DNA from: Nitrosarchaeum sp.
Lineage (GTDB): Archaea > Thermoproteota > Nitrososphaeria > Nitrososphaerales > Nitrosopumilaceae
Length of the DNA: 64,000 bases
NCBI GenBank assembly: GCA_025699025.1
Contig: JAILWJ010000001.1
Location: 354,488 to 418,487, forward strand
Direction of reading: 5' to 3'
Translations under genes and position numbers: made by a program
Part shown: one piece after another, positions 1 through 64,000 of the stretch
Position numbering within the stretch: position 1 is the stretch's first letter
Layout: each line of letters begins with the position of its first letter
The notes under the pieces: generated by a model
Databases searched by the model: none
Seen by the model: the letters and a program-made list of their open reading frames with translations, nothing else
Told to the model about the DNA's origin: nothing

Positions 1-1
1 C

Positions 2-490
2 GCACATTTGATCAAACATGCAAAACGTGCTCTTGCTACAGGACAAGTAATTGCAAAGAAAAATGGTAAAAATCTCTCTCTGTTTATTCAAGAATTTAAA
101 AAAAATAGTCCTCAGACAAAAATTCGTTTAATGGGGCACTCGTTAGGATCACAAGTAATTCTTAGCACTATTGAAAATCTTGCTAGACATTCTAAAAATA
201 AAGGAATACTTGAAAGTGTATACTTTTTTGGCGCATCTATAACTGAAGATGTTCCTTCTTCAAAAAAATTTGGAAAACTATTGAACATGATTGTTTCAAA
301 AAAAATCATGAATTTTTTTAGTCCTGATGATGAAGTGTTGGCATGGGCTAACACTCACAAATTTGTTAAAGGTCCACTTGGGCTCAATGGTGCAACTGGA
401 CAAACTATTACAAAATACCACCAAAAGCAGGTACGTCCAAAAAACCATCGTTTTGCAAGTTATGCTGCTGTGCTAGGAAAGTTTCCATAG
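2..490 (+). CDS. DUF726-like alpha/beta hydrolase, 5' truncated by window edge
   Basis: The reading frame is open to the left edge, so this is the C-terminal part of a longer protein. It carries a nucleophile elbow GHSLGS, about 43 residues after the first possible TTG start, a later Asp-rich SPDDEV segment that could supply the acid, and a His near the end (KNHRF). This spacing fits the alpha/beta-hydrolase fold, and the sequence resembles the DUF726 (TMCO4-like) group of putative membrane-associated esterases. The substrate cannot be read from the sequence. The gene is followed by a small hairpin and about 450 bp without a convincing gene. Confidence 0.7.
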   Translation, partial: AHLIKHAKRALATGQVIAKKNGKNLSLFIQEFKKNSPQTKIRLMGHSLGSQVILSTIENLARHSKNKGILESVYFFGASITEDVPSSKKFGKLLNMIVSKKIMNFFSPDDEVLAWANTHKFVKGPLGLNGATGQTITKYHQKQVRPKNHRFASYAAVLGKFP

Positions 491-937
491 CTGATCAATT
501 TGTACGTGATATTTTTATACTGTGAATAAACTCATACTTTATTCAGTGATATGTTCATGAAAACACATCCCAGCAGGAAATCAATACTGTATCACTTACA
601 AGTGATTAGCGAAGAAACTGATGCATATGAGAAACTATCTGAATATCCGTGCTAATACAATCCAAAACAGGTTTTATGTATGTGATTTTTCATAGATATT
701 TTTTGCTGTGTGACACGTTTACTCTTAAATCAATTAATATAATTTAAAAAATATGTTTGATTGGTAATAGGGTTAGAACAACAGAACAAATCACAAAAAA
801 TGCCAACGAAGAAAAAATAGTGAATTTAACATTGGCAATAAAGAATGAACAATTCAGGATTCGGGAAATAGAAAACAAATTTTGAAGATTCCAATTTCTC
901 CAAGACTTCATAAGGCCCACTTTTTCACACCCAATTA
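491..937. other. 447-bp gap with two short possible gene remnants
   Basis: No full gene is visible. Two short plus-strand reading frames look more protein-like than their surroundings: 551-655 (ATG, 34 codons, containing YHLQVISEETDAYEKLSEYP) and 757-885 (TTG, 42 codons, polar and rich in Glu/Lys/Ile, coiled-coil-like). They may be remains of a decayed gene or small proteins. There is no family match that I recognise. Confidence 0.3.
523..545. terminator. 8-bp hairpin downstream of the hydrolase gene
   Basis: A perfect inverted repeat TGAATAAA / TTTATTCA encloses a 7-nt loop, 33 nt after the hydrolase stop codon. It could be a 3'-end structure or processing site. Archaeal termination mostly uses T-runs rather than hairpins, so this is a weak call. 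Confidence 0.3.
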
Positions 938-1858
938 TTGGTCAAATCCATAAATTTTGTCATATTGGGAAAACAAGATATTGCTTCAAGTTTTGGTAAA
1001 AAGGGAACTGTAACTGATCTTTCTTTGTATGATAGGAAGGAATCTGAGATTATCAAGACATGGGTTACTCCTAGTGGTTTTCCAGATAAAATCCAACCAT
1101 TATTTCAAGCAATCAATCTTGCAGAATTTGTGATATTTCATGTTGATAAACTGGATAAATTTACTGGCGAACAAATCATTGCATTGGATTCATTAAAGAA
1201 AGAAAAAGGAATTTTGTCTCATACATTTGATATTGATGAATCCAAACTCGATATGATGATCAAAGGAACTGTCGTGGAAAAGTATCTCAAGGTTAACCAA
1301 GATAACATTAAAGAAGAAATGGACAAAATCCAACCAATTTCGGTAGAAGGAAAACCCAGCATGGTAATTGATCATTGCTTTGATGTTAAAGGTGTGGGTA
1401 CTGTTATTTTGGGAAAAGTTACCTCTGGTAAATTAAAACAGTACGACAATCTAAAACTTTATCCTGCTGGTATTGATGTCATGATAAAATCCATTCAAAT
1501 GCATGACGATCCTGTGGAAGAATCTGTGTGTCCTGCTAGAGTGGGTTTGGCAGTCAAAGGCGCAAAACCTGATGATGTAGGCAGAGGGGATATTATCTGC
1601 GAGGAGGATTCAGTACAAGTCAAATCTGAAATCGAACTTGATTTTAAAAAAAACCCCTTCTATAAAGGAGAAATTGCGGAAAATCAAGGTTGTCTTGTAA
1701 ACATTGGATTGCAAATCAAAGCTGCAAAATTTTCTTCAATTTCCCCCCTAAGGTTAGTATTTGAAAAACCTGTTGTGTATAATTCTGGAGATATTGCAGT
1801 TATTTTAAAACCTGAATCGACTACGATAAGAATACTTGGAAACGGTCCTATAAAATAG
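938..1858 (+). CDS. SelB/EF1A-like translational GTPase paralogue with a lost GTP site
   Basis: This 306-residue protein begins at a TTG. The N-terminal half aligns in style with a translation-factor G domain, but the P-loop place reads LGKQDIASSFGKKGT, without the GxxxxGK[ST] pattern, and no DxxG or NKxD motif can be seen. Residues about 130-220 look like EF-Tu domain II (VIDHCFDVKGVGTVILGKVTSGKL), followed by a domain III-like part. I recall an archaeal SelB-like group described as having lost GTP-binding residues; assignment to it is by resemblance only. Likely a cytosolic RNA- or ribosome-associated protein that does not hydrolyse GTP. It stands alone, 34 bp before nadM on the same strand. 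Confidence 0.7.
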   Translation: MVKSINFVILGKQDIASSFGKKGTVTDLSLYDRKESEIIKTWVTPSGFPDKIQPLFQAINLAEFVIFHVDKLDKFTGEQIIALDSLKKEKGILSHTFDIDESKLDMMIKGTVVEKYLKVNQDNIKEEMDKIQPISVEGKPSMVIDHCFDVKGVGTVILGKVTSGKLKQYDNLKLYPAGIDVMIKSIQMHDDPVEESVCPARVGLAVKGAKPDDVGRGDIICEEDSVQVKSEIELDFKKNPFYKGEIAENQGCLVNIGLQIKAAKFSSISPLRLVFEKPVVYNSGDIAVILKPESTTIRILGNGPIK

Positions 1859-1892
1859 ACTGATTTAATTAAATCAAAATCTTTTGTAGTAT

Positions 1893-2423
1893 ATGCGTGG
1901 ACTGATGATGGGTAGGTTCCAACCCTTTCATAATGGACATATGGAATTGGTAAAACAAATTCTCAACGAATGTGATGAAATAATTATTGCAATTACTAGT
2001 TCCCAATTCAATTATTTGGAAAAAGATCCATTTACTGCAGGCGAAAGAATTGAAATGATTCATAATTCATTAAGAGATTCAGATGTTGATTTGACTCGAT
2101 GCTTTGTAATTGGAGTAGAGAATCAATTCAACATTGCAACATGGTCTTCTTATCTAAAGGCTGCATTGCCAAAATTTGATATAGTTTACAGTGGAAACGA
2201 TTATGTCAAGATGTTGCTTGCCGATTCTGGCATTGAGGTCGTACCTCCTAAATTTTTGGATAGGACACAATATAATGCCACAAAAATTCGGAAAATGATT
2301 GTCTCTGATGAGCAATGGCAAAAATTCGTACCTTCTGCTGTAGTTGATTTTATTAGAACCATCAATGGTGAAAATAGGCTCAAAGTTATTTCCAAATCTG
2401 ATACAAAACCAACTGAGCACTGA
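1893..2423 (+). CDS. nadM: Nicotinamide-nucleotide adenylyltransferase, archaeal type
   Basis: The enzyme joins NMN and ATP to make NAD+ and pyrophosphate, the last step of NAD synthesis. The 176-residue protein opens with GRFQPFHNGH (residues 7-16), holding the nucleotidyltransferase HxGH signature at 13-16, and has the second nucleotide-binding segment NATKIRK near residue 128. Length and motifs match archaeal NadM. The stop codon overlaps the ATG of the next, 39-residue zinc-ribbon gene (TGATG), so the two are probably translated together. A NAD kinase gene lies at 53.8 kb in the same window. Confidence 0.93.
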   Translation: MRGLMMGRFQPFHNGHMELVKQILNECDEIIIAITSSQFNYLEKDPFTAGERIEMIHNSLRDSDVDLTRCFVIGVENQFNIATWSSYLKAALPKFDIVYSGNDYVKMLLADSGIEVVPPKFLDRTQYNATKIRKMIVSDEQWQKFVPSAVVDFIRTINGENRLKVISKSDTKPTEH

Positions 2424-2542
2424 TGGATCCTGTACGATCTTGTCCTATTTGTCCAAAATGTGGTTCAAAGCGGTTTGTCAGACTACCTGGTGAAAAAGTA
2501 ACAGTAAAGTGTCGCTCATGTGACAAAATCATTGAAATCTAA
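2423..2542 (+). CDS. 39-residue zinc-ribbon miniprotein
   Basis: The ATG overlaps the nadM stop by one base. The protein has four cysteines that could hold one zinc: C10 and C13 (CPKCGS) and C30 and C33 (CRSC), with an additional C7. The basic spacer and the spacing resemble a rubredoxin-like zinc knuckle. Overlap with nadM, clear coding character and a TAA just before the ilvC promoter region support a real gene. Function is unknown; such miniproteins often bind nucleic acid or protein partners. Confidence 0.7.
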   Translation: MDPVRSCPICPKCGSKRFVRLPGEKVTVKCRSCDKIIEI

Positions 2543-2580
2543 GTTTCATAGTTAATATTTGCAATATTTTCATAAATTTC

Positions 2581-3579
2581 ATGGCAAAAACATGGAAAGA
2601 TGCTGATATCCGTCTTGATCCAATCAAGGGGCAAACTATTGCAGTAATCGGCTATGGCATTCAAGGTGATGCGCAAGCAAACAACATGAAAGATTCTGGC
2701 CTTAATGTTATAATCGGATTAAAAAACGGCGGCAATAGCTGGAAAAAAGCAGAAGCAGATGGTCACAAAGTAATGTCTGTTGCAGATGCAACAAAACAAG
2801 CTGACATTATTCACATATTGATTCCTGACATGGTTCAAGGACAAGTATACAAAGATGAAATTGGACCAAATCTTTCTGAAGGAAAAGCATTGTCATTTTC
2901 ACATGCAGCTGCAATCTATTGGAAATGGATTGAAGCCCCAAAAAATGTAGATCTAATAATGATTGCACCAAAAGGGCCTGGTTCTAAAGTTAGGGAGACA
3001 TATCTTGACAATTTTGGAACTCCTGCTATCGTTGCAGTTGAACAAGACTTTACAGGTAAAGCCTGGGATCGAACATTGGGAATTGCAAAAGCAATAGGAA
3101 GCGCAAGAGCCGGATTAATTCAAACAACTTTCAAAGAAGAAGTTGAAACTGATTGGTTTGGCGAACAAGCTGACCTTTGTGGTGGTGCAGCCTCTATGGT
3201 TACAAATGCATTTGAGACTCTAGTTGAAGCAGGTTATCAACCTGAAATTGCCTATTTTGAAGTCTTACATGAGCTAAAACTCATTGTAGATATGATTCAG
3301 AGATATGGGATTAACGGAATGTGGAGACGTGTCAGTGAAACTGCAAGATACGGCGGTTTAACTCGCGGACCTATGGTCATGGACAAACAAAATAAAGAAA
3401 ATATGAAAAAAGTTCTAACCATGATTCAAGATGGTACGTTTAACCACGAGTGGATATCTGAATATCAAAAAAATGGCAAAGATGCATTTGATAAGTACAT
3501 GAAAGAATATGACGCACACCAAATAGAAAAAGTTGGTAAACAAATGCGTAAAATGATGTGGCCTGATTCCACAGAATAA
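2581..3579 (+). CDS. ilvC: Ketol-acid reductoisomerase (NADP+)
   Basis: Converts acetolactate or acetohydroxybutyrate to the dihydroxy acid, in valine, leucine and isoleucine synthesis, using NAD(P)H and Mg2+. The 332-residue short-form (class I) enzyme has the Rossmann glycine motif GYGIQG at residues 24-29, followed by a conserved HAAAIYW-type catalytic segment and the knotted C-terminal domain containing FGEQADLCGGA and FEVLHELKLIVDMI with metal-binding acids. In most relatives the first motif reads GYGSQGHA; here Ile and Asp replace Ser and His. No other branched-chain gene is next to it, so the pathway is dispersed. Confidence 0.96.
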   Translation: MAKTWKDADIRLDPIKGQTIAVIGYGIQGDAQANNMKDSGLNVIIGLKNGGNSWKKAEADGHKVMSVADATKQADIIHILIPDMVQGQVYKDEIGPNLSEGKALSFSHAAAIYWKWIEAPKNVDLIMIAPKGPGSKVRETYLDNFGTPAIVAVEQDFTGKAWDRTLGIAKAIGSARAGLIQTTFKEEVETDWFGEQADLCGGAASMVTNAFETLVEAGYQPEIAYFEVLHELKLIVDMIQRYGINGMWRRVSETARYGGLTRGPMVMDKQNKENMKKVLTMIQDGTFNHEWISEYQKNGKDAFDKYMKEYDAHQIEKVGKQMRKMMWPDSTE

Positions 3580-3635
3580 TTCTCTCTTTATTTTTAATTT
3601 TGAAAACTTAACTAATTGGATAAACCAAGAAAAAC

Positions 3636-3821
3636 ATGACAGAAAACATTGAATCTAAAATTGAACAATCTAATCTTTCAAAGAAAGAGTTAATTTCTTA
3701 CTTTCGCGAAAAATGCAGTGTTTGTGGTCATCACAGAATTATGCATGATGAATCTGGAAAATGTGAGGGTGTGATGAACAAGCCATGTACTTCTGGCTGC
3801 GATTCATTTGCTGCCGAATGA
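3636..3821 (+). CDS. 61-residue Cys-rich protein of unknown function
   Basis: The protein has a charged N-terminal helix and a metal-binding-like second half: C27 and C30 (CSVC), HH at 32-33, H37, then C43, C51 and C55. The pattern could hold one or two zinc ions. It is transcribed in the direction of ilvC but separated from it by 56 bp with a T-rich stretch, and its stop codon directly abuts the stop of the convergent mutase subunit gene. I do not recognise the family beyond a small zinc-binding protein. Confidence 0.65.
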   Translation: MTENIESKIEQSNLSKKELISYFREKCSVCGHHRIMHDESGKCEGVMNKPCTSGCDSFAAE

Positions 3822-4244
3822 TTAGATTTTTCTTAGTTTTGAGACCCCTAATGTGATATGATCAATAATTGTGGGCAATGGTGTACCTGGCCCAAATACG
3901 TGATCCACCCCTGCCTTGATTAATGCCGCATGATCAATTTCTGGAATTACGCCACCGCCAACAACGAGAACATCGTTAAGCCCTTTCTTTTTTAGAGCCT
4001 TTACAACTCTTGGGAAAAGTGTTCCGTGTGCCCCATTGAGCAAACTCATTGCAATTGCATCCACGTCTTCATCTTCTGCAATTTGTGCAACTCTTTCAGG
4101 TGTTGCAAACAATCCTGAATAGATTACTTCCATGCCTGCATCTCTAAACGCTCTACATAACACTAAAGCACCTCTATCGTGACCATCCAGCCCTAGCTTT
4201 GCTACTAGAATTTTGATATTTCTTGACGCAGTTTTTTGCTTCAT
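3822..4244 (-). CDS. mcmA2: Methylmalonyl-CoA mutase, B12-binding small subunit
   Basis: This 140-residue subunit carries adenosylcobalamin for isomerisation between methylmalonyl-CoA and succinyl-CoA. It shows the base-off/His-on signature D20-x-H22-x-x-G25 (LGLDGHDRGA), then SLLNGAH at 67-73 and GGGVIP at 96-101, which line the nucleotide tail pocket. Size and sequence fit the separate C-terminal subunit of the archaeal two-part enzyme. The large subunit and the MeaB chaperone are encoded 3-6 kb away on the other strand, and epimerase at 10.9 kb, so the genes of this step of the 3-hydroxypropionate/4-hydroxybutyrate cycle are close but not one operon. Confidence 0.95.
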   Translation of the reverse strand: MKQKTASRNIKILVAKLGLDGHDRGALVLCRAFRDAGMEVIYSGLFATPERVAQIAEDEDVDAIAMSLLNGAHGTLFPRVVKALKKKGLNDVLVVGGGVIPEIDHAALIKAGVDHVFGPGTPLPTIIDHITLGVSKLRKI

Positions 4245-4445
4245 GAATAACTATCTTATTTTAGATATTTTAAAGCCTTTATTTTATTTTCTGTTTGGAT
4301 TTTTAACCCTCTATGTTTTCAGGCATTCTCTTCAGATTCTGTACCTTGCTATTGTATGATTTTTTTGCAGACGGAACATCTCTATTGATCGATAAAACCA
4401 AATTGAATAGATAATCTACATAAAGCCTAATTTCTAACCTTCATT

Positions 4446-6947
4446 GTGGACATCACTCCAATCAATTATAATTTGTTGTTTGAACCTGATTTGAAAAAAT
4501 TTACTTTTGATGGAGATGAAGTGATCACTGCTGAATGTAAAAAACCTACTAATTCTATTGTTATGAATTGCGCAGAAATTAAAATAAATTCAGTCTGCAT
4601 TGAAATTTTGGGCAAGTCTATACCTGCAAAAGCTAAAACAAATGATAAAAAAGAACAATTACGAATCACGCTCAAAGAAAAAATTAAAGGTACAGTAAAA
4701 ATCCGTATCAAATTTCAAGGAATCCTGAATGATAGGCTTCTTGGCTTCTATAGGAGCCAGTATACACAAAACGGCAAAACAAAATACCTTGCCACAACTC
4801 AGTTTGAGGCTGCTGATGCAAGACGAGCGTTTCCTTGTTGGGATGTGCCCGAAGCAAAAGCTACCTTTGAAATTTCAATAATTACTGATAACCAATTTTC
4901 TGCAATTTCAAATATGCCTGTAAAATCAAAACGAAAACAAGGCATAAAAACACTTTACCAATTTCATAAGACTCCTGTCGTATCCACCTATCTGATTTAC
5001 CTTGGCGTCGGCGAGTTTGATTATCTTTCAAGTCGCGTTGGAAGAATTCAGATTCGTGTAATTGCAACTAAGGGAAATATCTCAAAAGGAAAGTTCGCTC
5101 TGGATTTAGGAAAGAAACTTTTAACTTCATATGAAAAATATTTTGGAATAAAGTATCCATTGCCTAAACTTGATTTGATTGCAATTCCTGATTTTGCTGC
5201 AGGTGCAATGGAAAATTGGGGCGCAATCACATTCAGAGAGACTATTTTGCTTTATGATCCTGCAACCTCTTCAACTAAGACTAAACAATTCATTGCTGAG
5301 GTTATTTCTCATGAGATAGCACATCAATGGTTTGGAAACTTGGTTACAATGAAATGGTGGAATGATTTGTGGTTAAACGAAAGTTTTGCAACCTTTATGG
5401 CTACTAAATTTGTTGACAAATTTTACCCCGAGTGGGATCTGTGGGACCAGTTCGTTGAGGATTCGATGAATGTTGCAATGGGACTTGATTCACTTAAAAC
5501 AACTCATCCAATTGATGTAAAAGTAAACTCTCCAGCCGAAATTCGAGAAATCTTTGACGCAATATCTTATGACAAAGGTGGATGCATACTAAGGATGCTT
5601 GAGCATTATGTTGGCGAACCGAATTTCAGAAAGGGGCTAAAGAACTATCTCTCCAAATTCAAATATCAAAATGCTCAGGGACAAGACTTGTGGGATGAAA
5701 TTGGCAAAGCCTCGAAAATGCCTGTAAGCTCAATGGTACATTCATGGCTAAAACAACCGGGATTTCCTCTAGTTGAAATTGATCAAACAGGTTCCACATT
5801 GATTTTGAAACAAAAAAGATACTTGCTAGAACCTGAGAAAAAATTTGATAAGGGATTGTGGATGATTCCATTATCCATAGGCACATCCAATGAAATTTCA
5901 AGAAAAATGTTTTCAACAAAATCTATGACTTTAAAAATTCCAAAAAATACTGTTGGATTTGTTGCCAATTTTGGCCGAAAAGGGTTCTATCGTGTAAAAT
6001 ATGGTGAAGGCATACTGCTTGATTTGAAAATGCTAGTTGATCAAAAGCGAATTCCCACTATGGATAGATGGGCAGTCCAAAACGATCTTTATTCACTTTG
6101 TGTTTCCGGTCATGAAGACGTAAGAAACTATCTTGATTTTTCTGATGCATATTATGATGAAGACAGTTATCTTGTCTCAGTAAATGTTGCACACAATTTG
6201 GCGTCTCTTTATTTCAGGGCATATGATGAAACATTTTCTGAAGAAATTCGAGAATATGCAATAAACTATTTTAGAAAACTTTTGTTTTATCTGGGGTGGG
6301 AACAAAAGAAATCTGATAAACATACAGATGCACTGCTCCGTTCATTTGTAATTTTTACTCTTGGCAAAATGGATGATGATGAGGTAATATCTGAAGCAAA
6401 ATTACAATATAAAAAATTCTTAAAATCACCAAATTCTGTATCTCCTGATTTAGTAGAACCTATATGCTCTATTGCAGCTTGGACTGGTAATTCAAAAACT
6501 CATTCTGAACTCGTGAAATTATACAAAACAGCAAAAACAATGGAGGAAAAACTTCGATTCCTTGGCGCAATGTGCAACTTTAAGGACACAAAATTATTGA
6601 AAAAATCGCTTGATTTTTCTCAAACCTCCAACGTCCGCTCACAAAACATGCAACTCCCTATCATGAAAGTTGCCGCAAATCCATATGGAAAAGATATCTT
6701 GTGGCCTTGGTTAAAGAAAAACTGGAAGAAACTAAACAAAAAAGTCGGGCATGGAAACCCTCTTTTTAATAGGATTGTCGCAAGTATCTCATCCGTTGCT
6801 GATGATTCTATGGAAAAAGAAATTCGAGAATTCTTCAAGAAGAACCCTACTCCTGGCACAGAGAGAACTCAAGCTCAAACACTTGAAAGAATTAGAATTA
6901 ATTCTAAGTTCTTGAGAAATATGAGAAAAGAATTCAGAAATGGCTAA
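4446..6947 (+). CDS. M1-family zinc aminopeptidase (tricorn interacting factor F2/F3-like)
   Basis: Removes amino acids from the N-termini of peptides, probably finishing products of the proteasome. The 833-residue protein starts at GTG and shows the substrate-anchoring GAMENWG near residue 253, the zinc site HEIAHQW at about 289-295, and the third ligand in LNESFATF about 19 residues later. The C-terminal half is the helical ERAP-like domain. No signal peptide is visible, so it is cytosolic. The 3' end overlaps the next gene by 8 bp. It sits between the two halves of the methylmalonyl-CoA mutase set without an obvious functional link. Confidence 0.93.
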   Translation: MDITPINYNLLFEPDLKKFTFDGDEVITAECKKPTNSIVMNCAEIKINSVCIEILGKSIPAKAKTNDKKEQLRITLKEKIKGTVKIRIKFQGILNDRLLGFYRSQYTQNGKTKYLATTQFEAADARRAFPCWDVPEAKATFEISIITDNQFSAISNMPVKSKRKQGIKTLYQFHKTPVVSTYLIYLGVGEFDYLSSRVGRIQIRVIATKGNISKGKFALDLGKKLLTSYEKYFGIKYPLPKLDLIAIPDFAAGAMENWGAITFRETILLYDPATSSTKTKQFIAEVISHEIAHQWFGNLVTMKWWNDLWLNESFATFMATKFVDKFYPEWDLWDQFVEDSMNVAMGLDSLKTTHPIDVKVNSPAEIREIFDAISYDKGGCILRMLEHYVGEPNFRKGLKNYLSKFKYQNAQGQDLWDEIGKASKMPVSSMVHSWLKQPGFPLVEIDQTGSTLILKQKRYLLEPEKKFDKGLWMIPLSIGTSNEISRKMFSTKSMTLKIPKNTVGFVANFGRKGFYRVKYGEGILLDLKMLVDQKRIPTMDRWAVQNDLYSLCVSGHEDVRNYLDFSDAYYDEDSYLVSVNVAHNLASLYFRAYDETFSEEIREYAINYFRKLLFYLGWEQKKSDKHTDALLRSFVIFTLGKMDDDEVISEAKLQYKKFLKSPNSVSPDLVEPICSIAAWTGNSKTHSELVKLYKTAKTMEEKLRFLGAMCNFKDTKLLKKSLDFSQTSNVRSQNMQLPIMKVAANPYGKDILWPWLKKNWKKLNKKVGHGNPLFNRIVASISSVADDSMEKEIREFFKKNPTPGTERTQAQTLERIRINSKFLRNMRKEFRNG

Positions 6948-7347
6948 AAAAATCCTTCCTGCGTTATCATTGGGATTGATCACTGTGTTTGCAATATTGT
7001 TTTTAACAGGATATGGAAATGATGACAAAGAATCACTTCGAGAGACTTTTCATGTGGAAGCGATTTACTATGATGCAGGTTATGTGGAGGTTTCATATCT
7101 TGATAGATCTGATCAAACAAATTCTGTCGAATTGGAAATTCTTGGCATGGAAAAATCATATCATAAAATATTTTCTGAATCTGAATTTATTGAGATTGTC
7201 CAGTTTCCAAGCACTCCAAAATATGGTTGGGCAATTCATCCGGTAGTTTTTGATATTGATCACGACACTTTTGGTAAGATTCAACTAAAAACTGAAATTC
7301 ACCCATTGGGAGAACCTGTACCTGTTGTAATCTATGGTAAACCCTAG
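6940..7347 (+). CDS. Membrane-anchored exported protein, unknown function
   Basis: The 135-residue product starts inside the end of the aminopeptidase gene (8-bp overlap), suggesting coupled translation. Residues about 5-24 form one hydrophobic segment (ILPALSLGLITVFAILFLTG) typical of a signal anchor; the rest is a polar, beta-rich domain expected outside the cytoplasmic membrane. No cysteine or metal motif and no recognised domain. Its gene order with the peptidase may be conserved only by operon structure. Confidence 0.65.
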   Translation: MAKKILPALSLGLITVFAILFLTGYGNDDKESLRETFHVEAIYYDAGYVEVSYLDRSDQTNSVELEILGMEKSYHKIFSESEFIEIVQFPSTPKYGWAIHPVVFDIDHDTFGKIQLKTEIHPLGEPVPVVIYGKP

Positions 7348-7391
7348 ATCGTGAACAAGATTTTATTGCAGCTAACAAAAGATTTCTTGTA

Positions 7392-8309
7392 TTGGATTTA
7401 CTTGCAGATCTTAAGAACGGAAAACGGGGTGCTATCGCCAAAGCTATATCTATTATGGAAAATGACCAACCTGGAGCAAAAAAACTTCTGAAAAAAATTT
7501 TCAAGGAAACTGGAACCTCCATAGTTATTGGAATTACTGGCCCTGCAGGCGCTGGAAAAAGCTCGCTGATAAACAAGACAGTTGTTGCTATGAAAAAACT
7601 GAGAACAAAACCTGCTGTGCTTGCAGTTGATCCTACAAGTCATGTGACTGGTGGTGCAATCTTGGGTGATAGAGTTAGAATGAGTGAATCTACTGATTCT
7701 GGAACCTATATTCGAAGCATTGCTTCACGAGGTGCAACTGGTGCAGTTGCACGTTCCCTGAGAAACAGTATTCGTGTTTTAGAGTATGCGGGATTCAACC
7801 CTATTATTATTGAAAGCGTGGGTGCAGGTCAGACTGAAGTTGAAATTTCCAATATTGCTGATATTACAGTAGTTGTTTTCAATCCCAATACTGGGGACAG
7901 CATACAAACAATCAAAGCAGGACTGACTGAGATTGGCGATATCTATCTTGTCAACAAAAGTGATTTGGATGGGACCAATCAACTATTTGATGCAGTTAGG
8001 GACTTTATAGGTGCCTCTGAACGAAACCCCATTATACTGAAGACTTCGGTGAAGAAGAATTCTGGAATAATTGAATTTGCAAAGACTCTAAGGAAGATGA
8101 TGGATGAAAAAAAGAAAATTAAAAATAAAAAAGACCAAGAAAGACTTGAATCTGAACTTAAAGATATTGTTTTAAATAACATTAAAGAAAAGATGGATGA
8201 AATGCTAGAATCTGACAAAACATTTTCAAAATATCTTAAAAAGCTACTGACTAAGGAAATTGACCCATTTGAGGCAGGCGATAAAATTACAAGGACTTTG
8301 GTAAAGTGA
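7392..8309 (+). CDS. meaB: MeaB/ArgK-type GTPase, methylmalonyl-CoA mutase chaperone
   Basis: A G3E-family GTPase that protects and reactivates B12-dependent methylmalonyl-CoA mutase and gates cofactor loading. The 305-residue protein begins at TTG and has the P-loop GPAGAGKSS (about 50-58), the Mg/Walker-B-like DPTSH (about 78), an ESVGAGQTEVE switch segment near 142 and the base-specificity motif NKSD near 193. The gene is 7 bp upstream of the mutase large subunit, fitting its role. The C-terminal helix needed for dimerisation is present. Confidence 0.94.
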   Translation: MDLLADLKNGKRGAIAKAISIMENDQPGAKKLLKKIFKETGTSIVIGITGPAGAGKSSLINKTVVAMKKLRTKPAVLAVDPTSHVTGGAILGDRVRMSESTDSGTYIRSIASRGATGAVARSLRNSIRVLEYAGFNPIIIESVGAGQTEVEISNIADITVVVFNPNTGDSIQTIKAGLTEIGDIYLVNKSDLDGTNQLFDAVRDFIGASERNPIILKTSVKKNSGIIEFAKTLRKMMDEKKKIKNKKDQERLESELKDIVLNNIKEKMDEMLESDKTFSKYLKKLLTKEIDPFEAGDKITRTLVK

Positions 8310-8316
8310 GAATAAC

Positions 8317-9918
8317 ATGGTGTCGAAAAAATCTTCAAAATCAAAAGAACCCGAAAAGAAAATTTTCACTGATTCAAATTTCCCTGTAAAGAGAATTTAT
8401 CAAAAATCTTCTAAAAAGTATGTGTCTGAAGATTCTGGAAAATATCCATTTACTAGAGGCATTCATCCTGGGATGTATCGTGATCGATTTTGGACAATGC
8501 GCCAGTATTCTGGGTTTGGAGATGCCAAACTCACAAACGAACGTTTCAAATTCATGCTTGAAAAAGGACAAACTGGTCTTAGTATGGCCTTTGATCTCCC
8601 TACTCAAATAGGATATGATCCTGATTCTCCTCAAGCAGAAGGTGAAGTTGGCAAGGTTGGCGTATCTATTGCGTCTCTTAAAGATATGATGACTGCATTT
8701 GACGGTATTCCACTCGGTAAAGTTAGTTCTTCCATGACTATCAACTCTACTGCATCAACACTTCTTGCATACTATATTGCAGTGGGTGAATCACAAGGAT
8801 TCAAAAGTGAACAACTCCGAGGAACTACACAAAACGATATTCTCAAGGAATACATTGCAAGAAACACGTACATCTATCCACCACAACCATCCATGAGATT
8901 AATAGGTGACATGATTGGTTATTGTGCACAAAAAGTTCCTCAATGGTATCCTGTATCAATATCTGGCTATCATATGAGGGAAGCTGGTTGCACTGCCACT
9001 CAGGAAGTTGCATTTACGCTTGCAAACGCCATTGCATATATTCAGACATGTCTTGATCGTGGTTTGAAAATTGATGATTTTGCACCTAGGCTATCATTTT
9101 TCTTTTGTTGCACAATTGAGTTCTTTGAAGAGGTTGCAAAATTCAGAGTTGCAAGAAAGGTGTATGCAAAAATTCTAAAAGAAATGTTTCACGCAAAAGA
9201 TCCAAAATCCATGCAACTAAAATTCCATACCCAAACAAGTGGGGAATCTCTTACTGCTCAACAACCTGATAACAACATTGTTAGAGTTGCAATTCAAACA
9301 ATGGCTGCCGTCATGGGTGGTACACAATCGCTTCATACGAACTCTCGCGATGAAGCACTTGCATTGCCCACACAAGAATCTGCAAAGATTGCATTGAGAA
9401 CTCAACAAATTGTTGCTCATGAGAGCGGCATTACTAAGACAGCTGATCCAATGGGTGGTTCTTATTATCTTGAAGATCTTTGTGCTCAAATTGAAGACGG
9501 CGTGTGGAAATATCTTAAAAAGATTCAGAAAATGGGTGGTTCTGTAAAAGCCATTGAGAAAGGATTTTTCCAATCTGAAATAAGACAAAATGCTTATCGT
9601 CTAAAGAAAGAGGCTGATGATGGAGAGAGAATTCTGGTTGGTGTTAACAAGTATGTGGAAAAGGAAGTGCAACCTGAATTGTTACGTATAGATGATCGAA
9701 TTGAAATTCAACAAAAGAAGGATCTCAAAAAACTTAGATCATCCCGTGATTCAAAGAAAGTCGAAAAAGCCTTGTCTTCTATGAAAAGCGCTGCAGACAC
9801 TGATGAAAATCTAATGCCATACATTATTTCTGCTGCAAAGGCATATGCCACTACCGGTGAAATCAGCAATACGTTTAGAGAAGTTTTTGGAGAATATCGT
9901 CCAAAAGAGGTCTTTTAA
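8317..9918 (+). CDS. mcmA1: Methylmalonyl-CoA mutase, large (substrate-binding) subunit
   Basis: The 533-residue TIM-barrel subunit binds the CoA ester and, with the separate B12 subunit encoded at 3.8-4.2 kb, interconverts methylmalonyl-CoA and succinyl-CoA. Recognisable segments include FDLPTQIGYDPDSPQ near residue 91, RGTTQNDILKEY near 168, and QTSGESLTAQQP and GGTQSLHTNS in the second half. Its length matches enzymes lacking the fused cobalamin domain. It follows meaB by 7 bp. In Thaumarchaeota this reaction serves carbon fixation in the 3-hydroxypropionate/4-hydroxybutyrate cycle. Confidence 0.96.
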   Translation: MVSKKSSKSKEPEKKIFTDSNFPVKRIYQKSSKKYVSEDSGKYPFTRGIHPGMYRDRFWTMRQYSGFGDAKLTNERFKFMLEKGQTGLSMAFDLPTQIGYDPDSPQAEGEVGKVGVSIASLKDMMTAFDGIPLGKVSSSMTINSTASTLLAYYIAVGESQGFKSEQLRGTTQNDILKEYIARNTYIYPPQPSMRLIGDMIGYCAQKVPQWYPVSISGYHMREAGCTATQEVAFTLANAIAYIQTCLDRGLKIDDFAPRLSFFFCCTIEFFEEVAKFRVARKVYAKILKEMFHAKDPKSMQLKFHTQTSGESLTAQQPDNNIVRVAIQTMAAVMGGTQSLHTNSRDEALALPTQESAKIALRTQQIVAHESGITKTADPMGGSYYLEDLCAQIEDGVWKYLKKIQKMGGSVKAIEKGFFQSEIRQNAYRLKKEADDGERILVGVNKYVEKEVQPELLRIDDRIEIQQKKDLKKLRSSRDSKKVEKALSSMKSAADTDENLMPYIISAAKAYATTGEISNTFREVFGEYRPKEVF

Positions 9919-10557
9919 TTAGACTTGAATTTATTTTAATTGAATAATTTATTTTGTGAATATTTGTTTTAAGAACTGATTTCGTATTATTTTTTGTAAT
10001 TTACTATCTTGTTGGTTTTTTATATTTTTGATCCGTTTGATTATATAGTAAATGAATGTGTAACGTATATTTTGTTATACTTTATTTTTGTACTGCTTAA
10101 ATCTACTCTATCTCTGTTTTGTTACACGGATTAGTTGTAATTGGTCTATGTTGATGATATTTTGACATAAAACAATGTTTTAAAAAATTTGTTTTTTTAA
10201 TTTGTTGTATGTATTTGTGTGTCTAGCAATGAAATATGAATAATGAAAAAACGTTTTGAACAACTTGGATCTAATCCATTTGTTTCGAGTGTGCAACCTT
10301 GGTTATTGGGTTTGCAAGTATCAGTTTTTTGGTCTGATTGAATCTGGATTTTTTGCCAGATAGTGATACATGCACAGTTGGTCTGTGCCACATCTACAGT
10401 TCATAGTTCTGCAAAATAATACTAGTATAAAAAAATTTCACTTAACATATTCGATCTCATTTCAACCGTTTTTTTCAGTGAATCCAAACGATCTGACCCC
10501 TCTGATCGACCAAAACACTCTAGTTTACTAGTCTGATCTTACCTTTGAGGTCAAAAT
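9919..10557. other. 639-bp AT-rich gap without a convincing gene
   Basis: The stretch is strongly AT-rich with long T-runs just after the mutase gene, suitable as termination signals. The only longer frame (10197-10391, minus) is low-complexity and unlike a protein. Two small palindromes containing ACTAG occur at 10420-10427 and 10520-10531 (CTAGTTTACTAG); the second is 27 bp before the next gene and may be part of its promoter. No RNA gene could be recognised. Confidence 0.5.
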
Positions 10558-10866
10558 TTGAATCCTTTATTCCAGCTAAGCACAAGAAATTATGGGGCAG
10601 AACTGCCTTTGGTGACTCAAGCACTAACTGCTTTGAGTCTGGAATGTGATGTCAAAAATGGATTTACAATAGGGGAGCCATTTCAGAAGTTTGGGTGGAC
10701 ATTTTTTAATATTCAGATCAGTGAGAAACTTGCTGAAATTATTGAAAAATCTGGAATGATGGAAGGTGTATTGGGATTTAAGATTGGAGAACAAATGACT
10801 AATTTCATTGGTCATTATCTGGAGACTAAAGGCAGCTCTGTAAGAATAAAGAAAATTGATTACTGA
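10558..10866 (+). CDS. Conserved-looking hypothetical protein, 102 residues
   Basis: The gene begins at TTG and lies 55 bp before the epimerase gene in the same direction. The product is a soluble alpha/beta protein, with no transmembrane segment and no cluster of cysteines. I do not recognise the family. Its proximity to methylmalonyl-CoA epimerase is the only functional hint, and a short TATA-like stretch before the epimerase suggests that gene can also be transcribed alone. Confidence 0.55.
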   Translation: MNPLFQLSTRNYGAELPLVTQALTALSLECDVKNGFTIGEPFQKFGWTFFNIQISEKLAEIIEKSGMMEGVLGFKIGEQMTNFIGHYLETKGSSVRIKKIDY

Positions 10867-10921
10867 TGTCTCGTGTGAAAAATAAAACCAATTAATACTG
10901 TTATTTCTTTAGATTTTTGAG

Positions 10922-11317
10922 ATGAAAATTGATCATATTGCAATTGCAGTAAACAACGTTGAGGAATCCGCCAAAATCTATCAGGTGGCTTTGGGCGTAG
11001 ATGATGTTGAATTTGAAACTGTTGAAACTGAAGGTGTCAAAGTGGCAATACTTCATCTTGAAAATGGTAGGATTGAATTAATGCAGCCAACAAACGACAA
11101 CAGCCCGATTAAAAAATTTCTGGATAAAAAAGGACAAGGCCTGCATCATTTGGCTCTGGAAACTGACAATATTGAAGGAGAGGTTTCCAGAATGGAAGGT
11201 TGTGGCATACAGTTTCTGGGAAACATCCGACCCGGATCTGCGGGAACTAAGGTTACTTTCATTCATCCAAAGTCGTTACATGGTGTTTTGGCAGAGCTGT
11301 GTTCCCATCCAAAATGA
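10922..11317 (+). CDS. mce: Methylmalonyl-CoA epimerase
   Basis: Interconverts (S)- and (R)-methylmalonyl-CoA, supplying the isomer used by the mutase. The 131-residue protein has the two beta-alpha-beta-beta-beta modules of the vicinal-oxygen-chelate fold, with likely metal ligands His5 (MKIDHIAIAV), His in GLHHLALE near residue 76 and Glu in GVLAELC near 127. Length and motifs match the family closely. Together with mcmA1, mcmA2 and meaB it completes the methylmalonyl-to-succinyl-CoA module of the carbon fixation cycle within 7.5 kb. Confidence 0.93.
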   Translation: MKIDHIAIAVNNVEESAKIYQVALGVDDVEFETVETEGVKVAILHLENGRIELMQPTNDNSPIKKFLDKKGQGLHHLALETDNIEGEVSRMEGCGIQFLGNIRPGSAGTKVTFIHPKSLHGVLAELCSHPK

Positions 11318-11338
11318 TTTAATTGTCTACTGTTTACA

Positions 11339-11896
11339 CTATTCCATCATTTTCAGAGTGTCTGATGCAGTAATTATCCCTATTATCTTTGATTTTTTTG
11401 AAACTAGAATGCATTTTGAGTATCTGATCAGTGGAACTAAAACATTTGCTGGTGTATTGTAATCTACTATTGGCGGTACAGATTCCATGGTGTCTGCTAA
11501 CTTTGCATTTTTGAGTTCTGCTTCTCCTACATCTGCTAAGTGTTTTACAATACCATCTTCTGATACCATCCCTACGACATCTTGATCACTAAATACTGGA
11601 ATTTGACTGATTGATAATTGATGCATCAATTTTATTGCATCATGCAGCGTGTTGGTTGGTTTTAGTTTTACAATATCTTTACTACAAAAATCCCCTGCAG
11701 TATGAGATGATGATTTTCCCTCCAAACTTGCAAGGCTGTCGAATATTCTTTTTGCAGTTTCGTAGCTTGGCTGACTTCTTCCCGATTCAATCTGATTAAT
11801 CATTGACGTGCTAACTCCTGTCATTGTGGCTAGTTTTTTTTGTGTAATTCCAATTTTGAGTCTCATTTGTTTTATCGCATCAATTCTTGGCAGCAA
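11339..11896 (-). CDS. XRE-type HTH regulator with two CBS domains
   Basis: The N-terminal part is a lambda-repressor-like helix-turn-helix (MRLKIGITQKKLATMTGVS followed by MINQIESG), and the remainder holds a pair of CBS motifs (DAIKLMHQLSISQIPVF and NVLVPLIRYSKCILV). CBS pairs usually bind adenine nucleotides or related ligands, so this may sense energy state. I prefer the TTG at 11896; the frame extends to an ATG at 12016, but that would overlap the ppdK gene by 77 bp. The position directly after ppdK, in the same direction, suggests it could regulate that gluconeogenic enzyme; this is inference. Confidence 0.83.
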   Translation of the reverse strand: MLPRIDAIKQMRLKIGITQKKLATMTGVSTSMINQIESGRSQPSYETAKRIFDSLASLEGKSSSHTAGDFCSKDIVKLKPTNTLHDAIKLMHQLSISQIPVFSDQDVVGMVSEDGIVKHLADVGEAELKNAKLADTMESVPPIVDYNTPANVLVPLIRYSKCILVSKKSKIIGIITASDTLKMME

Positions 11897-11939
11897 TTCG
11901 CTATAACATGATGGAACTTGTTTTAAAATCTGCTGTTGG

Positions 11940-14720
11940 TTATCTTTTCTTTGATTTTTTCTTTTTGGATGTGCTTTTTGATATTTTTGCACTCCTTCTG
12001 AGGCTCTTTTTAGCATGTTTCTTTGATGTGTTTCTTTCTGACTTTCTTTTTGGTTTGTTCTTTTTTGATGATTTCTTTGGTTGTTCCAATGCTGCCTGTG
12101 CTGCTGCCACTATTGCAATTGGAATTCTGTGCGGTGATGCACTCACATAACTTAATCCTACATTGTGACAGAATTTGATCGAGTTTGGATCTCCACCGTG
12201 CTCTCCACAAATTCCAATCTCCATGGTTGGTTTTACACTACGCCCGTTAGTAATTCCTATCTTCATTAGGCTGCCCACTCCATTAACATCAATTGACTGG
12301 AATGGGTTTCTCTCCAAAATTTCTTTGTCCATGTATTCTGGAAGAAACTTTCCTTCAACATCTTCACGGCTAAAACTAAATGTTCCTTGTGTTAAATCAT
12401 TTGTTCCAAAGCTGAAAAACTCTGCGGTATCTGCAAGTTCATTTGAAGTCAGTGCCGCTCTAACTACTTCGATCATGGTTCCGAAATTAATCTTTAGTTT
12501 CATTTTGTATTTTTCTTCCATCTCTTTTTTGATTCTGTCGTAAATCCTCTTGATATGGTTTAACTCTGTAATGCTACTAATCTGGGGAACCATAATTTGT
12601 GGATGTGTGTCTGCATTCTTTTTTGCCAGCTCTGCCGCAGCTTCAAAAACAGCTCGAATCTGCATCTCGTAAATCTCAGGATATGTGATTCCTACTCTTA
12701 CCCCTCTGTGTCCCATCATCGGATTTATCTCTGCTAACTCTTTTGCTCTTTTTAGAATGATTTTTGCCTTCTCAGCTTGTTCTTTTTCGTTTCTTGATTC
12801 TAGCCTGTGAATGGTTTCAGCCAATTCTTCTGGATTTGGTAAGAATTCATGCAGCGGTGGATCTAGCAGTCTGATTGTCACTGGATATCCTTCCATTGCC
12901 TGTAAGATTTCGATGAAATCACTTTTTTGTAATTCTCCTAATTTGTTGAGCACTTTCTTTCTATCTTCAATATTTTCTGCCATGATCATGTCTACAAAAA
13001 GGCCAATCCTATCACTACCGTTAAACATCCTCTCTGTCCTACACAATCCTATTCCCTGTCCTCCAAATTCACGTGCTAATTTGGCGCCCTCTGGAGTATC
13101 GGCATTTGCTCTAATTCCGATCTTCTTTGCTTTTTGTGCCCATTCTAAAATTGTCTTGAAATCCTGAGTGATCTTTGGTTCTATGGTTGGAACCTCTCCG
13201 ATAAACACTGAACCTGTGCTGCCGTCAATTGTAATTGCATCCCCTTCACGTACAATTTTGCCGTCGACACTGCACTGTTTATTGTCATAATCTATTTTCA
13301 AATCTGAACACCCTACGATGCATGGTTTTCCCATTCCTCTTGCCACTACTGCGGCATGCGATGTTTTCCCACCCCTGCTTGTTAGGATTCCAACTGATTC
13401 AAAAAATGCAGGTACGTCTTCTGGTTTTGTTTCTTCCCTGATCAGGATAACTTTGGCACCGTTTTCTCCCATTGCTGTTGCCCTCTTTACATTGAACACT
13501 GCTATGCCGCTTGCAGCTCCTGGAGATGCTGCAATCCCTTTTGCCAATTGAGTAAAGTTCTTTATTGCTTCTGAATCAATTGTTCTATGTAGTAGTTGCT
13601 CTAATTGCTCTGCATGCAGCCTTGTTATGGCCCTGTTTTTATCAATTAGTCTTTCTTTTACCATATCTACTGATGTTTTTACCATTCCTACAGCATTCAT
13701 CTTTGCATTTCTTGTCTGTAGTAGGTAGAATCTTCCTTGTTCAATAGTAAATTCGATATCTTGTGGCTCTTTGTAGTGCTTTTCTAATTTTTCACATGTT
13801 TTAACTAGCTGCTTGTATGATTCAGGAAGTTCATTTTTCATTCCATCTACTTGTTTTCCTGTTCTTACTCCTGCTACTACGTCTTCTCCTTGTGCATTGA
13901 TGAGATATTCACCATAAATATGGCGTGACCCGTCTCCTGGATTCCTTGTAAATACAACCCCTGTGGCACTATCATTTCCCATGTTTCCAAATGCCATCGA
14001 TACGACATTTACCGCAGTGCCATCTGCAATGTCTTTGGTGATGTTGTTTTTCTCTCTATATACAAGGGCTCTTTCCCCCATCCAACTTCCAAAGACTGCT
14101 TTTATTGCGAGTTCTAATTGTTCAGTTGGATCTGATGGGAATTTTCTTCCTGTGTGTTGTTCGCAAATCTGCTTGTACTGGATTACTACTTCTTTTAGTG
14201 ATTCTTCGCTTAAATCACTGTCTGCTTCAACATTTTGTTTTTTCTTTGCTGCATTTAACACGTCGTCGAATTTCTTGTCCTCTACTCCAAATACCACTTT
14301 GCCGAACAGTTGAATGAATCTTCTGTAAGAATCCCATGCAAATCTTGGGTTTTTACTTTTTTCAGTCAATCCAATGATTGTCTCTTCGTTTAATCCCAAG
14401 TTCAATATTGTATCCATCATGCCTGGCATGGATATTGCCGCCCCTGATCTAACTGATACTAGTAGTGGGTTTGTTTTGGAATTCCATTTTTTTCCTGTCT
14501 TTTTTTCAATCTTTGCGATGTTCTTTTTTACCTCTGCCATGAGTGTTTTTGGCAGTTTTTTGTTATTTTCGTAATACCTTTTACAAACTTCAGTTGTAAT
14601 TGTAAATCCTGGTGGTACTGGCAGCTTTAATCTGGTCATTTCACACAGACCCGCACCTTTTCCTCCTAGGAGTTTCTTATTTTTGCCATCTCCTTCGTCA
14701 AAAGAATAAACTTGCTTCAT
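11940..14720 (-). CDS. ppdK: Pyruvate, phosphate dikinase
   Basis: Catalyses reversible formation of PEP, AMP and PPi from pyruvate, ATP and phosphate; in autotrophic Thaumarchaeota it feeds gluconeogenesis. The 926-residue protein has the N-terminal ATP-grasp domain (KLLGGKGAGLCEM at the start), the swivelling domain with catalytic His in SRGGKTSHAAVVARGMGKPC near residue 454, and the C-terminal PEP domain ending in GICGEHGGDP. Beyond the usual end it carries about 48 residues made mostly of Lys, Ser and Arg. This tail is unusual and lies where the downstream regulator frame could begin. It precedes the triosephosphate isomerase gene product functionally and is 34 bp from it. Confidence 0.95.
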   Translation of the reverse strand: MKQVYSFDEGDGKNKKLLGGKGAGLCEMTRLKLPVPPGFTITTEVCKRYYENNKKLPKTLMAEVKKNIAKIEKKTGKKWNSKTNPLLVSVRSGAAISMPGMMDTILNLGLNEETIIGLTEKSKNPRFAWDSYRRFIQLFGKVVFGVEDKKFDDVLNAAKKKQNVEADSDLSEESLKEVVIQYKQICEQHTGRKFPSDPTEQLELAIKAVFGSWMGERALVYREKNNITKDIADGTAVNVVSMAFGNMGNDSATGVVFTRNPGDGSRHIYGEYLINAQGEDVVAGVRTGKQVDGMKNELPESYKQLVKTCEKLEKHYKEPQDIEFTIEQGRFYLLQTRNAKMNAVGMVKTSVDMVKERLIDKNRAITRLHAEQLEQLLHRTIDSEAIKNFTQLAKGIAASPGAASGIAVFNVKRATAMGENGAKVILIREETKPEDVPAFFESVGILTSRGGKTSHAAVVARGMGKPCIVGCSDLKIDYDNKQCSVDGKIVREGDAITIDGSTGSVFIGEVPTIEPKITQDFKTILEWAQKAKKIGIRANADTPEGAKLAREFGGQGIGLCRTERMFNGSDRIGLFVDMIMAENIEDRKKVLNKLGELQKSDFIEILQAMEGYPVTIRLLDPPLHEFLPNPEELAETIHRLESRNEKEQAEKAKIILKRAKELAEINPMMGHRGVRVGITYPEIYEMQIRAVFEAAAELAKKNADTHPQIMVPQISSITELNHIKRIYDRIKKEMEEKYKMKLKINFGTMIEVVRAALTSNELADTAEFFSFGTNDLTQGTFSFSREDVEGKFLPEYMDKEILERNPFQSIDVNGVGSLMKIGITNGRSVKPTMEIGICGEHGGDPNSIKFCHNVGLSYVSASPHRIPIAIVAAAQAALEQPKKSSKKNKPKRKSERNTSKKHAKKSLRRSAKISKSTSKKKKSKKR

Positions 14721-14753
14721 TTTTTACGATTATCAAGTCCGAAAAAGGGGGTA

Positions 14754-15410
14754 TTAAACCATTGACTTGGCAAAATCTGACATTATCTTATTCCAGTTTT
14801 TTGCCTTGATTATTCCACTTGCAACTAGGATTCCCTTTGATCCAAGTTCTATTGCTTTTGCAACATCCTCTCCTGATACAATACCTGCCCCACAAAGAAG
14901 TTGTGTGTTATTCTTTGCTTCTTTTACTACTTTTGCAGCTTTTGTTATTATCTCGGGTTTTTCCTTTGATATTGCTTTACCAGATCCTATTAACTCGGGT
15001 GGCTCTATTGCAATATAATCTGGATTTAGTTTTACGTACTTCCTTGCCTCTGCTACGTCTTTGACACATAAAACTGAAATCATTTTTAAATCTCGTAATT
15101 TTAAAACCAGTTTTTCGATTTCTTTACTTTGAATTCTATGTTCACTATGATTGATGAGCGAACCGCTAATTTTTGACTTTTTTAGTAATTCTGGCACAAC
15201 AAATCCTGTTGTACTTCCAACTCTGGAATCATCAACATGTTGGGCCAATATTGGGATTGTATTCTTTGAAACTATTCCTAAGAGATGCTGCGGTGGCGCA
15301 ACTGCAATTTTTACTTTGTGTTTTTTTGAAACCATCTCTGCAGTTTTTACAAACTTGATGATTTTGTCTCCTGAAATCTCTTCGTAGTTCTTACAATTGA
15401 TTATGAACAT
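14754..15410 (-). CDS. tpiA: Triosephosphate isomerase, archaeal type
   Basis: Interconverts dihydroxyacetone phosphate and glyceraldehyde 3-phosphate. The 218-residue length is typical for the short archaeal tetrameric form. Catalytic residues are visible: Asn5 and Lys7 in INCKNY, His88 in INHSEHR and Glu136 in AIEPPELIGSG; the phosphate loop GAGIVSG and the late GILVASG follow. It is transcribed ahead of ppdK with a 33-bp gap, so both may form a gluconeogenic unit. Confidence 0.95.
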   Translation of the reverse strand: MFIINCKNYEEISGDKIIKFVKTAEMVSKKHKVKIAVAPPQHLLGIVSKNTIPILAQHVDDSRVGSTTGFVVPELLKKSKISGSLINHSEHRIQSKEIEKLVLKLRDLKMISVLCVKDVAEARKYVKLNPDYIAIEPPELIGSGKAISKEKPEIITKAAKVVKEAKNNTQLLCGAGIVSGEDVAKAIELGSKGILVASGIIKAKNWNKIMSDFAKSMV

Positions 15411-15433
15411 TCTTTCTTTGAAACTATTCCATT

Positions 15434-15742
15434 CTATTTAATCCTTGATTGAAATTGACCGTTTGCTTTTGATGTTGTGTCGTATTTTTTTTTCATTGCT
15501 AACACTATCATCATTAAAACTATTGCCGCAATATTTGTGCCTACTATGAACACATCTGATACAACTATGCCATAAACCAGCCACAAAATTGCACCTCCTG
15601 AAATAAGGATCATTAGATATTTTGAAACATCTTTGAGGCTTTTTGTCTTGTATCCCTTGATTATTTGCTCTATCCATCCTGATAGAATCAGAACTCCTGC
15701 AGCAATTCCTAGGATTGTCAATATGGTTCCGTTTATTTCCAT
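15434..15742 (-). CDS. SemiSWEET/PQ-loop family small membrane protein
   Basis: The 102-residue protein has three membrane segments (about 7-25, 42-60 and 66-85), with a PQ-loop-like region GWIEQIIKGYKTKSLKDVS between the first two. This matches the half-transporter SemiSWEET layout, which works as a dimer to move sugars or other small solutes down a gradient. The usual Pro-Gln pair is replaced by Glu-Gln. Position between tpiA and polB is probably incidental. Solute is unknown. Confidence 0.75.
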   Translation of the reverse strand: MEINGTILTILGIAAGVLILSGWIEQIIKGYKTKSLKDVSKYLMILISGGAILWLVYGIVVSDVFIVGTNIAAIVLMMIVLAMKKKYDTTSKANGQFQSRIK

Positions 15743-15748
15743 ACAGAC

Positions 15749-18319
15749 CTAATTCCAGAAAAACTCATCTAGGCCTGTTTGTTTCGGTTTGCCAAGCATT
15801 GTATCAAAATCCAAATCCATTGATGATGTGATTTGTTCTAGTGTTGCTTCCATAAACTCCATGTATTTCTTTGAGTCGATCTCTTCTTGTTTGGCCATTT
15901 CTACAGGTTTTACCCCTGGTTTGTTTAGAATTTTAACATATGATATCTTGTCGCCTTTTTTGACCTCTCTTATTGATTCAAGTAGCTTTGCAGCCCTAAT
16001 GTGCTGTGGCACTGTCTTTACGTATTCTGATGGGGATTTGCTTATCATGACATTAAATGTCAAGTCTTGTAATGGAATTTCTTTGTCTTGGACCTTTCTT
16101 GCACATGTGGCAATTTTGTCCGCGATTTGTTTTTTAGCTTTTTCAAAATCTTCTATTGTTTGCACGTTTGACAAGACATCCAATAACTCATAAAATAATT
16201 TTTTGATGAATGGTGGGGTATGAGATTTTTTTCCAGTCAGCCCTTTGACATCAACTTTTCCCTCTTTTGTTACTCCTAGATAATTTTTCTTTCTATTACT
16301 TAACACACAATATCTGTACGTTTTATCTACTTCCAAATCTACTCCATGATCTTTTTTTGCTTGTTCTATTACCGCTTGAATTTGCTCCTTGGTTGGATCT
16401 CTGATGAATAACGAATCAGTGTCTCCATAAAGAACTTCGATTCCGGTCCCCTCGCATTTTTTGATTGTTTCTAAAATTGTATGTCTTCCAATTGCAGTCG
16501 TGGCTTCTGCAGCTGGTAGGAAATACAACGGAAAGATTTCTGCGCCCATTACGCCATAGCTGGCATTTAGAATTACCTTGAGTGCTTGACTGACCACTGT
16601 GTATTGCTGTCTCTGTTCTTCTGTCAGTGTCTCTTTTTTTGAGAGGCTTTTGTAGTAGTTTACTCTCAAATCTCTCAGTGATCCTATGATCAAGGCTGTT
16701 ATTCCATTTCTTTTTGAGCATGTCCAATGATTTGTTTGGGGTATGGTGTTTTTCTTACATTCCTCATGAGGACATCTTACAGTTTCATATGATAGATTTC
16801 TTACTTTGATAATGCTCGGATACAAGCTGGCAAAGTCCATTACTACAACATTAAAATGAATCCCTTCTTTTGGTTCTACCACTAGACCTCCTCGATATTT
16901 TTTATCTTTAATCACTGCATCTGACATAACTCCTTCTGATCTTCTTTCGAGCTCTTCTCTTTTTGGGATAATTGCATTTCTTTGTCTATGTTCATAATAC
17001 AAGAGACTACGAATCCACTGTGATACTCCCATTCTTGCAATGTCGTCGATTGGCATTCTTCCAATTCTTGCAATGATTACTAACAAATCCATTAGCAAAT
17101 CACTGTTAAAGCTTGTAAGTTCGTATGTTAACAGCGCATCGTTATAACAATAATTTGCAGTTTGATGTAGAGTCATTGCATCAAAATCTATGCCGTAATC
17201 TATTTTCTCTTTACCCAAAAGCGCTTTTGATACACTGTTTAATGAAAAATCTGTATATCTTTGGCTGAATGCATATATTTGAAATGAACGATTTGATAAT
17301 GTTCTATACAAATCAAGATGAACTCCGTGTTTCAGAGTTGCCGAATCCCTCATCATGTATAGCGGATTGTCTTCATTTTTGATTCCTATTTTCTCTGCTC
17401 TGTTGTATAGATACGGCAAATCAAATTCATCGCCGTTGTATGTCACAATAAATGGAAATTCTTCAATTATTTTGAATGCATCTGATATCATCTCTTTTTC
17501 CTTATCTTTATCATAAAAAACAACCTTGACTCCTGACTCTAATTCGTTTTTTCCTTCTTCTGTTCCCTCGGTTCTGAGCACAAAAATTTGATCAAATCCA
17601 TCTGTCCCCTTAAATCCTATTGCAGTAATCATCTTTTCTGCAATCTTTGGGTCTGGGATTCTTCCTATCTCTGCCTCTACTTCTATGTCTACACTCAATC
17701 TTCTGATCTTTGGAATTGGTTGGTTGAGCAAGTCTGCCCAGTCTGAAATGAATTCTTTGAATTCGTTTGCATCTACCATGCTTTTGCTGTCTACCTTGTC
17801 CCATAGCAAACTTTTCAGTGCTAGTTTTACTTCATCTGAGATCTCTAAATCATGTGGTTTTATTTTCCCATCTATTACTTCATAATATTTTCCAATAATC
17901 AGCGCTCGGTCATAAAGATAATTTTCATAATATTTGATATCTGATTCCCAAGTCTCAATTATGTTTCTAATGCTCTTTTCTCCTGCTGTCCCTCCAATTG
18001 CAAGAGGATCTGCTACTGTTATTTTTGAAACATCTATTTCTTGATCTTTCATTAAATCTTGTTTTTTCACACTTTTAATCTCTAAAATGTCATCTCTTTC
18101 TTGTAGAAAGTCTAACTCTTCTGGAGATAATTTGGAGTAGCAATATGGTTTGTGATTGGTTTCGTCTTTCCACAAAATGATTTTTTTTGATTCTGGTTCA
18201 TAAAATTTTAACACTGCTGATTTACTGATGTTGTCATATGTTGCAGATACTAACATTGCCGGAGGCATTGTTTCCGTGTTTTCTGTTTGAGTTACTCTGA
18301 CTTGCATTTTCTTATCCAA
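15749..18319 (-). CDS. polB: Family B DNA polymerase
   Basis: Replicative or repair DNA polymerase with proofreading. The 856-residue protein shows the ExoI motif SVDIEVEAEIG near residue 210, ExoII YNGDEFDLPYL, the polymerase A motif DFASLYPSII near 494, the B motif LKVILNASYGVMGAE and the C motif YGDTDSLF near 631. The extreme C-terminus QTGLDEFF is a good PCNA-interacting (PIP) box. The start could be TTG at 18319 (overlapping the deaminase by 8 bp) or ATG at 18307. It follows dCMP deaminase in one operon, linking dNTP supply with synthesis. Confidence 0.96.
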   Translation of the reverse strand: MDKKMQVRVTQTENTETMPPAMLVSATYDNISKSAVLKFYEPESKKIILWKDETNHKPYCYSKLSPEELDFLQERDDILEIKSVKKQDLMKDQEIDVSKITVADPLAIGGTAGEKSIRNIIETWESDIKYYENYLYDRALIIGKYYEVIDGKIKPHDLEISDEVKLALKSLLWDKVDSKSMVDANEFKEFISDWADLLNQPIPKIRRLSVDIEVEAEIGRIPDPKIAEKMITAIGFKGTDGFDQIFVLRTEGTEEGKNELESGVKVVFYDKDKEKEMISDAFKIIEEFPFIVTYNGDEFDLPYLYNRAEKIGIKNEDNPLYMMRDSATLKHGVHLDLYRTLSNRSFQIYAFSQRYTDFSLNSVSKALLGKEKIDYGIDFDAMTLHQTANYCYNDALLTYELTSFNSDLLMDLLVIIARIGRMPIDDIARMGVSQWIRSLLYYEHRQRNAIIPKREELERRSEGVMSDAVIKDKKYRGGLVVEPKEGIHFNVVVMDFASLYPSIIKVRNLSYETVRCPHEECKKNTIPQTNHWTCSKRNGITALIIGSLRDLRVNYYKSLSKKETLTEEQRQQYTVVSQALKVILNASYGVMGAEIFPLYFLPAAEATTAIGRHTILETIKKCEGTGIEVLYGDTDSLFIRDPTKEQIQAVIEQAKKDHGVDLEVDKTYRYCVLSNRKKNYLGVTKEGKVDVKGLTGKKSHTPPFIKKLFYELLDVLSNVQTIEDFEKAKKQIADKIATCARKVQDKEIPLQDLTFNVMISKSPSEYVKTVPQHIRAAKLLESIREVKKGDKISYVKILNKPGVKPVEMAKQEEIDSKKYMEFMEATLEQITSSMDLDFDTMLGKPKQTGLDEFFWN

Positions 18320-18839
18320 GATTATTGTATTTATTTACCAGTTCTCTTGCCCATTTTGCAATTTTTTCTTTATCCAGTTGAACCACTTCTACTCCTGCTT
18401 CTTTTAATAATTCAAAATCAGTTTCTGGATATGAATCAAGACAGATGAATTTTCTAATTCCAATGGTTATTGCCATTTTAGTGCATTCAAGACATGGGAC
18501 AAATGTGGTGTAAAGTATTGCCCCCTCTATTCCTGCCTCTATCCCCAAAATTGCACAATGCATGATAGCGTTGGCTTCTGCATGATTGCAAAGACATCTG
18601 TCCAGTGATGCTCCTGATTCTATTTTACCTTCCATTCTTAATTGGCATCTCTTGCATCCTCCTTCAAAGCAATTTTTGATTCCAGGCGGTGTACCGTTGT
18701 ATCCTGTGGCTAATTGTCTATGGTTTCGAACAATTACTGCTCCTACCTGTCTTGTCATGCAATTTGAGCGAAGTTTTGCCAGCTCTGCCTGCAGCATAAA
18801 ATATTCATCCCAACTTGGCCTATCAAAATGCTGGTTCAC
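18312..18839 (-). CDS. dCMP deaminase (ComEB-type cytidine/deoxycytidylate deaminase)
   Basis: Converts dCMP to dUMP, the precursor of dTMP. The 175-residue protein starts at GTG and has the zinc-dependent deaminase site H86-A-E88 (CNHAEAN) and C116-x-x-C119 (PCLEC), as well as the ATGYNGTPPG substrate-loop motif. Additional Cys pairs (CKRC, CLC) form the second zinc site common in this family. Its 3' end overlaps the TTG of polB, so the two are co-transcribed. Confidence 0.93.
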   Translation of the reverse strand: MNQHFDRPSWDEYFMLQAELAKLRSNCMTRQVGAVIVRNHRQLATGYNGTPPGIKNCFEGGCKRCQLRMEGKIESGASLDRCLCNHAEANAIMHCAILGIEAGIEGAILYTTFVPCLECTKMAITIGIRKFICLDSYPETDFELLKEAGVEVVQLDKEKIAKWARELVNKYNNLG

Positions 18840-18947
18840 AGATTTGTTGCTTAACTGTTCAATATATGGATTCGACCTGATCGCAGTTTATTCTGATACG
18901 AAATATTGATGCATAAACTTCTTTAGCAATGATGAAAGTCATACTTT

Positions 18948-19136
18948 ATGGTAAGCTACACCGCTGAAGTGAGCGTAATCCACAAACGATTTCAAAATGC
19001 AGTCAAGAGGGCAAAATCAAGACAATCTCTTAACAAGGCATACAGTGTTCATAAGAGAGAACATCAACGCTTGCTAAAAAAACATCTTCGTGAGGAGATG
19101 ATTATGATCAATAAAGCCAAGAAGAAATTAGACTAG
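18948..19136 (+). CDS. Small basic helical protein, 62 residues
   Basis: The product is highly basic (Lys/Arg/His throughout) and predicted helical, with no cysteine or membrane segment. Composition suggests nucleic-acid or ribosome binding, but no family is recognised. It begins at an ATG preceded by a TATA-like stretch and is divergent from the dCMP deaminase gene. A T-rich tract follows the stop and could end transcription. Confidence 0.6.
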   Translation: MVSYTAEVSVIHKRFQNAVKRAKSRQSLNKAYSVHKREHQRLLKKHLREEMIMINKAKKKLD

Positions 19137-19258
19137 TCTATTTCATCTTTTTTCTTTTTATTTAATAAATTCAAAATTTGTACTTGGCAGCTAAGTAATG
19201 ACTAGTTTTTCACTATACGAAAGCATAAAATCAATAAAACATAGTCTTAATCTTAGAA

Positions 19259-20767
19259 TTGACTGATTTTATAGAAAGAAAATATGTAACGAGAAACTCT
19301 ATTGAAAAAAGAGACTATCAGGTAAACTTGGCAAATCAAGCAATTAAAGAAAACTGTATTGTTGTTTTACCTACTGGTTTGGGAAAAACTGCGGTTGCAT
19401 TACAAGTAATCGCAGAATATCTTACACAGGGCACCGGTGGAATATTATTTTTGGCCCCAACACGTGTTCTTGTAAATCAGCATTATGAATTTCTAAAAGC
19501 AAATCTTACTATTGATGATATTTCACTGATTACTGGGGAAGATACGATTCAAAAAAGAACAAAGCTCTGGAATAACAGTGTTATTTGTGCAACTCCTGAA
19601 ATTACAAAAAACGATCTTGACAGACAAATTGTATTTCCTGAGCAGTTTAGTTTAGTGATTTTTGATGAGGTACACCGAACAGCTGGAGATTACGCTTATT
19701 CAGGAATTGCTCAAAGGTTTAGGGATTCTAGTGTAAGAATTTTGGGAATGACTGCTACCTTACCCAGTGAAAAAGACAAAGCCACGGAAATTCTAACAAA
19801 ATTACGAATAGCAAGCGTTGCAGAACGAACTGAAGACAGTCCTGATGTCAAACCTTATACTCAGGAAACAAACACACAGTGGATCAACGTTGAACTCCCT
19901 CCGGAGATGAAATCAATTCAAGTTTTGTTAAAGATTGCATTAGATGAAAGATATGATGTCTTGCGAAAAAATGGAATACGTTTAGCTGACCAACAGTCAT
20001 TATCTGCACTTTTGCGAATTAGACAATTTGTATTGAATCAAAATAGACGTTCTGCAAAGCCTCTTTTTACTGCAATTCGAATTCATTATGCTCTGAACAT
20101 ACTAGAATCTCATGGCATTACACCTTTTCTGAAATTCTGTGATAGGGCGCGTGCAAAAAAGGGGGCTGGCGTGAGAGAACTCTTTGAAGTTGATCCAAAT
20201 TTTACTCGCGCCATACATCTTGCAAAAGATGCACAATCAAAAGGAATTGAGCACTCAAAAATTCCTAAATTAAAAGAGATTATAGAATCCATACCTGGAA
20301 AGGCTCTGATATTTACCAGTTATCGGGATTCTGTTGATGTTATCTTTAACAAACTTACTGAAATGGGCATACCTTCAGGAATTTTGATTGGGAAAGCAGG
20401 TGAGACGGGTCTTAAACAAAAAAAGCAAATTGAGACAGTACAAAAGTTCCGGGATGGGATATTTCGAGTATTAATTGCAACACGTGTAGGTGAGGAAGGA
20501 TTAGACATCTCTGAAGTAAATCAAGTAATATTTTATGACAATGTTCCAAGCTCTATTCGATATGTTCAACGAAGAGGGAGAACTGGAAGAAAAGACACTG
20601 GTAAATTAGTTGTATTGATTGCAAAAGATACCATTGATGAAACATACTATTGGATCGGTAAGAGAAAAATGAATGCGGCAAAGTCTATGGGTGAAAAAAT
20701 GACAAAGGTACTGCAAAAAAACCAAACATTGGACTCTCACAAAACAGGTCTTGATGCCTTCATCTAG
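19259..20767 (+). CDS. Hef/FANCM-type SF2 DNA helicase, nuclease-less
   Basis: The 502-residue protein starts at TTG and shows motif I PTGLGKTAV (about 38-46), motif II FDEVHRT (DEVH at 136-139), motif III GMTATLPS, and motif VI QRRGRTGRK, with the helical insertion seen in archaeal Hef and FANCM. It is expected to remodel stalled forks. The XPF-type nuclease that is fused in euryarchaeal Hef is absent. The C-terminus HKTGLDAFI resembles a PCNA-binding box. The stop overlaps the convergent small gene by 4 bp. Confidence 0.9.
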   Translation: MTDFIERKYVTRNSIEKRDYQVNLANQAIKENCIVVLPTGLGKTAVALQVIAEYLTQGTGGILFLAPTRVLVNQHYEFLKANLTIDDISLITGEDTIQKRTKLWNNSVICATPEITKNDLDRQIVFPEQFSLVIFDEVHRTAGDYAYSGIAQRFRDSSVRILGMTATLPSEKDKATEILTKLRIASVAERTEDSPDVKPYTQETNTQWINVELPPEMKSIQVLLKIALDERYDVLRKNGIRLADQQSLSALLRIRQFVLNQNRRSAKPLFTAIRIHYALNILESHGITPFLKFCDRARAKKGAGVRELFEVDPNFTRAIHLAKDAQSKGIEHSKIPKLKEIIESIPGKALIFTSYRDSVDVIFNKLTEMGIPSGILIGKAGETGLKQKKQIETVQKFRDGIFRVLIATRVGEEGLDISEVNQVIFYDNVPSSIRYVQRRGRTGRKDTGKLVVLIAKDTIDETYYWIGKRKMNAAKSMGEKMTKVLQKNQTLDSHKTGLDAFI

Positions 20768-21027
20768 ATATTGATGTTTTCTGTAATTGCTCTTTTTCTT
20801 TGAATTATTCTGTTTTTCATTCCTGATTCGAGATGATGTATGCTGCTGTCCTTTGCCTTTAGCAAGTTTTCCAGCCTGATGTCGAATTGATCAGATATGA
20901 ATTCATCAAATTTATGTGCATCCATGTGAAATTCAGAATTGTTTAACATGTCTTTGGACATGTTGACTATTGACTTTTCTAAATAAATGAGAATCTCATC
21001 TAGAGCATTTTGAGTTAGAACCGCCAT
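20764..21027 (-). CDS. Hypothetical helical protein, 87 residues
   Basis: A charged, probably all-helical protein without recognised domain. I prefer the ATG at 21027, which leaves 4 bp after the parvulin stop; an upstream start at 21063 would overlap the parvulin gene by 32 bp. It is in the parvulin operon, and its 3' end meets the helicase gene convergently. Confidence 0.6.
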   Translation of the reverse strand: MAVLTQNALDEILIYLEKSIVNMSKDMLNNSEFHMDAHKFDEFISDQFDIRLENLLKAKDSSIHHLESGMKNRIIQRKRAITENINI

Positions 21028-21031
21028 GTTC

Positions 21032-21310
21032 CTATCCAAATCTTTTGATGATGTGGTATCCAAACTCTGATTTTATTGGTTCTGATGTTTCTCCTATTTG
21101 TAATTTGAACGCTGCATCTTCGAATGACTTTACCATCATTCCTTTTGTAAAGTATCCCAAGTTGCCGTCTTTTTTGGCACTGCCTGAGTCAATTGATGTC
21201 TCTTTGGCCAACTTGCCGAATTTCTCTCCTTTTTTGAGTCTCTCCATGATCTCTAATGCTTGACTTTGTTTTTCTACCAAAATATGTGAGCATTTGATCT
21301 TATTTGACAA
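21032..21310 (-). CDS. Parvulin-type peptidyl-prolyl cis/trans isomerase (NmPin/CsPinA-like)
   Basis: A stand-alone 92-residue parvulin that accelerates prolyl isomerisation. It begins at TTG with KIKCSHILVEK and has KFGKLAKETSIDSGSAKKDGNLGYF, MVKSFEDAAF and FGYHIIKRFG (quoted in pieces), the landmarks of the catalytic site including the two His residues. It closely resembles the thaumarchaeal single-domain parvulins studied in Nitrosopumilus and Cenarchaeum. No signal peptide is present; the basic surface of relatives has been proposed to attach them to the membrane. Confidence 0.94.
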   Translation of the reverse strand: MSNKIKCSHILVEKQSQALEIMERLKKGEKFGKLAKETSIDSGSAKKDGNLGYFTKGMMVKSFEDAAFKLQIGETSEPIKSEFGYHIIKRFG

Positions 21311-21392
21311 TATTGCAATTATTGAGTCATTGTTTTAATTTGTTTTGCCTTAAATTTTCACTTTGAGTTTTTAATTTAAAACATATTGGTTC

Positions 21393-21524
21393 CTACTTTT
21401 TCTGATCTGTAATCTCTTTCTTGAGTTTTTCAAACGATTCGATATATTCTTTTTTCATCAAGTTTTCTGGTTTTGTCTTGTTGTTTTTGTTTATTTGTGG
21501 TTGTTTTGTTTGTTTTTTGGCCAT
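21393..21524 (-). CDS. Lysine-rich miniprotein, 43 residues
   Basis: Starts with MAKKQTKQPQIN and continues as a Lys/Glu-rich helix ending in DQKK. Codons are consistent with neighbouring genes, the frame is flanked by stops, and it lies in the same direction as the parvulin and FMN-binding genes. No cysteine. Function unknown; low complexity makes the call moderate. Confidence 0.45.
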   Translation of the reverse strand: MAKKQTKQPQINKNNKTKPENLMKKEYIESFEKLKKEITDQKK

Positions 21525-21593
21525 GTGATGTATTGTTATTATCTATCATATATTGTGGATGTTTTGTAAACTCAGAGAATTGCCTTTTATTGC

Positions 21594-21992
21594 CTATTTT
21601 AAACCCCAGCTAACTTTGGTCTTTGCTTTTATCTTCAAGAATGGTGCTTCATTTTCTTTCCACGGCTCACTTCTAACCCATGCAAATTTTTTGTGAAACA
21701 TTTTGAAAATCCGTTTGAATTCATCTCCTCTTTCAATAATTTCAGATGTTCCTTGAATACATACGGCCTTGTGCCCTCCAGACTTGTAAATGTCTATTAC
21801 AACTGCTACATTTGGATTGACTTTCAGATTGCGCCAAGTCCGTGTATCATAATCTGTTGCAATCAATATTGAATCGCTATAAAATATGTATGATACAGGT
21901 TTTACATGTGGAATATTTTCATGTGATGTGGCTAGGCGTGCCTCCTCTAGTGACTTTAAGAATTTTTCTTCTTCTTTGGTGAATTTAATCAA
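21594..21992 (-). CDS. Pyridoxamine 5'-phosphate oxidase-family FMN-binding protein
   Basis: A 132-residue split-barrel protein. The order HVKPVSYIFYSDSILIATDYDTRT, quoted here from about residues 29-52 in parts (HVKPVSYI; IATDYDTRTWRNLKVNPN), and VAVVID follow the flavin-binding pattern of PNPOx-like proteins. Such proteins bind FMN, F420 or haem, so the actual substrate is open. The start overlaps the end of the upstream 93-residue gene by 4 bp, indicating coupled translation. Confidence 0.82.
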   Translation of the reverse strand: MIKFTKEEEKFLKSLEEARLATSHENIPHVKPVSYIFYSDSILIATDYDTRTWRNLKVNPNVAVVIDIYKSGGHKAVCIQGTSEIIERGDEFKRIFKMFHKKFAWVRSEPWKENEAPFLKIKAKTKVSWGLK

Positions 21993-22270
21993 TTGAAAAT
22001 CCTTTCTCTAATCTCTGGTATGTGTTTGTATATTATGTCGCGGACTTTGATTTGATCTTCTTCTGTAGGCAACTCTTCTTGTGCACTAAGTAGCGCACCG
22101 CTCATGCCAAGCGCCATCCCCATAACCATCCCGTAAACAAATTCTTCAGGGTTTTCTACTTTGAGTGTTTTTTTATTTTGCTTAATCTCCTCAAGATATG
22201 CAGGTATTGTCATCATGGCTCCATTAATAGTCTGCATAATTAACATCTCTATCTGTTCTTCTTTACTCAT
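21989..22270 (-). CDS. Hypothetical protein, 93 residues
   Basis: The protein has amphipathic helices and an alanine/glycine/methionine-rich middle (VYGMVMGMALGMSGALL, about residues 46-62), which could be a buried or membrane-contacting helix. It overlaps the FMN-binding gene by 4 bp and probably works with it. I do not recognise the family. Confidence 0.6.
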   Translation of the reverse strand: MSKEEQIEMLIMQTINGAMMTIPAYLEEIKQNKKTLKVENPEEFVYGMVMGMALGMSGALLSAQEELPTEEDQIKVRDIIYKHIPEIRERIFN

Positions 22271-22466
22271 ATTTTGAAACTGCTATATTTCTTAATAAAT
22301 TTGCACCCCGTATTTGACAAGTTACTGATTGCAAATTTCTCTGTATTAAAAAAGAAATCTGACCTCAGACTCTCAATATCCTCAATTTACAAATAAAAAC
22401 AAGATGGGTTAAAGAAACGTTTCCTCAATAGATTCAATAAAACGAAATAATGTTAAGAGATGGAAC

Positions 22467-22613
22467 ATGAAAAATGAAAAGAGTATGAAGCATACTGTAA
22501 AATGCAAATACTGTGGCAAGTCTGATAAAGTAGAATATTTGGATGGATTGAATTGGTTTTGTAATAAGAGATGTCACTACTATTACAGACACATGAATGA
22601 CAAAGATGAATGA
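22467..22613 (+). CDS. 48-residue Cys-rich miniprotein (MYM/FCS-like zinc finger)
   Basis: Four cysteines, CKYC at 13-16 and C32/C36 in WFCNKRCHYYY, separated by 15 residues and an aromatic WF before the third Cys. This C-x2-C ... C-x3-C pattern resembles TRASH/MYM/FCS-type zinc fingers that bind metals or nucleic acids. The frame runs from ATG at 22467 to TGA at 22613 and is too conserved in pattern to be chance, although no homologue can be checked here. Confidence 0.65.
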   Translation: MKNEKSMKHTVKCKYCGKSDKVEYLDGLNWFCNKRCHYYYRHMNDKDE

Positions 22614-22780
22614 CGTTAGTTTAAGCAGGGAAGTAAATACGTGTGTTAAGATTTACAAGCAAAACTAAGTTTGAAATGATACGTAATTAAAAACTTGAAA
22701 TGGATTGTTCTTTTTATCTGCCATAGTCTGTGTCAGTATTATTTCCTTAATGCTGTTGGGTTATTGTAATGATTTGGAAT

Positions 22781-22936
22781 CTAAGGAAAGCTTCCGTTAT
22801 CTATCATTTCTTTATACATTGCTTTTTCTAATCGGGTTTCAGATGCACTGCATTTGCTACACAATCCAATATCCCGTGGATCCTCTTTCTTTTTCTCACA
22901 TTCAACACATTTGTGAATTCCTTTCTTGAATGCCAT
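22781..22936 (-). CDS. 51-residue zinc-ribbon miniprotein
   Basis: The protein has two CxxC pairs, C10-x-x-C13 (KCVEC) and C26-x-x-C29 (LCSKCS), with a charged linker and a helical C-terminus. Its ATG overlaps the TAA of the upstream 62-residue gene (TAATG), so both are translated from one mRNA. A 74-residue frame on the opposite strand is judged to be its shadow. Function unknown. Confidence 0.68.
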   Translation of the reverse strand: MAFKKGIHKCVECEKKKEDPRDIGLCSKCSASETRLEKAMYKEMIDNGSFP

Positions 22937-23124
22937 TAATTATCAAAACCAACAGTTCTCATGCCAGCACAAGGCTTGTTTCCCTTACTCCAACACTTAC
23001 AAGAACAAGAAACAGCCTTTCCACTTTTCAAGTCTTTGACAACTTTATGAAAAACACCTTCTTTAATTTTTGATTCAATCATTATTGTTTCATATCTATC
23101 CAATTCTTGATCATAATCAACCAT
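22936..23124 (-). CDS. 62-residue Cys-containing protein
   Basis: The N-terminal two thirds are charged and helix/strand-like, and the C-terminal third holds SCSCKCWSKGNKPCAG with C40, C42, C44 and C52, a possible metal site. It is the first gene of a two-gene unit with the 51-residue zinc ribbon, joined by a TAATG overlap. The family is not recognised. Confidence 0.62.
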   Translation of the reverse strand: MVDYDQELDRYETIMIESKIKEGVFHKVVKDLKSGKAVSCSCKCWSKGNKPCAGMRTVGFDN

Positions 23125-23185
23125 TAACTATAATCTGAAAATAATGAACTTAAACATTATGCAATATGGCAATTGAGTTTAGAAT

Positions 23186-23341
23186 CTAATCTTTAGATTC
23201 TTCAAAATTTTCATCACTTTCATAATTTTCTTTCAGGTCGAGTTGATGTTGTTCTTCTTTCATCTCTTCTTGTTCTGCTGCTATTTTTTCAGAATCGTCT
23301 GACTTATCTTTGGTTTTTTTGAACTTGTCTAAAAATCCCAT
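23186..23341 (-). CDS. 51-residue highly charged protein starting MGFLDKFKK
   Basis: A short amphipathic N-terminus (MGFLDKFKKTKDK) is followed by an acidic, Glu-rich tail. N-termini of the form MGFLDKF are common in small archaeal proteins and may act as membrane- or partner-binding helices. It is on the same strand as the two Cys-containing genes downstream, with an AT-rich upstream region. Function unknown. Confidence 0.58.
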   Translation of the reverse strand: MGFLDKFKKTKDKSDDSEKIAAEQEEMKEEQHQLDLKENYESDENFEESKD

Positions 23342-23541
23342 GCTATTATGTGTTGTATGGGAACTTAAGCATGTTGATTCATCTACCTTGGTCTATGAAT
23401 TCGGTTTTAGTTATTTGTATGCCTAAAGTAAACTGTTCTCGTTACTCTATTGATAATTATAACTAATGAGAAACGGTAAAGTTTTAACTTTTAAACAATC
23501 TTGCACCCAAGATTTTTAATTCAGCTCGAATTCGTAAAGAT

Positions 23542-23943
23542 ATGTTTTCATATTTTACAAAAAATGAGGCAAATCTTGCCCTACCTGACATAATAAAAAA
23601 ATTTGAATTTACACTAGCAAAAAAGAACGAAGTATCCAAGATTGAACAACAACTTCAGACCAGTCTTTCCAATGCCAGCACATTTGAGGAATATGTTGCA
23701 CTCAAACAAAAACTCAATTCTGCAATAACTAAATTTTATGAGGCCGTTGAGATTCTTGAAAATACAGGTGTTGTTGTAAAAAGCATAGACCAAGGCTTGC
23801 TTGATTTTCCATCTAAAAGGTTTGATGAAGAAGTATGGCTATGCTGGAAATATGGCGAAACTGAAATCAAATTTTGGCATGAAAAGGATTCTGGGTTTAT
23901 GGGGAGAAAACCAATTGAAGTAAGTGATGAATCTCTGGTTTAG
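23542..23943 (+). CDS. DUF2203 family protein
   Basis: The 133-residue protein has an N-terminal helical hairpin and a C-terminal part with GVVVKSIDQGLLDFP, EVWLCWKYGE and FWHEKDSGFMGRKPI, the characteristic order of DUF2203 (YvfI-like) proteins. The conserved Trp, His and Asp residues suggest a binding or catalytic site, but the function of the family is unknown. It converges on the TrmB-type regulator with a 7-bp gap. Confidence 0.85.
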   Translation: MFSYFTKNEANLALPDIIKKFEFTLAKKNEVSKIEQQLQTSLSNASTFEEYVALKQKLNSAITKFYEAVEILENTGVVVKSIDQGLLDFPSKRFDEEVWLCWKYGETEIKFWHEKDSGFMGRKPIEVSDESLV

Positions 23944-23950
23944 TTTGTTT

Positions 23951-24823
23951 TTATGGTTTTACCGTTACATGGCTTAGTGATGGTTTTTTGATATAGTTTT
24001 TTACGTCAAGCGTTTTTAGTGGTTGGGCAGTTTCCCATAAAATGTTGCACAAGCTGTGAATGTTTCCTACCATCTCCGAAGAGTTTGTACACAATGAAAA
24101 ATCTGTCTCTGAGTTTGTTGACATGTTATTTGATGCTGTTGAATCTGACATGATCATCTGTTTTTCTTTTTCCACTACCATTCTGCCTTTTGATGGAAGT
24201 TTGCAAATTTTAGTTTCAGTTGCATTGAATCTCTTGACAAATGGTATGAGTCTTGGATCGTCTAATTCCACAAGTAATCTTACCTCGCCTCCTCTTTTTT
24301 CACAAACCATGATCTTTTCAGGTATTGCACTATGATACATTCTTGAAATATCTTCAAGGGTTGTGGAGATGTATACTATGCCAGACGCATTTTCAATCAT
24401 TTGAGCAATATCTGCATAAATATTTGTTCGTCCTTGCACTACTCTAAATGTCGGAACATGTGTTCCGTGTTTTGTTGTTATCTCCTTGTTGATCTTCTCA
24501 ATTATTGTTTCTCCACTTTTTTTAATTTTATTTACCTCATCTTCTTTTTTTCTTAAAGCTAATTTTAGTGCCTCCTGTGGTTCTACTGCAATACACAGTT
24601 TTGGACTAGACAAAGTAGTTGAAACAATGTTTCTACTAACTAGCTTGTCTACGGTTCTGTACATTCTGGCTCTGTCTATATCAAGGTCTTTTGCCAATGC
24701 ACTTGCTGTTATGGGGCCGACTCTTAACAAGCTTAGGTAAATTCTGGCTTCTAACTCATCCAAGTCCAAAATCTCTTCTAGCTCATTTGCAATTGAATTT
24801 ATCTGGTCTTGATATGACATCAT
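23951..24823 (-). CDS. TrmB-family transcriptional regulator
   Basis: The 290-residue protein starts with a winged helix (ELEARIYLSLLRVGPITASA, DLDIDRARMYRTVDKLVSRN at about 20-70), then a coiled coil, then a phospholipase D-like effector domain as in TrmB/Rv-type sugar-responsive regulators. Ligand is unknown. It is encoded next to the pilus-like operon in the same direction but with about 225 bp between, and a perfect 12-bp palindrome lies upstream of its start. Control of the pilus genes is possible but only inferred from position. Confidence 0.85.
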   Translation of the reverse strand: MMSYQDQINSIANELEEILDLDELEARIYLSLLRVGPITASALAKDLDIDRARMYRTVDKLVSRNIVSTTLSSPKLCIAVEPQEALKLALRKKEDEVNKIKKSGETIIEKINKEITTKHGTHVPTFRVVQGRTNIYADIAQMIENASGIVYISTTLEDISRMYHSAIPEKIMVCEKRGGEVRLLVELDDPRLIPFVKRFNATETKICKLPSKGRMVVEKEKQMIMSDSTASNNMSTNSETDFSLCTNSSEMVGNIHSLCNILWETAQPLKTLDVKNYIKKPSLSHVTVKP

Positions 24824-24900
24824 ATTGCTATTTTCTCCCTCTCATCTACCATGATTTTTTTGCTCATTGCTTTTAGTATTTTCGTATAATTTGTAAGTAA

Positions 24901-24912
24901 TATATGATCATA
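24901..24912. promoter_or_regulatory. 12-bp palindrome upstream of the TrmB-type gene
   Basis: ATATGATCATAT is a perfect palindrome 78-89 bp upstream of the regulator start, in the gap between the regulator and the pilus operon end. It might be an autoregulatory operator. Confidence 0.35.
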
Positions 24913-25047
24913 TGATGTTCCCATGCAAATATCCATACACTATATGTTTTGTATCAAACTAAAACCTCTGTGTGTAATTGATGTTACACTCAAAGCCTGA
25001 TTTGCCACTTTTACTATCTGTGATTTGAATGTGGATTTTGTCTTGCT

Positions 25048-25947
25048 TTAAAATGCATTAAATGCAATTATTGCAGCAATTATCATCACAATCACGTGTT
25101 TTGTTCCTGCAACATATGAGCCTGAACCAATTTTTCCTGCTGCTAATCCTCCAAACACTGCTTCAATAACTGCCATGTTGAATAATGCCGATTCCAAAGA
25201 CGCGATATCCATGCTTGCCAAGGAACCAAACAGTCCTTCCGTGCCACTTCCTGAAGCAAGTAATCCTTCTTGCACTTTGGCAATTTCCGTAAAGAAACTT
25301 GTAGTAAGTAAAACTGCCACTGCCAGGAAAACTCCAAATGAAATGTAAATTGTATATGTGTATGGCTGTAATGCTGATTTTCTACCCTTTTCAATATTTT
25401 GCATCTCTGATACGTGTTTTTGGATCATTTCTAGATTTTCTGAAACATCTCCTCCTATCTTCATTGCCATCTCTAATAGTACTGTGACACGTCTTGACAC
25501 TCTGGTCCCTGTTCTTTTTGCAAAGTTTTCAAACGCATCCTCGATTGGAATGCCCCAACTAATGTTTGCCTTTAGGTTTCTTAGTTCTGGTGTTAATGCT
25601 CCTAGATTTCTTTCCGTTGCTTGCTCTATTGCTTTTATCAAATTTGAACCGCTTTGAACGGAACTTAATAGCGCCAATAAAAATACTGGGAGATTTCTGT
25701 CTACGCTGTCTCTTCTTTGAACCTCTTTTAATTGATGGATTGTAAGTGGAATGATCCCAACCATTATTCCAAAAATCAGGCCGATATCTCTGATTGAAGT
25801 AGAATCTGAAAATTCAGCAATCTCAAAACTGATTACAATTACACTGATTGCGCCAATCAGTGAAAATATCCCCGCCTTTACAATCTGATTCTCAAACAGT
25901 GACTTTTTGGGCTCAATGTCATTTCCTTTTCGTGTTGCTCTTTGCAT
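25048..25947 (-). CDS. Type IV pilus platform protein, TadC/GspF type (second copy)
   Basis: The 299-residue integral membrane protein has N-terminal hydrophobic segments (about 25-45 and 50-68), a cytosolic helical T2SSF domain (LPVFLLALLSSVQSGSNLIKA, cited in part; RVTVLLEMAMKIGGDVSENL) and C-terminal segments ending in a hydrophobic VIVMIIAAIIAFNAF. It is expected to sit in the membrane above the secretion ATPase. It is the third gene of the operon, 3 bp after the other platform gene. Archaeal pili often have one fused protein of about 550 residues; here there are two half-size proteins, as in bacterial TadB/TadC. Confidence 0.88.
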   Translation of the reverse strand: MQRATRKGNDIEPKKSLFENQIVKAGIFSLIGAISVIVISFEIAEFSDSTSIRDIGLIFGIMVGIIPLTIHQLKEVQRRDSVDRNLPVFLLALLSSVQSGSNLIKAIEQATERNLGALTPELRNLKANISWGIPIEDAFENFAKRTGTRVSRRVTVLLEMAMKIGGDVSENLEMIQKHVSEMQNIEKGRKSALQPYTYTIYISFGVFLAVAVLLTTSFFTEIAKVQEGLLASGSGTEGLFGSLASMDIASLESALFNMAVIEAVFGGLAAGKIGSGSYVAGTKHVIVMIIAAIIAFNAF

Positions 25948-25950
25948 TTT

Positions 25951-26874
25951 TTACCTCTTTGGCACCATCGTATCCATCATTATCAACATCAATACTCCGC
26001 TTAGTGGAATTACTGCAAAAGTAAGAATATTCATCAATGTCAATAAATCAAAACCTGCAAGATCTGGGCTCATGATGCCCATGATTGATAGCATGATTAC
26101 TGCTAGTAGCGGGAACACAATCAAAAGAATGGTGTATATCTCTGCAACAGACCCTAAAGACTCTGTTGTTTTTTGCAACAGCATCTTTTTTTCTTCTAGT
26201 TGGACCTTTGCTGTGGCGTTAAAGTACTCCTTTAGGTCTCCTCCTGACTGTGTGGTAACGATTGCTCCTTCCAGTAGCTCCGAATATGGCCCAGATGGCG
26301 TTCTGTTGATGAGATCTTTGATCGCAGTAACCAAATCCATTCCCAAAATCTCAATGTTTCTCACAATAAAACGGGAGTCCTTTACAATTTCTTCATCTGT
26401 TTCTTCTTTTGCAATTGCTTTGAAAATGTCTTCTAATGATAACCCGCTTGTGGCAAGCGTGGACATATATCCAATAAAATGTGGGATTTCTTCTAGTAAT
26501 TTTGCTGCTCTGTTCTTTACTTTAATTGGTGGGATCATCTGTAAAATCCCAAATGTCATTCCCATTAATGCGAGTCCTGTTATTATTGGCAAAAGAAGTC
26601 CTATGATTGCTGGTTGAATGCTGATAAATTGTGATGCAACAAATCCGATGATTGCACCACATGCTCCTGCAATTATGCTAAAGAAGACCATGCTTGTCAC
26701 ATACACTTCAAATGGTATCGGCATCATTGCCTGTTTGATTGATTTTTCCAACGTACTTAATTTTTGGTATAAAAATTTCACATGGTCATTTAGCAGTTTG
26801 TAGCTGTATACGTGAATTGTCCCAACTGACTCTTCTTGAACTTTATGTTTTTGTCTTGCACCCTGTACCTTCAA
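25951..26874 (-). CDS. Type IV pilus platform protein, TadB/GspF type (first copy)
   Basis: The 307-residue protein has two central membrane segments (about 55-80 and 88-112), the GspF-like cytosolic domain with IPHFIGYMSTLATSGLSLED, and two C-terminal segments. The gene overlaps the ATPase stop by 4 bp and is followed after 3 bp by the second platform gene. Together the two proteins should form the rotary or assembly base for pilins encoded on the opposite strand from 29.8 kb. Confidence 0.88.
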   Translation of the reverse strand: MKVQGARQKHKVQEESVGTIHVYSYKLLNDHVKFLYQKLSTLEKSIKQAMMPIPFEVYVTSMVFFSIIAGACGAIIGFVASQFISIQPAIIGLLLPIITGLALMGMTFGILQMIPPIKVKNRAAKLLEEIPHFIGYMSTLATSGLSLEDIFKAIAKEETDEEIVKDSRFIVRNIEILGMDLVTAIKDLINRTPSGPYSELLEGAIVTTQSGGDLKEYFNATAKVQLEEKKMLLQKTTESLGSVAEIYTILLIVFPLLAVIMLSIMGIMSPDLAGFDLLTLMNILTFAVIPLSGVLMLIMMDTMVPKR

Positions 26875-28487
26875 ATATCTAACCTCTTTCTTTCATAGAA
26901 TCTTTCTGGATCTGCATAATAGTCCATGATGTTTGTTGTGACTTCCTTATGATCGCGAATGTTGTTTTTTACCATCCATTCAAGTGCTGCTCTCCTTTTT
27001 GTTAACTCATAATTGATTTTCTCATCCGTCTCTCCATCTCTTTCTTTGATTTTCTCAAATACTATGCTGCTTCCAAGATATTCATGAGTGTCATCTCTTG
27101 GATTCCATCTGAAAATTTCATGAGTTTTGATTTGCCCTGTGGTTTCATCTATTCCATTAATCTCTGATACCTGGATGATTCTTCTTGCAGATCTGTCTCC
27201 TACTCTGACCTTTAACTGAAGTGTGATTATGTCCAGACTGTTTGAAATTAATGATTTTGGAACATCCATTGGTGATGATGTCAATCGGGTCAATGTTGCA
27301 TCTACTGAATCTGCATGTATTGATGAAAATCCACCATGACCTGTAGCCATTGCTTGAAACAATGTGTATGCCTCCCTTCCTCTGGTTTCTCCAACAATGA
27401 TAATGTCTGGTCTCTGTCTTAGGGCCGCTCTTAGCAGGTCAAATTGATTTATCTCGCCTATCTGTGTGTCTGTAAAGTTTTGTCTTGATACTGCAGGAAT
27501 CCAATTTTCATGTGGCAGGTTTAATTCCTGGGTGTCTTCTATGCTTACTATTTTTTGACCTGGTCTGATAAATGACGCAAGTGCGTTTAGTGCCGTTGTC
27601 TTTCCACTGGCAGTTCCGCCTGCAATCAACATTGTTGCCCTCTTTTCAGCAAGATACCACATGTATGCTGCAATATCTACAGACAATGTACCGAATTTTA
27701 TCAGGTCAATCACAGTAATTGGATCTGCCCTAAACCGTCTAATTGTAAATGTACTTCCACGTTTTGTGATCTCATGTCCTAGCGTAAGGTTTATCCTACT
27801 TCCATCTGGAAGCGATGCGTCAATAATCGGATCTGCAACCGAAACATGCTTTCCACACACATATGCCATCTTTCTTGCAAAGTTGTTTAGATCTGAATCT
27901 TTTTGAAAAATAATGTTTGTTGGCATTGATTCGTATTCTCTATGCCAAATGTATATTGGGATGTTTGTTCCATCACAGCTGATCTCTTCAATCATGTGAT
28001 CCCTCATCAATGGTTCGATTCTTCCCAAATATACAAAATCCCGTATTGCAAAATAATTGATTTTCTCAATATTTTTTGGCGGAATTTTTAATCTGTATTT
28101 TTTTATCATTGATGCAATTTTCTTTTTTAGTCTACGTTCTGCATCTTTTTTTGACTTAATTTCTCCTAGTGATACTGACAGTTCTGTGATCAAAAGTTTT
28201 TTAATAATTTCAAATGCCTTTTGATCTTTTTCAGACAAAACTGGTTCTATGACTTGATACCTGAGTCCTCCTTTTGCAGTTGGATCCTTTATGATTCCTG
28301 CATGTATCTCATTGTGTTCCCAGTCTAGTTTTGACAATGTCATGAATTGGGGGATTTTTTCTTCTATTGGGATTGATTTTGCGTCTTGACTGTGATTTTT
28401 ACTCTGCTTTGAAAATTTGTTGTCAAATTGTGCTTTTTGTAATGCAGTAAATTTATCTTTGAAAATTTTTAGCCTCATTTTAAGCAA
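26871..28487 (-). CDS. Type II/IV secretion ATPase (TadA/FlaI family)
   Basis: The 538-residue hexameric ATPase powers pilus assembly. It has an N-terminal archaeal domain, Walker A GGTASGKTT near residue 287, an Asp box SIEDTQELNLPHE, Walker B RPDIIIVGETRGRE and the His box GHGGFSSIHAD. All catalytic motifs are intact. It is the first gene of a three-gene operon with the two platform proteins. It resembles the TadA/GspE-like archaeal branch; no archaellum accessory genes (flaH, flaG, flaF) are nearby. Confidence 0.93.
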   Translation of the reverse strand: MLKMRLKIFKDKFTALQKAQFDNKFSKQSKNHSQDAKSIPIEEKIPQFMTLSKLDWEHNEIHAGIIKDPTAKGGLRYQVIEPVLSEKDQKAFEIIKKLLITELSVSLGEIKSKKDAERRLKKKIASMIKKYRLKIPPKNIEKINYFAIRDFVYLGRIEPLMRDHMIEEISCDGTNIPIYIWHREYESMPTNIIFQKDSDLNNFARKMAYVCGKHVSVADPIIDASLPDGSRINLTLGHEITKRGSTFTIRRFRADPITVIDLIKFGTLSVDIAAYMWYLAEKRATMLIAGGTASGKTTALNALASFIRPGQKIVSIEDTQELNLPHENWIPAVSRQNFTDTQIGEINQFDLLRAALRQRPDIIIVGETRGREAYTLFQAMATGHGGFSSIHADSVDATLTRLTSSPMDVPKSLISNSLDIITLQLKVRVGDRSARRIIQVSEINGIDETTGQIKTHEIFRWNPRDDTHEYLGSSIVFEKIKERDGETDEKINYELTKRRAALEWMVKNNIRDHKEVTTNIMDYYADPERFYERKRLDI

Positions 28488-28515
28488 TATTGGGACACAT
28501 AACGTGTTTTAACGC

Positions 28516-28535
28516 TTGTTCGTTCATTTGAACAA
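28516..28535. promoter_or_regulatory. Inverted repeat in the divergent pilus promoter region
   Basis: TTGTTC and GAACAA are separated by 8 bp (GTTCATTT), starting 29 bp upstream of the secretion ATPase gene. The symmetrical layout suits a dimeric regulator. Confidence 0.45.
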
Positions 28536-28543
28536 CATTTTGC

Positions 28544-28569
28544 TTTTAGTTTTCACTATCCAACTAAAA
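28544..28569. promoter_or_regulatory. Second inverted repeat in the divergent pilus promoter region
   Basis: TTTTAGTT and AACTAAAA, perfect over 8 bp, are separated by 10 bp. The element is centred about 60 bp upstream of the plus-strand pilus-associated gene and next to the first inverted repeat. It could also form a hairpin in a transcript. Confidence 0.45.
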
Positions 28570-28597
28570 CCACCATGGTGAGTAGTAGATTATTCGA

Positions 28598-29761
28598 TTG
28601 CGAGGTGTGTGTGTAGTGTTTGGCAAAAAACATGTGCCTGAAAAATCCCTACTTAAACCAAACTCTGAAAATAAATCCTCTGGACTGCAGAATATTACTT
28701 CCTTTCTAAAGCGAGATTCAGTATCTGAACCTCTTGATAAAATCTCAGATGTTGTCCCTGAATGCAAACATGAGCACGATGCTTCAAAAACACGTGGAAA
28801 ATCTGTACAATTAGTTCAGAAAGTACAGCAGTCAGATGACCTAATCATAAAGCCACTCTTGGATTATAACGATGGTGTCCTATTTTACCCCATATTGTCT
28901 GAGATCGGGGAATCTCCAGATAATGTATCTTATTTGGACGGGCTTGTAGATGATGGGGTTTTAGATAAACAAATTTATGAAAAACTAATTGTTTGCCCCA
29001 TTCACCCAAAAATGTTTTCCTCTAGCATGAGATTGTACTGTCCAAAATGCCAGTCTATGAATGTTCAAAAATTGAATTTGTTTGAACATAAAAAATGTGG
29101 TTACATAACTGAAAGCGTTAATTTTGCTTTTTCAGCTGATGCAAATTCCATGTGTCCTTCATGTCAAAAAGAAATTACAAACTTTGAAAAAGAGATACGA
29201 GTTCCTGCAATGTGGTATCAGTGTGATGACTGCAGAGAAAAATTTGATAATGCCACAATCAAATTACATTGTAGGAAATATGGGCATGATTTTGATCCAA
29301 ATTCGGGACAGTTTATCACTACATATTCTTACACCCTAAAACATTCCGAAACTTCCATAAACTGTGATGTTGCCCAAATTAAAGATGAGATTGTAAATCT
29401 GTTAAATGGTTTTAATTTTAATGCAGAGATAAATTATCCTGTAAAAGGAAGAACTGGTAACATACATGAAATTCCAATTTATGCAAAAAGCAATATCTCA
29501 GATGCGTCAATTCTAATTTTTATTAAAAATCAAGCAGATGGCATTGATGAATCTGTAATGAATTCCATTCTGGTTCCTAAATTAGATATTGGTTCGGAAA
29601 ATACGTTGTTGATAACCGTTTCAAGTGTTAAGGATGGCATTGCAAGACTTGCCCAGCATTATGGTATTTTTCTAATATCTGAGCCTGATTTTTCTAAAAT
29701 TCTTTCAAAAGTAGAAGATTTTGTTTCCAATTGGTACACAAAAAATGGTGGTAACAAATGA
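28598..29761 (+). CDS. Zinc-ribbon (TackOD1-like) protein with a nuclease-fold-like C-terminal domain
   Basis: The start may be TTG at 28598 or, more likely, GTG at 28616 giving MFGKKHVPEK. Residues about 85-230 have several CxxC pairs (CPKC, CPSC, CDDC) and HKKCGY, resembling the thaumarchaeal output domain TackOD1. The last 125 residues look like a restriction-endonuclease-type alpha/beta fold (GNIHEIPIYAKS ... ILIFIKNQ), but a full PD-(D/E)XK set is not clear. It is the first gene of the plus-strand pilin array, overlapping the first pilin gene by 4 bp, so it may regulate or process pilus expression. Cytosolic. Confidence 0.68.
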   Translation: MRGVCVVFGKKHVPEKSLLKPNSENKSSGLQNITSFLKRDSVSEPLDKISDVVPECKHEHDASKTRGKSVQLVQKVQQSDDLIIKPLLDYNDGVLFYPILSEIGESPDNVSYLDGLVDDGVLDKQIYEKLIVCPIHPKMFSSSMRLYCPKCQSMNVQKLNLFEHKKCGYITESVNFAFSADANSMCPSCQKEITNFEKEIRVPAMWYQCDDCREKFDNATIKLHCRKYGHDFDPNSGQFITTYSYTLKHSETSINCDVAQIKDEIVNLLNGFNFNAEINYPVKGRTGNIHEIPIYAKSNISDASILIFIKNQADGIDESVMNSILVPKLDIGSENTLLITVSSVKDGIARLAQHYGIFLISEPDFSKILSKVEDFVSNWYTKNGGNK

Positions 29762-30270
29762 TACATCTGTTTCGTAAGGAGTTTCTCCATTCCAGACGTG
29801 CTGTCAGCCAAATTATGGGAAGTGTTGTTATTTTGGGCGTAGTTACCTCTATTGGTTCTGTGATTATGTTTAATGGAATGCACGAAATTAACGCATTTAC
29901 ATATGATCTAACATTTCATGACAAATCAAAAAATGAAGCATTTAGAGAAGATTTGATTTTTGAGCATGTACGATTCGAACCTAATACAAATCAAATGATG
30001 ATCCATCTTGCCAATATTGGAACCATAGATTCAACCGTGGAGAGTTTATCTGTTGTAAAACTAGATACTCAGGAAATTTTAGTGAACTGGGCTGATGTGC
30101 ATGCCTCAATTATGGTTAAGGACTCTGATTCCATCTCTCTAATTGCATCTTTGAATTCCGATTCTTTTACATGGAATGATCCATACTATGTCAATTCCGA
30201 ATACAGAATATCATTAACTACTTCTAAAGGGAATTTCTTTACAACTGTTGCTAGTCCGTTTAACACATAG
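29758..30270 (+). CDS. Type IV prepilin-like protein 1
   Basis: The 170-residue product has a basic leader ending in SRRAVSQ, with a likely class III signal-peptidase site after the Ala, followed by a hydrophobic helix (IMGSVVILGVVTSIGSVIMF). The mature outer domain is beta-rich and polar. It overlaps the end of the zinc-ribbon gene by 4 bp. The four pilin-like genes here differ greatly in size, so this may be a minor pilin. Confidence 0.8.
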   Translation: MIHLFRKEFLHSRRAVSQIMGSVVILGVVTSIGSVIMFNGMHEINAFTYDLTFHDKSKNEAFREDLIFEHVRFEPNTNQMMIHLANIGTIDSTVESLSVVKLDTQEILVNWADVHASIMVKDSDSISLIASLNSDSFTWNDPYYVNSEYRISLTTSKGNFFTTVASPFNT

Positions 30271-30276
30271 GTAGAA

Positions 30277-30984
30277 ATGAAAAATTATTTTTTGCACTTA
30301 AAATTTGATAATTTGTTTCACATGAAGAAACGTAGGGGCATTACTGATATTATTGGAACAATGATGCTGATGGCAGTGACTGTTACCGGAGCTGCTACAT
30401 TAACATATTTTGTAAATGATGTGTTTGTCACCGGAAATCTGGCAACCGCTTCTACGTTTGACTCTTCTACAAAATCATTATATCTCCTAGCGTACGATGC
30501 ACGTGATTCTTCGTCATTATTGAATATCATGAACTTGGACAATCAATTAAACGGAAAATTATGCGGTGTTTCATGTAGCGGTACAAACCAACTTCCAATC
30601 AATGATGGCTCTGAATTTATAATGATGAAAATCAAAAACAACAGTTTTGACTCTGTGTTTCTGGAGGATGTAAAACTGAATAATGTTGTCCATGAATGGG
30701 ATGCCTACACATCTGGAATCTTACTTGATACATCTGAGCCTGATTTGATAAATTCTGATGGCCGAAGTTATCCCGCTGATGGCAGATTCTCCATAATTAG
30801 TGACATTGCAAATCCTGAACAGCATGAAAATATTGAAATTTCTTCTGGTGCAACAGTCTATTTGTTGGTGAAGTTGGGTTCTAACGATCCTGACATATCG
30901 CTTAGTAAGGGCATTAGAATTTTTCTCAATGTTGGAACCATTACTTCTCCTGAATTTTTAATTGAGAGTGGTAATGTGAGATGA
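30277..30984 (+). CDS. Type IV prepilin-like protein 2
   Basis: The 235-residue protein carries MKKRRGITDIIGT, a class III leader with cleavage expected after RRG, and a hydrophobic helix to about residue 45. Just after it comes AYDARDSSSL, matched by GYDARDATSL in the fourth pilin, so the two are paralogues. A Cys pair (CGVSC) may form a disulfide. The ATG at 30322 (MKKRRG) would give a normal short leader; the longer frame begins at 30277. It overlaps the third gene by 4 bp. Confidence 0.82.
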   Translation: MKNYFLHLKFDNLFHMKKRRGITDIIGTMMLMAVTVTGAATLTYFVNDVFVTGNLATASTFDSSTKSLYLLAYDARDSSSLLNIMNLDNQLNGKLCGVSCSGTNQLPINDGSEFIMMKIKNNSFDSVFLEDVKLNNVVHEWDAYTSGILLDTSEPDLINSDGRSYPADGRFSIISDIANPEQHENIEISSGATVYLLVKLGSNDPDISLSKGIRIFLNVGTITSPEFLIESGNVR

Positions 30985-32768
30985 AGTTTAACATGATTTT
31001 TTCTAATCCTAGGAGGGGTGTCTCTTCAATAGTGGGGGCATTATTATTTACAGTTTTGATGATTGGTGCATTCTCTGTGTTGAGTTTGGCATTGGATGTG
31101 CAGACGGATATTGTGTCTACTCAAAGAATTGTTTCAGATGCAGAGATTAAAAAGCAGCAAGAAAGATTTGGAGTTGCAGCGTCAACTGATGCAAACGATC
31201 TTCTCTCAATCAATATAAACAATCTGGGTCAAAACCCCGTTGAGATATCCAGCATTTGGATTACAAACAAGACTCTGACTGATCAACCCACAAAAAGATT
31301 TGACATATTGCATAACAATGCATTTATTCCGTCTGGATTCACATCCAACATTCTTGCAAATCAGACACTTGCACTCATCCCAGATACATATGACATCAAA
31401 GTGATTTCTTCATACGGTACAATCAAGACAATTGAACTAACTACTGATTCTGGTTATGTAACTGGGGGGTTACGTGCTGAAATTGTTACAGACCCTCCCG
31501 ATGTGATTATTGGGCAAAACGTAACCGTTGCAATGATTGTTACAAACACAGGTAGCTCCTTAATTGAAGATGTACAGCCTGATCCTCTGATCTTTTCTGC
31601 TACTGGATTTGGTTCTGTTTTGGACTTTTCATCTCATACTCCTGCATCTGTTGATCTAGATAGTGGAGCATCTGTGATGTTTACTTGGGACTATCAAGTG
31701 ACTGGCAACAGTGGTGATCAACTATCTTTCTCTGCGGTTGCTAGAGGTAATAGTGTTGTACTTGGACCTGTGTCAAGCAATGTCGTATCTGATACAAGCA
31801 TTCTTCGCTTGCCTACTGATGGTGGAGGTCAAACTGAGCCTGATATTGTTACAGATGATCTGCTTGCAAGGCCTCAGCTGTTCTTCATAATCCCTTCTTC
31901 TCAGGGACAATCAAGTGATACTGAAGCATTATGGGGAATCAATGTTGTAAATCCTATCAATGCTCCGATGGAGGTGAGTAAATTAGTGATTACTGCGTTT
32001 GCTCCTGGTGGAAACAACAACGATGTATTATTTGATAGGACTGGCGGTAACTGTAATTTTGATCCCATATCTCCTACTTTGGGTTCTGATCCTGATTGGT
32101 CATGTCCATCTGAAAATTCGTTAATGTGGCAGGACACTGCAAACCCAATAATAATTCCTGCAAATTCTTCTAGGGCATTTCTGACAAAAGTTGAACCCGG
32201 TAAACCTTCTGGCAATACTGGATTGGAATCAATTCTTGTACAAGGCTCTGTGTTTACTACACTTGGCTCATTTGGAAAAGCCGGATATCAATCCACCATG
32301 TCTGAGATTGCAACATCTATTGCAAATGTGTTTTTGACAAATTCTGCAGGTTCAAGATTGGGCAGTGATATCACTACTTCACAAGTTGGAATTCTTCCTA
32401 ATACCGTTCACACGTTTAATGTTGCGCTTGCTGACATGGATTTATCTGATGTTACTAGGATTGATGCCGGTGCAAAATTAATCATTAATGTTCCAAAAGG
32501 TTGGACTGATGTTACAGTTACTACTCATCCTGGATTTCTTTCACCATCTGTTACAGAATTTGGGGATACCTCCACCCAAATCGTGGGAGTTACGTCTAGT
32601 CAGTTGGGAAGCAGCGTAAATCCCAGCGACGTAATCACGTTTACTGCACGTTCACCAAATCTTACCTATGACAGGTTGTATGTCATGTATGTTTTAGCTC
32701 AGGGTGTTACCTCAACTGGGTTCTCAATTGGACCCTTGGCCGAAATAATTCTTCAAGTTGACGCCTGA
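30981..32768 (+). CDS. Large prepilin-like surface protein
   Basis: The 595-residue protein has a pilin leader NPRRGVSSIVGA followed by a hydrophobic helix, then a long extracellular part made of beta-sandwich-like repeats (IIGQNVTVAMIVTNTGSSLI; similar CARDB-like segments). Pilins of this size are unusual; such proteins can be tip adhesins. It is translationally coupled to prepilin 2 by a 4-bp overlap and lies directly before the probable major pilin. Confidence 0.8.
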   Translation: MKFNMIFSNPRRGVSSIVGALLFTVLMIGAFSVLSLALDVQTDIVSTQRIVSDAEIKKQQERFGVAASTDANDLLSININNLGQNPVEISSIWITNKTLTDQPTKRFDILHNNAFIPSGFTSNILANQTLALIPDTYDIKVISSYGTIKTIELTTDSGYVTGGLRAEIVTDPPDVIIGQNVTVAMIVTNTGSSLIEDVQPDPLIFSATGFGSVLDFSSHTPASVDLDSGASVMFTWDYQVTGNSGDQLSFSAVARGNSVVLGPVSSNVVSDTSILRLPTDGGGQTEPDIVTDDLLARPQLFFIIPSSQGQSSDTEALWGINVVNPINAPMEVSKLVITAFAPGGNNNDVLFDRTGGNCNFDPISPTLGSDPDWSCPSENSLMWQDTANPIIIPANSSRAFLTKVEPGKPSGNTGLESILVQGSVFTTLGSFGKAGYQSTMSEIATSIANVFLTNSAGSRLGSDITTSQVGILPNTVHTFNVALADMDLSDVTRIDAGAKLIINVPKGWTDVTVTTHPGFLSPSVTEFGDTSTQIVGVTSSQLGSSVNPSDVITFTARSPNLTYDRLYVMYVLAQGVTSTGFSIGPLAEIILQVDA

Positions 32769-32869
32769 TTTAATGTTCATTTTCTAGCACAATAGTACAA
32801 AACATCTAATTGTAGTCCATTTTGAACACAAATTCCTTTAACATCTTTTTTATCTGTACAAAATTCAGA

Positions 32870-33493
32870 ATGACAAAACTAATGTCAAAACAAAACAGAT
32901 TGACTTCGAGACGAGCAGTTGCTCCAGTAATTGCTACTCTCTTGCTAGTTGCAATCGCAGTTGTTGGTGGAAGTATTGTCTTTGTGTTCTCACAAGGATT
33001 CTTTAGTTCTGCACAGATCAGCGGAACTCCATCCATTGAATCTCTAAAGATTCTTGGTTATGACGCACGTGATGCGACTTCCTTAACCATGCATGATGGT
33101 CAAGTAGTGGCTGGCCTTGCAGGAACTAACTCTACTAACGGACTCCAAGCGGGCGAAAGAATTGCTGTGTATCTAAAGAATGACAGTGTTCAAAAAGTAA
33201 CGCTTAGTGAAGTTAGATTTGCAGGCGAAGTATACACTTTTGCAACTGCTGCTGGTGGTACACTAACCACTGGTGTAGGTGGAATTGACGGTGCATTCCA
33301 AATTGCAACTAAAGGTGATCTTGCTGGTGGATTGGATTCCACATCTGCTGAAATCCAACCTGGTCAACAAGCATCTGTTGTGCTACAATTAAAGGATCCT
33401 ATCAAATCTGGAAGAGATGCACAGTTTAAGCTCTCTACATCTAACGGTGCAGTGTTTGTAGGAACTGTAGTTGCAGGTCAACAAAGTGGATAA
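32870..33493 (+). CDS. Type IV prepilin, probable major pilin
   Basis: The leader TSRRAVAPVIATLLLVAIAV matches the archaeal pilin N-terminal family (DUF1628-like); cleavage is expected after RRA. I prefer the ATG at 32870 because a TATA-like CTTTAAC stretch lies about 28 bp upstream; the frame opens at 32822. GYDARDATSL after the helix is shared with prepilin 2. Gly/Thr/Ala-rich composition, its own promoter and the following hairpin point to high, separate expression. Confidence 0.85.
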   Translation: MTKLMSKQNRLTSRRAVAPVIATLLLVAIAVVGGSIVFVFSQGFFSSAQISGTPSIESLKILGYDARDATSLTMHDGQVVAGLAGTNSTNGLQAGERIAVYLKNDSVQKVTLSEVRFAGEVYTFATAAGGTLTTGVGGIDGAFQIATKGDLAGGLDSTSAEIQPGQQASVVLQLKDPIKSGRDAQFKLSTSNGAVFVGTVVAGQQSG

Positions 33494-33502
33494 CTCCACC
33501 CT

Positions 33503-33522
33503 TTTTTCATTTTTATGAAAAA
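33503..33522 (+). terminator. Hairpin/T-run after the probable major pilin gene
   Basis: TTTTTCAT and ATGAAAAA form a perfect 8-bp stem with a TTTT loop, 10 bp after the stop codon. The T-rich strand would suit termination or processing between the pilin and the long surface-protein gene. Confidence 0.5.
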
Positions 33523-33543
33523 TAAACGGAGTAAAATGAAAAA

Positions 33544-36144
33544 ATGGAGAAAAAAATGAAAAACAAAACCCCAATAATTTTCCTACTTGCAATATCTTTA
33601 TTTGCCGGAAATTTACAAATTGCATCTGCTCAAAACCTAAACACGTTATCTGATTATTCTGTACATCTTGCTATAACTCCAGATCATATTGAGGATGGAC
33701 CAAATACTCATCCTATAGGATATGTTTACGTTCTTAGTAAAAATGGTGTTTCGATAACTTCTTCTCAAGATGTTCGGATTGCCTTGAGTTCAGACAATCC
33801 TCAAATTGCATCTGTACCGGACAATGTTGTTCTTAAAGCCAATCAAGAATATGCCTCATTTGATGTTACTACGGGTGTTTTGAGTGGTTCTACCACTATT
33901 ACTGCTACGTTAAATGACAAAACCACATTTCAAAAAATTGAAATTGGCAATGATGAATCTCATTTGCCTAGTGACATGGTATTGGAATTGAATCTGCCTA
34001 CTGGTGAAATGCATGTTAACTCTGCAATGCCTTTCTCTGTATATTTGAGAACCTCTGATGGCTTTGTAATTCGTGCCCCTGTTGACATTCCAATTGATTT
34101 AGAATTTGAAAACATCCTTGCATCGCCTGACACCGCCTCATTAACCATCAAAAAAGGTGATTACTACGCATGGGGAACAATATCTACACATGATAAAGTA
34201 GGAAATACTTTTCTGCGTGCAATGCAGGACGAACTGGGACTTGATACTGCCAAAAACATCAAGATTTCATCCACTTTGCCTGCAGCGCTGCATATTGACA
34301 TATTTCCAAAACTTGTCCCCGCCGAAGTTGAAAGACAAGTTGATGTTTTTGTAAGTGTAGTGGATTCTGATGGCAATCCAACTATAACTCCCGAGGATAT
34401 TCCGTTAAAGTTTTTCTCAAATGATTCTTACTCTATAGGTGATGCACTGGATAAAACCATGCGAGAACTGTCTCCAAAAATCAAGAAAGGTGATTTTGGA
34501 TACTATCTTAGACAAGAGTTGAATCTGCAACATCTCTTGTCCAATGATATATTGATAGGTGCAAGTGCAGAAGGGTATGGTATTGCAACTGACACCTTCT
34601 CAACAGTTGGCGAATCTATGAACATTGAAAATAAAAAAATCACTGAACGAGACGTTCAAATTTTTGTACCTGATAGAATGCCTGCAAATGCAACCACTAT
34701 TGTAACCTACCAACTTGTTGCAGTGGAAACAGATGATGATGACCCTGAGGATACGACCGAAATAGAGAATGAAACTGATGATGAGAAAAAGAAACCCTTC
34801 CTCTCAATTGATGATCTTGATGATGGTGAGTTTTATCCAATTCAAGCCAATGAAAATTATTATGGCAATGGTTATGTAAAAAAACTTGATCTGGTTTCAG
34901 GAAATAACAATATTGTAAAAATTTCAGACAAAGGAAAGATTGAGGCTGCGTATTCCTATGGAACTGGCTTTATTTCAAGCGGCCAAAAAAGCGGACAGGT
35001 GTTAATTTCAGCATCGGTTCAGGGTGTTGGCTCTGATTCCAAACTGATTGACGTGGTCAACACATTAGAACAAAAAAAGGTTTTGCTATTTTCACCTACC
35101 GGAACTGACAGCCTTTTGTTTGATCGAGAGGGATTCTTTGATGTGTTTTTAATTGCAATGGATGGCAAAGAAAGACCAAAAGTACTCAAACATGATTCAA
35201 AATATTTGATTACTCCAACAAATGGATTGATTGAAATCAAGAAAGAACATACATTTGCTTTTGCCAAATTGCGCAGTGACTCTTTTAATGTAAATGAAGA
35301 AAACAGCTTTATCAAACTTAGTGTATCTCCCATTGGGGAGGCCACTGATTTGTCATTGGAATCAACTAAGACATTTGCTGTCCATCCATCATCCAAAATG
35401 AAAATTCATCTACCCTTGGAAAACCTAAATGCCAATCACAAAAATAATTTTGGCATAGTTCAAATTCTTGATCTGCAAGAAAATCCAATTCGACCAATAG
35501 TCGATATCAAGTCTAAAATTGTTTCATCAAATGAAAAAGTCGTACAAATTATTGACGATACAGTGATACCTGCAGGCGCATCTTATGCCTTTTTTCCGAT
35601 AAAAACATCTGGTTCATTGGGTGAGTTTGCTATATCTGCAAGTGCTAAGGGTGTTATTGGTACTGGGATTGAATCTAAAACCATGTCTTCTCTTAGTCAA
35701 TTAAAGATATTTGCTAGTGGGTTGGCCGAACAGATTCCTGTGGATGAAGAAATAAAAATAAAGTTATTTGTAGATGACGAAAATGCAGAATCTGTGCCAA
35801 ATGCTTCTGTGAAAATAAATTCAGATGAAAACTCTCTAATTGATCAAAATGAGATTAGGACTGGTCCTGATGGCAGTGCCACAATAAGTCTAACTGCGCT
35901 TGGGGGACCTGTAATCAATTTAGAAATTATCGCAACTGCTGAAGGCTACTCTCCCGGTAAGGACACTATAACAATAAACGTAGATACTCCAGAAAACACA
36001 TTGACTGTAGCAAATCTGGAATTGCCTGAATGGATAGGCTATATTGTTGTTATAGCATTGCTGATGGTTGTTGTTTTGGTCGTGTTATTTCTCCGAAAAT
36101 CCAAGGCTCCTATGGAGGAAGATTGGGAAGAGGAGGAAATTTAA
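33544..36144 (+). CDS. Large secreted, membrane-anchored surface protein
   Basis: The 866-residue protein has an N-terminal signal peptide (IIFLLAISLFAG, likely cut after IASA) and a C-terminal membrane helix (IGYIVVIALLMVVVLVVLFL) followed by a short acidic cytosolic tail EEDWEEEEI. Between them are several Ig-like/invasin-like repeats (for example SDNPQIASVP..., GSTTITATLN, GPDGSATISLTALGG). The topology is a long extracellular rod held in the membrane. Its place at the end of the pilin array suggests a role in pilus anchoring or adhesion. No catalytic motif is visible. Confidence 0.82.
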   Translation: MEKKMKNKTPIIFLLAISLFAGNLQIASAQNLNTLSDYSVHLAITPDHIEDGPNTHPIGYVYVLSKNGVSITSSQDVRIALSSDNPQIASVPDNVVLKANQEYASFDVTTGVLSGSTTITATLNDKTTFQKIEIGNDESHLPSDMVLELNLPTGEMHVNSAMPFSVYLRTSDGFVIRAPVDIPIDLEFENILASPDTASLTIKKGDYYAWGTISTHDKVGNTFLRAMQDELGLDTAKNIKISSTLPAALHIDIFPKLVPAEVERQVDVFVSVVDSDGNPTITPEDIPLKFFSNDSYSIGDALDKTMRELSPKIKKGDFGYYLRQELNLQHLLSNDILIGASAEGYGIATDTFSTVGESMNIENKKITERDVQIFVPDRMPANATTIVTYQLVAVETDDDDPEDTTEIENETDDEKKKPFLSIDDLDDGEFYPIQANENYYGNGYVKKLDLVSGNNNIVKISDKGKIEAAYSYGTGFISSGQKSGQVLISASVQGVGSDSKLIDVVNTLEQKKVLLFSPTGTDSLLFDREGFFDVFLIAMDGKERPKVLKHDSKYLITPTNGLIEIKKEHTFAFAKLRSDSFNVNEENSFIKLSVSPIGEATDLSLESTKTFAVHPSSKMKIHLPLENLNANHKNNFGIVQILDLQENPIRPIVDIKSKIVSSNEKVVQIIDDTVIPAGASYAFFPIKTSGSLGEFAISASAKGVIGTGIESKTMSSLSQLKIFASGLAEQIPVDEEIKIKLFVDDENAESVPNASVKINSDENSLIDQNEIRTGPDGSATISLTALGGPVINLEIIATAEGYSPGKDTITINVDTPENTLTVANLELPEWIGYIVVIALLMVVVLVVLFLRKSKAPMEEDWEEEEI

Positions 36145-36169
36145 CTAGAAAAACTAACCTTACAACTAA

Positions 36170-37063
36170 TTGTCCCTGTCTGTATGGCTCCGAGTGATAC
36201 GTGTACGCTTTCTTTTAGCGTCTGTAATTGCAGTCTCCGTCGGACTCTCAATTAACTGGTGGCAAAATGCCACTTTTGGACTGTTTGAAGCTGTGTTGAC
36301 ATTTGCTGGAGTGGCAGCATTACATGCAAGTGTTGATCTTCTAAATGATTACTGGGATTACAAAAGAGGCATTGATATTGCAACAAAAAAAACAAAGATG
36401 AGTGGTGGTACTGGCGTTTTGCCTGAAGGACTGCTAACTCCAAAATCTGTTTATCGCGCAGGAATTGCATTTTTGATTATAGGTTCTGCTATTGGCAGTT
36501 ATTTTGTAATTGTTGATGGGATAATAATTGCAGTCATTTTGGGGTTTGCAATAATTTCTATTTATTTTTACTCTACCAAAATTGTCGACTCTGGCCTGGC
36601 AGAATTTTTTGTAGCCGTAAAGGGGACAATGATCGTACTTGGAACCTTTTTCATACAATCTGATCAAATTGTTGTTGAGGCTATTCTGGGCGGAATTGTT
36701 GTTGGGATTTTATCTTCGCTTGTTCTGTTTGTTGCTTCATTTCCAGATCATGATGCTGACAAGTCCAAGGGCAGAAAGACTCTAGTCATCATGCTAGGCA
36801 AACAAAAAGCATCTTTGATTTTTTGGCTATTTCCTGCCATTTCATATGGTATCATAGTGTCATGTGTTGTTTTGGGACTTTTTCCAACATTGTCGTTGAT
36901 TGCCTTTGCAAGCATCCCGTTAATCATTAAAGGCGGGCTTGGACTGAAAAGAAATTACGATTCTGTGGATTCTATTGAGCCATCTTTGCATTCTATTTTG
37001 ATGTTTGGCAGAATTACTGGTGCGTTGTTTGCTGCCAGTTTTTTAATCACTTACGTTGTTTAG
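36170..37063 (+). CDS. UbiA-family prenyltransferase (MenA-like)
   Basis: The 297-residue polytopic membrane enzyme has the first aspartate motif N59-D60-x-x-D63 in LLNDYWDYKRGID and the second DHDADKSKGRKT at about 192-203, which bind the Mg-prenyl diphosphate. Eight to nine hydrophobic segments are present. It most resembles 1,4-dihydroxy-2-naphthoate prenyltransferase, fitting the menaquinones found in Thaumarchaeota, but other aromatic acceptors are possible. It starts at TTG, 25 bp after the surface-protein gene. Confidence 0.85.
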   Translation: MSLSVWLRVIRVRFLLASVIAVSVGLSINWWQNATFGLFEAVLTFAGVAALHASVDLLNDYWDYKRGIDIATKKTKMSGGTGVLPEGLLTPKSVYRAGIAFLIIGSAIGSYFVIVDGIIIAVILGFAIISIYFYSTKIVDSGLAEFFVAVKGTMIVLGTFFIQSDQIVVEAILGGIVVGILSSLVLFVASFPDHDADKSKGRKTLVIMLGKQKASLIFWLFPAISYGIIVSCVVLGLFPTLSLIAFASIPLIIKGGLGLKRNYDSVDSIEPSLHSILMFGRITGALFAASFLITYVV

Positions 37064-37094
37064 ACATAAATGAAGCATAATGGATGGATGATTT

Positions 37095-38195
37095 ATGATA
37101 TCTGGGCATGCAACTGCTGAAGGAACTCTAAAATTTGCACAAAATTCAGACATTTTGCAGTCCAACTTTAAGAAAATGGGTGATCTTACACTGTCAAATG
37201 TTGGCATGGGCACTTATCTTGGAAATGCCGACGATGCGACTGATGAACTGGTAAAAAATTCCGTAATGCAATCTGTCCTTGGTGGAATTAATGTAATTGA
37301 TACTGCAATAAACTATAGATCACAGAAAGCAGAGCGCTCCGTTGGTCGGGCAATATCTGAATTGATTTCTCAAGGGAAAATATCCCGTGATCAAATTTTC
37401 ATTAGCACAAAAAATGGCTATGTTACAAATGATGCAGATATAAAACAAGATTTTTGGGAATATGTCAAAAATGAGTATGCCTCAAAAGGTGTTGTAAATG
37501 AGGGTGACATTACATCTGGGTATCATTGTATGACTGTGCCATATCTTGATGATCAACTCACCAGAAGCATGAATAACTTGGGATTGGAATGCATTGACTT
37601 GATGTACCTTCATAATGCTGTAGAAGGTCAAATCAAAGATATATCCAAAGAAAAATTTCTAGAACGCCTTCAATCCGCATTTGCATTCTATGAGCAAAAA
37701 AGAGCAGAGGGCAAAATTAGATACTATGGCATGGCAACATGGGAGTGCTTCAGAGTGATGCCTGACAACCCACAATACCTCTCATTGCAGGATGCAGTGA
37801 ACATGGCAAGAGATGTTGGGGGAGAACATCATGGTTTTAGATTCATTCAGATTCCATACAACATGTATTATGATCAAGCACTGCTTGCAAAAAACCAGAC
37901 CTTTGATGGAGAACAAATATCGATTCTAGAATCTGCCACAAGACTGGGAATTGGGGTGTTTACTAGTGTACCTTTGATGCAAGGGCGATTGTTGAATCCC
38001 GGGGTCATGCCTGAGTTTGGCGACTTGAAACCTTCACATCGTGCATTGCAGTTTATTCGCTCATCGCCTGGCGTTCTTGCCCCCTTGGTTGGACAAAAAT
38101 CATCCACACACGTATCTGAAAACCTGGAAATTATGAAAATTCCTCCCCTCTCTGAGGCAGAATTTGTTGCTCTGGTTAAGAAATTAACTTCTTAA
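37095..38195 (+). CDS. Aldo/keto reductase family protein
   Basis: A 366-residue TIM-barrel oxidoreductase. The catalytic set is visible as Asp and Tyr in NVIDTAINYR, Lys in ISTKNGY and His in LMYLHNAV; the C-terminal nucleotide site includes LVGQKSSTHVSENL. It is longer than typical AKRs, with an insert after the Lys motif that includes GDITSGYHCMTVPYLDDQ. NADPH-dependent reduction of a carbonyl is likely, substrate unknown. Confidence 0.85.
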   Translation: MISGHATAEGTLKFAQNSDILQSNFKKMGDLTLSNVGMGTYLGNADDATDELVKNSVMQSVLGGINVIDTAINYRSQKAERSVGRAISELISQGKISRDQIFISTKNGYVTNDADIKQDFWEYVKNEYASKGVVNEGDITSGYHCMTVPYLDDQLTRSMNNLGLECIDLMYLHNAVEGQIKDISKEKFLERLQSAFAFYEQKRAEGKIRYYGMATWECFRVMPDNPQYLSLQDAVNMARDVGGEHHGFRFIQIPYNMYYDQALLAKNQTFDGEQISILESATRLGIGVFTSVPLMQGRLLNPGVMPEFGDLKPSHRALQFIRSSPGVLAPLVGQKSSTHVSENLEIMKIPPLSEAEFVALVKKLTS

Positions 38196-38262
38196 TTTAA
38201 CATCCGAGTTGTTGTGCATGCTAAAAAGCTAATAAATGGGGGATCAATTAGGAACACCACCC

Positions 38263-38631
38263 ATGTCCTCTAAGATTTATGATTATGCAAAAATTTGTGA
38301 CACCATAAAATCACTGGATCCTAAAATTAGATTTGCCGGCGTCATCAATGATCGTGGTAGACTGGTAGCAGGTGGAATGAAAGAAAATGTTGAGCCACTT
38401 GAAAATGAAAAGGATGACGAGATGATTTTCATGGAGCTTGCACTGCGAGTAAAAATGAGAAAAGAATTTGATAAGCAATTAGGACTGGTCAATTTTGCGC
38501 TTGCATCAAGAGAAAGGGCACTTGCAATGAGCTTTCTTCTAAATGAAGATATTTTGTATGTTGTGGCTGAGCCTGATGCTGACTATGGCTTGCTGCCAAA
38601 AGCAATTCTGAACATTGTTGCCAAATCCTAG
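38263..38631 (+). CDS. DUF6659-type thaumarchaeal protein
   Basis: This soluble alpha/beta protein has SLDPKIRFAGVINDRGRLVA and KENVEPLENEKDDEMIF, a pattern I associate with a family abundant in Thaumarchaeota (DUF6659). Fold resembles roadblock/profilin-like sensory modules, but function is unknown. I choose the ATG at 38263, because an AATAAAT box about 28 bp upstream fits a leaderless transcript; an ATG at 38236 in the same frame would add nine residues. Confidence 0.75.
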   Translation: MSSKIYDYAKICDTIKSLDPKIRFAGVINDRGRLVAGGMKENVEPLENEKDDEMIFMELALRVKMRKEFDKQLGLVNFALASRERALAMSFLLNEDILYVVAEPDADYGLLPKAILNIVAKS

Positions 38632-38733
38632 TCTGTCTGATTTACCAAACCCACTTTGACTTTTGTAAAAAAGAATTTTCGAATATATTCTGTTATAGTG
38701 AATCTATAAATAGAAACATTTGGTGAAAAATTT

Positions 38734-38877
38734 GTGCCAGTGGATCCTGTTTGTGGAATTGAGCTTGACAAAGAACTTGCTCTAGAACATGAGTATGACG
38801 GAAAAGCATTCTATTTTTGTTGTAATGGTTGCAGACGAATTTTCATAAGAAAGCCACGCAAATACAAAAACAACTAG
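38734..38877 (+). CDS. 47-residue YHS-domain miniprotein
   Basis: It starts at GTG (MPVDPVCGIELD) and holds C7, C29, C30 and C33 in YFCCNGCRRIF. This is a YHS/TRASH-like metal-binding module as found in copper- and heavy-metal-handling proteins. It is complete in itself and ends 4 bp inside the convergent asparagine-synthetase-like gene. A role in metal binding is likely; the metal is unknown. Confidence 0.78.
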   Translation: MPVDPVCGIELDKELALEHEYDGKAFYFCCNGCRRIFIRKPRKYKNN

Positions 38878-39815
38878 ATTGGGAAAGCCCCGCACATTCT
38901 ACAGAATTTTGAGTCTTCTACATTATGCCTGCAGTATGGGCATGTCCTTTCTGCATTGCTACACGGACTGCCAAACATTTTTTTAAAAATCTCATAGTAA
39001 TGCATTGACTCTTTTGTTCTAATTATCACATTGTCTGAGCGTTCTATGGCTTTCTTCTTTTCCTCGAATTTGGCATCATCTACAATTGATCCAAACAAAC
39101 TCGTCAATCCGACAGTACCAGATCCGTCCTGCATGGGTGACTTTTCTCTCCATGCAATTTGAGGTGGGATTTTTCTTTCAAATGTCTTTCGTAGTAACCA
39201 TTTGCCATATCTTGTGTCTCCTTCGTTTCGCACCTTTAGATCTACTGGTATCTTTTTTGCAAACTCTATTGTTTTTTTATCTAAAAAGGGTGACTCTATT
39301 TTAACTCCTAATGCCTTGCCAATCTTTTGTGTTGGAAAATGCATTACTGACCATATTCTTTGGATTTCTTTGTCTATCTGGTCTAGTGGTTTGTTTACAA
39401 GAAAACTATACCCTGCAAACAATTCGTCTGCCCCGTCACCTGTGATGATTCCTGAACCCCCCTGTTCTTTTACCCATTTTATTGCCATATACATTACAAC
39501 GTTGTTTCTGATCTCAATATCGTTAAAGTTTTTCAGAATCTTGATTGTTTCTTCTATTGCACCTAAAATTTCTGCAGTGCTGGCACTGTGAATTGTTAGT
39601 GGGATGTGGAATTGTTTTGCTGCCATTTGGCAATATGTAAGGTCAGTTGAGACAAAATCCTGTGCAATCACTGCAATTCCTGATGGGTTTTTTTCTTTTA
39701 GAAGATACGCAATGATCGTACTGTCTAGTCCTCCTGACAGTGATATGGTGCTTGAGCTGCAGTTACTGCACGCTTCTTTGAGCAGTTCGTACAGTTTTTT
39801 GGACTCTTCCTCCAA
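38874..39815 (-). CDS. Glutaminase-less asparagine synthetase-like ATP pyrophosphatase with a zinc ribbon
   Basis: The PP-loop SGGLDST, followed by GDGADELFAGY and SPFLDKKTIEFAKKIP, identifies the synthetase domain of AsnB, which adenylates a carboxylate and transfers nitrogen. The N-terminal glutamine amidotransferase domain is missing. The C-terminus has CPYC and CRMC (a zinc ribbon). The frame could start at 39962, but that overlaps the divergent regulator; the TTG at 39815 avoids it and has a TATTTTAG box upstream. Ammonia may be the direct nitrogen donor, or the target may not be aspartate. Confidence 0.8.
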   Translation of the reverse strand: MEEESKKLYELLKEACSNCSSSTISLSGGLDSTIIAYLLKEKNPSGIAVIAQDFVSTDLTYCQMAAKQFHIPLTIHSASTAEILGAIEETIKILKNFNDIEIRNNVVMYMAIKWVKEQGGSGIITGDGADELFAGYSFLVNKPLDQIDKEIQRIWSVMHFPTQKIGKALGVKIESPFLDKKTIEFAKKIPVDLKVRNEGDTRYGKWLLRKTFERKIPPQIAWREKSPMQDGSGTVGLTSLFGSIVDDAKFEEKKKAIERSDNVIIRTKESMHYYEIFKKMFGSPCSNAERTCPYCRHNVEDSKFCRMCGAFPI

Positions 39816-39892
39816 TGCCCTACCTTTCCTTGCTGAATCTAAAATAGGTTGGCCTCGAAGATTTTGTGGTTTTTGTAATTTATCATTGCAAA

Positions 39893-39900
39893 CTTTAAAT
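39893..39900 (+). promoter_or_regulatory. TATA-like box for the HTH gene
   Basis: CTTTAAAT lies 25-32 bp before the ATG of the HTH gene, the right distance for a leaderless archaeal transcript, and inside the long version of the opposite asparagine-synthetase-like frame. Confidence 0.5.
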
Positions 39901-39924
39901 CCTTTATCGAATCCTTTTTGATTA

Positions 39925-40341
39925 ATGCTACTTCCAGCTGAGATTGAATCAAAGACGCTCATTCCTGCGCTAAGGGCGATTCTTGCAAAAAAATTGGCCG
40001 AAGATCATAATATCCGCGAAGATGAAATTTCAAAAATGCTTGGCGTAACACAGGCTGCAATCAGCAATTACATTAGAGGGACTCGCGGTGATCCATCTCT
40101 CATTGCCAAGCTATTGGCTGAAAAGCAAGTGGCAATAATGATTGATGAATTAAGCGATAATCTGTCTTCTGATATGGCATATACTCCATCTAGCCTTTCA
40201 AAATTTATCGGTCTTTGCAATTATATTAAATCGAGTCTGCTGATTTGTGAAATCCATCATAACCTAGAATCTGACATTGATGAAAAGGTCTGCAAAGAAT
40301 GTGAAAACATGCTTCTAAAAGGGCCTGGCAGTGTTTACTAG
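39925..40341 (+). CDS. HTH transcriptional regulator with C-terminal Cys pair
   Basis: The 138-residue protein has a helix-turn-helix at about 23-65 (REDEISKMLGVTQAAISNYI), a middle helical region, and a C-terminal EKVCKECENML with a CxxC pair that may hold metal with upstream Cys and His (CEIHH). Proteins of this type are predicted archaeal regulators. It is divergent from the asparagine-synthetase-like gene and could control it. The stop overlaps the convergent Alba gene by 4 bp. Confidence 0.8.
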   Translation: MLLPAEIESKTLIPALRAILAKKLAEDHNIREDEISKMLGVTQAAISNYIRGTRGDPSLIAKLLAEKQVAIMIDELSDNLSSDMAYTPSSLSKFIGLCNYIKSSLLICEIHHNLESDIDEKVCKECENMLLKGPGSVY

Positions 40342-40652
40342 ATTTTGTTTAGGATAATTTCAATTGTAGACAACATCCTGCCAATGCCCGGCGCTGATTC
40401 TGTGTCTAGTTTTATCTTTTGAACTTTGGAATTCCCCTTTAGCATTTTTTCTGTAATTATGTTTGCCACTGCCACTGCATTTGGGATGGAATTTCCTTTT
40501 GCGCGTAAAATGACTTGTTTTTTGTTGCCTAGTGATGACAGCACATCTACTGCTGATTGCATAACTGGATCATTGTGTATGTAAATTATGTTGTCTTCGG
40601 ATTTTTTGATCTGCTCTTGATCACTTGCTTTGTTTGTCTCTTCCATGAGCAT
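40338..40652 (-). CDS. albA: Alba chromatin protein
   Basis: The 104-residue protein begins with an acidic 25-residue extension, then the Alba core (NIIYIHNDPVMQSAVDVL, ILRAKGNSIPNAVAVANII). The RAKG segment carries the basic residue for DNA/RNA contact, and the dimer loop is present. It coats DNA as a dimer. Gene lies between the HTH gene (convergent) and RpoK (same strand, 55 bp upstream). Confidence 0.92.
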   Translation of the reverse strand: MLMEETNKASDQEQIKKSEDNIIYIHNDPVMQSAVDVLSSLGNKKQVILRAKGNSIPNAVAVANIITEKMLKGNSKVQKIKLDTESAPGIGRMLSTIEIILNKI

Positions 40653-40707
40653 TATTCAACAACCAGCAATTTTCTGTTCTTTTAAGTTTTATCGACGATT
40701 GGTCCAC

Positions 40708-41238
40708 TTAATCAAAATAATCAATTGGGATATTTTGATAATCTCCGTTTGGTAAAACTCGTCTAATTGTAATTGGTATCACTCTTTGTTCAAGTTCCTC
40801 CATTGCAATATCCAGTGATATTCTTGCAGTTTTTGGAATTGGAATAAACGGTGGTGCCCCTAATGATAATTGTAATGCTCTGGCACCCATAATTCTTGCT
40901 TTTTCAAATCTTGTTAGTGTTGGTGGTCCTATTGTAATCTTGCCTTTTTCACATGGGATCTCCACTGGTTCGTGCTCTTCGATAGTTTCTACAACTTCTC
41001 TTCCTTCGATTTCTTTAATTCTTTTTTCTAACTCCTCTTGTTGTTTTTCAGTTAGCGGTTCTTTTCCATCTCCTTTCTCTATTAATTTTCGATAAGTATC
41101 AAGTGCTTTGTTTAGTCCCGCGTTCTCTTCTGGCTCGACATCTAGAACCTCCTCTTCTATTGGTTCTTCAATCTCTTCTTCTATAGGATCAACTAATTCA
41201 GTTTCACTAGCATCAGACAAGTAAGAAAACGTTCTCAA
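40708..41238 (-). CDS. rpoK: RNA polymerase subunit K with acidic N-terminal extension
   Basis: The last 65 residues (RFEKARIMGARALQLSLGAP and IAMEELEQRVIPITIRR) are the Rpb6/omega homologue that stabilises assembly of RNA polymerase. It is 176 residues long, whereas the core subunit is about 60-90; the first 110 residues are Glu-rich and coiled-coil-like. The start is TTG at 41238. Its promoter interleaves with that of the divergent cyclophilin-like gene in a 34-bp space. Confidence 0.92.
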   Translation of the reverse strand: MRTFSYLSDASETELVDPIEEEIEEPIEEEVLDVEPEENAGLNKALDTYRKLIEKGDGKEPLTEKQQEELEKRIKEIEGREVVETIEEHEPVEIPCEKGKITIGPPTLTRFEKARIMGARALQLSLGAPPFIPIPKTARISLDIAMEELEQRVIPITIRRVLPNGDYQNIPIDYFD

Positions 41239-41272
41239 AGCGTTATATAATCCAATATTTTTAAAGTACGAA
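41239..41272. promoter_or_regulatory. Interleaved divergent promoters of rpoK and a cyclophilin-like gene
   Basis: Only 34 bp separate the two starts. GTTATATAAT (41242-41251) is 22-31 bp before the plus-strand TTG, and ACTTTAAAAAT read on the minus strand (41257-41267) is 19-29 bp before rpoK. The two genes would compete for the same DNA. Confidence 0.55.
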
Positions 41273-41659
41273 TTGAGCGTATCTTCCGTCTCACAGAAAC
41301 AACTAATTCTTGAAATTAGAGGTAAAGCAAAGCTTAGATGTGATCTAAAGCGTCATCTTTCTCCAAGAACTGTGGGTACTATAATGCGGTCTTTGCCTCT
41401 TGAAGGACATGCTCATCTTTTAGGAAAAAACATTGCATATTTTGAAACATCAGTTGATTCTGGAATTGAGAGATCCCGCAAAGAATTCAAAAGAGGTGAC
41501 GTCGCATTTTTGCCTTCCTCTGGCAGTATTTGTTTTTTCATTGCAGATGCTGCACCGGGAAAGGCCATGACTCCAATTGGAAAACTAATTGATGATGTAA
41601 CTCCATTATCTAATGTACAATCAGGAGACGTTTTTTGTCTCTATGAAGATGATGCTTGA
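41273..41659 (+). CDS. Cyclophilin-like fold protein (DUF369/COG2164)
   Basis: The 128-residue protein has KHLSPRTVGTIMRSLP-like strands near residue 30, IAYFETSVDSGIE, and the typical GDVAFLPSSGSICFFI and PGDVFCLYE-like end, which match the archaeal cyclophilin-fold family COG2164. These proteins lack the full catalytic set of cyclophilins and their function is unknown. Translation starts at TTG. Its end overlaps the convergent S25e gene by 19 bp. Confidence 0.82.
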   Translation: MSVSSVSQKQLILEIRGKAKLRCDLKRHLSPRTVGTIMRSLPLEGHAHLLGKNIAYFETSVDSGIERSRKEFKRGDVAFLPSSGSICFFIADAAPGKAMTPIGKLIDDVTPLSNVQSGDVFCLYEDDA

Positions 41660-41952
41660 TACAAATAATGTCCGCTGTATCCACCAACACGTTTTACGGT
41701 TCCTTTTTTTACAGCTTCTCTTAGAAATGCATTTGCTGCCGAGATCTTAACTCCAGCCTGTCTTGCCAAATCGTGAATTGTTACAACTTTGGCACCTTGG
41801 ATGTATTTCATTACTTGTTGTTCGTTTACCACCACTGTAATTTCTGCTTTTGATGGTCCGCCCTCTCCTTTGTCTTTTCTACTCTTTTTAGATTCTTTGG
41901 CACCTTGGGTTTTCTCTTGTTTTGCCGGACTTACTTTCTTTGTTCCACCCAT
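41641..41952 (-). CDS. rps25e: Ribosomal protein S25e
   Basis: The 103-residue small-subunit protein has a basic Lys-rich N-terminus (MGGTKKVSPAKQ) and the winged-helix core MKYIQGAKVVTIHDLA, GVKISAANAFLREAVKKG, with GYSGHYLYQ at the end. S25e occurs in eukaryotes and the TACK archaea, so it helps identify the organism. I choose ATG at 41952, with GTTTATAA 24-31 bp upstream; the frame extends to 42060 without need. Confidence 0.94.
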   Translation of the reverse strand: MGGTKKVSPAKQEKTQGAKESKKSRKDKGEGGPSKAEITVVVNEQQVMKYIQGAKVVTIHDLARQAGVKISAANAFLREAVKKGTVKRVGGYSGHYLYQASSS

Positions 41953-42042
41953 TGTTTTTCCAAAAAATATTCCTCTTATAAACGATGTACAATTTTTGTA
42001 ATTGAATTTGTTCTTATAGGCAAAGAACATTCTTGAATTTTC

Positions 42043-42052
42043 AAATATAAAT
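42043..42052 (+). promoter_or_regulatory. TATA-like box of the 70-residue gene
   Basis: AAATATAAAT is 23-32 bp before the ATG at 42075, consistent with a leaderless transcript. Confidence 0.5.
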
Positions 42053-42074
42053 AACATCACAGTTATCTAATCTC

Positions 42075-42287
42075 ATGGGAATTGTTTCCAAAGGTGCAAA
42101 GTGTAACATCGAGGGGTGTGACAAAGACGGCGCTCGTTCATTAAACACAACCAAAGTAGAAAACGCCGGATTGCGAGTAAGCTCTGCAGGCAAAAAAACA
42201 GTTCTTTGCAAAGATCATTACAAAGAATGGAAGAAAGAATCCAAAGATGACAGAGATTTGGAAAGAGCCAGGTTTGATAAATTTTAA
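42075..42287 (+). CDS. 70-residue Cys/His-containing basic protein
   Basis: Carries C10 and C15 (KCNIEGCDKDG) and C45 with H48 (LCKDHY), a possible zinc finger, in a Lys-rich protein. The spacing recalls ubiquitin-like or ribosomal zinc modules but no family is assigned. It is divergent from S25e and converges with deoxyhypusine synthase, overlapping it by 4 bp. Position next to ribosomal genes hints at translation or nucleic-acid binding. Confidence 0.68.
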   Translation: MGIVSKGAKCNIEGCDKDGARSLNTTKVENAGLRVSSAGKKTVLCKDHYKEWKKESKDDRDLERARFDKF

Positions 42288-43375
42288 TTCTTTTTCTTTG
42301 TGTTTCTTTTGACACCTGGCGTGTTAAAATAATCTTGGCTTAGATGATCATAGTATTTGGATAATTTTTTGTATAGTCTTTTTGGCTTTCTTGCTTTTTG
42401 ATTGCTTAACACATACAATGCAAGAATGGGAAACGCAATTGTAGCATCCGCGTAAACTGTGATCATTCCATGATGTGCATCTTGAACCTTGCCCCAACTT
42501 TTCCCTTCTTGCAAAGTTGCACCTGACAGTCCTCCTGTATCCGGTCTTGCGTCTGTGATTTGTATGACGTAGTCTTGTCCTCCATCGTTTCTTTTGAGTA
42601 TCTGATCAAGAAGGGGCCCTGTTTGTTGTGCTGTGTTCTTTGGAACTCCTCCACCCAACTCTAGAATTCCTGATTTTTTCGAGTTGTAAAGGATTGCCGC
42701 CTGCTCTATTATCTCTCTGACAAAATCTAGATTGTATACCTTGTTTTGTAACCTGTGTACTGCTAGGTTTAGTGCAAGTGAAGAATCTTTCATTGTGGAT
42801 ATGTATACTGGAACATCATACTCGTATGCTGCTGTGATGAAACTCTTTTCTGGATATTTTGCTTTTTCTTTGCTTATCTTCCCCATCATGTTGCAAAATT
42901 CTGCTGTGGTGAATGGTTTTTCTGTAAATTCATTTTCAAACATACTCTGAATAATTTTGTCTTCTGTTTCCAATGTCTCGACAAATTTTATGTATACGTC
43001 TCTGATTCTTACAATTTCATTTTCATACAATTTCATATCATCAACATCAAAACTTCCTTGTTTTACTGGCAACCCCCACGCAAAATGATCTTCATGGTAT
43101 ACATTGGCCCCTGTAGTGATAATCCAATCAACAAATCCACGCTCAATCAATGTTTTGATAATGCCTCCAAATCCTACTGGTGTCATTGCACCTGACACTG
43201 TAAGGCATATTGTTGCATCTTCTTCAATCATTCTTGCAAATAATTTTGCAGCTTCACCTAACTGTCTTCCATTATACCCTGAACTGGCAAAAACATCCAC
43301 CAGCTGCTCTATGGTCATATTTGGATCAAGTTTGATGTGTGGGATGTCTTTTCCATGAAATTTATGTGGGTCCAC
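42284..43375 (-). CDS. dys: Deoxyhypusine synthase
   Basis: Transfers the aminobutyl group of spermidine to a lysine of initiation factor aIF5A. The 363-residue protein starts at GTG and has the NAD-binding ILELGGGVPKNTAQQTGPLL, GGQDYVIQITDARPDTGGLSG (cited in part) and, near the end, WGKVQ and ITVYADATIAFPIL; the Lys in WGK corresponds to the active-site lysine of the human enzyme. A spermidine-related agmatinase (50.6 kb) and a HEAT protein with His-Glu pairs (46.4 kb) lie in the same window. Confidence 0.94.
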   Translation of the reverse strand: MDPHKFHGKDIPHIKLDPNMTIEQLVDVFASSGYNGRQLGEAAKLFARMIEEDATICLTVSGAMTPVGFGGIIKTLIERGFVDWIITTGANVYHEDHFAWGLPVKQGSFDVDDMKLYENEIVRIRDVYIKFVETLETEDKIIQSMFENEFTEKPFTTAEFCNMMGKISKEKAKYPEKSFITAAYEYDVPVYISTMKDSSLALNLAVHRLQNKVYNLDFVREIIEQAAILYNSKKSGILELGGGVPKNTAQQTGPLLDQILKRNDGGQDYVIQITDARPDTGGLSGATLQEGKSWGKVQDAHHGMITVYADATIAFPILALYVLSNQKARKPKRLYKKLSKYYDHLSQDYFNTPGVKRNTKKKN

Positions 43376-43450
43376 TTTACAAAATAAAAAATTACTGTAA
43401 TTAATACTTCCGACTAAACTTTAAACTTCACTTGCTCTATTTTAGATATC

Positions 43451-43789
43451 ATGTCAAGTGAGTTGTTGGGCTTAACCGAATTCCAGTTACTTGACATGTC
43501 CAAAAAATACGATTCAGTAGTAATCTGTGATCTTAGAAAAAAAGAAGACTTTGCAAAAGGCCATATAAAAAACTCAATAATGGTAGCATTTGATGAAGAA
43601 AAATTACTAGATGTTCCTAAAAATTCTAAAGTGGTCCTTGTAGGTTATGGTGAGGAACAGTCAAAACAGGTGGCAACTGCATTGCGGGCTCGTAATATTG
43701 AGGCATACTATCTCATTGGTGGAATTAGTGGATTTACTAGTGGATTATATTGTACAAACATTTTCTACGTTGGAACTGGCTATCCTTAA
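43451..43789 (+). CDS. Rhodanese-like protein lacking the catalytic cysteine
   Basis: A 112-residue single rhodanese domain (VVICDLRKKEDFAKGHIKNS; YYLIGGISGFTSG). The active-site loop, normally containing the persulfide Cys, reads VLVGYGEEQSKQ, without Cys, so sulfur transfer is unlikely and a binding role is more probable. A Cys occurs near the C-terminus only. It is followed after 3 bp by an unknown gene in the same operon. Confidence 0.8.
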   Translation: MSSELLGLTEFQLLDMSKKYDSVVICDLRKKEDFAKGHIKNSIMVAFDEEKLLDVPKNSKVVLVGYGEEQSKQVATALRARNIEAYYLIGGISGFTSGLYCTNIFYVGTGYP

Positions 43790-43792
43790 GAA

Positions 43793-44146
43793 ATGAAAAT
43801 CATTGACTTGTATGATCCATCACGGGTAGACAAAACTCCTGATGGAGTTCATGTGTTGCTTGAATCTGGTAATTTTATACATGATGGTTTTTCCATCAGG
43901 GCAGTGGAACTGCGTCACTATCTTGAAAGCATTGATCCTCATCTTGGGCCATATTCGTTAATCACGTCCTACGTTGAGACCGACAAGGGCTCAGTTGAAA
44001 TGATTTATGATGAAGGATTTCGTGGTAAAGACTCTCTTAATAGAACAGCTTCTTTTCTCGTGTCTAATCTTGGCATTTCTGCTTTGATCCTCCGTTCAAT
44101 CATCACGTTGCGTGAACATCTTAATAATGACAATGCCCCACATTAA
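43793..44146 (+). CDS. Hypothetical protein, 117 residues, in operon with the rhodanese-like gene
   Basis: Soluble alpha/beta protein with conserved-looking HDGFSIRAVELRHYLESIDP and YVETDKGSVEMIYDEGF segments. No metal or nucleotide motif. Tight spacing to the rhodanese-like gene suggests a joint function. Family not recognised. Confidence 0.6.
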   Translation: MKIIDLYDPSRVDKTPDGVHVLLESGNFIHDGFSIRAVELRHYLESIDPHLGPYSLITSYVETDKGSVEMIYDEGFRGKDSLNRTASFLVSNLGISALILRSIITLREHLNNDNAPH

Positions 44147-44198
44147 TGCCACTTGTTAATTTTAATGACTTTTGTAATCTCACACGGTATGTCAAACT

Positions 44199-44588
44199 CT
44201 ATCTTTTTTGTATGATTAGTTTCTGACTTGAATTTACTAGATCAAGTACCTGATTTAATTTTTCAATTGAGAATGGTTTGAAAATGACTGCATTGACATA
44301 TTCCTCTTGCACTGTATTTTCTAATTCTTGAGACATGTCTGCCGTAACTAAAACTATCTTTACTTTTGTTGATTTTTTTCTGATCTTCCTTACCGCCTCA
44401 ATTCCGTTCAAATCTGGCATGTGTACATCTGAAAATACAAATTCGGGCTCGTATTGTTCAAAAAGTTTTATTGCATCGTATCCATTATGCCCCATTCCCA
44501 ACACTTTGAATCCTTGCAGTTGAAGAATTTCTGCAAGAAGTTCAACAATTTCTCGTTGATCATCAATTACTATGGCAGTTCTCTTCAT
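44199..44588 (-). CDS. Single-domain response regulator (CheY-like)
   Basis: A stand-alone receiver domain with D9-D10 (VIDDQ), phosphoacceptor D54 (FSDVHMPDLNG), T82 and K104 (VIFKPF), so the phosphorylation machinery is complete. There is no output domain and no kinase gene beside it. The ATG at 44588 is favoured over the TTG at 44597, because the shared CCAWATWTGG palindrome ends 2 bp before it, as at the HEAT gene. It may act by protein interaction. Confidence 0.9.
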   Translation of the reverse strand: MKRTAIVIDDQREIVELLAEILQLQGFKVLGMGHNGYDAIKLFEQYEPEFVFSDVHMPDLNGIEAVRKIRKKSTKVKIVLVTADMSQELENTVQEEYVNAVIFKPFSIEKLNQVLDLVNSSQKLIIQKR

Positions 44589-44590
44589 AA

Positions 44591-44606
44591 TTTCCAAATA
44601 TGGAAA
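44591..44606 (-). promoter_or_regulatory. CCAWATWTGG palindrome before the response regulator gene
   Basis: On the coding strand TTTCCATATTTGGAAA, followed by TT and the ATG. A TATA-like AATTAAATA lies about 30 bp before the start, so the palindrome would cover the region between TATA box and transcription start. Confidence 0.55.
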
Positions 44607-44664
44607 TGATATTTAATTATTCTGTGACTGTTATTAAATAAGGAGACTTTTCTGAATTTTTTGC

Positions 44665-45639
44665 TTAGATTGACTCTTGTCCTTTTATGATTTCTTTTTG
44701 TTCTTGCTGCTTAATCTCATCTGACTCTGCTAATTTATTGCGTAAAAGGAATATTCCTGCCAATGTGATTATGAGTGAAATTATGTCTATGGTGGTAATT
44801 TCTTCTAAAAGAATAATTCCTGCAAACAATATTCCAAAAACAGACGTAGTTGAATAAAGCAATATTGTCTTTACTGCCCCAATTAACTTTAGACCTGCCA
44901 AGAACAGTAGTGTTGAAATGCCTGTGCCTAAAATTGAAATGACTGCAATGTTTGGCAGATGCGCTATGTTGAAGTTAAATGGTATGTTAAATACCACGAT
45001 AAATCCCAATGCAAATATTGCACAGAAAAATGATGTGATCTGCGTGACTCTTCGGGGATCATATCTGTCTCCTACGTACTTACAAATGGTAATGTCTACT
45101 GCATAAAGAAAGCCAGAAATTATTACTAGAAGATCACCTGTCATGATATCTTGCACGCTTATATTGTTTTGATACATCTCGTTTCCTATTGGGATGATCA
45201 TCATCCCAATTATGATCATTGAAAAAGGGATGCACTCCCTTATGTTCAGTCTTTCCTTGAATACCAGCATTGCAATTACAAGCGAAAATATGATTTCGCT
45301 ATTGCTGAACAAAGACGCATTTACTGCAGTTGAATTTTGCATGCCAAAAAAATATGTTGAAAGTGCGGCGACTTCAGAAAATCCAATCAATGCCATGAAA
45401 ATTATATCCTTTTGTGTGAATTTGCTAATTTGACTGGTTTTTCTTGCAACAGGTGTGAAGAATATACCGCAGATCATGTATACTAAAAATGTCATCACTA
45501 TCGGGTTTATCTCAACCAAACCCTGTCCTGTTTCTAACATTGGTTTTGATATGATGTGGACTAGTGATGACAGGGCTGCTGCTAAAATTATAAAATAATA
45601 TCCATATCTTGATTTTGTCAATTTAAGATTAAATTTCAA
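44665..45639 (-). CDS. EamA-family (DMT) transporter
   Basis: The 324-residue protein has ten hydrophobic helices in two five-helix repeats, each with EamA features (for example GFSEVAALSTYFFGM and LGTGISTLLFLAGL, with LYSTTSVFGILFAGIILLEE cited in part). Transport of a small metabolite or amino acid is likely. It starts at TTG at 45639, with the shared palindrome 3 bp upstream, and follows the HTH regulator gene on the same strand. Confidence 0.88.
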   Translation of the reverse strand: MKFNLKLTKSRYGYYFIILAAALSSLVHIISKPMLETGQGLVEINPIVMTFLVYMICGIFFTPVARKTSQISKFTQKDIIFMALIGFSEVAALSTYFFGMQNSTAVNASLFSNSEIIFSLVIAMLVFKERLNIRECIPFSMIIIGMMIIPIGNEMYQNNISVQDIMTGDLLVIISGFLYAVDITICKYVGDRYDPRRVTQITSFFCAIFALGFIVVFNIPFNFNIAHLPNIAVISILGTGISTLLFLAGLKLIGAVKTILLYSTTSVFGILFAGIILLEEITTIDIISLIITLAGIFLLRNKLAESDEIKQQEQKEIIKGQESI

Positions 45640-45642
45640 TCG

Positions 45643-45658
45643 TTCCCATATTTGGAAA
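45643..45658 (-). promoter_or_regulatory. CCAWATWTGG palindrome before the EamA transporter gene
   Basis: On the coding strand TTTCCAAATATGGGAA, 3 bp before the TTG start. A TATA-like AGATTTAAGG box lies about 30 bp before the start. Confidence 0.55.
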
Positions 45659-45695
45659 CAACAAGTGCCTTAAATCTGATCTTGTGAAAAATCTA

Positions 45696-46301
45696 TTATA
45701 TTTTTATAGTCTGCAAAACTGTACTGTTTTTTTGTTCAAAGTTTGACAACTGGATGTCTACGGATACTTTGTTTTTCTCTATGTTTATTCTTAGGTTGGA
45801 AAATACACATGCATATTGGTTGATTTTTTTATTTTCTCTAACAATATGATCTGTTACATATAGTAATCCTTCGTCAATCAGAGCATTTATCTTTCTATAT
45901 CCTGATGTTTGCGGCAAATTGCATTCTTTGATTATATCTGCAATTATTTTTGGTTGTTCTGCAACTGATTCTAGAATCTTTTTCTTTTCGGTATCTCCAA
46001 ATGCTTGTAATATAACTGAATTTATGTCGGAATCTGCTAGTGAATACCAGTTTTCTTTTGATTTCTTTGTTTTTGATTGAAATATATTTTCAAAAAACCT
46101 TTTCTCTAATCCATCTGCACCTTTTCCAAAAAATTCACGTAAAACAAGATCAAGCTTGTCAAACTCTTCCATGGACTGTGTTAAAGATATTCCAAATTTC
46201 TCAAACAGTCTATCCTCAATTTTTTTTACTGCTTGAGACCCAAGATTTTTTCTAATTGTTATGTCGAGAGATTTTGCAAGCAGGTGGTCTAATCCAGACA
46301 T
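45696..46301 (-). CDS. Regulator with N-terminal NitrOD5-like domain and winged helix
   Basis: Residues 1-75 (LDITIRKNLGSQAVKKIEDR, EFDKLDLVLREFFGKGADGLE in part) resemble a Nitrosopumilus output domain (NitrOD5-like) that occurs in thaumarchaeal signalling proteins. Residues about 95-160 form an ArsR-like winged helix (ILESVAEQPKIIADIIKEC, SGYRKINALIDEGLLYV). The gene is between the EamA transporter and the HEAT gene, all of which have the shared palindrome nearby, so it is the best candidate for the factor binding it. This is inferred from position only. Confidence 0.8.
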   Translation of the reverse strand: MSGLDHLLAKSLDITIRKNLGSQAVKKIEDRLFEKFGISLTQSMEEFDKLDLVLREFFGKGADGLEKRFFENIFQSKTKKSKENWYSLADSDINSVILQAFGDTEKKKILESVAEQPKIIADIIKECNLPQTSGYRKINALIDEGLLYVTDHIVRENKKINQYACVFSNLRINIEKNKVSVDIQLSNFEQKNSTVLQTIKI

Positions 46302-46372
46302 ATTTCTTATTGTGTTTAGTACTTTATTAATTTTCTTAGTGGGTAATAAAGGAAATTCTTAAAAACTATTAA

Positions 46373-46388
46373 TTCCCAAATTTGGTAA
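46373..46388 (+). promoter_or_regulatory. CCAAATTTGG palindrome before the HEAT-repeat gene
   Basis: TTCCCAAATTTGGTAA, containing the perfect 10-bp palindrome CCAAATTTGG (46376-46385), lies 2 bp before the ATG, with CTTAAAAACTAT as a TATA-like region upstream. It is also in the intergenic space of the divergent winged-helix gene. Confidence 0.6.
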
Positions 46389-46390
46389 TT

Positions 46391-46888
46391 ATGGCAATAC
46401 AGCTTTTTGACGAAAATAACATGAGACAGCTACCTGATGCCGAGAGATTTCGCATATGTGCAGAAATCCTAAAAACCGAATCTGACGAATCGAAGAGATG
46501 GGATGCGGTTTGGCTAGTAGGCGAATTAGCCGAAGACCCCGATAATAAAAATGGTCTGAGGGAAAAAGTTGGTGACATGTTGGAATGGACTTTGAGAAAT
46601 GATCTCAATGGCGTTGTAAAGCATGAAGCAAGCTTTCAAATTGCAGCAAGAAATCTAAGAAACAAAATACATGTTCTAACTGACATTGCATTAAATGACA
46701 ATAGTGTTCTATCAAAACATGAGGCGATAGAAGCATTGGGTTTGATGCGAGCTTTTGAGGTGGAAGATCTAATCGAGAAAGCTTTAGATGATCCGAGCAT
46801 TGATGTTCAAGAAACTGCCCACTTTGTTTTAAAACGATTTGCTCGTCTTCGCAACCAAGGCGAATACAAACCTTCGTCTATATTATAG
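46391..46888 (+). CDS. Small HEAT-repeat protein with two His-Glu pairs (half-DOHH-like)
   Basis: The 165-residue protein consists of about four HEAT-like helical pairs. The second and third carry H78-E79 (VVKHEASFQIAAR) and H110-E111 (LSKHEAIEALG), 32 residues apart. Human deoxyhypusine hydroxylase has eight HEAT repeats and His-Glu pairs at 56/57, 89/90, 207/208 and 240/241, that is two pairs 33 apart in each half, so this protein has the layout of one half; a dimer could rebuild a di-iron site. Deoxyhypusine synthase is encoded 3 kb away. It may equally be an ordinary HEAT scaffold. I choose ATG 46391 over TTG 46382. Confidence 0.75.
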   Translation: MAIQLFDENNMRQLPDAERFRICAEILKTESDESKRWDAVWLVGELAEDPDNKNGLREKVGDMLEWTLRNDLNGVVKHEASFQIAARNLRNKIHVLTDIALNDNSVLSKHEAIEALGLMRAFEVEDLIEKALDDPSIDVQETAHFVLKRFARLRNQGEYKPSSIL

Positions 46889-46979
46889 ATGATGTTAATA
46901 CCATCATACTATTTTTTATCCAACTAGCACTATTTTTCACTAACGCTATACTAAAACACAAGGACTACTTTCGTCATCT

Positions 46980-47753
46980 ATGGATGAACCTGATGTAGTA
47001 CCAAACAAATTGAATACTAACATAAATTACAAAGTTATTCTGGGCATTATTTCAGCCGTTTTGATCTTTCATATCTTTGTTAACTATGCCTCGGCTCCAG
47101 ATGATGCTGATGTTATAATCTCTGTTTTTTCATTTTTAAACCCCTTGGCAGTCTCCATTGCATCATTTATTGTTGCAGTAAAATACATTGACGCTGGAAT
47201 TTATCGTAAGGCCTACTTGATCTTGGGTTTTGCATATTTGATGATTTTTCTAGGTGAAATAACTTATCTTGTTTATGATTTATTTTTAGGCATTGAACCA
47301 TATCCCTCAATAGCTGATGTTTTCTTTTTCTTGCAATATCCGCTAACACTTGGATATTTACTGTTAAACATCAGATTCTTTACGTCCTTTAATAACAAGT
47401 ACAAAGCCTGGGTTGTACTTTTTCCCATGTTTATTTTGTTAAGTTATGGAGTTGCTGCTCTGGAAGAACTGGATTTTGAATTTGACTTCTTTTATGGTAT
47501 GTTGTTTGTATCTGGTGCTAGTGTTTTACTGTCTTTTGCTATTTTAGGTGTGACAATATTTAGAAATGGATTATTGGGAAAGGCATGGATGATACTGGTT
47601 ATGGGTATTCTTTCTTTGACAATTGGTGATGTGTGGTATTATTATTTGGAGCTTGTGGGTGAGTTTGATCTTATCCATCCTGTCAATCTATTTTGGTATG
47701 CTGGGTATTGGATTATAATCTATGCATTATACAAACATAAGAAAATAATCTGA
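46980..47753 (+). CDS. Eight-helix membrane protein, solitary sensor-like domain
   Basis: The 257-residue protein has about eight membrane helices. The segment EPYPSIADVFFFLQYPLTLG is typical of membrane sensor domains fused to histidine kinases or cyclases in other organisms, but no output domain follows; it ends with a basic KHKKII tail. It could signal through a partner. Its upstream region is separate from the HEAT gene. Confidence 0.65.
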   Translation: MDEPDVVPNKLNTNINYKVILGIISAVLIFHIFVNYASAPDDADVIISVFSFLNPLAVSIASFIVAVKYIDAGIYRKAYLILGFAYLMIFLGEITYLVYDLFLGIEPYPSIADVFFFLQYPLTLGYLLLNIRFFTSFNNKYKAWVVLFPMFILLSYGVAALEELDFEFDFFYGMLFVSGASVLLSFAILGVTIFRNGLLGKAWMILVMGILSLTIGDVWYYYLELVGEFDLIHPVNLFWYAGYWIIIYALYKHKKII

Positions 47754-47762
47754 TGACCTGTG

Positions 47763-48266
47763 TTATGACTCTAGCTTGTTCCAAACAACTTTTCGAAGTA
47801 TCACATACGGTGTTTTTTCAGATTCATTTGGCAAAATCATCTTTGTATGATCTGAAAACACATCAAAATCATTCATTAAATGCTTGAAACTCTCATCGTT
47901 TTCTAAGGTTGTCAGGTGATTCTCGCTCCACCTCCAATCACTGTCTTTGTTACATGAATACACAATCCAATAATATGAATTCTTGATTTGTATGATGTCA
48001 AAAGGATACAATCTGCAATCTATGGGCCTTGCATTGTATATTCTACATTGCCCAGTTTTTTCATTCCAATATGTGCATTCTGTGGATGCTTCTTTCTTTT
48101 TTAGGGCGTTAACCTGCCTCCCCTTGATGTTGATCGTTTTAATATTTTTGATGTATTCTGGGTCTTCATTCATTATTTTTTTCAAATCATTTGCAAACAC
48201 TAAAGGTACGGCCGAATCTGTGCAACAATTTTTATGATTACAATTGCTACATAGATTTTCAAACAT
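47763..48266 (-). CDS. YkgJ-type cysteine cluster protein
   Basis: The 167-residue protein has LCSNCNHKNCC near its N-terminus and, further on, GQCRIYNARPIDCRLYPFD, the Cys-rich pattern of the YkgJ (Fe-S/zinc cluster) family. The role of the family is unsettled; an iron-sulfur or zinc site is expected. It is convergent with the membrane-protein gene. Confidence 0.82.
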   Translation of the reverse strand: MFENLCSNCNHKNCCTDSAVPLVFANDLKKIMNEDPEYIKNIKTINIKGRQVNALKKKEASTECTYWNEKTGQCRIYNARPIDCRLYPFDIIQIKNSYYWIVYSCNKDSDWRWSENHLTTLENDESFKHLMNDFDVFSDHTKMILPNESEKTPYVILRKVVWNKLES

Positions 48267-48314
48267 TGTTATTGATAATACTTTGTGCCTTTAATCATTT
48301 TTGATGATGCTTTC

Positions 48315-48554
48315 TTACCCTGATAGTGATTTTGTGTGTGTGGATTTTGCAAATGCCAATTCTAGTTTTTTGTTTATAATCTCTACGTCTTTTTTGGATA
48401 GTGTAAGTTTTTGATTTTTAACAATTTTACATTCAACTGTAATGGGTAATTCTTTGATATTTGAATACTGTTCATATGTTAATATTGCAACATTTGCTTT
48501 TGGATCTCCTTCAAATCTAAATTTGACTCTTAACGAAGGTTTTGAATCGTTCAT
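48315..48554 (-). CDS. Hypothetical protein, 79 residues
   Basis: Small mixed alpha/beta protein (RVKFRFEGDPKANVAILTYE, cited in part) with no recognised domain. It is 48 bp upstream of the YkgJ-type gene in the same direction and divergent from ThrRS. Coding potential looks normal for the genome. Confidence 0.55.
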   Translation of the reverse strand: MNDSKPSLRVKFRFEGDPKANVAILTYEQYSNIKELPITVECKIVKNQKLTLSKKDVEIINKKLELAFAKSTHTKSLSG

Positions 48555-48697
48555 GATGCTTCTCAGTTTATGATTTTATTAAAACCTTAACTGTATTTTG
48601 ATGTTGTTTTTGTCCATATTTTCTAATTTATGACATGATTTTTGAGCGTTATCTTCTGAGCAAAGATTTAATTCAATTATTAATGAGACTCCAAACT

Positions 48698-50560
48698 GTG
48701 CGTATACTACAACTACACTGTGATAGCATTGAATACACTCCGACCAAAAAAGAGATCAAAACTGCTGAGGACATAGCCCCTAAAACCACAATACTGACCG
48801 AGGTTGTTGTTGCCTTTGTGGCCATCGAGAGCGGCGATGATTCGTCTGTTGCCCAAAATGCCATGATTCAAATAAAAAACTCGATGGAAAAAATAGGCTG
48901 TAAAAAACTGTTGTTGTATCCGTATGCCCATCTTAGCTCAAATCTTGCATCTCCGTCAACCGCACTTGCCCTTCTCAAGGAGATGGAACTTTTTGCATCA
49001 GATCTTGATGTGTCTCATTCTCCTTTTGGCTGGACTAAATCTTACAAACTTCAAGTAAAGGGACACCCGCTTGCTGAAAGCTCCAAAGTAATTACTAAGG
49101 ACTCTGGAGACAGTGGGGAAAAAGAACTTACATCTGAGGCACTAAAGGGCGAATCAAAAATTAAATCCTATTGGAAGATTCTCTCACCTGATGGTGCACT
49201 GAGTGAGATCTCTGAATTTGATTTTACAAAACACCAAAAACTAGAGATCCTTGCAAAATATGAATCTGCAAAAAAAAGAAACGTAGATGAACCGCCACCA
49301 CATGTTGCCTTGATGAAAAAGATGGCGATTGCCGATTATGAGCCAGCTTCTGATTCTGGAAACATGCGATTCTTTCCAAATGGGCGCCTGATTAAATCAT
49401 TAATTGAAAGATATGTCACAGATAGAGTAAAGTCATATGGTGGGTATGAAGTTGAAACTCCGATCATGTACGATTCCCATCATCCCAGTATGGTGAGTTA
49501 CTTTAACCGATTTCCTGCAAGACAATACAATATTGATTCAGAAGGAAAGAAATTGTTTTTGAGGTTTGCAGCCTGCTTTGGGCAATTCCTAATGGCAAAT
49601 GAATTTCAAATGTCTTACAAAAATCTTCCATATCGTTTGTATGAGCTTACACGTTACAGTTTCAGACGAGAGCAATCCGGCGAGCTTGTGGGACTCCGAC
49701 GACTGCGCGCCTTCACCATGCCTGATTGTCATGCATTCTGCAAGGATTTGCCACAGGCAATCGATGAAATTAAGGTGAGGTTTGACCTATCTCGTGATGT
49801 TCTAAGAGAACTCGGAATAGAAGACTCTGACTATGAAATGGCAATAAGGTTTACTGAGGACTTTTACAATGAAAACAAGTCTTCAATTGAAGAGTTGGTA
49901 CAAAAACATGGCAAACCAGTCCTTGTTGAAATGTGGAAAGAGAAGTTTTTTTATTTTGTTTTGAAATGGGAGTTTAACTTTGTAGATAACCTTGGCAAGG
50001 CATCTGCATTATCCACTGATCAGATAGATGTTGAAAATGGAAACCGGTATGGGATTGAATTTGTAGATGAGAGTAACACCCGCAAAAACCCAATAATTTT
50101 ACACAATTCCCCCAGTGGCGCAATTGAGCGAATCATCTATGTCCTTCTGGAAAAAGCGGCAACTGACTTGAAAGAAGGCAAAAAACCCCAATTCCCTCTA
50201 TGGCTTGCACCTACTCAAGTTAGAATAATCCCACTAAAGGAAGATTTTCTTGAGTTCTGCAACGTACTTTGTGATAAAATATCATCTCATGCCATTCGTG
50301 TGGACATTGATGATAGAAATGAGAGCATTGGAAAAAGAATTCGCGAAGCTGAAAAAGAATGGATTCGATACATTTTGGTAATCGGAGACAAGGAAGCGAA
50401 CTCTGAAAATCTTAGCATTCGTGATAGGCAGACTGGAGATGTGCGAGATTTGCCATTTGATGGTTTCATAAAAGAGATTGGCGAGCAAACTGTGGGCAAA
50501 CCTTTTACTGGCTTGAACTTTCCAAAACGATTATCACAAAGACCGCAACTAATGGTGTAA
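48698..50560 (+). CDS. thrS: Threonyl-tRNA synthetase, archaeal type
   Basis: Class II synthetase loading threonine onto tRNA-Thr. The N-terminal archaeal editing domain begins with VRILQLHCDSIEY, which removes mis-acylated serine; the catalytic core holds motif 2 (YRLYELTRYSFRREQSGELV in part), zinc ligands Cys (RFAACFGQF), His (MPDCHAFC) and His (ILHNSPSG), motif 3 GAIERIIYVLL, and the anticodon-binding domain. I choose GTG at 48698, because the family starts at this VRIL/MRIL segment; the frame extends to 48635. Four bp later comes the agmatinase-family gene. Confidence 0.95.
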   Translation: MRILQLHCDSIEYTPTKKEIKTAEDIAPKTTILTEVVVAFVAIESGDDSSVAQNAMIQIKNSMEKIGCKKLLLYPYAHLSSNLASPSTALALLKEMELFASDLDVSHSPFGWTKSYKLQVKGHPLAESSKVITKDSGDSGEKELTSEALKGESKIKSYWKILSPDGALSEISEFDFTKHQKLEILAKYESAKKRNVDEPPPHVALMKKMAIADYEPASDSGNMRFFPNGRLIKSLIERYVTDRVKSYGGYEVETPIMYDSHHPSMVSYFNRFPARQYNIDSEGKKLFLRFAACFGQFLMANEFQMSYKNLPYRLYELTRYSFRREQSGELVGLRRLRAFTMPDCHAFCKDLPQAIDEIKVRFDLSRDVLRELGIEDSDYEMAIRFTEDFYNENKSSIEELVQKHGKPVLVEMWKEKFFYFVLKWEFNFVDNLGKASALSTDQIDVENGNRYGIEFVDESNTRKNPIILHNSPSGAIERIIYVLLEKAATDLKEGKKPQFPLWLAPTQVRIIPLKEDFLEFCNVLCDKISSHAIRVDIDDRNESIGKRIREAEKEWIRYILVIGDKEANSENLSIRDRQTGDVRDLPFDGFIKEIGEQTVGKPFTGLNFPKRLSQRPQLMV

Positions 50561-50563
50561 AGT

Positions 50564-51436
50564 ATGAGCTTTCTTGATTTATACCTGAACCGAAACCCTT
50601 TGATTACCGCGTCTGGCGAAGGAAGTCCTGTAGCTACCGTATTTGGCATTCCTTTTGATTCTACTCATTCCTACAAGCCTGGATGCAGGTTTGGCCCGGA
50701 TGTAATTCGTGATGCTTTTAACAACATTGAGATATTTCACCCCGACCTTGGTATAGATCTTGAAACTGCAAATATTGAAGATTTGGGAAACACAACCCAC
50801 ACCGTTTCTCCAAGCGAGATGATTGACATGGTAAAAAAAATCACCACTGAACTTGTTGCAAGAAAAAAACAGCTCTTCATTTTAGGGGGCGAACACTCTT
50901 TGACATATGGCACATACATGAGCTTTCCAAAAGAAACTGGTTATGTCGTATTTGATGCGCACTATGATCTGCGAGATGAATTTGCAGATACCAAGCTTAG
51001 CCATGCCGCATATCTTCGAAGAATTGTAGAGGAGAGAGGGTCTGATAATATCTTGCATGTAGGAGCCAGATCCTTTGTAAAAGAAGAGCTTGAATTCCTC
51101 AAAGAAAACAACATTAAAACAATCACAGATAGGCAAGTAAGATCAGGTAAAGGCCCTGAAATTCTAAAACAATTTGCATCGTCATTTGATTCGTTGTATG
51201 CAAGCTTTGATCTTGATGTCCTAGACCCTGCATATGCTCCAGGCGTTGGAAATCCAGAGGCAGTTGGAATGACTTCACGTGAGCTATTTGATTTGATTTA
51301 TTCGCTTGGAGATACCACGGTGACTGGGGTTGATATTGTGGAATTAAATCCTCAGTTTGATAATGGTTCTACTGCATCTATTGCTGCCAAGATAATGTCT
51401 ACGTTAATTGCCCTTAATGTGGCTCAAAATCATTAA
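50564..51436 (+). CDS. speB: Agmatinase/arginase-family ureohydrolase
   Basis: The 290-residue enzyme has the binuclear manganese ligands in GGEHSLTYG (about 108), FDAHYDLRDEF, and SFDLDVLDPAYAPG, all intact. It would split urea from agmatine or an aminopropyl-agmatine, a step of polyamine synthesis, and so could supply substrate for deoxyhypusine synthase. It is co-transcribed with thrS (3-bp gap). The choice agmatinase versus other ureohydrolase rests on overall resemblance. Confidence 0.88.
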   Translation: MSFLDLYLNRNPLITASGEGSPVATVFGIPFDSTHSYKPGCRFGPDVIRDAFNNIEIFHPDLGIDLETANIEDLGNTTHTVSPSEMIDMVKKITTELVARKKQLFILGGEHSLTYGTYMSFPKETGYVVFDAHYDLRDEFADTKLSHAAYLRRIVEERGSDNILHVGARSFVKEELEFLKENNIKTITDRQVRSGKGPEILKQFASSFDSLYASFDLDVLDPAYAPGVGNPEAVGMTSRELFDLIYSLGDTTVTGVDIVELNPQFDNGSTASIAAKIMSTLIALNVAQNH

Positions 51437-51504
51437 ATCTTGTTGACCATTACATAACACAAGTTACTCTTGCGAGTTTTATCCAAATTTTTCTAATTGA
51501 TTAT

Positions 51505-51666
51505 ATGGATACGATCGATTCATGTAGAAATTGTGGAGAATGTCTTGAAGTTATGCATACCTGTATGGTGTGTGAACAACCGTCAAAATTCCAGTGTGCA
51601 AACTGCTTTCATTATGTGGAAGACCCACTTCATACAGAATGTATGATATTTGATGATTCACTATGA
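51505..51666 (+). CDS. 53-residue Cys/His-rich miniprotein (B-box-like)
   Basis: Eight to nine cysteines and three histidines in 53 residues: C7, C10 and C13, C20 and C23, C31 and C34, H36, then H44 and C47. The order CxxCxxC, CxxC, CxxC, HxxxC is like a B-box or similar two-zinc finger. TATA-like sequence lies upstream. No homologue recognised; likely a protein- or nucleic-acid-binding module. Confidence 0.68.
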   Translation: MDTIDSCRNCGECLEVMHTCMVCEQPSKFQCANCFHYVEDPLHTECMIFDDSL

Positions 51667-51739
51667 TTTGAGCCTAGATTGCAAAGAAATATCCTTTATT
51701 TTTGTCATTTTTTATATACGTGGCATTTAGGGGAATTCT

Positions 51740-52312
51740 GTGTTAAATAACCTCCGAGACCGTCTAAAACCCCGTCTTGAAAAGATTGGCAAAGGATTTG
51801 CATCAACCGGACTGTCCCCGAATTTTTGGACTGGCGTTGGTCTTGCATTTGCAATGGCTTCGGCTGTAGTCTATGGATTGGGACTGGAATATGGGCTGAT
51901 CTTTGGTGGCTTCTTGTTGCTTGCTTCCGGATTCTTTGATATGGTTGATGGACAGGTTGCCAGAGTCACTGGAAAGACATCTCATAAAGGTGCTTATCTT
52001 GATTCAATGTTTGACAAAATTGCCGAGGTTGCAATCTTTTTTGGAATATTGATTGGTGGATATGTCGAACCATACCTTGTGTTTTTGGCAATTACGTTGT
52101 CACTTTTAGTAAGCTATGCCCGTGCAAAGTCAGATGCAATAAATATAAAATTACAGGGGGTGGGAATAGGAGAGCGCGCAGAGAGATTACTGGCAATTGC
52201 AATTATTGGCATCATAGGTTTTATGGACCTTGCAGTAATAATCGTAGTCGTAATAGCTGGAATAACATTAATTCAAAGAATGATTGTGACTGCTAAAAGC
52301 ATTAGCGAGTAA
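51740..52312 (+). CDS. CDP-alcohol phosphatidyltransferase (archaetidylinositol phosphate synthase-like)
   Basis: Integral membrane enzyme of 190 residues that joins a CDP-archaeol lipid and an alcohol, probably inositol phosphate. The signature D-x2-D-G-x2-A-R-x8-G-x3-D-x3-D is seen in DMVDGQVARVTGKTSHKGAY followed by LDSMFDKIAE. About five to six membrane segments follow the active site. The start is GTG at 51740. It makes polar head groups of archaeal membrane lipids. Confidence 0.88.
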   Translation: MLNNLRDRLKPRLEKIGKGFASTGLSPNFWTGVGLAFAMASAVVYGLGLEYGLIFGGFLLLASGFFDMVDGQVARVTGKTSHKGAYLDSMFDKIAEVAIFFGILIGGYVEPYLVFLAITLSLLVSYARAKSDAINIKLQGVGIGERAERLLAIAIIGIIGFMDLAVIIVVVIAGITLIQRMIVTAKSISE

Positions 52313-52314
52313 TA

Positions 52315-52602
52315 CTAACGTAGTTTTCCACGTTTTCTTCTACTGTCAGCTGATCTAATCTTTAGAATCTTAAAATGAATCGCACATGATATACAATACC
52401 ACTTTAGAACTGTAGGTGATGCAATGTATGCCCCTTGGGCTCGTAGCTCTTTTGCTAATGTGTGTTCTACCAAGTTTAATCTTGATGTGACTTTTTTTGC
52501 CTTATCCTTTGGAACAGTGGAACCGCAGTTAGTGCATTGTACTACTCCTGTTGAACCTTTTCCTCCTTTTGTTCTTCCTCTACTTGCACGCTTTAGTGGC
52601 AT
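52315..52602 (-). CDS. rps26e: Ribosomal protein S26e
   Basis: The 95-residue small-subunit protein has the conserved basic start MPLKRASRGRTKGGKG, a CTNC/CISC zinc finger (residues about 23-26 and 71-74) and a basic C-terminus RRKRGKLR. It is located in the mRNA exit region of the ribosome. Presence in Thaumarchaeota and eukaryotes supports the organism call. It converges with the lipid-synthase gene, 2 bp apart. Confidence 0.94.
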   Translation of the reverse strand: MPLKRASRGRTKGGKGSTGVVQCTNCGSTVPKDKAKKVTSRLNLVEHTLAKELRAQGAYIASPTVLKWYCISCAIHFKILKIRSADSRRKRGKLR

Positions 52603-52731
52603 GAACAGACAATATTTTTCCTCCTTATATTCTTGCGGATATTTAATGAAATTTTCATATTTTGAGGCTAAAAATTAACAAAAAATCAAGCATGTTTTAA
52701 TTGTAGATCGATTTTCTATCTTTGATAGTTA

Positions 52732-52839
52732 ATGCGCGGGTTATGCCATGTCTGTTTTAAATCAAATGTTGATCTTGTGTTGTTAAAGGGTATGATTCTT
52801 TGTCATGAATGCTTTGAGAAAAAGAATGCAAAAAACTAA
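52732..52839 (+). CDS. 35-residue CxxC miniprotein
   Basis: Starts MRGLCHVCFKSN and ends with ILCHECFEKKNAKN: C5-x-x-C8 and C24-x-x-C27 form a complete small zinc knuckle with a hydrophobic linker. ATG and TAA are clear, and the gene ends 27 bp before the PfkB kinase ATG. It is among the shortest genes in the window. Confidence 0.62.
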   Translation: MRGLCHVCFKSNVDLVLLKGMILCHECFEKKNAKN

Positions 52840-52866
52840 ATCACAATGCACATGCACTTTTAGAAC

Positions 52867-53736
52867 ATGAAACTGGCAATTTTTTCTCATTGTGCTATTG
52901 ACCATATTGTTCTGGAAGGCTCCACGTATCCACAAATTGGTGGTGCAGCATGCTATTGTGGCCTGACTGCAAGGCAATTCAAGTTTGATGTTGATCTGTT
53001 CACAAAGTTTGGAAAGGATTTTCCACAACAATACCTGGTAGACAACAAAATAAGATTTGAAAATGCTGAATCTGATAAACTAACAACGAAATTTGCAATA
53101 TCTATTGCTGGTGCTGATAGGACACTAAAGCTGGAAAACGAATGTGAGCCAATTGTATTTGATGGTACCGACGCCGACGGCTGCATAGTAAGTCCGATAT
53201 ACCATGAAATCTCAGACGATGTATTTTCAAGAATAAAAAAAGACTCAAACTTTACTCTAGTTGATCCTCAAGGATTTTTGCGAAGGATAGATTCACAAAA
53301 AAATATCATGTTGGAAAAGACTGATCTTGATTTATCTCATGTCAGTGCCATTAAAACGAATCCTGAAGAATCTAGGTGTCTTGTAAGTGGAACTCAGGAT
53401 GAAATGATGGTCGCGTTACAGAAAAAAGGAGTTCAATATGTACTCTATACAAATAAAACTGATGTCTCCTTACTTGTTAAAGATCGTGTTTATTCAATCA
53501 AACTTCCAAACAAAAATGTTCATGACACAACAGGAGTTGGTGATATATTTTGTGCTGCATTTTGCTGTACTATGATGAAGGAAAAAGATTTTCTGTGGGC
53601 ATTGTGTTTTGCAGGTGGTGCCGCGCAAGCAGCACTTGACTCTAAAGATGTTGGACTGTTAAAAATTCCATCTAAAGGCCAGGTTGAAACAAACGCTTCC
53701 TATTTCTATAATCTGGTCAAATACAGACAGATTTGA
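52867..53736 (+). CDS. PfkB-family carbohydrate/nucleoside kinase
   Basis: The 289-residue protein has an N-terminal substrate region with IGGAACYCGLTARQF and the C-terminal ATP/anion-hole motif HDTTGVGDIFCAAF with the catalytic Asp in GVGD. The central KTNPEESRCLV also fits. Substrate could be a sugar, inositol or nucleoside; the proximity of an inositol-phospholipid synthase gene is suggestive only. It is 39 bp before the NAD kinase gene. Confidence 0.88.
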   Translation: MKLAIFSHCAIDHIVLEGSTYPQIGGAACYCGLTARQFKFDVDLFTKFGKDFPQQYLVDNKIRFENAESDKLTTKFAISIAGADRTLKLENECEPIVFDGTDADGCIVSPIYHEISDDVFSRIKKDSNFTLVDPQGFLRRIDSQKNIMLEKTDLDLSHVSAIKTNPEESRCLVSGTQDEMMVALQKKGVQYVLYTNKTDVSLLVKDRVYSIKLPNKNVHDTTGVGDIFCAAFCCTMMKEKDFLWALCFAGGAAQAALDSKDVGLLKIPSKGQVETNASYFYNLVKYRQI

Positions 53737-53775
53737 TGCTTTATCCTTTTATTGTACAGCTCATTTTGAATCACT

Positions 53776-54777
53776 GTGCAAATAGGAATCTATGGCTCTG
53801 GGACCACTGAATCTGCAACAAGAACAATAAAAAAAATTCTAGATGACGCTGGAATCCAATCCTTTACAATATCTCCTAAATCAAAATCAAAACATGCAGA
53901 CTGCGTCATCGTTATGGGTGGGGATAAGGGCGTACGAAATTATTTTCATCGAACCATTGATTCCACATTGCCTGTACTTGGAATTACCGAAGGGGAGTCT
54001 AGTGGGTTTTTAGCCCAAGTTGATCTTCGTGAATTTTCCTCCTTTGTCAATGTCTTAAAGAAACAAAACTATGTGGTCGAAGAGGTTCCCAGACTTGGCG
54101 TAAAAATTGATGGAAAGAATGCATACCCTGTTCTAAACGATGTTGCAGTATTTTCTTCAAAGAGTGCAATGCTTATGGAACACACTTTACGTGTAAACGG
54201 CGAAGAAGTATGGCATGATAATAGTGACGGTATTATTGTCTCGACACCAATTGGCTCTTCTGCATATTCCATGTCTGCAGGCGGACCTGTAATTTTTCAA
54301 GATTCTCATGTTTTTGGTATAATTTCTGTAAACTCTCTGGATGTGACTAGACGGCCTATAATTGTGTCAAATACCAGCTCGATTGAAATTGATGACATTT
54401 CCGCTAGACTTCACTGTGAGGTCGTACTCGATGGATTGGATAGATATAAAGTAAATAAAATGGTTGAATGCACTCAATTTCTTCCAGCTGCAAAAATAAT
54501 CCGTCTCAAAAAAGATTCTACTGCAATATCTGCACTTGCAAAGAAAGTACATCTTGCAGAAGAATTGCTTAGTATGCCACCAAGCTCCAAGCTATTGCTA
54601 AAGACATTGGAGTATGAGGGGGCCTTGACACAAAAGGATCTTGCAAACAAAACATTACTTCCAGACAGGACAGTTCGATTAGCATTAAGTCATTTGTTAA
54701 AAAAGGGATATGTCAAAAAGAAAGTCTCAATTCGAGACGCAAGACAGAAAATATATGAAATATCCAAGATTGAATGA
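53776..54777 (+). CDS. nadK: NAD kinase fused to a C-terminal winged helix
   Basis: Phosphorylates NAD+ to NADP+. The first 250 residues show the family motifs VMGGDKGVRN (GGDG variant), GESSGFLAQ, LNDVAVFS and STPIGSSAYSMSAGGPV. The remaining 75 residues form a winged helix (LLLKTLEYEGALTQKDLANK; DRTVRLALSHLLKKGYVKKK). The domain fusion is unusual, and could make the enzyme a DNA-binding redox sensor or be a simple dimer module. It starts at GTG. NadM is also encoded in the window. Confidence 0.88.
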   Translation: MQIGIYGSGTTESATRTIKKILDDAGIQSFTISPKSKSKHADCVIVMGGDKGVRNYFHRTIDSTLPVLGITEGESSGFLAQVDLREFSSFVNVLKKQNYVVEEVPRLGVKIDGKNAYPVLNDVAVFSSKSAMLMEHTLRVNGEEVWHDNSDGIIVSTPIGSSAYSMSAGGPVIFQDSHVFGIISVNSLDVTRRPIIVSNTSSIEIDDISARLHCEVVLDGLDRYKVNKMVECTQFLPAAKIIRLKKDSTAISALAKKVHLAEELLSMPPSSKLLLKTLEYEGALTQKDLANKTLLPDRTVRLALSHLLKKGYVKKKVSIRDARQKIYEISKIE

Positions 54778-54852
54778 TCTTAAGTGCTGAAACATTTTTG
54801 TATTTGACAAATCATGATGCTATGCCCCTGAAATGTATTTTGTGTACTGTCT

Positions 54853-56469
54853 TTATTTGATCTGACTGTTATTCTCTGATGCTGCTTTTACAAACGCCTC
54901 AAATGCTTGCTCTGGATATCCTGGCCTGCTGTTAAACTCTGGATGGAACTGTACCCCTAGATAGAATCTATGGCTGGGCATCTCTAATATTTCCATCCTT
55001 TTTCCATTGTCACTATATGCTGAAAAAATCATTCCATTCTTTTCCAAATCTGGTATGTATTTTTGGTTGATCTCGTATCTGTGTCTGTGTCTTTTTGATA
55101 TTGTATCTGCGTTGTAAATTTTATGTGCAATTGTATTTTGTTTTATGATTATGTCGTTTGCACCTAATCTTAGCGAACCTCCCATATCTGATATATTTTT
55201 TTGTTCTGGCAGCAAATCTACAATTGGGTTTTTTGTATCTTGTTTTATCTCAGTTGAATTTGCATCGTCTAATCTAAGCACATTTCTGGCAAATGCAATT
55301 GCAGCTAGTTGGAATCCAAAACATATTCCAAGATATGGGATGTTTTTCTCTCTTGCATAGTTTGCAGTCTTTATGATTCCTTCAGAACCTCTTACGCCAA
55401 ATCCTCCCGGAACTAATACTCCGTCATAGTTTGATAATGTGTCATAGTTGGTAATTGATTCTGAATCTATCCACTCGATATCTACCGAACAGCCAATCTT
55501 TGCCCCTGCATGTTTTAGTGCATGATTTACACTGACATAGCTATCACTTAATGTGACATATTTTCCCACCATTGCAATTTTGACTTTTCTTTCCTCATGG
55601 TTTATCATGGATTCTGTAATCGCGTTCCACTTGTCCCAGTTTGCTGATGCGTTGACCATTCCCACTTTTTCAAACTTTTTGAAAATAGAGTCTAAGATCC
55701 CCTGATCATAGAGAATTTGTGGCACGTGAAATATTGACTTTACATCATGGCATGACAGCACATCATTTACTCCGACGTTTGTGAATAATGCGATCTTTTT
55801 CTTTGTCTTCTCTTCTAGTGGAAGTGTGCATCTTACTGCTAGAAAGTCTGGCTGAATACCAATTCTTCTTAGTTCCTGAACACTGTGCTGAGTTGGTTTT
55901 GTCTTTTGCTCTCCTACTACATCTAGTGATGGCGCCAAAGTAACATGTACAAAAATGACATTTTGAGGACCTTCTTCTACTCGCATCTGTCTTAGAGCCT
56001 CCAAAAATGGCAGTGATTCAATATCGCCCACAGTTCCACCGCATTCTACAATTAGAAAATCTAGTTTTTCCTCGGTTGCGATTTTTTTGATTCTGTCTTT
56101 GATTTCATCAGTAACATGAGGGATAATCTGGACACATGCACCAAGATATTCCCCCTTTCTTTCCGCCTCTATGACTGAGGAATATACTTGAGCTGTTGTA
56201 ATGTTGTGAGTTTTTGGGATGTTTTGGTTTAGAAATCTTTCATAGTTTCCAATGTCCATATCGCACTCTCCGCCATCCTCAGTAACAAAGACCTCCCCAT
56301 GAGCAACAGGATTCATTGTTCCTGCATCATAGTTTAGATATGGATCTATCTTTACGCAGGAAACTTTTTGATCTGCTAACTGTAGGAGTTTTGCAATTGA
56401 TGACGTAGTGACTCCCTTTCCCAGGCCTGACATTACACCACCAGTGACAAAAATAAATTTCGTCTGCAC
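54853..56469 (-). CDS. pyrG: CTP synthase
   Basis: Makes CTP from UTP, ATP and glutamine. The 538-residue protein has the N-terminal synthase domain with FVTGGVMSGLGKGVTTSSIA and the C-terminal glutaminase with GICFGFQLAAIAF (nucleophile Cys) and VQFHPEFNSRP (His-Glu). I choose GTG at 56469 because homologues begin MQTKFIFVTGG; a TTG at 56478 in frame would add three residues. It is divergent from the cupredoxin gene. Confidence 0.95.
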   Translation of the reverse strand: MQTKFIFVTGGVMSGLGKGVTTSSIAKLLQLADQKVSCVKIDPYLNYDAGTMNPVAHGEVFVTEDGGECDMDIGNYERFLNQNIPKTHNITTAQVYSSVIEAERKGEYLGACVQIIPHVTDEIKDRIKKIATEEKLDFLIVECGGTVGDIESLPFLEALRQMRVEEGPQNVIFVHVTLAPSLDVVGEQKTKPTQHSVQELRRIGIQPDFLAVRCTLPLEEKTKKKIALFTNVGVNDVLSCHDVKSIFHVPQILYDQGILDSIFKKFEKVGMVNASANWDKWNAITESMINHEERKVKIAMVGKYVTLSDSYVSVNHALKHAGAKIGCSVDIEWIDSESITNYDTLSNYDGVLVPGGFGVRGSEGIIKTANYAREKNIPYLGICFGFQLAAIAFARNVLRLDDANSTEIKQDTKNPIVDLLPEQKNISDMGGSLRLGANDIIIKQNTIAHKIYNADTISKRHRHRYEINQKYIPDLEKNGMIFSAYSDNGKRMEILEMPSHRFYLGVQFHPEFNSRPGYPEQAFEAFVKAASENNSQIK

Positions 56470-56565
56470 GTTTATCAAATGAATATCTAGTTTTTGTATG
56501 TTTTGTCGATCTTACATTTTGGTCATGTATGATAAATAAATTTGAAATACTTGTATCATGTTTAG

Positions 56566-57390
56566 ATGGTGTTGAAATATTCAGTTCTTGCCTTGCCTTT
56601 ATTAATTATCTTGTTTTTGGGAATTGGTGTCAATGTTTACGCAGAAAAGACACATGTTATAAAAATTCCTTCTGGTGCGTCTGATCCAAATGCTCCCTTC
56701 TTTTGGTCTGAGAAGAATACAGGTATTACTACAGGTGAGATTACCGTGCATCCTGGAGATTCTGTGACTTGGGAGAATGCAGATACTGCATTTCATACAA
56801 TTACTTCTGTAACCCGTGAGGGTGAGATTGATGGGTTGTTTGACAGCGGGTTTTTTACTGCAGGTAAATCTTATACTCGACAATTTGCCCAATTGGGAGA
56901 TTTTTTCTATTTCTGTAGTATTCATCCTTGGATGACTGGTGTGGTTCACGTAGTCAAGAACCCTGGTAGCGTTCAGACAATTCATAATGTCGGTTCTGGC
57001 CTTAGTGATACCGGCGTAGGATATGAGGTAAAATACATTTTAGACACGAGCCTGGAAAATACGGTCGAAATTAACCGCAATGACAACACAATCACATTTA
57101 GAATTTCTGATATCACTCAAAATGATCAACTTATACTGATTTTGCCATTTGAGGTCATAGAGGATCCCAATAGTGTATGGGTTGATGGGGTCATGACAAC
57201 ATTTTTGTCAGAAGATACACAAGATGGCAAAAAACTCACCATTCCAATTTCGGCAGACAGTAAAGAAATCAAGGTGATGGGTACTCGTGTAATTCCTGAA
57301 TTTGGGTTTCTTGCAATGGGCATTCTCAGTGCGGGCATATTCTCTGTACTATTGATCGCCCGCTCCAAACTTAAATTACATGATTCTTAA
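56566..57390 (+). CDS. Blue-copper (cupredoxin) protein with PEFG C-terminal sorting signal
   Basis: The 274-residue exported protein has a signal peptide (cut near VYA, residue 26) and a plastocyanin-type domain with type-1 copper ligands H77 (FHT), C117 and H120 (FCSIHPW) and M123. A second beta-rich domain follows. The C-terminus has PEFG at 244-247, a hydrophobic helix and a basic RSKLKLH tail, the PEFG-CTERM archaeosortase signal known from Thaumarchaeota. It is likely an electron carrier or surface copper protein outside the membrane, in keeping with the copper-rich respiration of ammonia oxidisers. Confidence 0.92.
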   Translation: MVLKYSVLALPLLIILFLGIGVNVYAEKTHVIKIPSGASDPNAPFFWSEKNTGITTGEITVHPGDSVTWENADTAFHTITSVTREGEIDGLFDSGFFTAGKSYTRQFAQLGDFFYFCSIHPWMTGVVHVVKNPGSVQTIHNVGSGLSDTGVGYEVKYILDTSLENTVEINRNDNTITFRISDITQNDQLILILPFEVIEDPNSVWVDGVMTTFLSEDTQDGKKLTIPISADSKEIKVMGTRVIPEFGFLAMGILSAGIFSVLLIARSKLKLHDS

Positions 57391-57765
57391 CATATGTTAA
57401 AAAATAGTGTATAGTTTTTTACAACTGTTTTGAAACCCCATCTAGCATTTTTTATTTCTCTTTTGCCATACTATTTTGATAACTTCTAGATAGTGGTCCA
57501 TATATACAATCAAGTTCCCCTCAACTATCCCAAGTAAATTCGACCACTATCCTTTGACGGTATTTTTATTATTTTAACTCGTTACACTTCTGTCTCCCGG
57601 TATTGTGGGAATTTATGTAAAACACTTCCAGACATTTTAGGAATGATACAGCAAACAATCAGATTTTACTATGTCATTAATCGTGCAATCCATCTTTCTG
57701 CTACAAGATTTGTTGTTGTAATTTAATCATTGTAGTGTATTGTCTGTTTTGTGATTTGATTTGCT
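57391..57765. other. 375-bp gap with a 10-bp inverted repeat
   Basis: No gene found; a 27-codon frame at about 57640-57730 is unconvincing. GATAGTGGTC (57489-57498) and GACCACTATC (57542-57551) form a perfect inverted repeat around 43 bp, possibly a structured RNA or a site at the convergent ends of the cupredoxin and trpA genes. Confidence 0.4.
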
Positions 57766-58566
57766 CTAGAGATGGGTACTGTTTTTTAGATTTTTTGTAA
57801 ATCTGGCAATTACCGTCTCTAGTTTTGCTTGAGGTGTTTTTTCAATTATCTTCAGAAATGCACTGCCTACAATTACTGCATCTGCTCCTGCCTTGATGTA
57901 TTTTTTAACATCTTCTGCAGTCGATACTCCAAATCCTACGCCTAAGGGGATCTTGCCTTTGGTTTGTTTTTTTACATCCTTTATTGCTTTTAATGTATAA
58001 TTCTGAACTCCTGTCTTTACGCCTGTTGTGCCATAGACTGCAACTAAATACAAAAACCCTGATGATGCCTTTACAATCTTTGAAATTCGAATTTTGTTTG
58101 TATTTGGCGATACGAGAAATATCGTATCTGCACTGCCTTTTGCAGCTTGTATGTATTCTTTTGATTCTTCAATTGACATATCTGGTAGAATAAACCCATC
58201 AATTCCCGCCTTTTTTGCATCTTTGATAAATTTAGAATATCCTCTGTGATACAGAATATTTGTATATGTCATTAGGACCAGCGGGATATCTGTTTCCTCT
58301 CTGATCTTTTTTACGATTGAAAAGAATTTGGAAATTTTAGCTCCTTTTTCAAGAGATACGGTACTGGCATTTTGAATCACGGGTCCATCTGCCAGAGGAT
58401 CTGAAAATGGAAACCCCAATTCTATGATGTCTGCCCCTCCTTTGATCAAGCCCCGTACTACAGATATGGTTGCATTCTTGTTTGGGAACCCAACCATCAC
58501 ATATGCAATCAATGCCTTTTGGTTCTTGGCATCAAGCTCTGAGAATTTTTCTTTAATTCTTGACAT
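57766..58566 (-). CDS. trpA: Tryptophan synthase alpha subunit
   Basis: Splits indole-3-glycerol phosphate to indole. The 266-residue TIM barrel has the catalytic Glu in [17 protein letters not shown] and the Asp downstream in the same segment, and phosphate-binding GVGFGVS and [10 protein letters not shown]. It is the last gene of the operon; it overlaps trpB by 14 bp. Confidence 0.95.
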
Positions 58567-59743
58567 GCCTGTTCAAATAATTTTGTACTTCTTCAACGTC
58601 CTTGTCCCCTCGTCCTGACAGTGTTACTACTACTGATTCTGACTTTTTACTTTTTCTTGCAACCTTGACTGCTTCTGCAATCGCATGTGCCGATTCCAAA
58701 GCTGGAATTATGCCCTCTGTTCTTGTTAGTAGCAAAAACGCATCAATTACCTCGTTATCTGTTGCTGAGTGGTATTTTACTCGCTTAGTGTCTTTGAGAT
58801 AAGAATGCTCTGGACCCACACCTGGATAGTCAAGTCCTGCTGAAATACTGTGTGTTTCTGTAATTTGCCCCTCCGAATCTTGCAACAGATACGTCATCAT
58901 TCCATGTAACACTCCCTTGCTTCCAGCAGACAGTGTTGCTGAATGCCTCTTTGACTTTAATCCATGACCTGCCGCCTCCACGCCAATGATTTCAGCATTG
59001 GTATCTACCAATGGATAAAATGTTCCAATAGCGTTTGACCCTCCACCAACACAGGCAATTACCGTGTCTGGCGTTTTGTTGTTTATTTTTTTCATCTGTT
59101 TTTTTATCTCCTCTCCAATCACACTCTGAAAATCTCTAACCATTACTGGGTATGGGTGTGGCCCTACCGCAGAACCTAACAAGTAATAAGTTGTTTCTAT
59201 ATTCGTAATCCAGTCTCTGATTGCTTCATTTATTGCGTCTTTGAGCGTCTTTGAACCTGATTGGACAGGATGTACCTTGGAACCCAACAGGTTCATCCTA
59301 AATACATTTAGCTTTTGTCGTACCGTATCTTTGTATCCCATGTATACTTCGGCATTCATTCCCAAAACCGCACATGCCATGGCAGTCGCAACTCCGTGCT
59401 GTCCTGCACCTGTTTCTGCGATGATTCTTTTTTTGTTCATTTTTTTTGCAAGCAGTGCTTGTCCTAGTGTATTGTTTATTTTATGAGCCCCGCCGTGCAA
59501 CAGATCTTCTCGTTTGAGATATATTTTTGCACCTCCTATGCTGTCTGATAGGTTCTTTGCATAGTAAAGAGGTGTTGGCCTTCCGGCGTATTGTGTTAGA
59601 TAATAGTTTAATTCTTTTTTGAAATTTTTATCGTCTTTGAATTTAAGATAATTTTCTTCCAGCTCCTCAACTGCAGGGACAAGCGTCTCTGGTATGTATT
59701 TTCCACCAAACTCCCCAAATCTCCCATTCTTGGGATACTTCAA
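58553..59743 (-). CDS. trpB: Tryptophan synthase beta subunit
   Basis: PLP enzyme joining indole and serine. The 396-residue protein has the PLP lysine in [12 protein letters not shown], phosphate-binding GGGSNAIG, and [14 protein letters not shown] near the end of the catalytic domain; this is the standard TrpB1 form that pairs with TrpA. It overlaps trpC by 4 bp. Confidence 0.96.
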
Positions 59744-60516
59744 TATGCATTCACCAATTTTCTTACCTGCTCTTCGATATTATCGCTTTTCATTATGCTT
59801 GATCCTATCAAGAATGCATCTGCTCCGCACTTTTTTAGATATTGGATGTCTTCGGGGGTCTCAATTCCGCTCTCAGATAGTATTGGTCTTGTTTTCTTAT
59901 CATCCTGCAATACATTTTTTGTTGTATGTATGTCAATTTCCAACGTGTCAAGATTGCGATTATTTATCCCTATAAGATCTGCTTTGGTCTTTTGAGCATT
60001 TTCAAACTCTTGTTTCGTGTGGACTTCCAGTAGAATTTCTAGTCCTTGTTTGTGCCCATATTCAATAAACTCATCAATATCTTTAAGGAAACCCTGGTCA
60101 AACAAAGACTGGATAACCAGCATAAAATCAGCTCCTATTTTTCTTGCAGCATCTATCTGTACTTTATCAATCATGATATCTTTCATTAGCATTGGCACGT
60201 CTACTGCTTGCCGTACCTTCATAAAGTATTCAGGTGAACCATTAAACAGATGTGGTTGAGTTAGCACCGACAACGCTTTTGAGCCTCCTAGTATCATCTG
60301 ATTTGCAATGTTGACTGGGTCTGCGGGTGTCCTGATTTTTCCTAATGATGGAGAAGAAAACTTTATCTCTGTTAGTAATGTGGCGTGTTGGTTTGTTTTG
60401 ATGATTTGGATAAGGTCTTTGTTTGATTTTTGCAAGTTTGCATCTATCTCATAAACTCCGTCATCTATTGCCGCCCGTGAGTTGTTTACAAGTTTCCGCA
60501 AAATATTTTCAGCCAT
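59740..60516 (-). CDS. trpC: Indole-3-glycerol-phosphate synthase
   Basis: Closes the indole ring from 1-(2-carboxyphenylamino)-1-deoxyribulose phosphate. The 258-residue TIM barrel has [12 protein letters not shown] with catalytic Lys and Glu, then [21 protein letters not shown] and SESGIE. It is a single domain without a TrpF fusion, and no trpF gene follows or precedes it. It overlaps trpD by 8 bp. Confidence 0.95.
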
Positions 60517-61555
60517 TTACTATCTCCTTTAGTTTTGATATGTCTCCTGTATCTACCACAAACTTCTCTAATAATTGAAATGCTTTGCCGTCTTTAATTG
60601 TGTTTAATGCAATCTCTACTGCTTCTTCAAAATTCTTTGATATGTTTGCAACAATCAGTCCACCTGCTGCGTTTAGTGCAGTTGTCTCAATCATTGCCTG
60701 ACTTGATGTGTTGTTTAACACTTTGACAAATGATTTGACTGCATCTTCTTTTGTCTTTACTTGAATGTCTTCTAGTTTTGATTTGTGTAATCCTACAACC
60801 ACTGGATCGATTGTATTTGTTAGTATTTTGTCTCCACGCAACATGCAGACTCTGTTTGTTGCACTCGTTGAAAACTCATCCATTCCATCCTCAGAACGTA
60901 CTGTCATGATATTTTCAGCTCCTTTTCTTTTTAGAAGTAGTGGTAGCCTATCAAGGTACTCTGTGGAGAAAACTCCGATTAGTTGGTTTCTTACGCCTGC
61001 TGGATTTGCTAATGGCCCCAGAAGATTAAATGCTGTTCTTTTTGCAATTTTTTTTCTAGCTTCTGATACATGTCGCATGGCAGGATGGAATTTTTGTGCA
61101 AACATAAAACAGATGTTATGTTTCTCTAGAATCTCTGCAATCTTTACCGGTTCTGCATTTAGATCATACCCAAAATATTCAAAAATATCTGCTGATCCGG
61201 ATATTCCGTAACTAGAACAATTCCCATGCTTTGCAACAACTCCACCTGCCGCAGCTACCACAAATGATGCCGTGGTTGAAACATTGAATGTTTGAAGTTT
61301 GTCCCCCCCTGTTCCACACATGTCAATAACTGTGCCCATGGATTTAGGCTCTATTTTTAGGGAAAACTCTTGCATCTTGTCTAGCATTCCTAATAGTTCA
61401 TCATCTGTTTCGCCTTTTTCAGACAAATATGATAGAAAATCTGCATTTTCTATGTCATTTGTCCTGCCAGATAGAATATCTGTCATAACTTGATTGATCT
61501 CATTATATGTCAGATCTGTCTTTTCTTGCAGCTTGGAAATTATCTCTGTAATCAT
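60509..61555 (-). CDS. trpD: Anthranilate phosphoribosyltransferase
   Basis: Joins anthranilate and PRPP. The 348-residue protein shows the PRPP-binding CGTGGDKLQTFNVSTTASFV, KHGNCSSYGISGSADI and NLLGPLANPA, complete and of normal length. A Cys in KHGNCSS is at the usual Arg/Ser-rich loop. It overlaps trpG and trpC by a few bases on either side. Confidence 0.95.
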   Translation of the reverse strand: MITEIISKLQEKTDLTYNEINQVMTDILSGRTNDIENADFLSYLSEKGETDDELLGMLDKMQEFSLKIEPKSMGTVIDMCGTGGDKLQTFNVSTTASFVVAAAGGVVAKHGNCSSYGISGSADIFEYFGYDLNAEPVKIAEILEKHNICFMFAQKFHPAMRHVSEARKKIAKRTAFNLLGPLANPAGVRNQLIGVFSTEYLDRLPLLLKRKGAENIMTVRSEDGMDEFSTSATNRVCMLRGDKILTNTIDPVVVGLHKSKLEDIQVKTKEDAVKSFVKVLNNTSSQAMIETTALNAAGGLIVANISKNFEEAVEIALNTIKDGKAFQLLEKFVVDTGDISKLKEIVNG

Positions 61556-62145
61556 TTTTTCTTTCTTACCTGTTCAATGAAATTTGCTAGAATTTTTTTA
61601 CCATCTTCTGTCATTATTGATTCTGGGTGGAATTGAACTCCTTCTATAAGGTATTTTTTGTGTCGTATTGCCATGATTTCTCCATCGTCAGATGCAGTTG
61701 CCGTTACTTCTAGAATGTCTGGAATTACTGTCTTGTCTCCCACCAAACTGTGGTATCTGGTGGCTCTGAATGGATTTTTTACTCCTTTGAAGATCCCTGA
61801 CTTTGTGTGGTTGACCAAGCTGGTCTTTCCATGCCTTACACATCCTGCATTTGTGACTTTGCCTCCAAACGCATCAATGATTCCTTGATGACCTAGGCAT
61901 ACCCCTAGTATGGGGGTTGTTGGGCCTACATTTGTTATTACCTCTGAGCAAACTCCGAAATATTTTTTGTCTTCTGGAGTTCCAGGTCCTGGTGAAATTA
62001 TTATTGCATCATAGTTTGACTCTTTGATTTGTTGTATTGTTATCTTGTCATTTCGAATCACATCACAATAAACTCCGAGTTCTCCGAGATACTGGGCTAT
62101 GTTGTATACAAACGAATCATAGTTGTCAATGATTAGAAATTTCAT
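61552..62145 (-). CDS. trpG: Anthranilate synthase glutaminase subunit
   Basis: Frees ammonia from glutamine for TrpE. The 197-residue class I amidotransferase has nucleophile Cys in GVCLGHQGI, and His/Glu in GVQFHPESI. Overlaps trpE by 4 bp and trpD by 4 bp. Sequences KHGK..., SLVGDK and EVTA fit TrpG rather than PabA strictly only by the operon context. Confidence 0.95.
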   Translation of the reverse strand: MKFLIIDNYDSFVYNIAQYLGELGVYCDVIRNDKITIQQIKESNYDAIIISPGPGTPEDKKYFGVCSEVITNVGPTTPILGVCLGHQGIIDAFGGKVTNAGCVRHGKTSLVNHTKSGIFKGVKNPFRATRYHSLVGDKTVIPDILEVTATASDDGEIMAIRHKKYLIEGVQFHPESIMTEDGKKILANFIEQVRKKK

Positions 62146-63491
62146 TTTGATGCCTCCTTTATAGCTTGGAGCATTGCTTTTGCCTTGTGCTCTGTTTCCT
62201 TGAATTCGCTTTCTGCAATAGAGTCCGAAACAATCCCTGCACCTGACTGGACAAACCCGTTTTTACCATTAATGAAAATACTTCTGATTGCTATTGCAAA
62301 GTCACAACACCCATTAAATGAAAAGTATCCTACCGCTCCCGCATACGGTCCTCTGGCTTCTGGCTCTAATTCATCAATTATCTCCATTGCTCGGACTTTG
62401 GGAGCGCCAGAAACAGTGCCTGCTGGAAATACTGCCTTGAATGCATCAAACATGTCTTTCTCTGGTGCCAGTTGACCGACAACATGTGTAACTATATGCT
62501 GAACATGGCTGAATCGCTTTATCTGCATCAAAGATTCAGGATGAACAGTTCCATACTTGCATACTCTTCCAATATCGTTTCGACCAAGATCGACTAACAT
62601 TGTGTGTTCTGCCAGCTCCTTTTCATCTTTGAGCAGTTCTTTGGCCATCTGTTCATTTTTTTGTTCATCATCTGTAATCTTTCTAGTTCCTGCAATTGGG
62701 AATGTTTCCACTTTATCGTTAGTAATTCGAACTAGCATCTCAGGCGATGCACCAATTACTGTCTTGGCTCCATGTTTTAGGTGATACATGTATGGTGATG
62801 GATTCAGATGCCTTAATGTTTTGTATAGTGTAAGATTGTCCCCGTCTGTTTCAAATTCAAATTTTCTAGATAAGACGACCTGAAAAACATCTCCACTGTG
62901 GATATATTTTTTTGCCTTGTTTACAATCTCTGAAAATTGCTTCTCATCTATATTTGCAGAAACTTCAGTGGCATGAAAATTCCCAAATTCATCATTGTCC
63001 ATTTTTAGTTTATCAAACCTATTCTGATCATGATAAAAATAGAATAATTTCTTGTGCAAGTTATCATATAACACCCCATCATCATAAATTCCAAATTCCA
63101 TTAATGGCTCTGGTGCATTATGTGTGTCTGGAATGTTTTCAACTATTCTGATTGCATCATAATTTACAATCCCTACCGCCCCTCCAAGATATCGATAACT
63201 TTGATCCCTTGATTTCCCAAGTAGTTTTTTTAGTTCGCCAAACGGGTCATTAGTTTTGATGGTTTCAATTCTTTTGTCTTGAATGATTTCTACCTTGTCT
63301 GCGTATCCTTTTATGATTGCTTTTGGATCAAATCCCATGACTGATGTTTCCGCTAGTACATCAGGATCAGTCAAAGATTCAAAGAGAAATGAATGTGAAT
63401 AATTTCTTGAAATTTTGTTATAAATTTGAAATTGATTTTCAGATAAATCTAGTGGTATTATTTGCGGCTCCGAATTTCCAAAAATGTCCAC
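62142..63491 (-). CDS. trpE: Anthranilate synthase component I
   Basis: Forms anthranilate from chorismate and ammonia. The 449-residue protein starts at GTG. The N-terminal FLFESLTDP is the LLES-type tryptophan feedback site, and the catalytic domain has IGASPEMLVR, FPIAGTRK, HTMLVDLGRNDIGRV and GSGAGIV-like VQSGAGIVSDS. The last segment and the early Ser support feedback inhibition. It is the first gene of the operon trpEGDCBA. Confidence 0.96.
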   Translation of the reverse strand: MDIFGNSEPQIIPLDLSENQFQIYNKISRNYSHSFLFESLTDPDVLAETSVMGFDPKAIIKGYADKVEIIQDKRIETIKTNDPFGELKKLLGKSRDQSYRYLGGAVGIVNYDAIRIVENIPDTHNAPEPLMEFGIYDDGVLYDNLHKKLFYFYHDQNRFDKLKMDNDEFGNFHATEVSANIDEKQFSEIVNKAKKYIHSGDVFQVVLSRKFEFETDGDNLTLYKTLRHLNPSPYMYHLKHGAKTVIGASPEMLVRITNDKVETFPIAGTRKITDDEQKNEQMAKELLKDEKELAEHTMLVDLGRNDIGRVCKYGTVHPESLMQIKRFSHVQHIVTHVVGQLAPEKDMFDAFKAVFPAGTVSGAPKVRAMEIIDELEPEARGPYAGAVGYFSFNGCCDFAIAIRSIFINGKNGFVQSGAGIVSDSIAESEFKETEHKAKAMLQAIKEASK

Positions 63492-63511
63492 CCATACACA
63501 AAATTCCAGCC

Positions 63512-63526
63512 GTTTATTATTTAAAG
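63512..63526 (-). promoter_or_regulatory. TATA-like box of the trp operon
   Basis: On the minus strand ACTTTAAATAATAA is located 22-35 bp before the GTG of trpE, fitting a leaderless transcript. Confidence 0.5.
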
Positions 63527-63591
63527 TGATGGGAATTCAACGTATTTACGCTACTGTTCGGACTTGTTGTGTCAGGTATATGTATAATACA

Positions 63592-63606
63592 GTACCAGTA
63601 CGGTAC
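63592..63606. promoter_or_regulatory. GTACC-AGTAC-GGTAC inverted repeat between trpE and a Cys-rich gene
   Basis: A perfect GTACC/GGTAC repeat with a 5-bp spacer lies 101 bp upstream of trpE and 36 bp upstream of the divergent small gene, next to its TTTATTAAAT box (63608-63617). It may be an operator for either gene. Confidence 0.4.
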
Positions 63607-63641
63607 CTTTATTAAATAGGTGGGCATAGTACCCTTGACTC

Positions 63642-63833
63642 ATGCAGGGAGTTAGACAAAATTCAGCAATGTTGCAAGATATGCACTTTTATTCAAAGAA
63701 ACAGATATCGTCTGTCTCAAAAGTAGAGTGTTATGTATGTGGCAAAGGTTTGATGGATGGCCATTCCATTACTGCAAAAACGTTACTTCATGATACAGTG
63801 TTATTCTGTGACGTTCATTATCCATTACAGTGA
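63642..63833 (+). CDS. 63-residue Cys/His miniprotein, divergent from trpE
   Basis: The second half carries C30 and C33 (CYVCGK), H41, H50, C56 and H59 (FCDVHYPLQ), a possible zinc finger. The N-terminal 28 residues are polar and helical. A TTTATTAAAT box is 25-34 bp upstream of the ATG. It shares the intergenic region with the trp operon, so a role in its control is conceivable but not shown by sequence. Confidence 0.62.
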   Translation: MQGVRQNSAMLQDMHFYSKKQISSVSKVECYVCGKGLMDGHSITAKTLLHDTVLFCDVHYPLQ

Positions 63834-64000
63834 AATAACTCGTTTGAAATTATTCGCCTCGTTTTGTGTGATGTTTGTTGTAGGGTCTACTCAAAGATTG
63901 GGTTTTATGAAAAAACCTTGGTTTTTGATCATTTAGTTTATGTTGTAACTGGCACTAGGCTGTATTTTTCATTATGTTTGGTAAAATTTCATTCTGTGTA

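Follow-up and report, generated by a model that had tools for sequence, protein, structure and literature searches.

Half-size relatives of deoxyhypusine hydroxylase in Nitrosarchaeum: a candidate for the archaeal enzyme and a putative paralogue with another substrate

Archaea contain hypusine or deoxyhypusine, and in papers up to 2021 no archaeal deoxyhypusine hydroxylase (DOHH) is known (PMC5178350, PMC6105217, PMC8153317). For ammonia-oxidising archaea and Asgard, no report of hypusine or DOHH was found in the open-access literature. The window, i.e., the whole 64,000-nucleotide stretch of Nitrosarchaeum DNA analysed here, contains a gene for a short HEAT-repeat protein (protein A) that an earlier note had put forward as a possible archaeal hydroxylase. 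The question raised by this locus is whether A hydroxylates deoxyhypusine or does something else with a similar architecture. The open reading frame of A starts with ATG, has the exact bounds 46391-46888 on the plus strand, and includes the following features:

46391..46888, plus strand: coding sequence of protein A, 165 amino acids, a four-hairpin HEAT protein resembling half a DOHH (open reading frame; PDB sequence, profile, and fold matches; AlphaFold2)
46622..46627, plus strand: H78-E79, the first His-Glu pair, corresponding to H56-E57 and H207-E208 of human DOHH (invariant in 41/41)
46643..46645, plus strand: A85, seven residues after the first His, where DOHH has its substrate-binding Gly (G214 and the matching residue of the N-half)
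46718..46723, plus strand: H110-E111, the second His-Glu pair, corresponding to H89-E90 and H240-E241 of human DOHH (invariant in 41/41)

The AlphaFold2 model of A, built with 15 homologues as input, is a confident solenoid of four helical hairpins (mean pLDDT 90.4), in which hairpins 2 and 3 each carry one His-Glu pair on their second helix, at the same register. Together with the translated reading frame, it confirms the description of about four HEAT repeats carrying H78-E79 and H110-E111, 32 residues apart; the spacing is 33 in human DOHH. A chain of 165 residues and four hairpins is not the eight-hairpin, two-halves-in-one-chain protein that DOHH is, and Pfam returned only a sub-threshold HEAT_2 match. 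A lack of conservation of the pairs among orthologues had been named as a refuting outcome, and both pairs are kept in all 41 distinct homologues of A, at identities down to about 31%. H78 and H110 are the only conserved histidines in these 41 proteins, and the counterparts of the DOHH iron ligands (H78, H110, and E111) are invariant throughout. A has its own conserved N-terminal repeat (DES-RWD-WL), and its last repeat has the wording "DP..V.ET....R" in common with DOHH.

Human DOHH (4d4z) is the sole PDB sequence match of A at E<=10 (1e-6). It also ranks first when the A family profile is compared with the PDB (78.8 bits), with both DOHH halves aligning to the profile, HE on HE, and it ranks first in a Foldseek search with A (E 3.9e-5, TMq 0.71). 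The proposed layout of half a DOHH is thus upheld by sequence, profile, and fold. Masking the His-Glu pairs of A as X reduced the DOHH score from 78.8 to 52.3 bits and its rank from first to fifth, behind designed alphaReps, with DOHH still the best natural protein. Much of the specific likeness of A to DOHH therefore lies in the pairs themselves. Since the pairs are invariant in 41/41 proteins, no other histidine is conserved, and DOHH is the sole PDB match, the correspondence is more than chance.

Generic archaeal HEAT proteins, such as MTH187 and, in this genome, paralogue C, have the same repeat architecture and length as A and its sister protein B (described below). Paralogue C differs from both in lacking His-Glu pairs; searched against the PDB at E<=10, it gave no DOHH match and hit designed HEAT proteins at 6e-37. 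We rejected the explanation that an ordinary HEAT match had been mistaken for DOHH, because the HE-less C is unmatched and masked A keeps DOHH as its best natural match. The likeness between A and DOHH is genuine and stems in good part from the pattern of metal ligands. Membership of A or B in the phycobilin-lyase or NblB families was also rejected. The PBS-lyase-type HEAT proteins (NblB, CpcE/CpcF) share HEAT_2/HEAT_PBS repeats with A and B and give weak profile matches, far below cut-offs (for NblB, 16.9 bits for A and 36.8 bits for B against a family cut-off of 300).

Eukaryotic DOHH (EC 1.14.99.29; human 4D4Z, yeast Lia1) consists of HEAT hairpins, as do A and B, and all three have two His-Glu pairs per half, spaced by 32-33 residues. 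The iron ligands of the human enzyme are H56, H89, E90, H207, H240, and E241; E57, E90, E208, and E241 hold the deoxyhypusine side chain together with two glycines, one of them G214, and the N-half glycine is printed as G65 (PMC9117371). The ligand sets H56/H89/E90 and H207/H240/E241 all have counterparts in A and B. A and B are single halves, whereas the DOHH chain of about 300 amino acids comprises both. In the human sequence, we take the N-half equivalent of G214 to be the glycine at residue 63, seven residues after the first His, instead of the printed 65. This position is Ala in 38 of the 41 A proteins, including that of the window, and Gly in B; A therefore retains both substrate-binding Glu counterparts with the Gly replaced. 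Such a difference in the pocket makes another target more likely for A. In another family of the same order (f8), an A-like protein (L028) that is 31% identical to the window protein and carries both His-Glu pairs has Gly where Ala stands in most A proteins.

When the 1.7 Mb genome was searched with human DOHH (query sequence consistent with the 4d4z alignments), a gene outside the window came first (4e-12), A second (7.7e-6), and paralogue C third (0.18). The first is:

Genome position C1:122734-123219 (L004:1327-1815), outside the window: paralogue B, 162 amino acids, resembling half a DOHH

The monomer model of B shows about four hairpins (mean pLDDT 93.6), so B is not an eight-hairpin single-chain DOHH either. 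Among PDB sequences, DOHH is by far its best natural match (133.7 bits; the next natural protein, YibA, scores 48). In Foldseek, many designed alphaReps rank above DOHH, and the fold alone thus does not single out DOHH for B. Both pairs (H, E, H, E) and a Gly at position +7 from the first His are present in 119/119 distinct B proteins, i.e., one full DOHH half-set of iron ligands and substrate-binding Glu and Gly is retained. In the B of this genome, the counterparts of the iron ligands are H72, H104, and E105. Over A and B together, the iron-ligand pattern of DOHH (His, His, and Glu per half) is invariant in 160 distinct proteins. On these comparisons of sequence, B is the better DOHH candidate. 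The 116 B sequences that reach the C-terminal end also have an invariant TGG tail, for which we know of no DOHH counterpart.

In a phylogenetic tree, DOHH groups with B rather than A (90/84), and its two halves are sisters of each other; given the long branches to DOHH, the grouping is supportive only. DOHH has been described as arising de novo from a HEAT protein without enzymatic function (PMC9040561), and proteins of the A/B type may represent a single-half precursor of the eukaryotic enzyme. It is a tentative but reasonable possibility that B is the missing archaeal DOHH as a half-size homodimer, perhaps of the type from which the eukaryotic enzyme arose by duplication and fusion, and that A is a second new hydroxylase acting on another target.

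In a phylum-wide draw, 53/53 genomes of the family of the window protein carried B, which also turned up in further families of the order and in a small number of genomes from a related one. A contig search with B listed, among its best 80 loci, only close Nitrosopumilaceae relatives. Full-length A, counted as matches with E below 1e-58, is present in 48 of 200 genomes of its family, and so it cannot be the general hydroxylase. All A-bearing genomes of the phylum-wide draw also carry B. This co-occurrence, and the fact that DOHH itself is made of two unequal halves, would fit a heterodimer in which A and B form a two-chain enzyme mirroring the eukaryotic one. Most genomes have B without A, however, and the DOHH halves are sisters of each other instead of one A and one B, which makes a heterodimer very improbable. 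One genome (G105) has two copies of A (C2:136594-137058 and C2:167781-168275), and G430, G436, G497, and G502 hold members of an A-like subfamily that is more remote (E about 1e-36 to 1e-40).

Human DOHH was also searched at E<=1e-5 against 349 Thermoproteota genomes. The matches were half-length A/B genes of about 160 amino acids, with one weak exception in a 415-aa frame (G396, 5e-6); no full-length two-half DOHH gene was found among these genomes. In the phylum-wide draw, the A/B family had no member outside Nitrososphaeria-like families, and the families lacking a match presumably include the relatives of Sulfolobus. Hypusine has been reported in Sulfolobus and other Thermoprotei. Because of its restricted distribution, the A/B family would probably not explain the hypusine of these organisms.

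A neighbouring gene was the second argument for linking A to hypusine. The earlier note had read it as deoxyhypusine synthase and had counted its 3-kb proximity in favour of A. The gene, which we place outside the A module, is:

42284..43375, minus strand: member of the deoxyhypusine-synthase superfamily, homospermidine-biosynthesis type (NCBIfam)

It scores 496 against a cut-off of 450 for the NCBIfam "homospermidine biosynthesis protein" and stays below all cut-offs for deoxyhypusine synthase, so that the assignment has to be replaced by that of a homospermidine-type paralogue. The canonical synthase (NF002294, 440 against a cut-off of 350) lies about 250 kb away in the same genome. The distance from A to a synthase-family gene is 3 kb in the window and ranges from 19-25 kb to hundreds of kb elsewhere, and synthase genes are absent among the conserved neighbours of A at 19 A loci. 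Synthase linkage was therefore discarded as evidence for A. Two copies of the superfamily (here the window gene at 42284-43375 and L001:1438-2379) are present in 36 of the 38 genomes checked, oxidase-less lineages included, and a special pathway marked by the two copies was rejected on that ground. In other families, the two genes are often adjacent to each other.

B has synthase neighbours in one related family. In G265, which belongs to a related order, B is divergent from a synthase-family gene about 75 bp away, with the canonical synthase beside it (L095:7126-9642). In two relatives, the distance between B and a synthase gene is about 5 kb, and this linkage was not seen outside that family. 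In the genome of the window, aIF5A has the loop TSKPGKHG with the modifiable lysine. An agmatinase gene (TIGR01230, above cut-off) at 50564-51436 in the window immediately follows a threonyl-tRNA-synthetase-like gene; for Haloferax, it has been proposed that an agmatinase takes part in deoxyhypusine formation (PMC5178350).

A could itself be a deoxyhypusine hydroxylase, redundant with B or replacing it where present. The matching HE pairs and their spacing, the position of DOHH as top PDB match, and the common wording of the last repeat all agree with this role. B is nonetheless the best DOHH counterpart in the genome, A occurs in only 48 of 200 genomes, its substrate-pocket Gly is Ala in 38/41 proteins, and the adjoining "synthase" is of the homospermidine type. 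The synthase and B are general, while A is sporadic and thus not present wherever the pathway needs it. We consider this role improbable for A, and the original proposal that A is the archaeal DOHH is unsupported. We judge the chances evenly balanced that A and B form a half-size, probably homodimeric family of di-iron hydroxylases, with B as the likely missing archaeal DOHH and A as a paralogue acting on another substrate. The flagged protein A would then probably be a related iron-dependent hydroxylase with another job.

DOHH chemistry uses O2, and the distribution of A/B was compared with that of the oxidase gene COX1. In the order, 106 genomes have both an A/B match and COX1, 11 have the match only, 14 have COX1 only, and 20 have neither (Fisher 8e-9, confounded by phylogeny). 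Most of the match-only genomes are incomplete or fragmented, and the oxidase-less families f7, f12, f13, and f15 are without A/B match as well as COX1. COX1 is present in five of the six B carriers of the related order; the remaining one is a genome of 350 contigs and 81% completeness. B is absent from several oxidase-bearing lineages. The co-occurrence fits an O2-dependent enzyme, with relatedness as a confounder.

These data also bear on a non-enzymatic role, in which A and B would be HEAT adaptors whose His-Glu pairs serve as a structural binding site for a metal or a partner, without any O2 chemistry. HEAT proteins mostly lack enzymatic activity (PMC9040561), A lies among regulatory and membrane proteins, and ordinary HEAT likeness is found beneath the masked pairs. 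Against such adaptors stand the invariance of the iron-ligand pattern in all 160 distinct proteins and the association with oxidase-bearing lineages, and we regard the adaptor role as rather unlikely.

In the favoured di-iron hydroxylase family, each A or B chain consists of four HEAT hairpins, and its two His-Glu pairs would together make one iron half-site. Two chains would face each other like the two halves of human DOHH, each supplying one iron with two His and one Glu; the earlier idea of a dimer that rebuilds four pairs gains plausibility from the likeness to DOHH and the conservation of the pairs. The di-iron centre would bind O2 as peroxide and hydroxylate a side chain that the other Glu residues and the Gly keep in place; a stable peroxo-diiron species is known from human DOHH. 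For B, this side chain would most likely be the deoxyhypusine of aIF5A. A may be an accessory duplicate with the same metal site and an altered pocket that most likely modifies a different target. A half-size DOHH relative with invariant His-Glu pairs provides a named candidate gene in an abundant group of aerobic archaea, and the second paralogue, with its altered pocket, would extend the chemistry known for HEAT di-iron proteins.

The neighbourhood of A offers possible targets. At 19 A loci, its commonest neighbour is the 257-aa membrane protein, and the following genes recur:

44199..44597, minus strand: stand-alone receiver-domain protein (homologue near A in 8/19 loci)
44665..45639, minus strand: EamA-family transporter (homologue near A in 12/19 loci)
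45696..46301, minus strand: 201-aa protein divergent from A, weakly matching a winged helix (14/19 A loci have a homologue within 3 kb)
46980..47753, plus strand: 257-aa multi-pass membrane protein with no Pfam or NCBIfam family (within 1.5 kb of A in 17/19 loci)
47763..48266, minus strand: CxxCxxCC putative Zn/Fe-chelating protein (PF03692; homologue near A in 6/19 loci)

Scans for sigma-70 promoters and terminators found nothing, as expected for an archaeon. Because of these conserved neighbours, a signalling or accessory role is suggested for A, and its target may lie within the cassette of membrane protein, winged-helix protein, and receiver. The conserved cassette around A (window 44199-48554) also holds a NitrOD1 domain protein.
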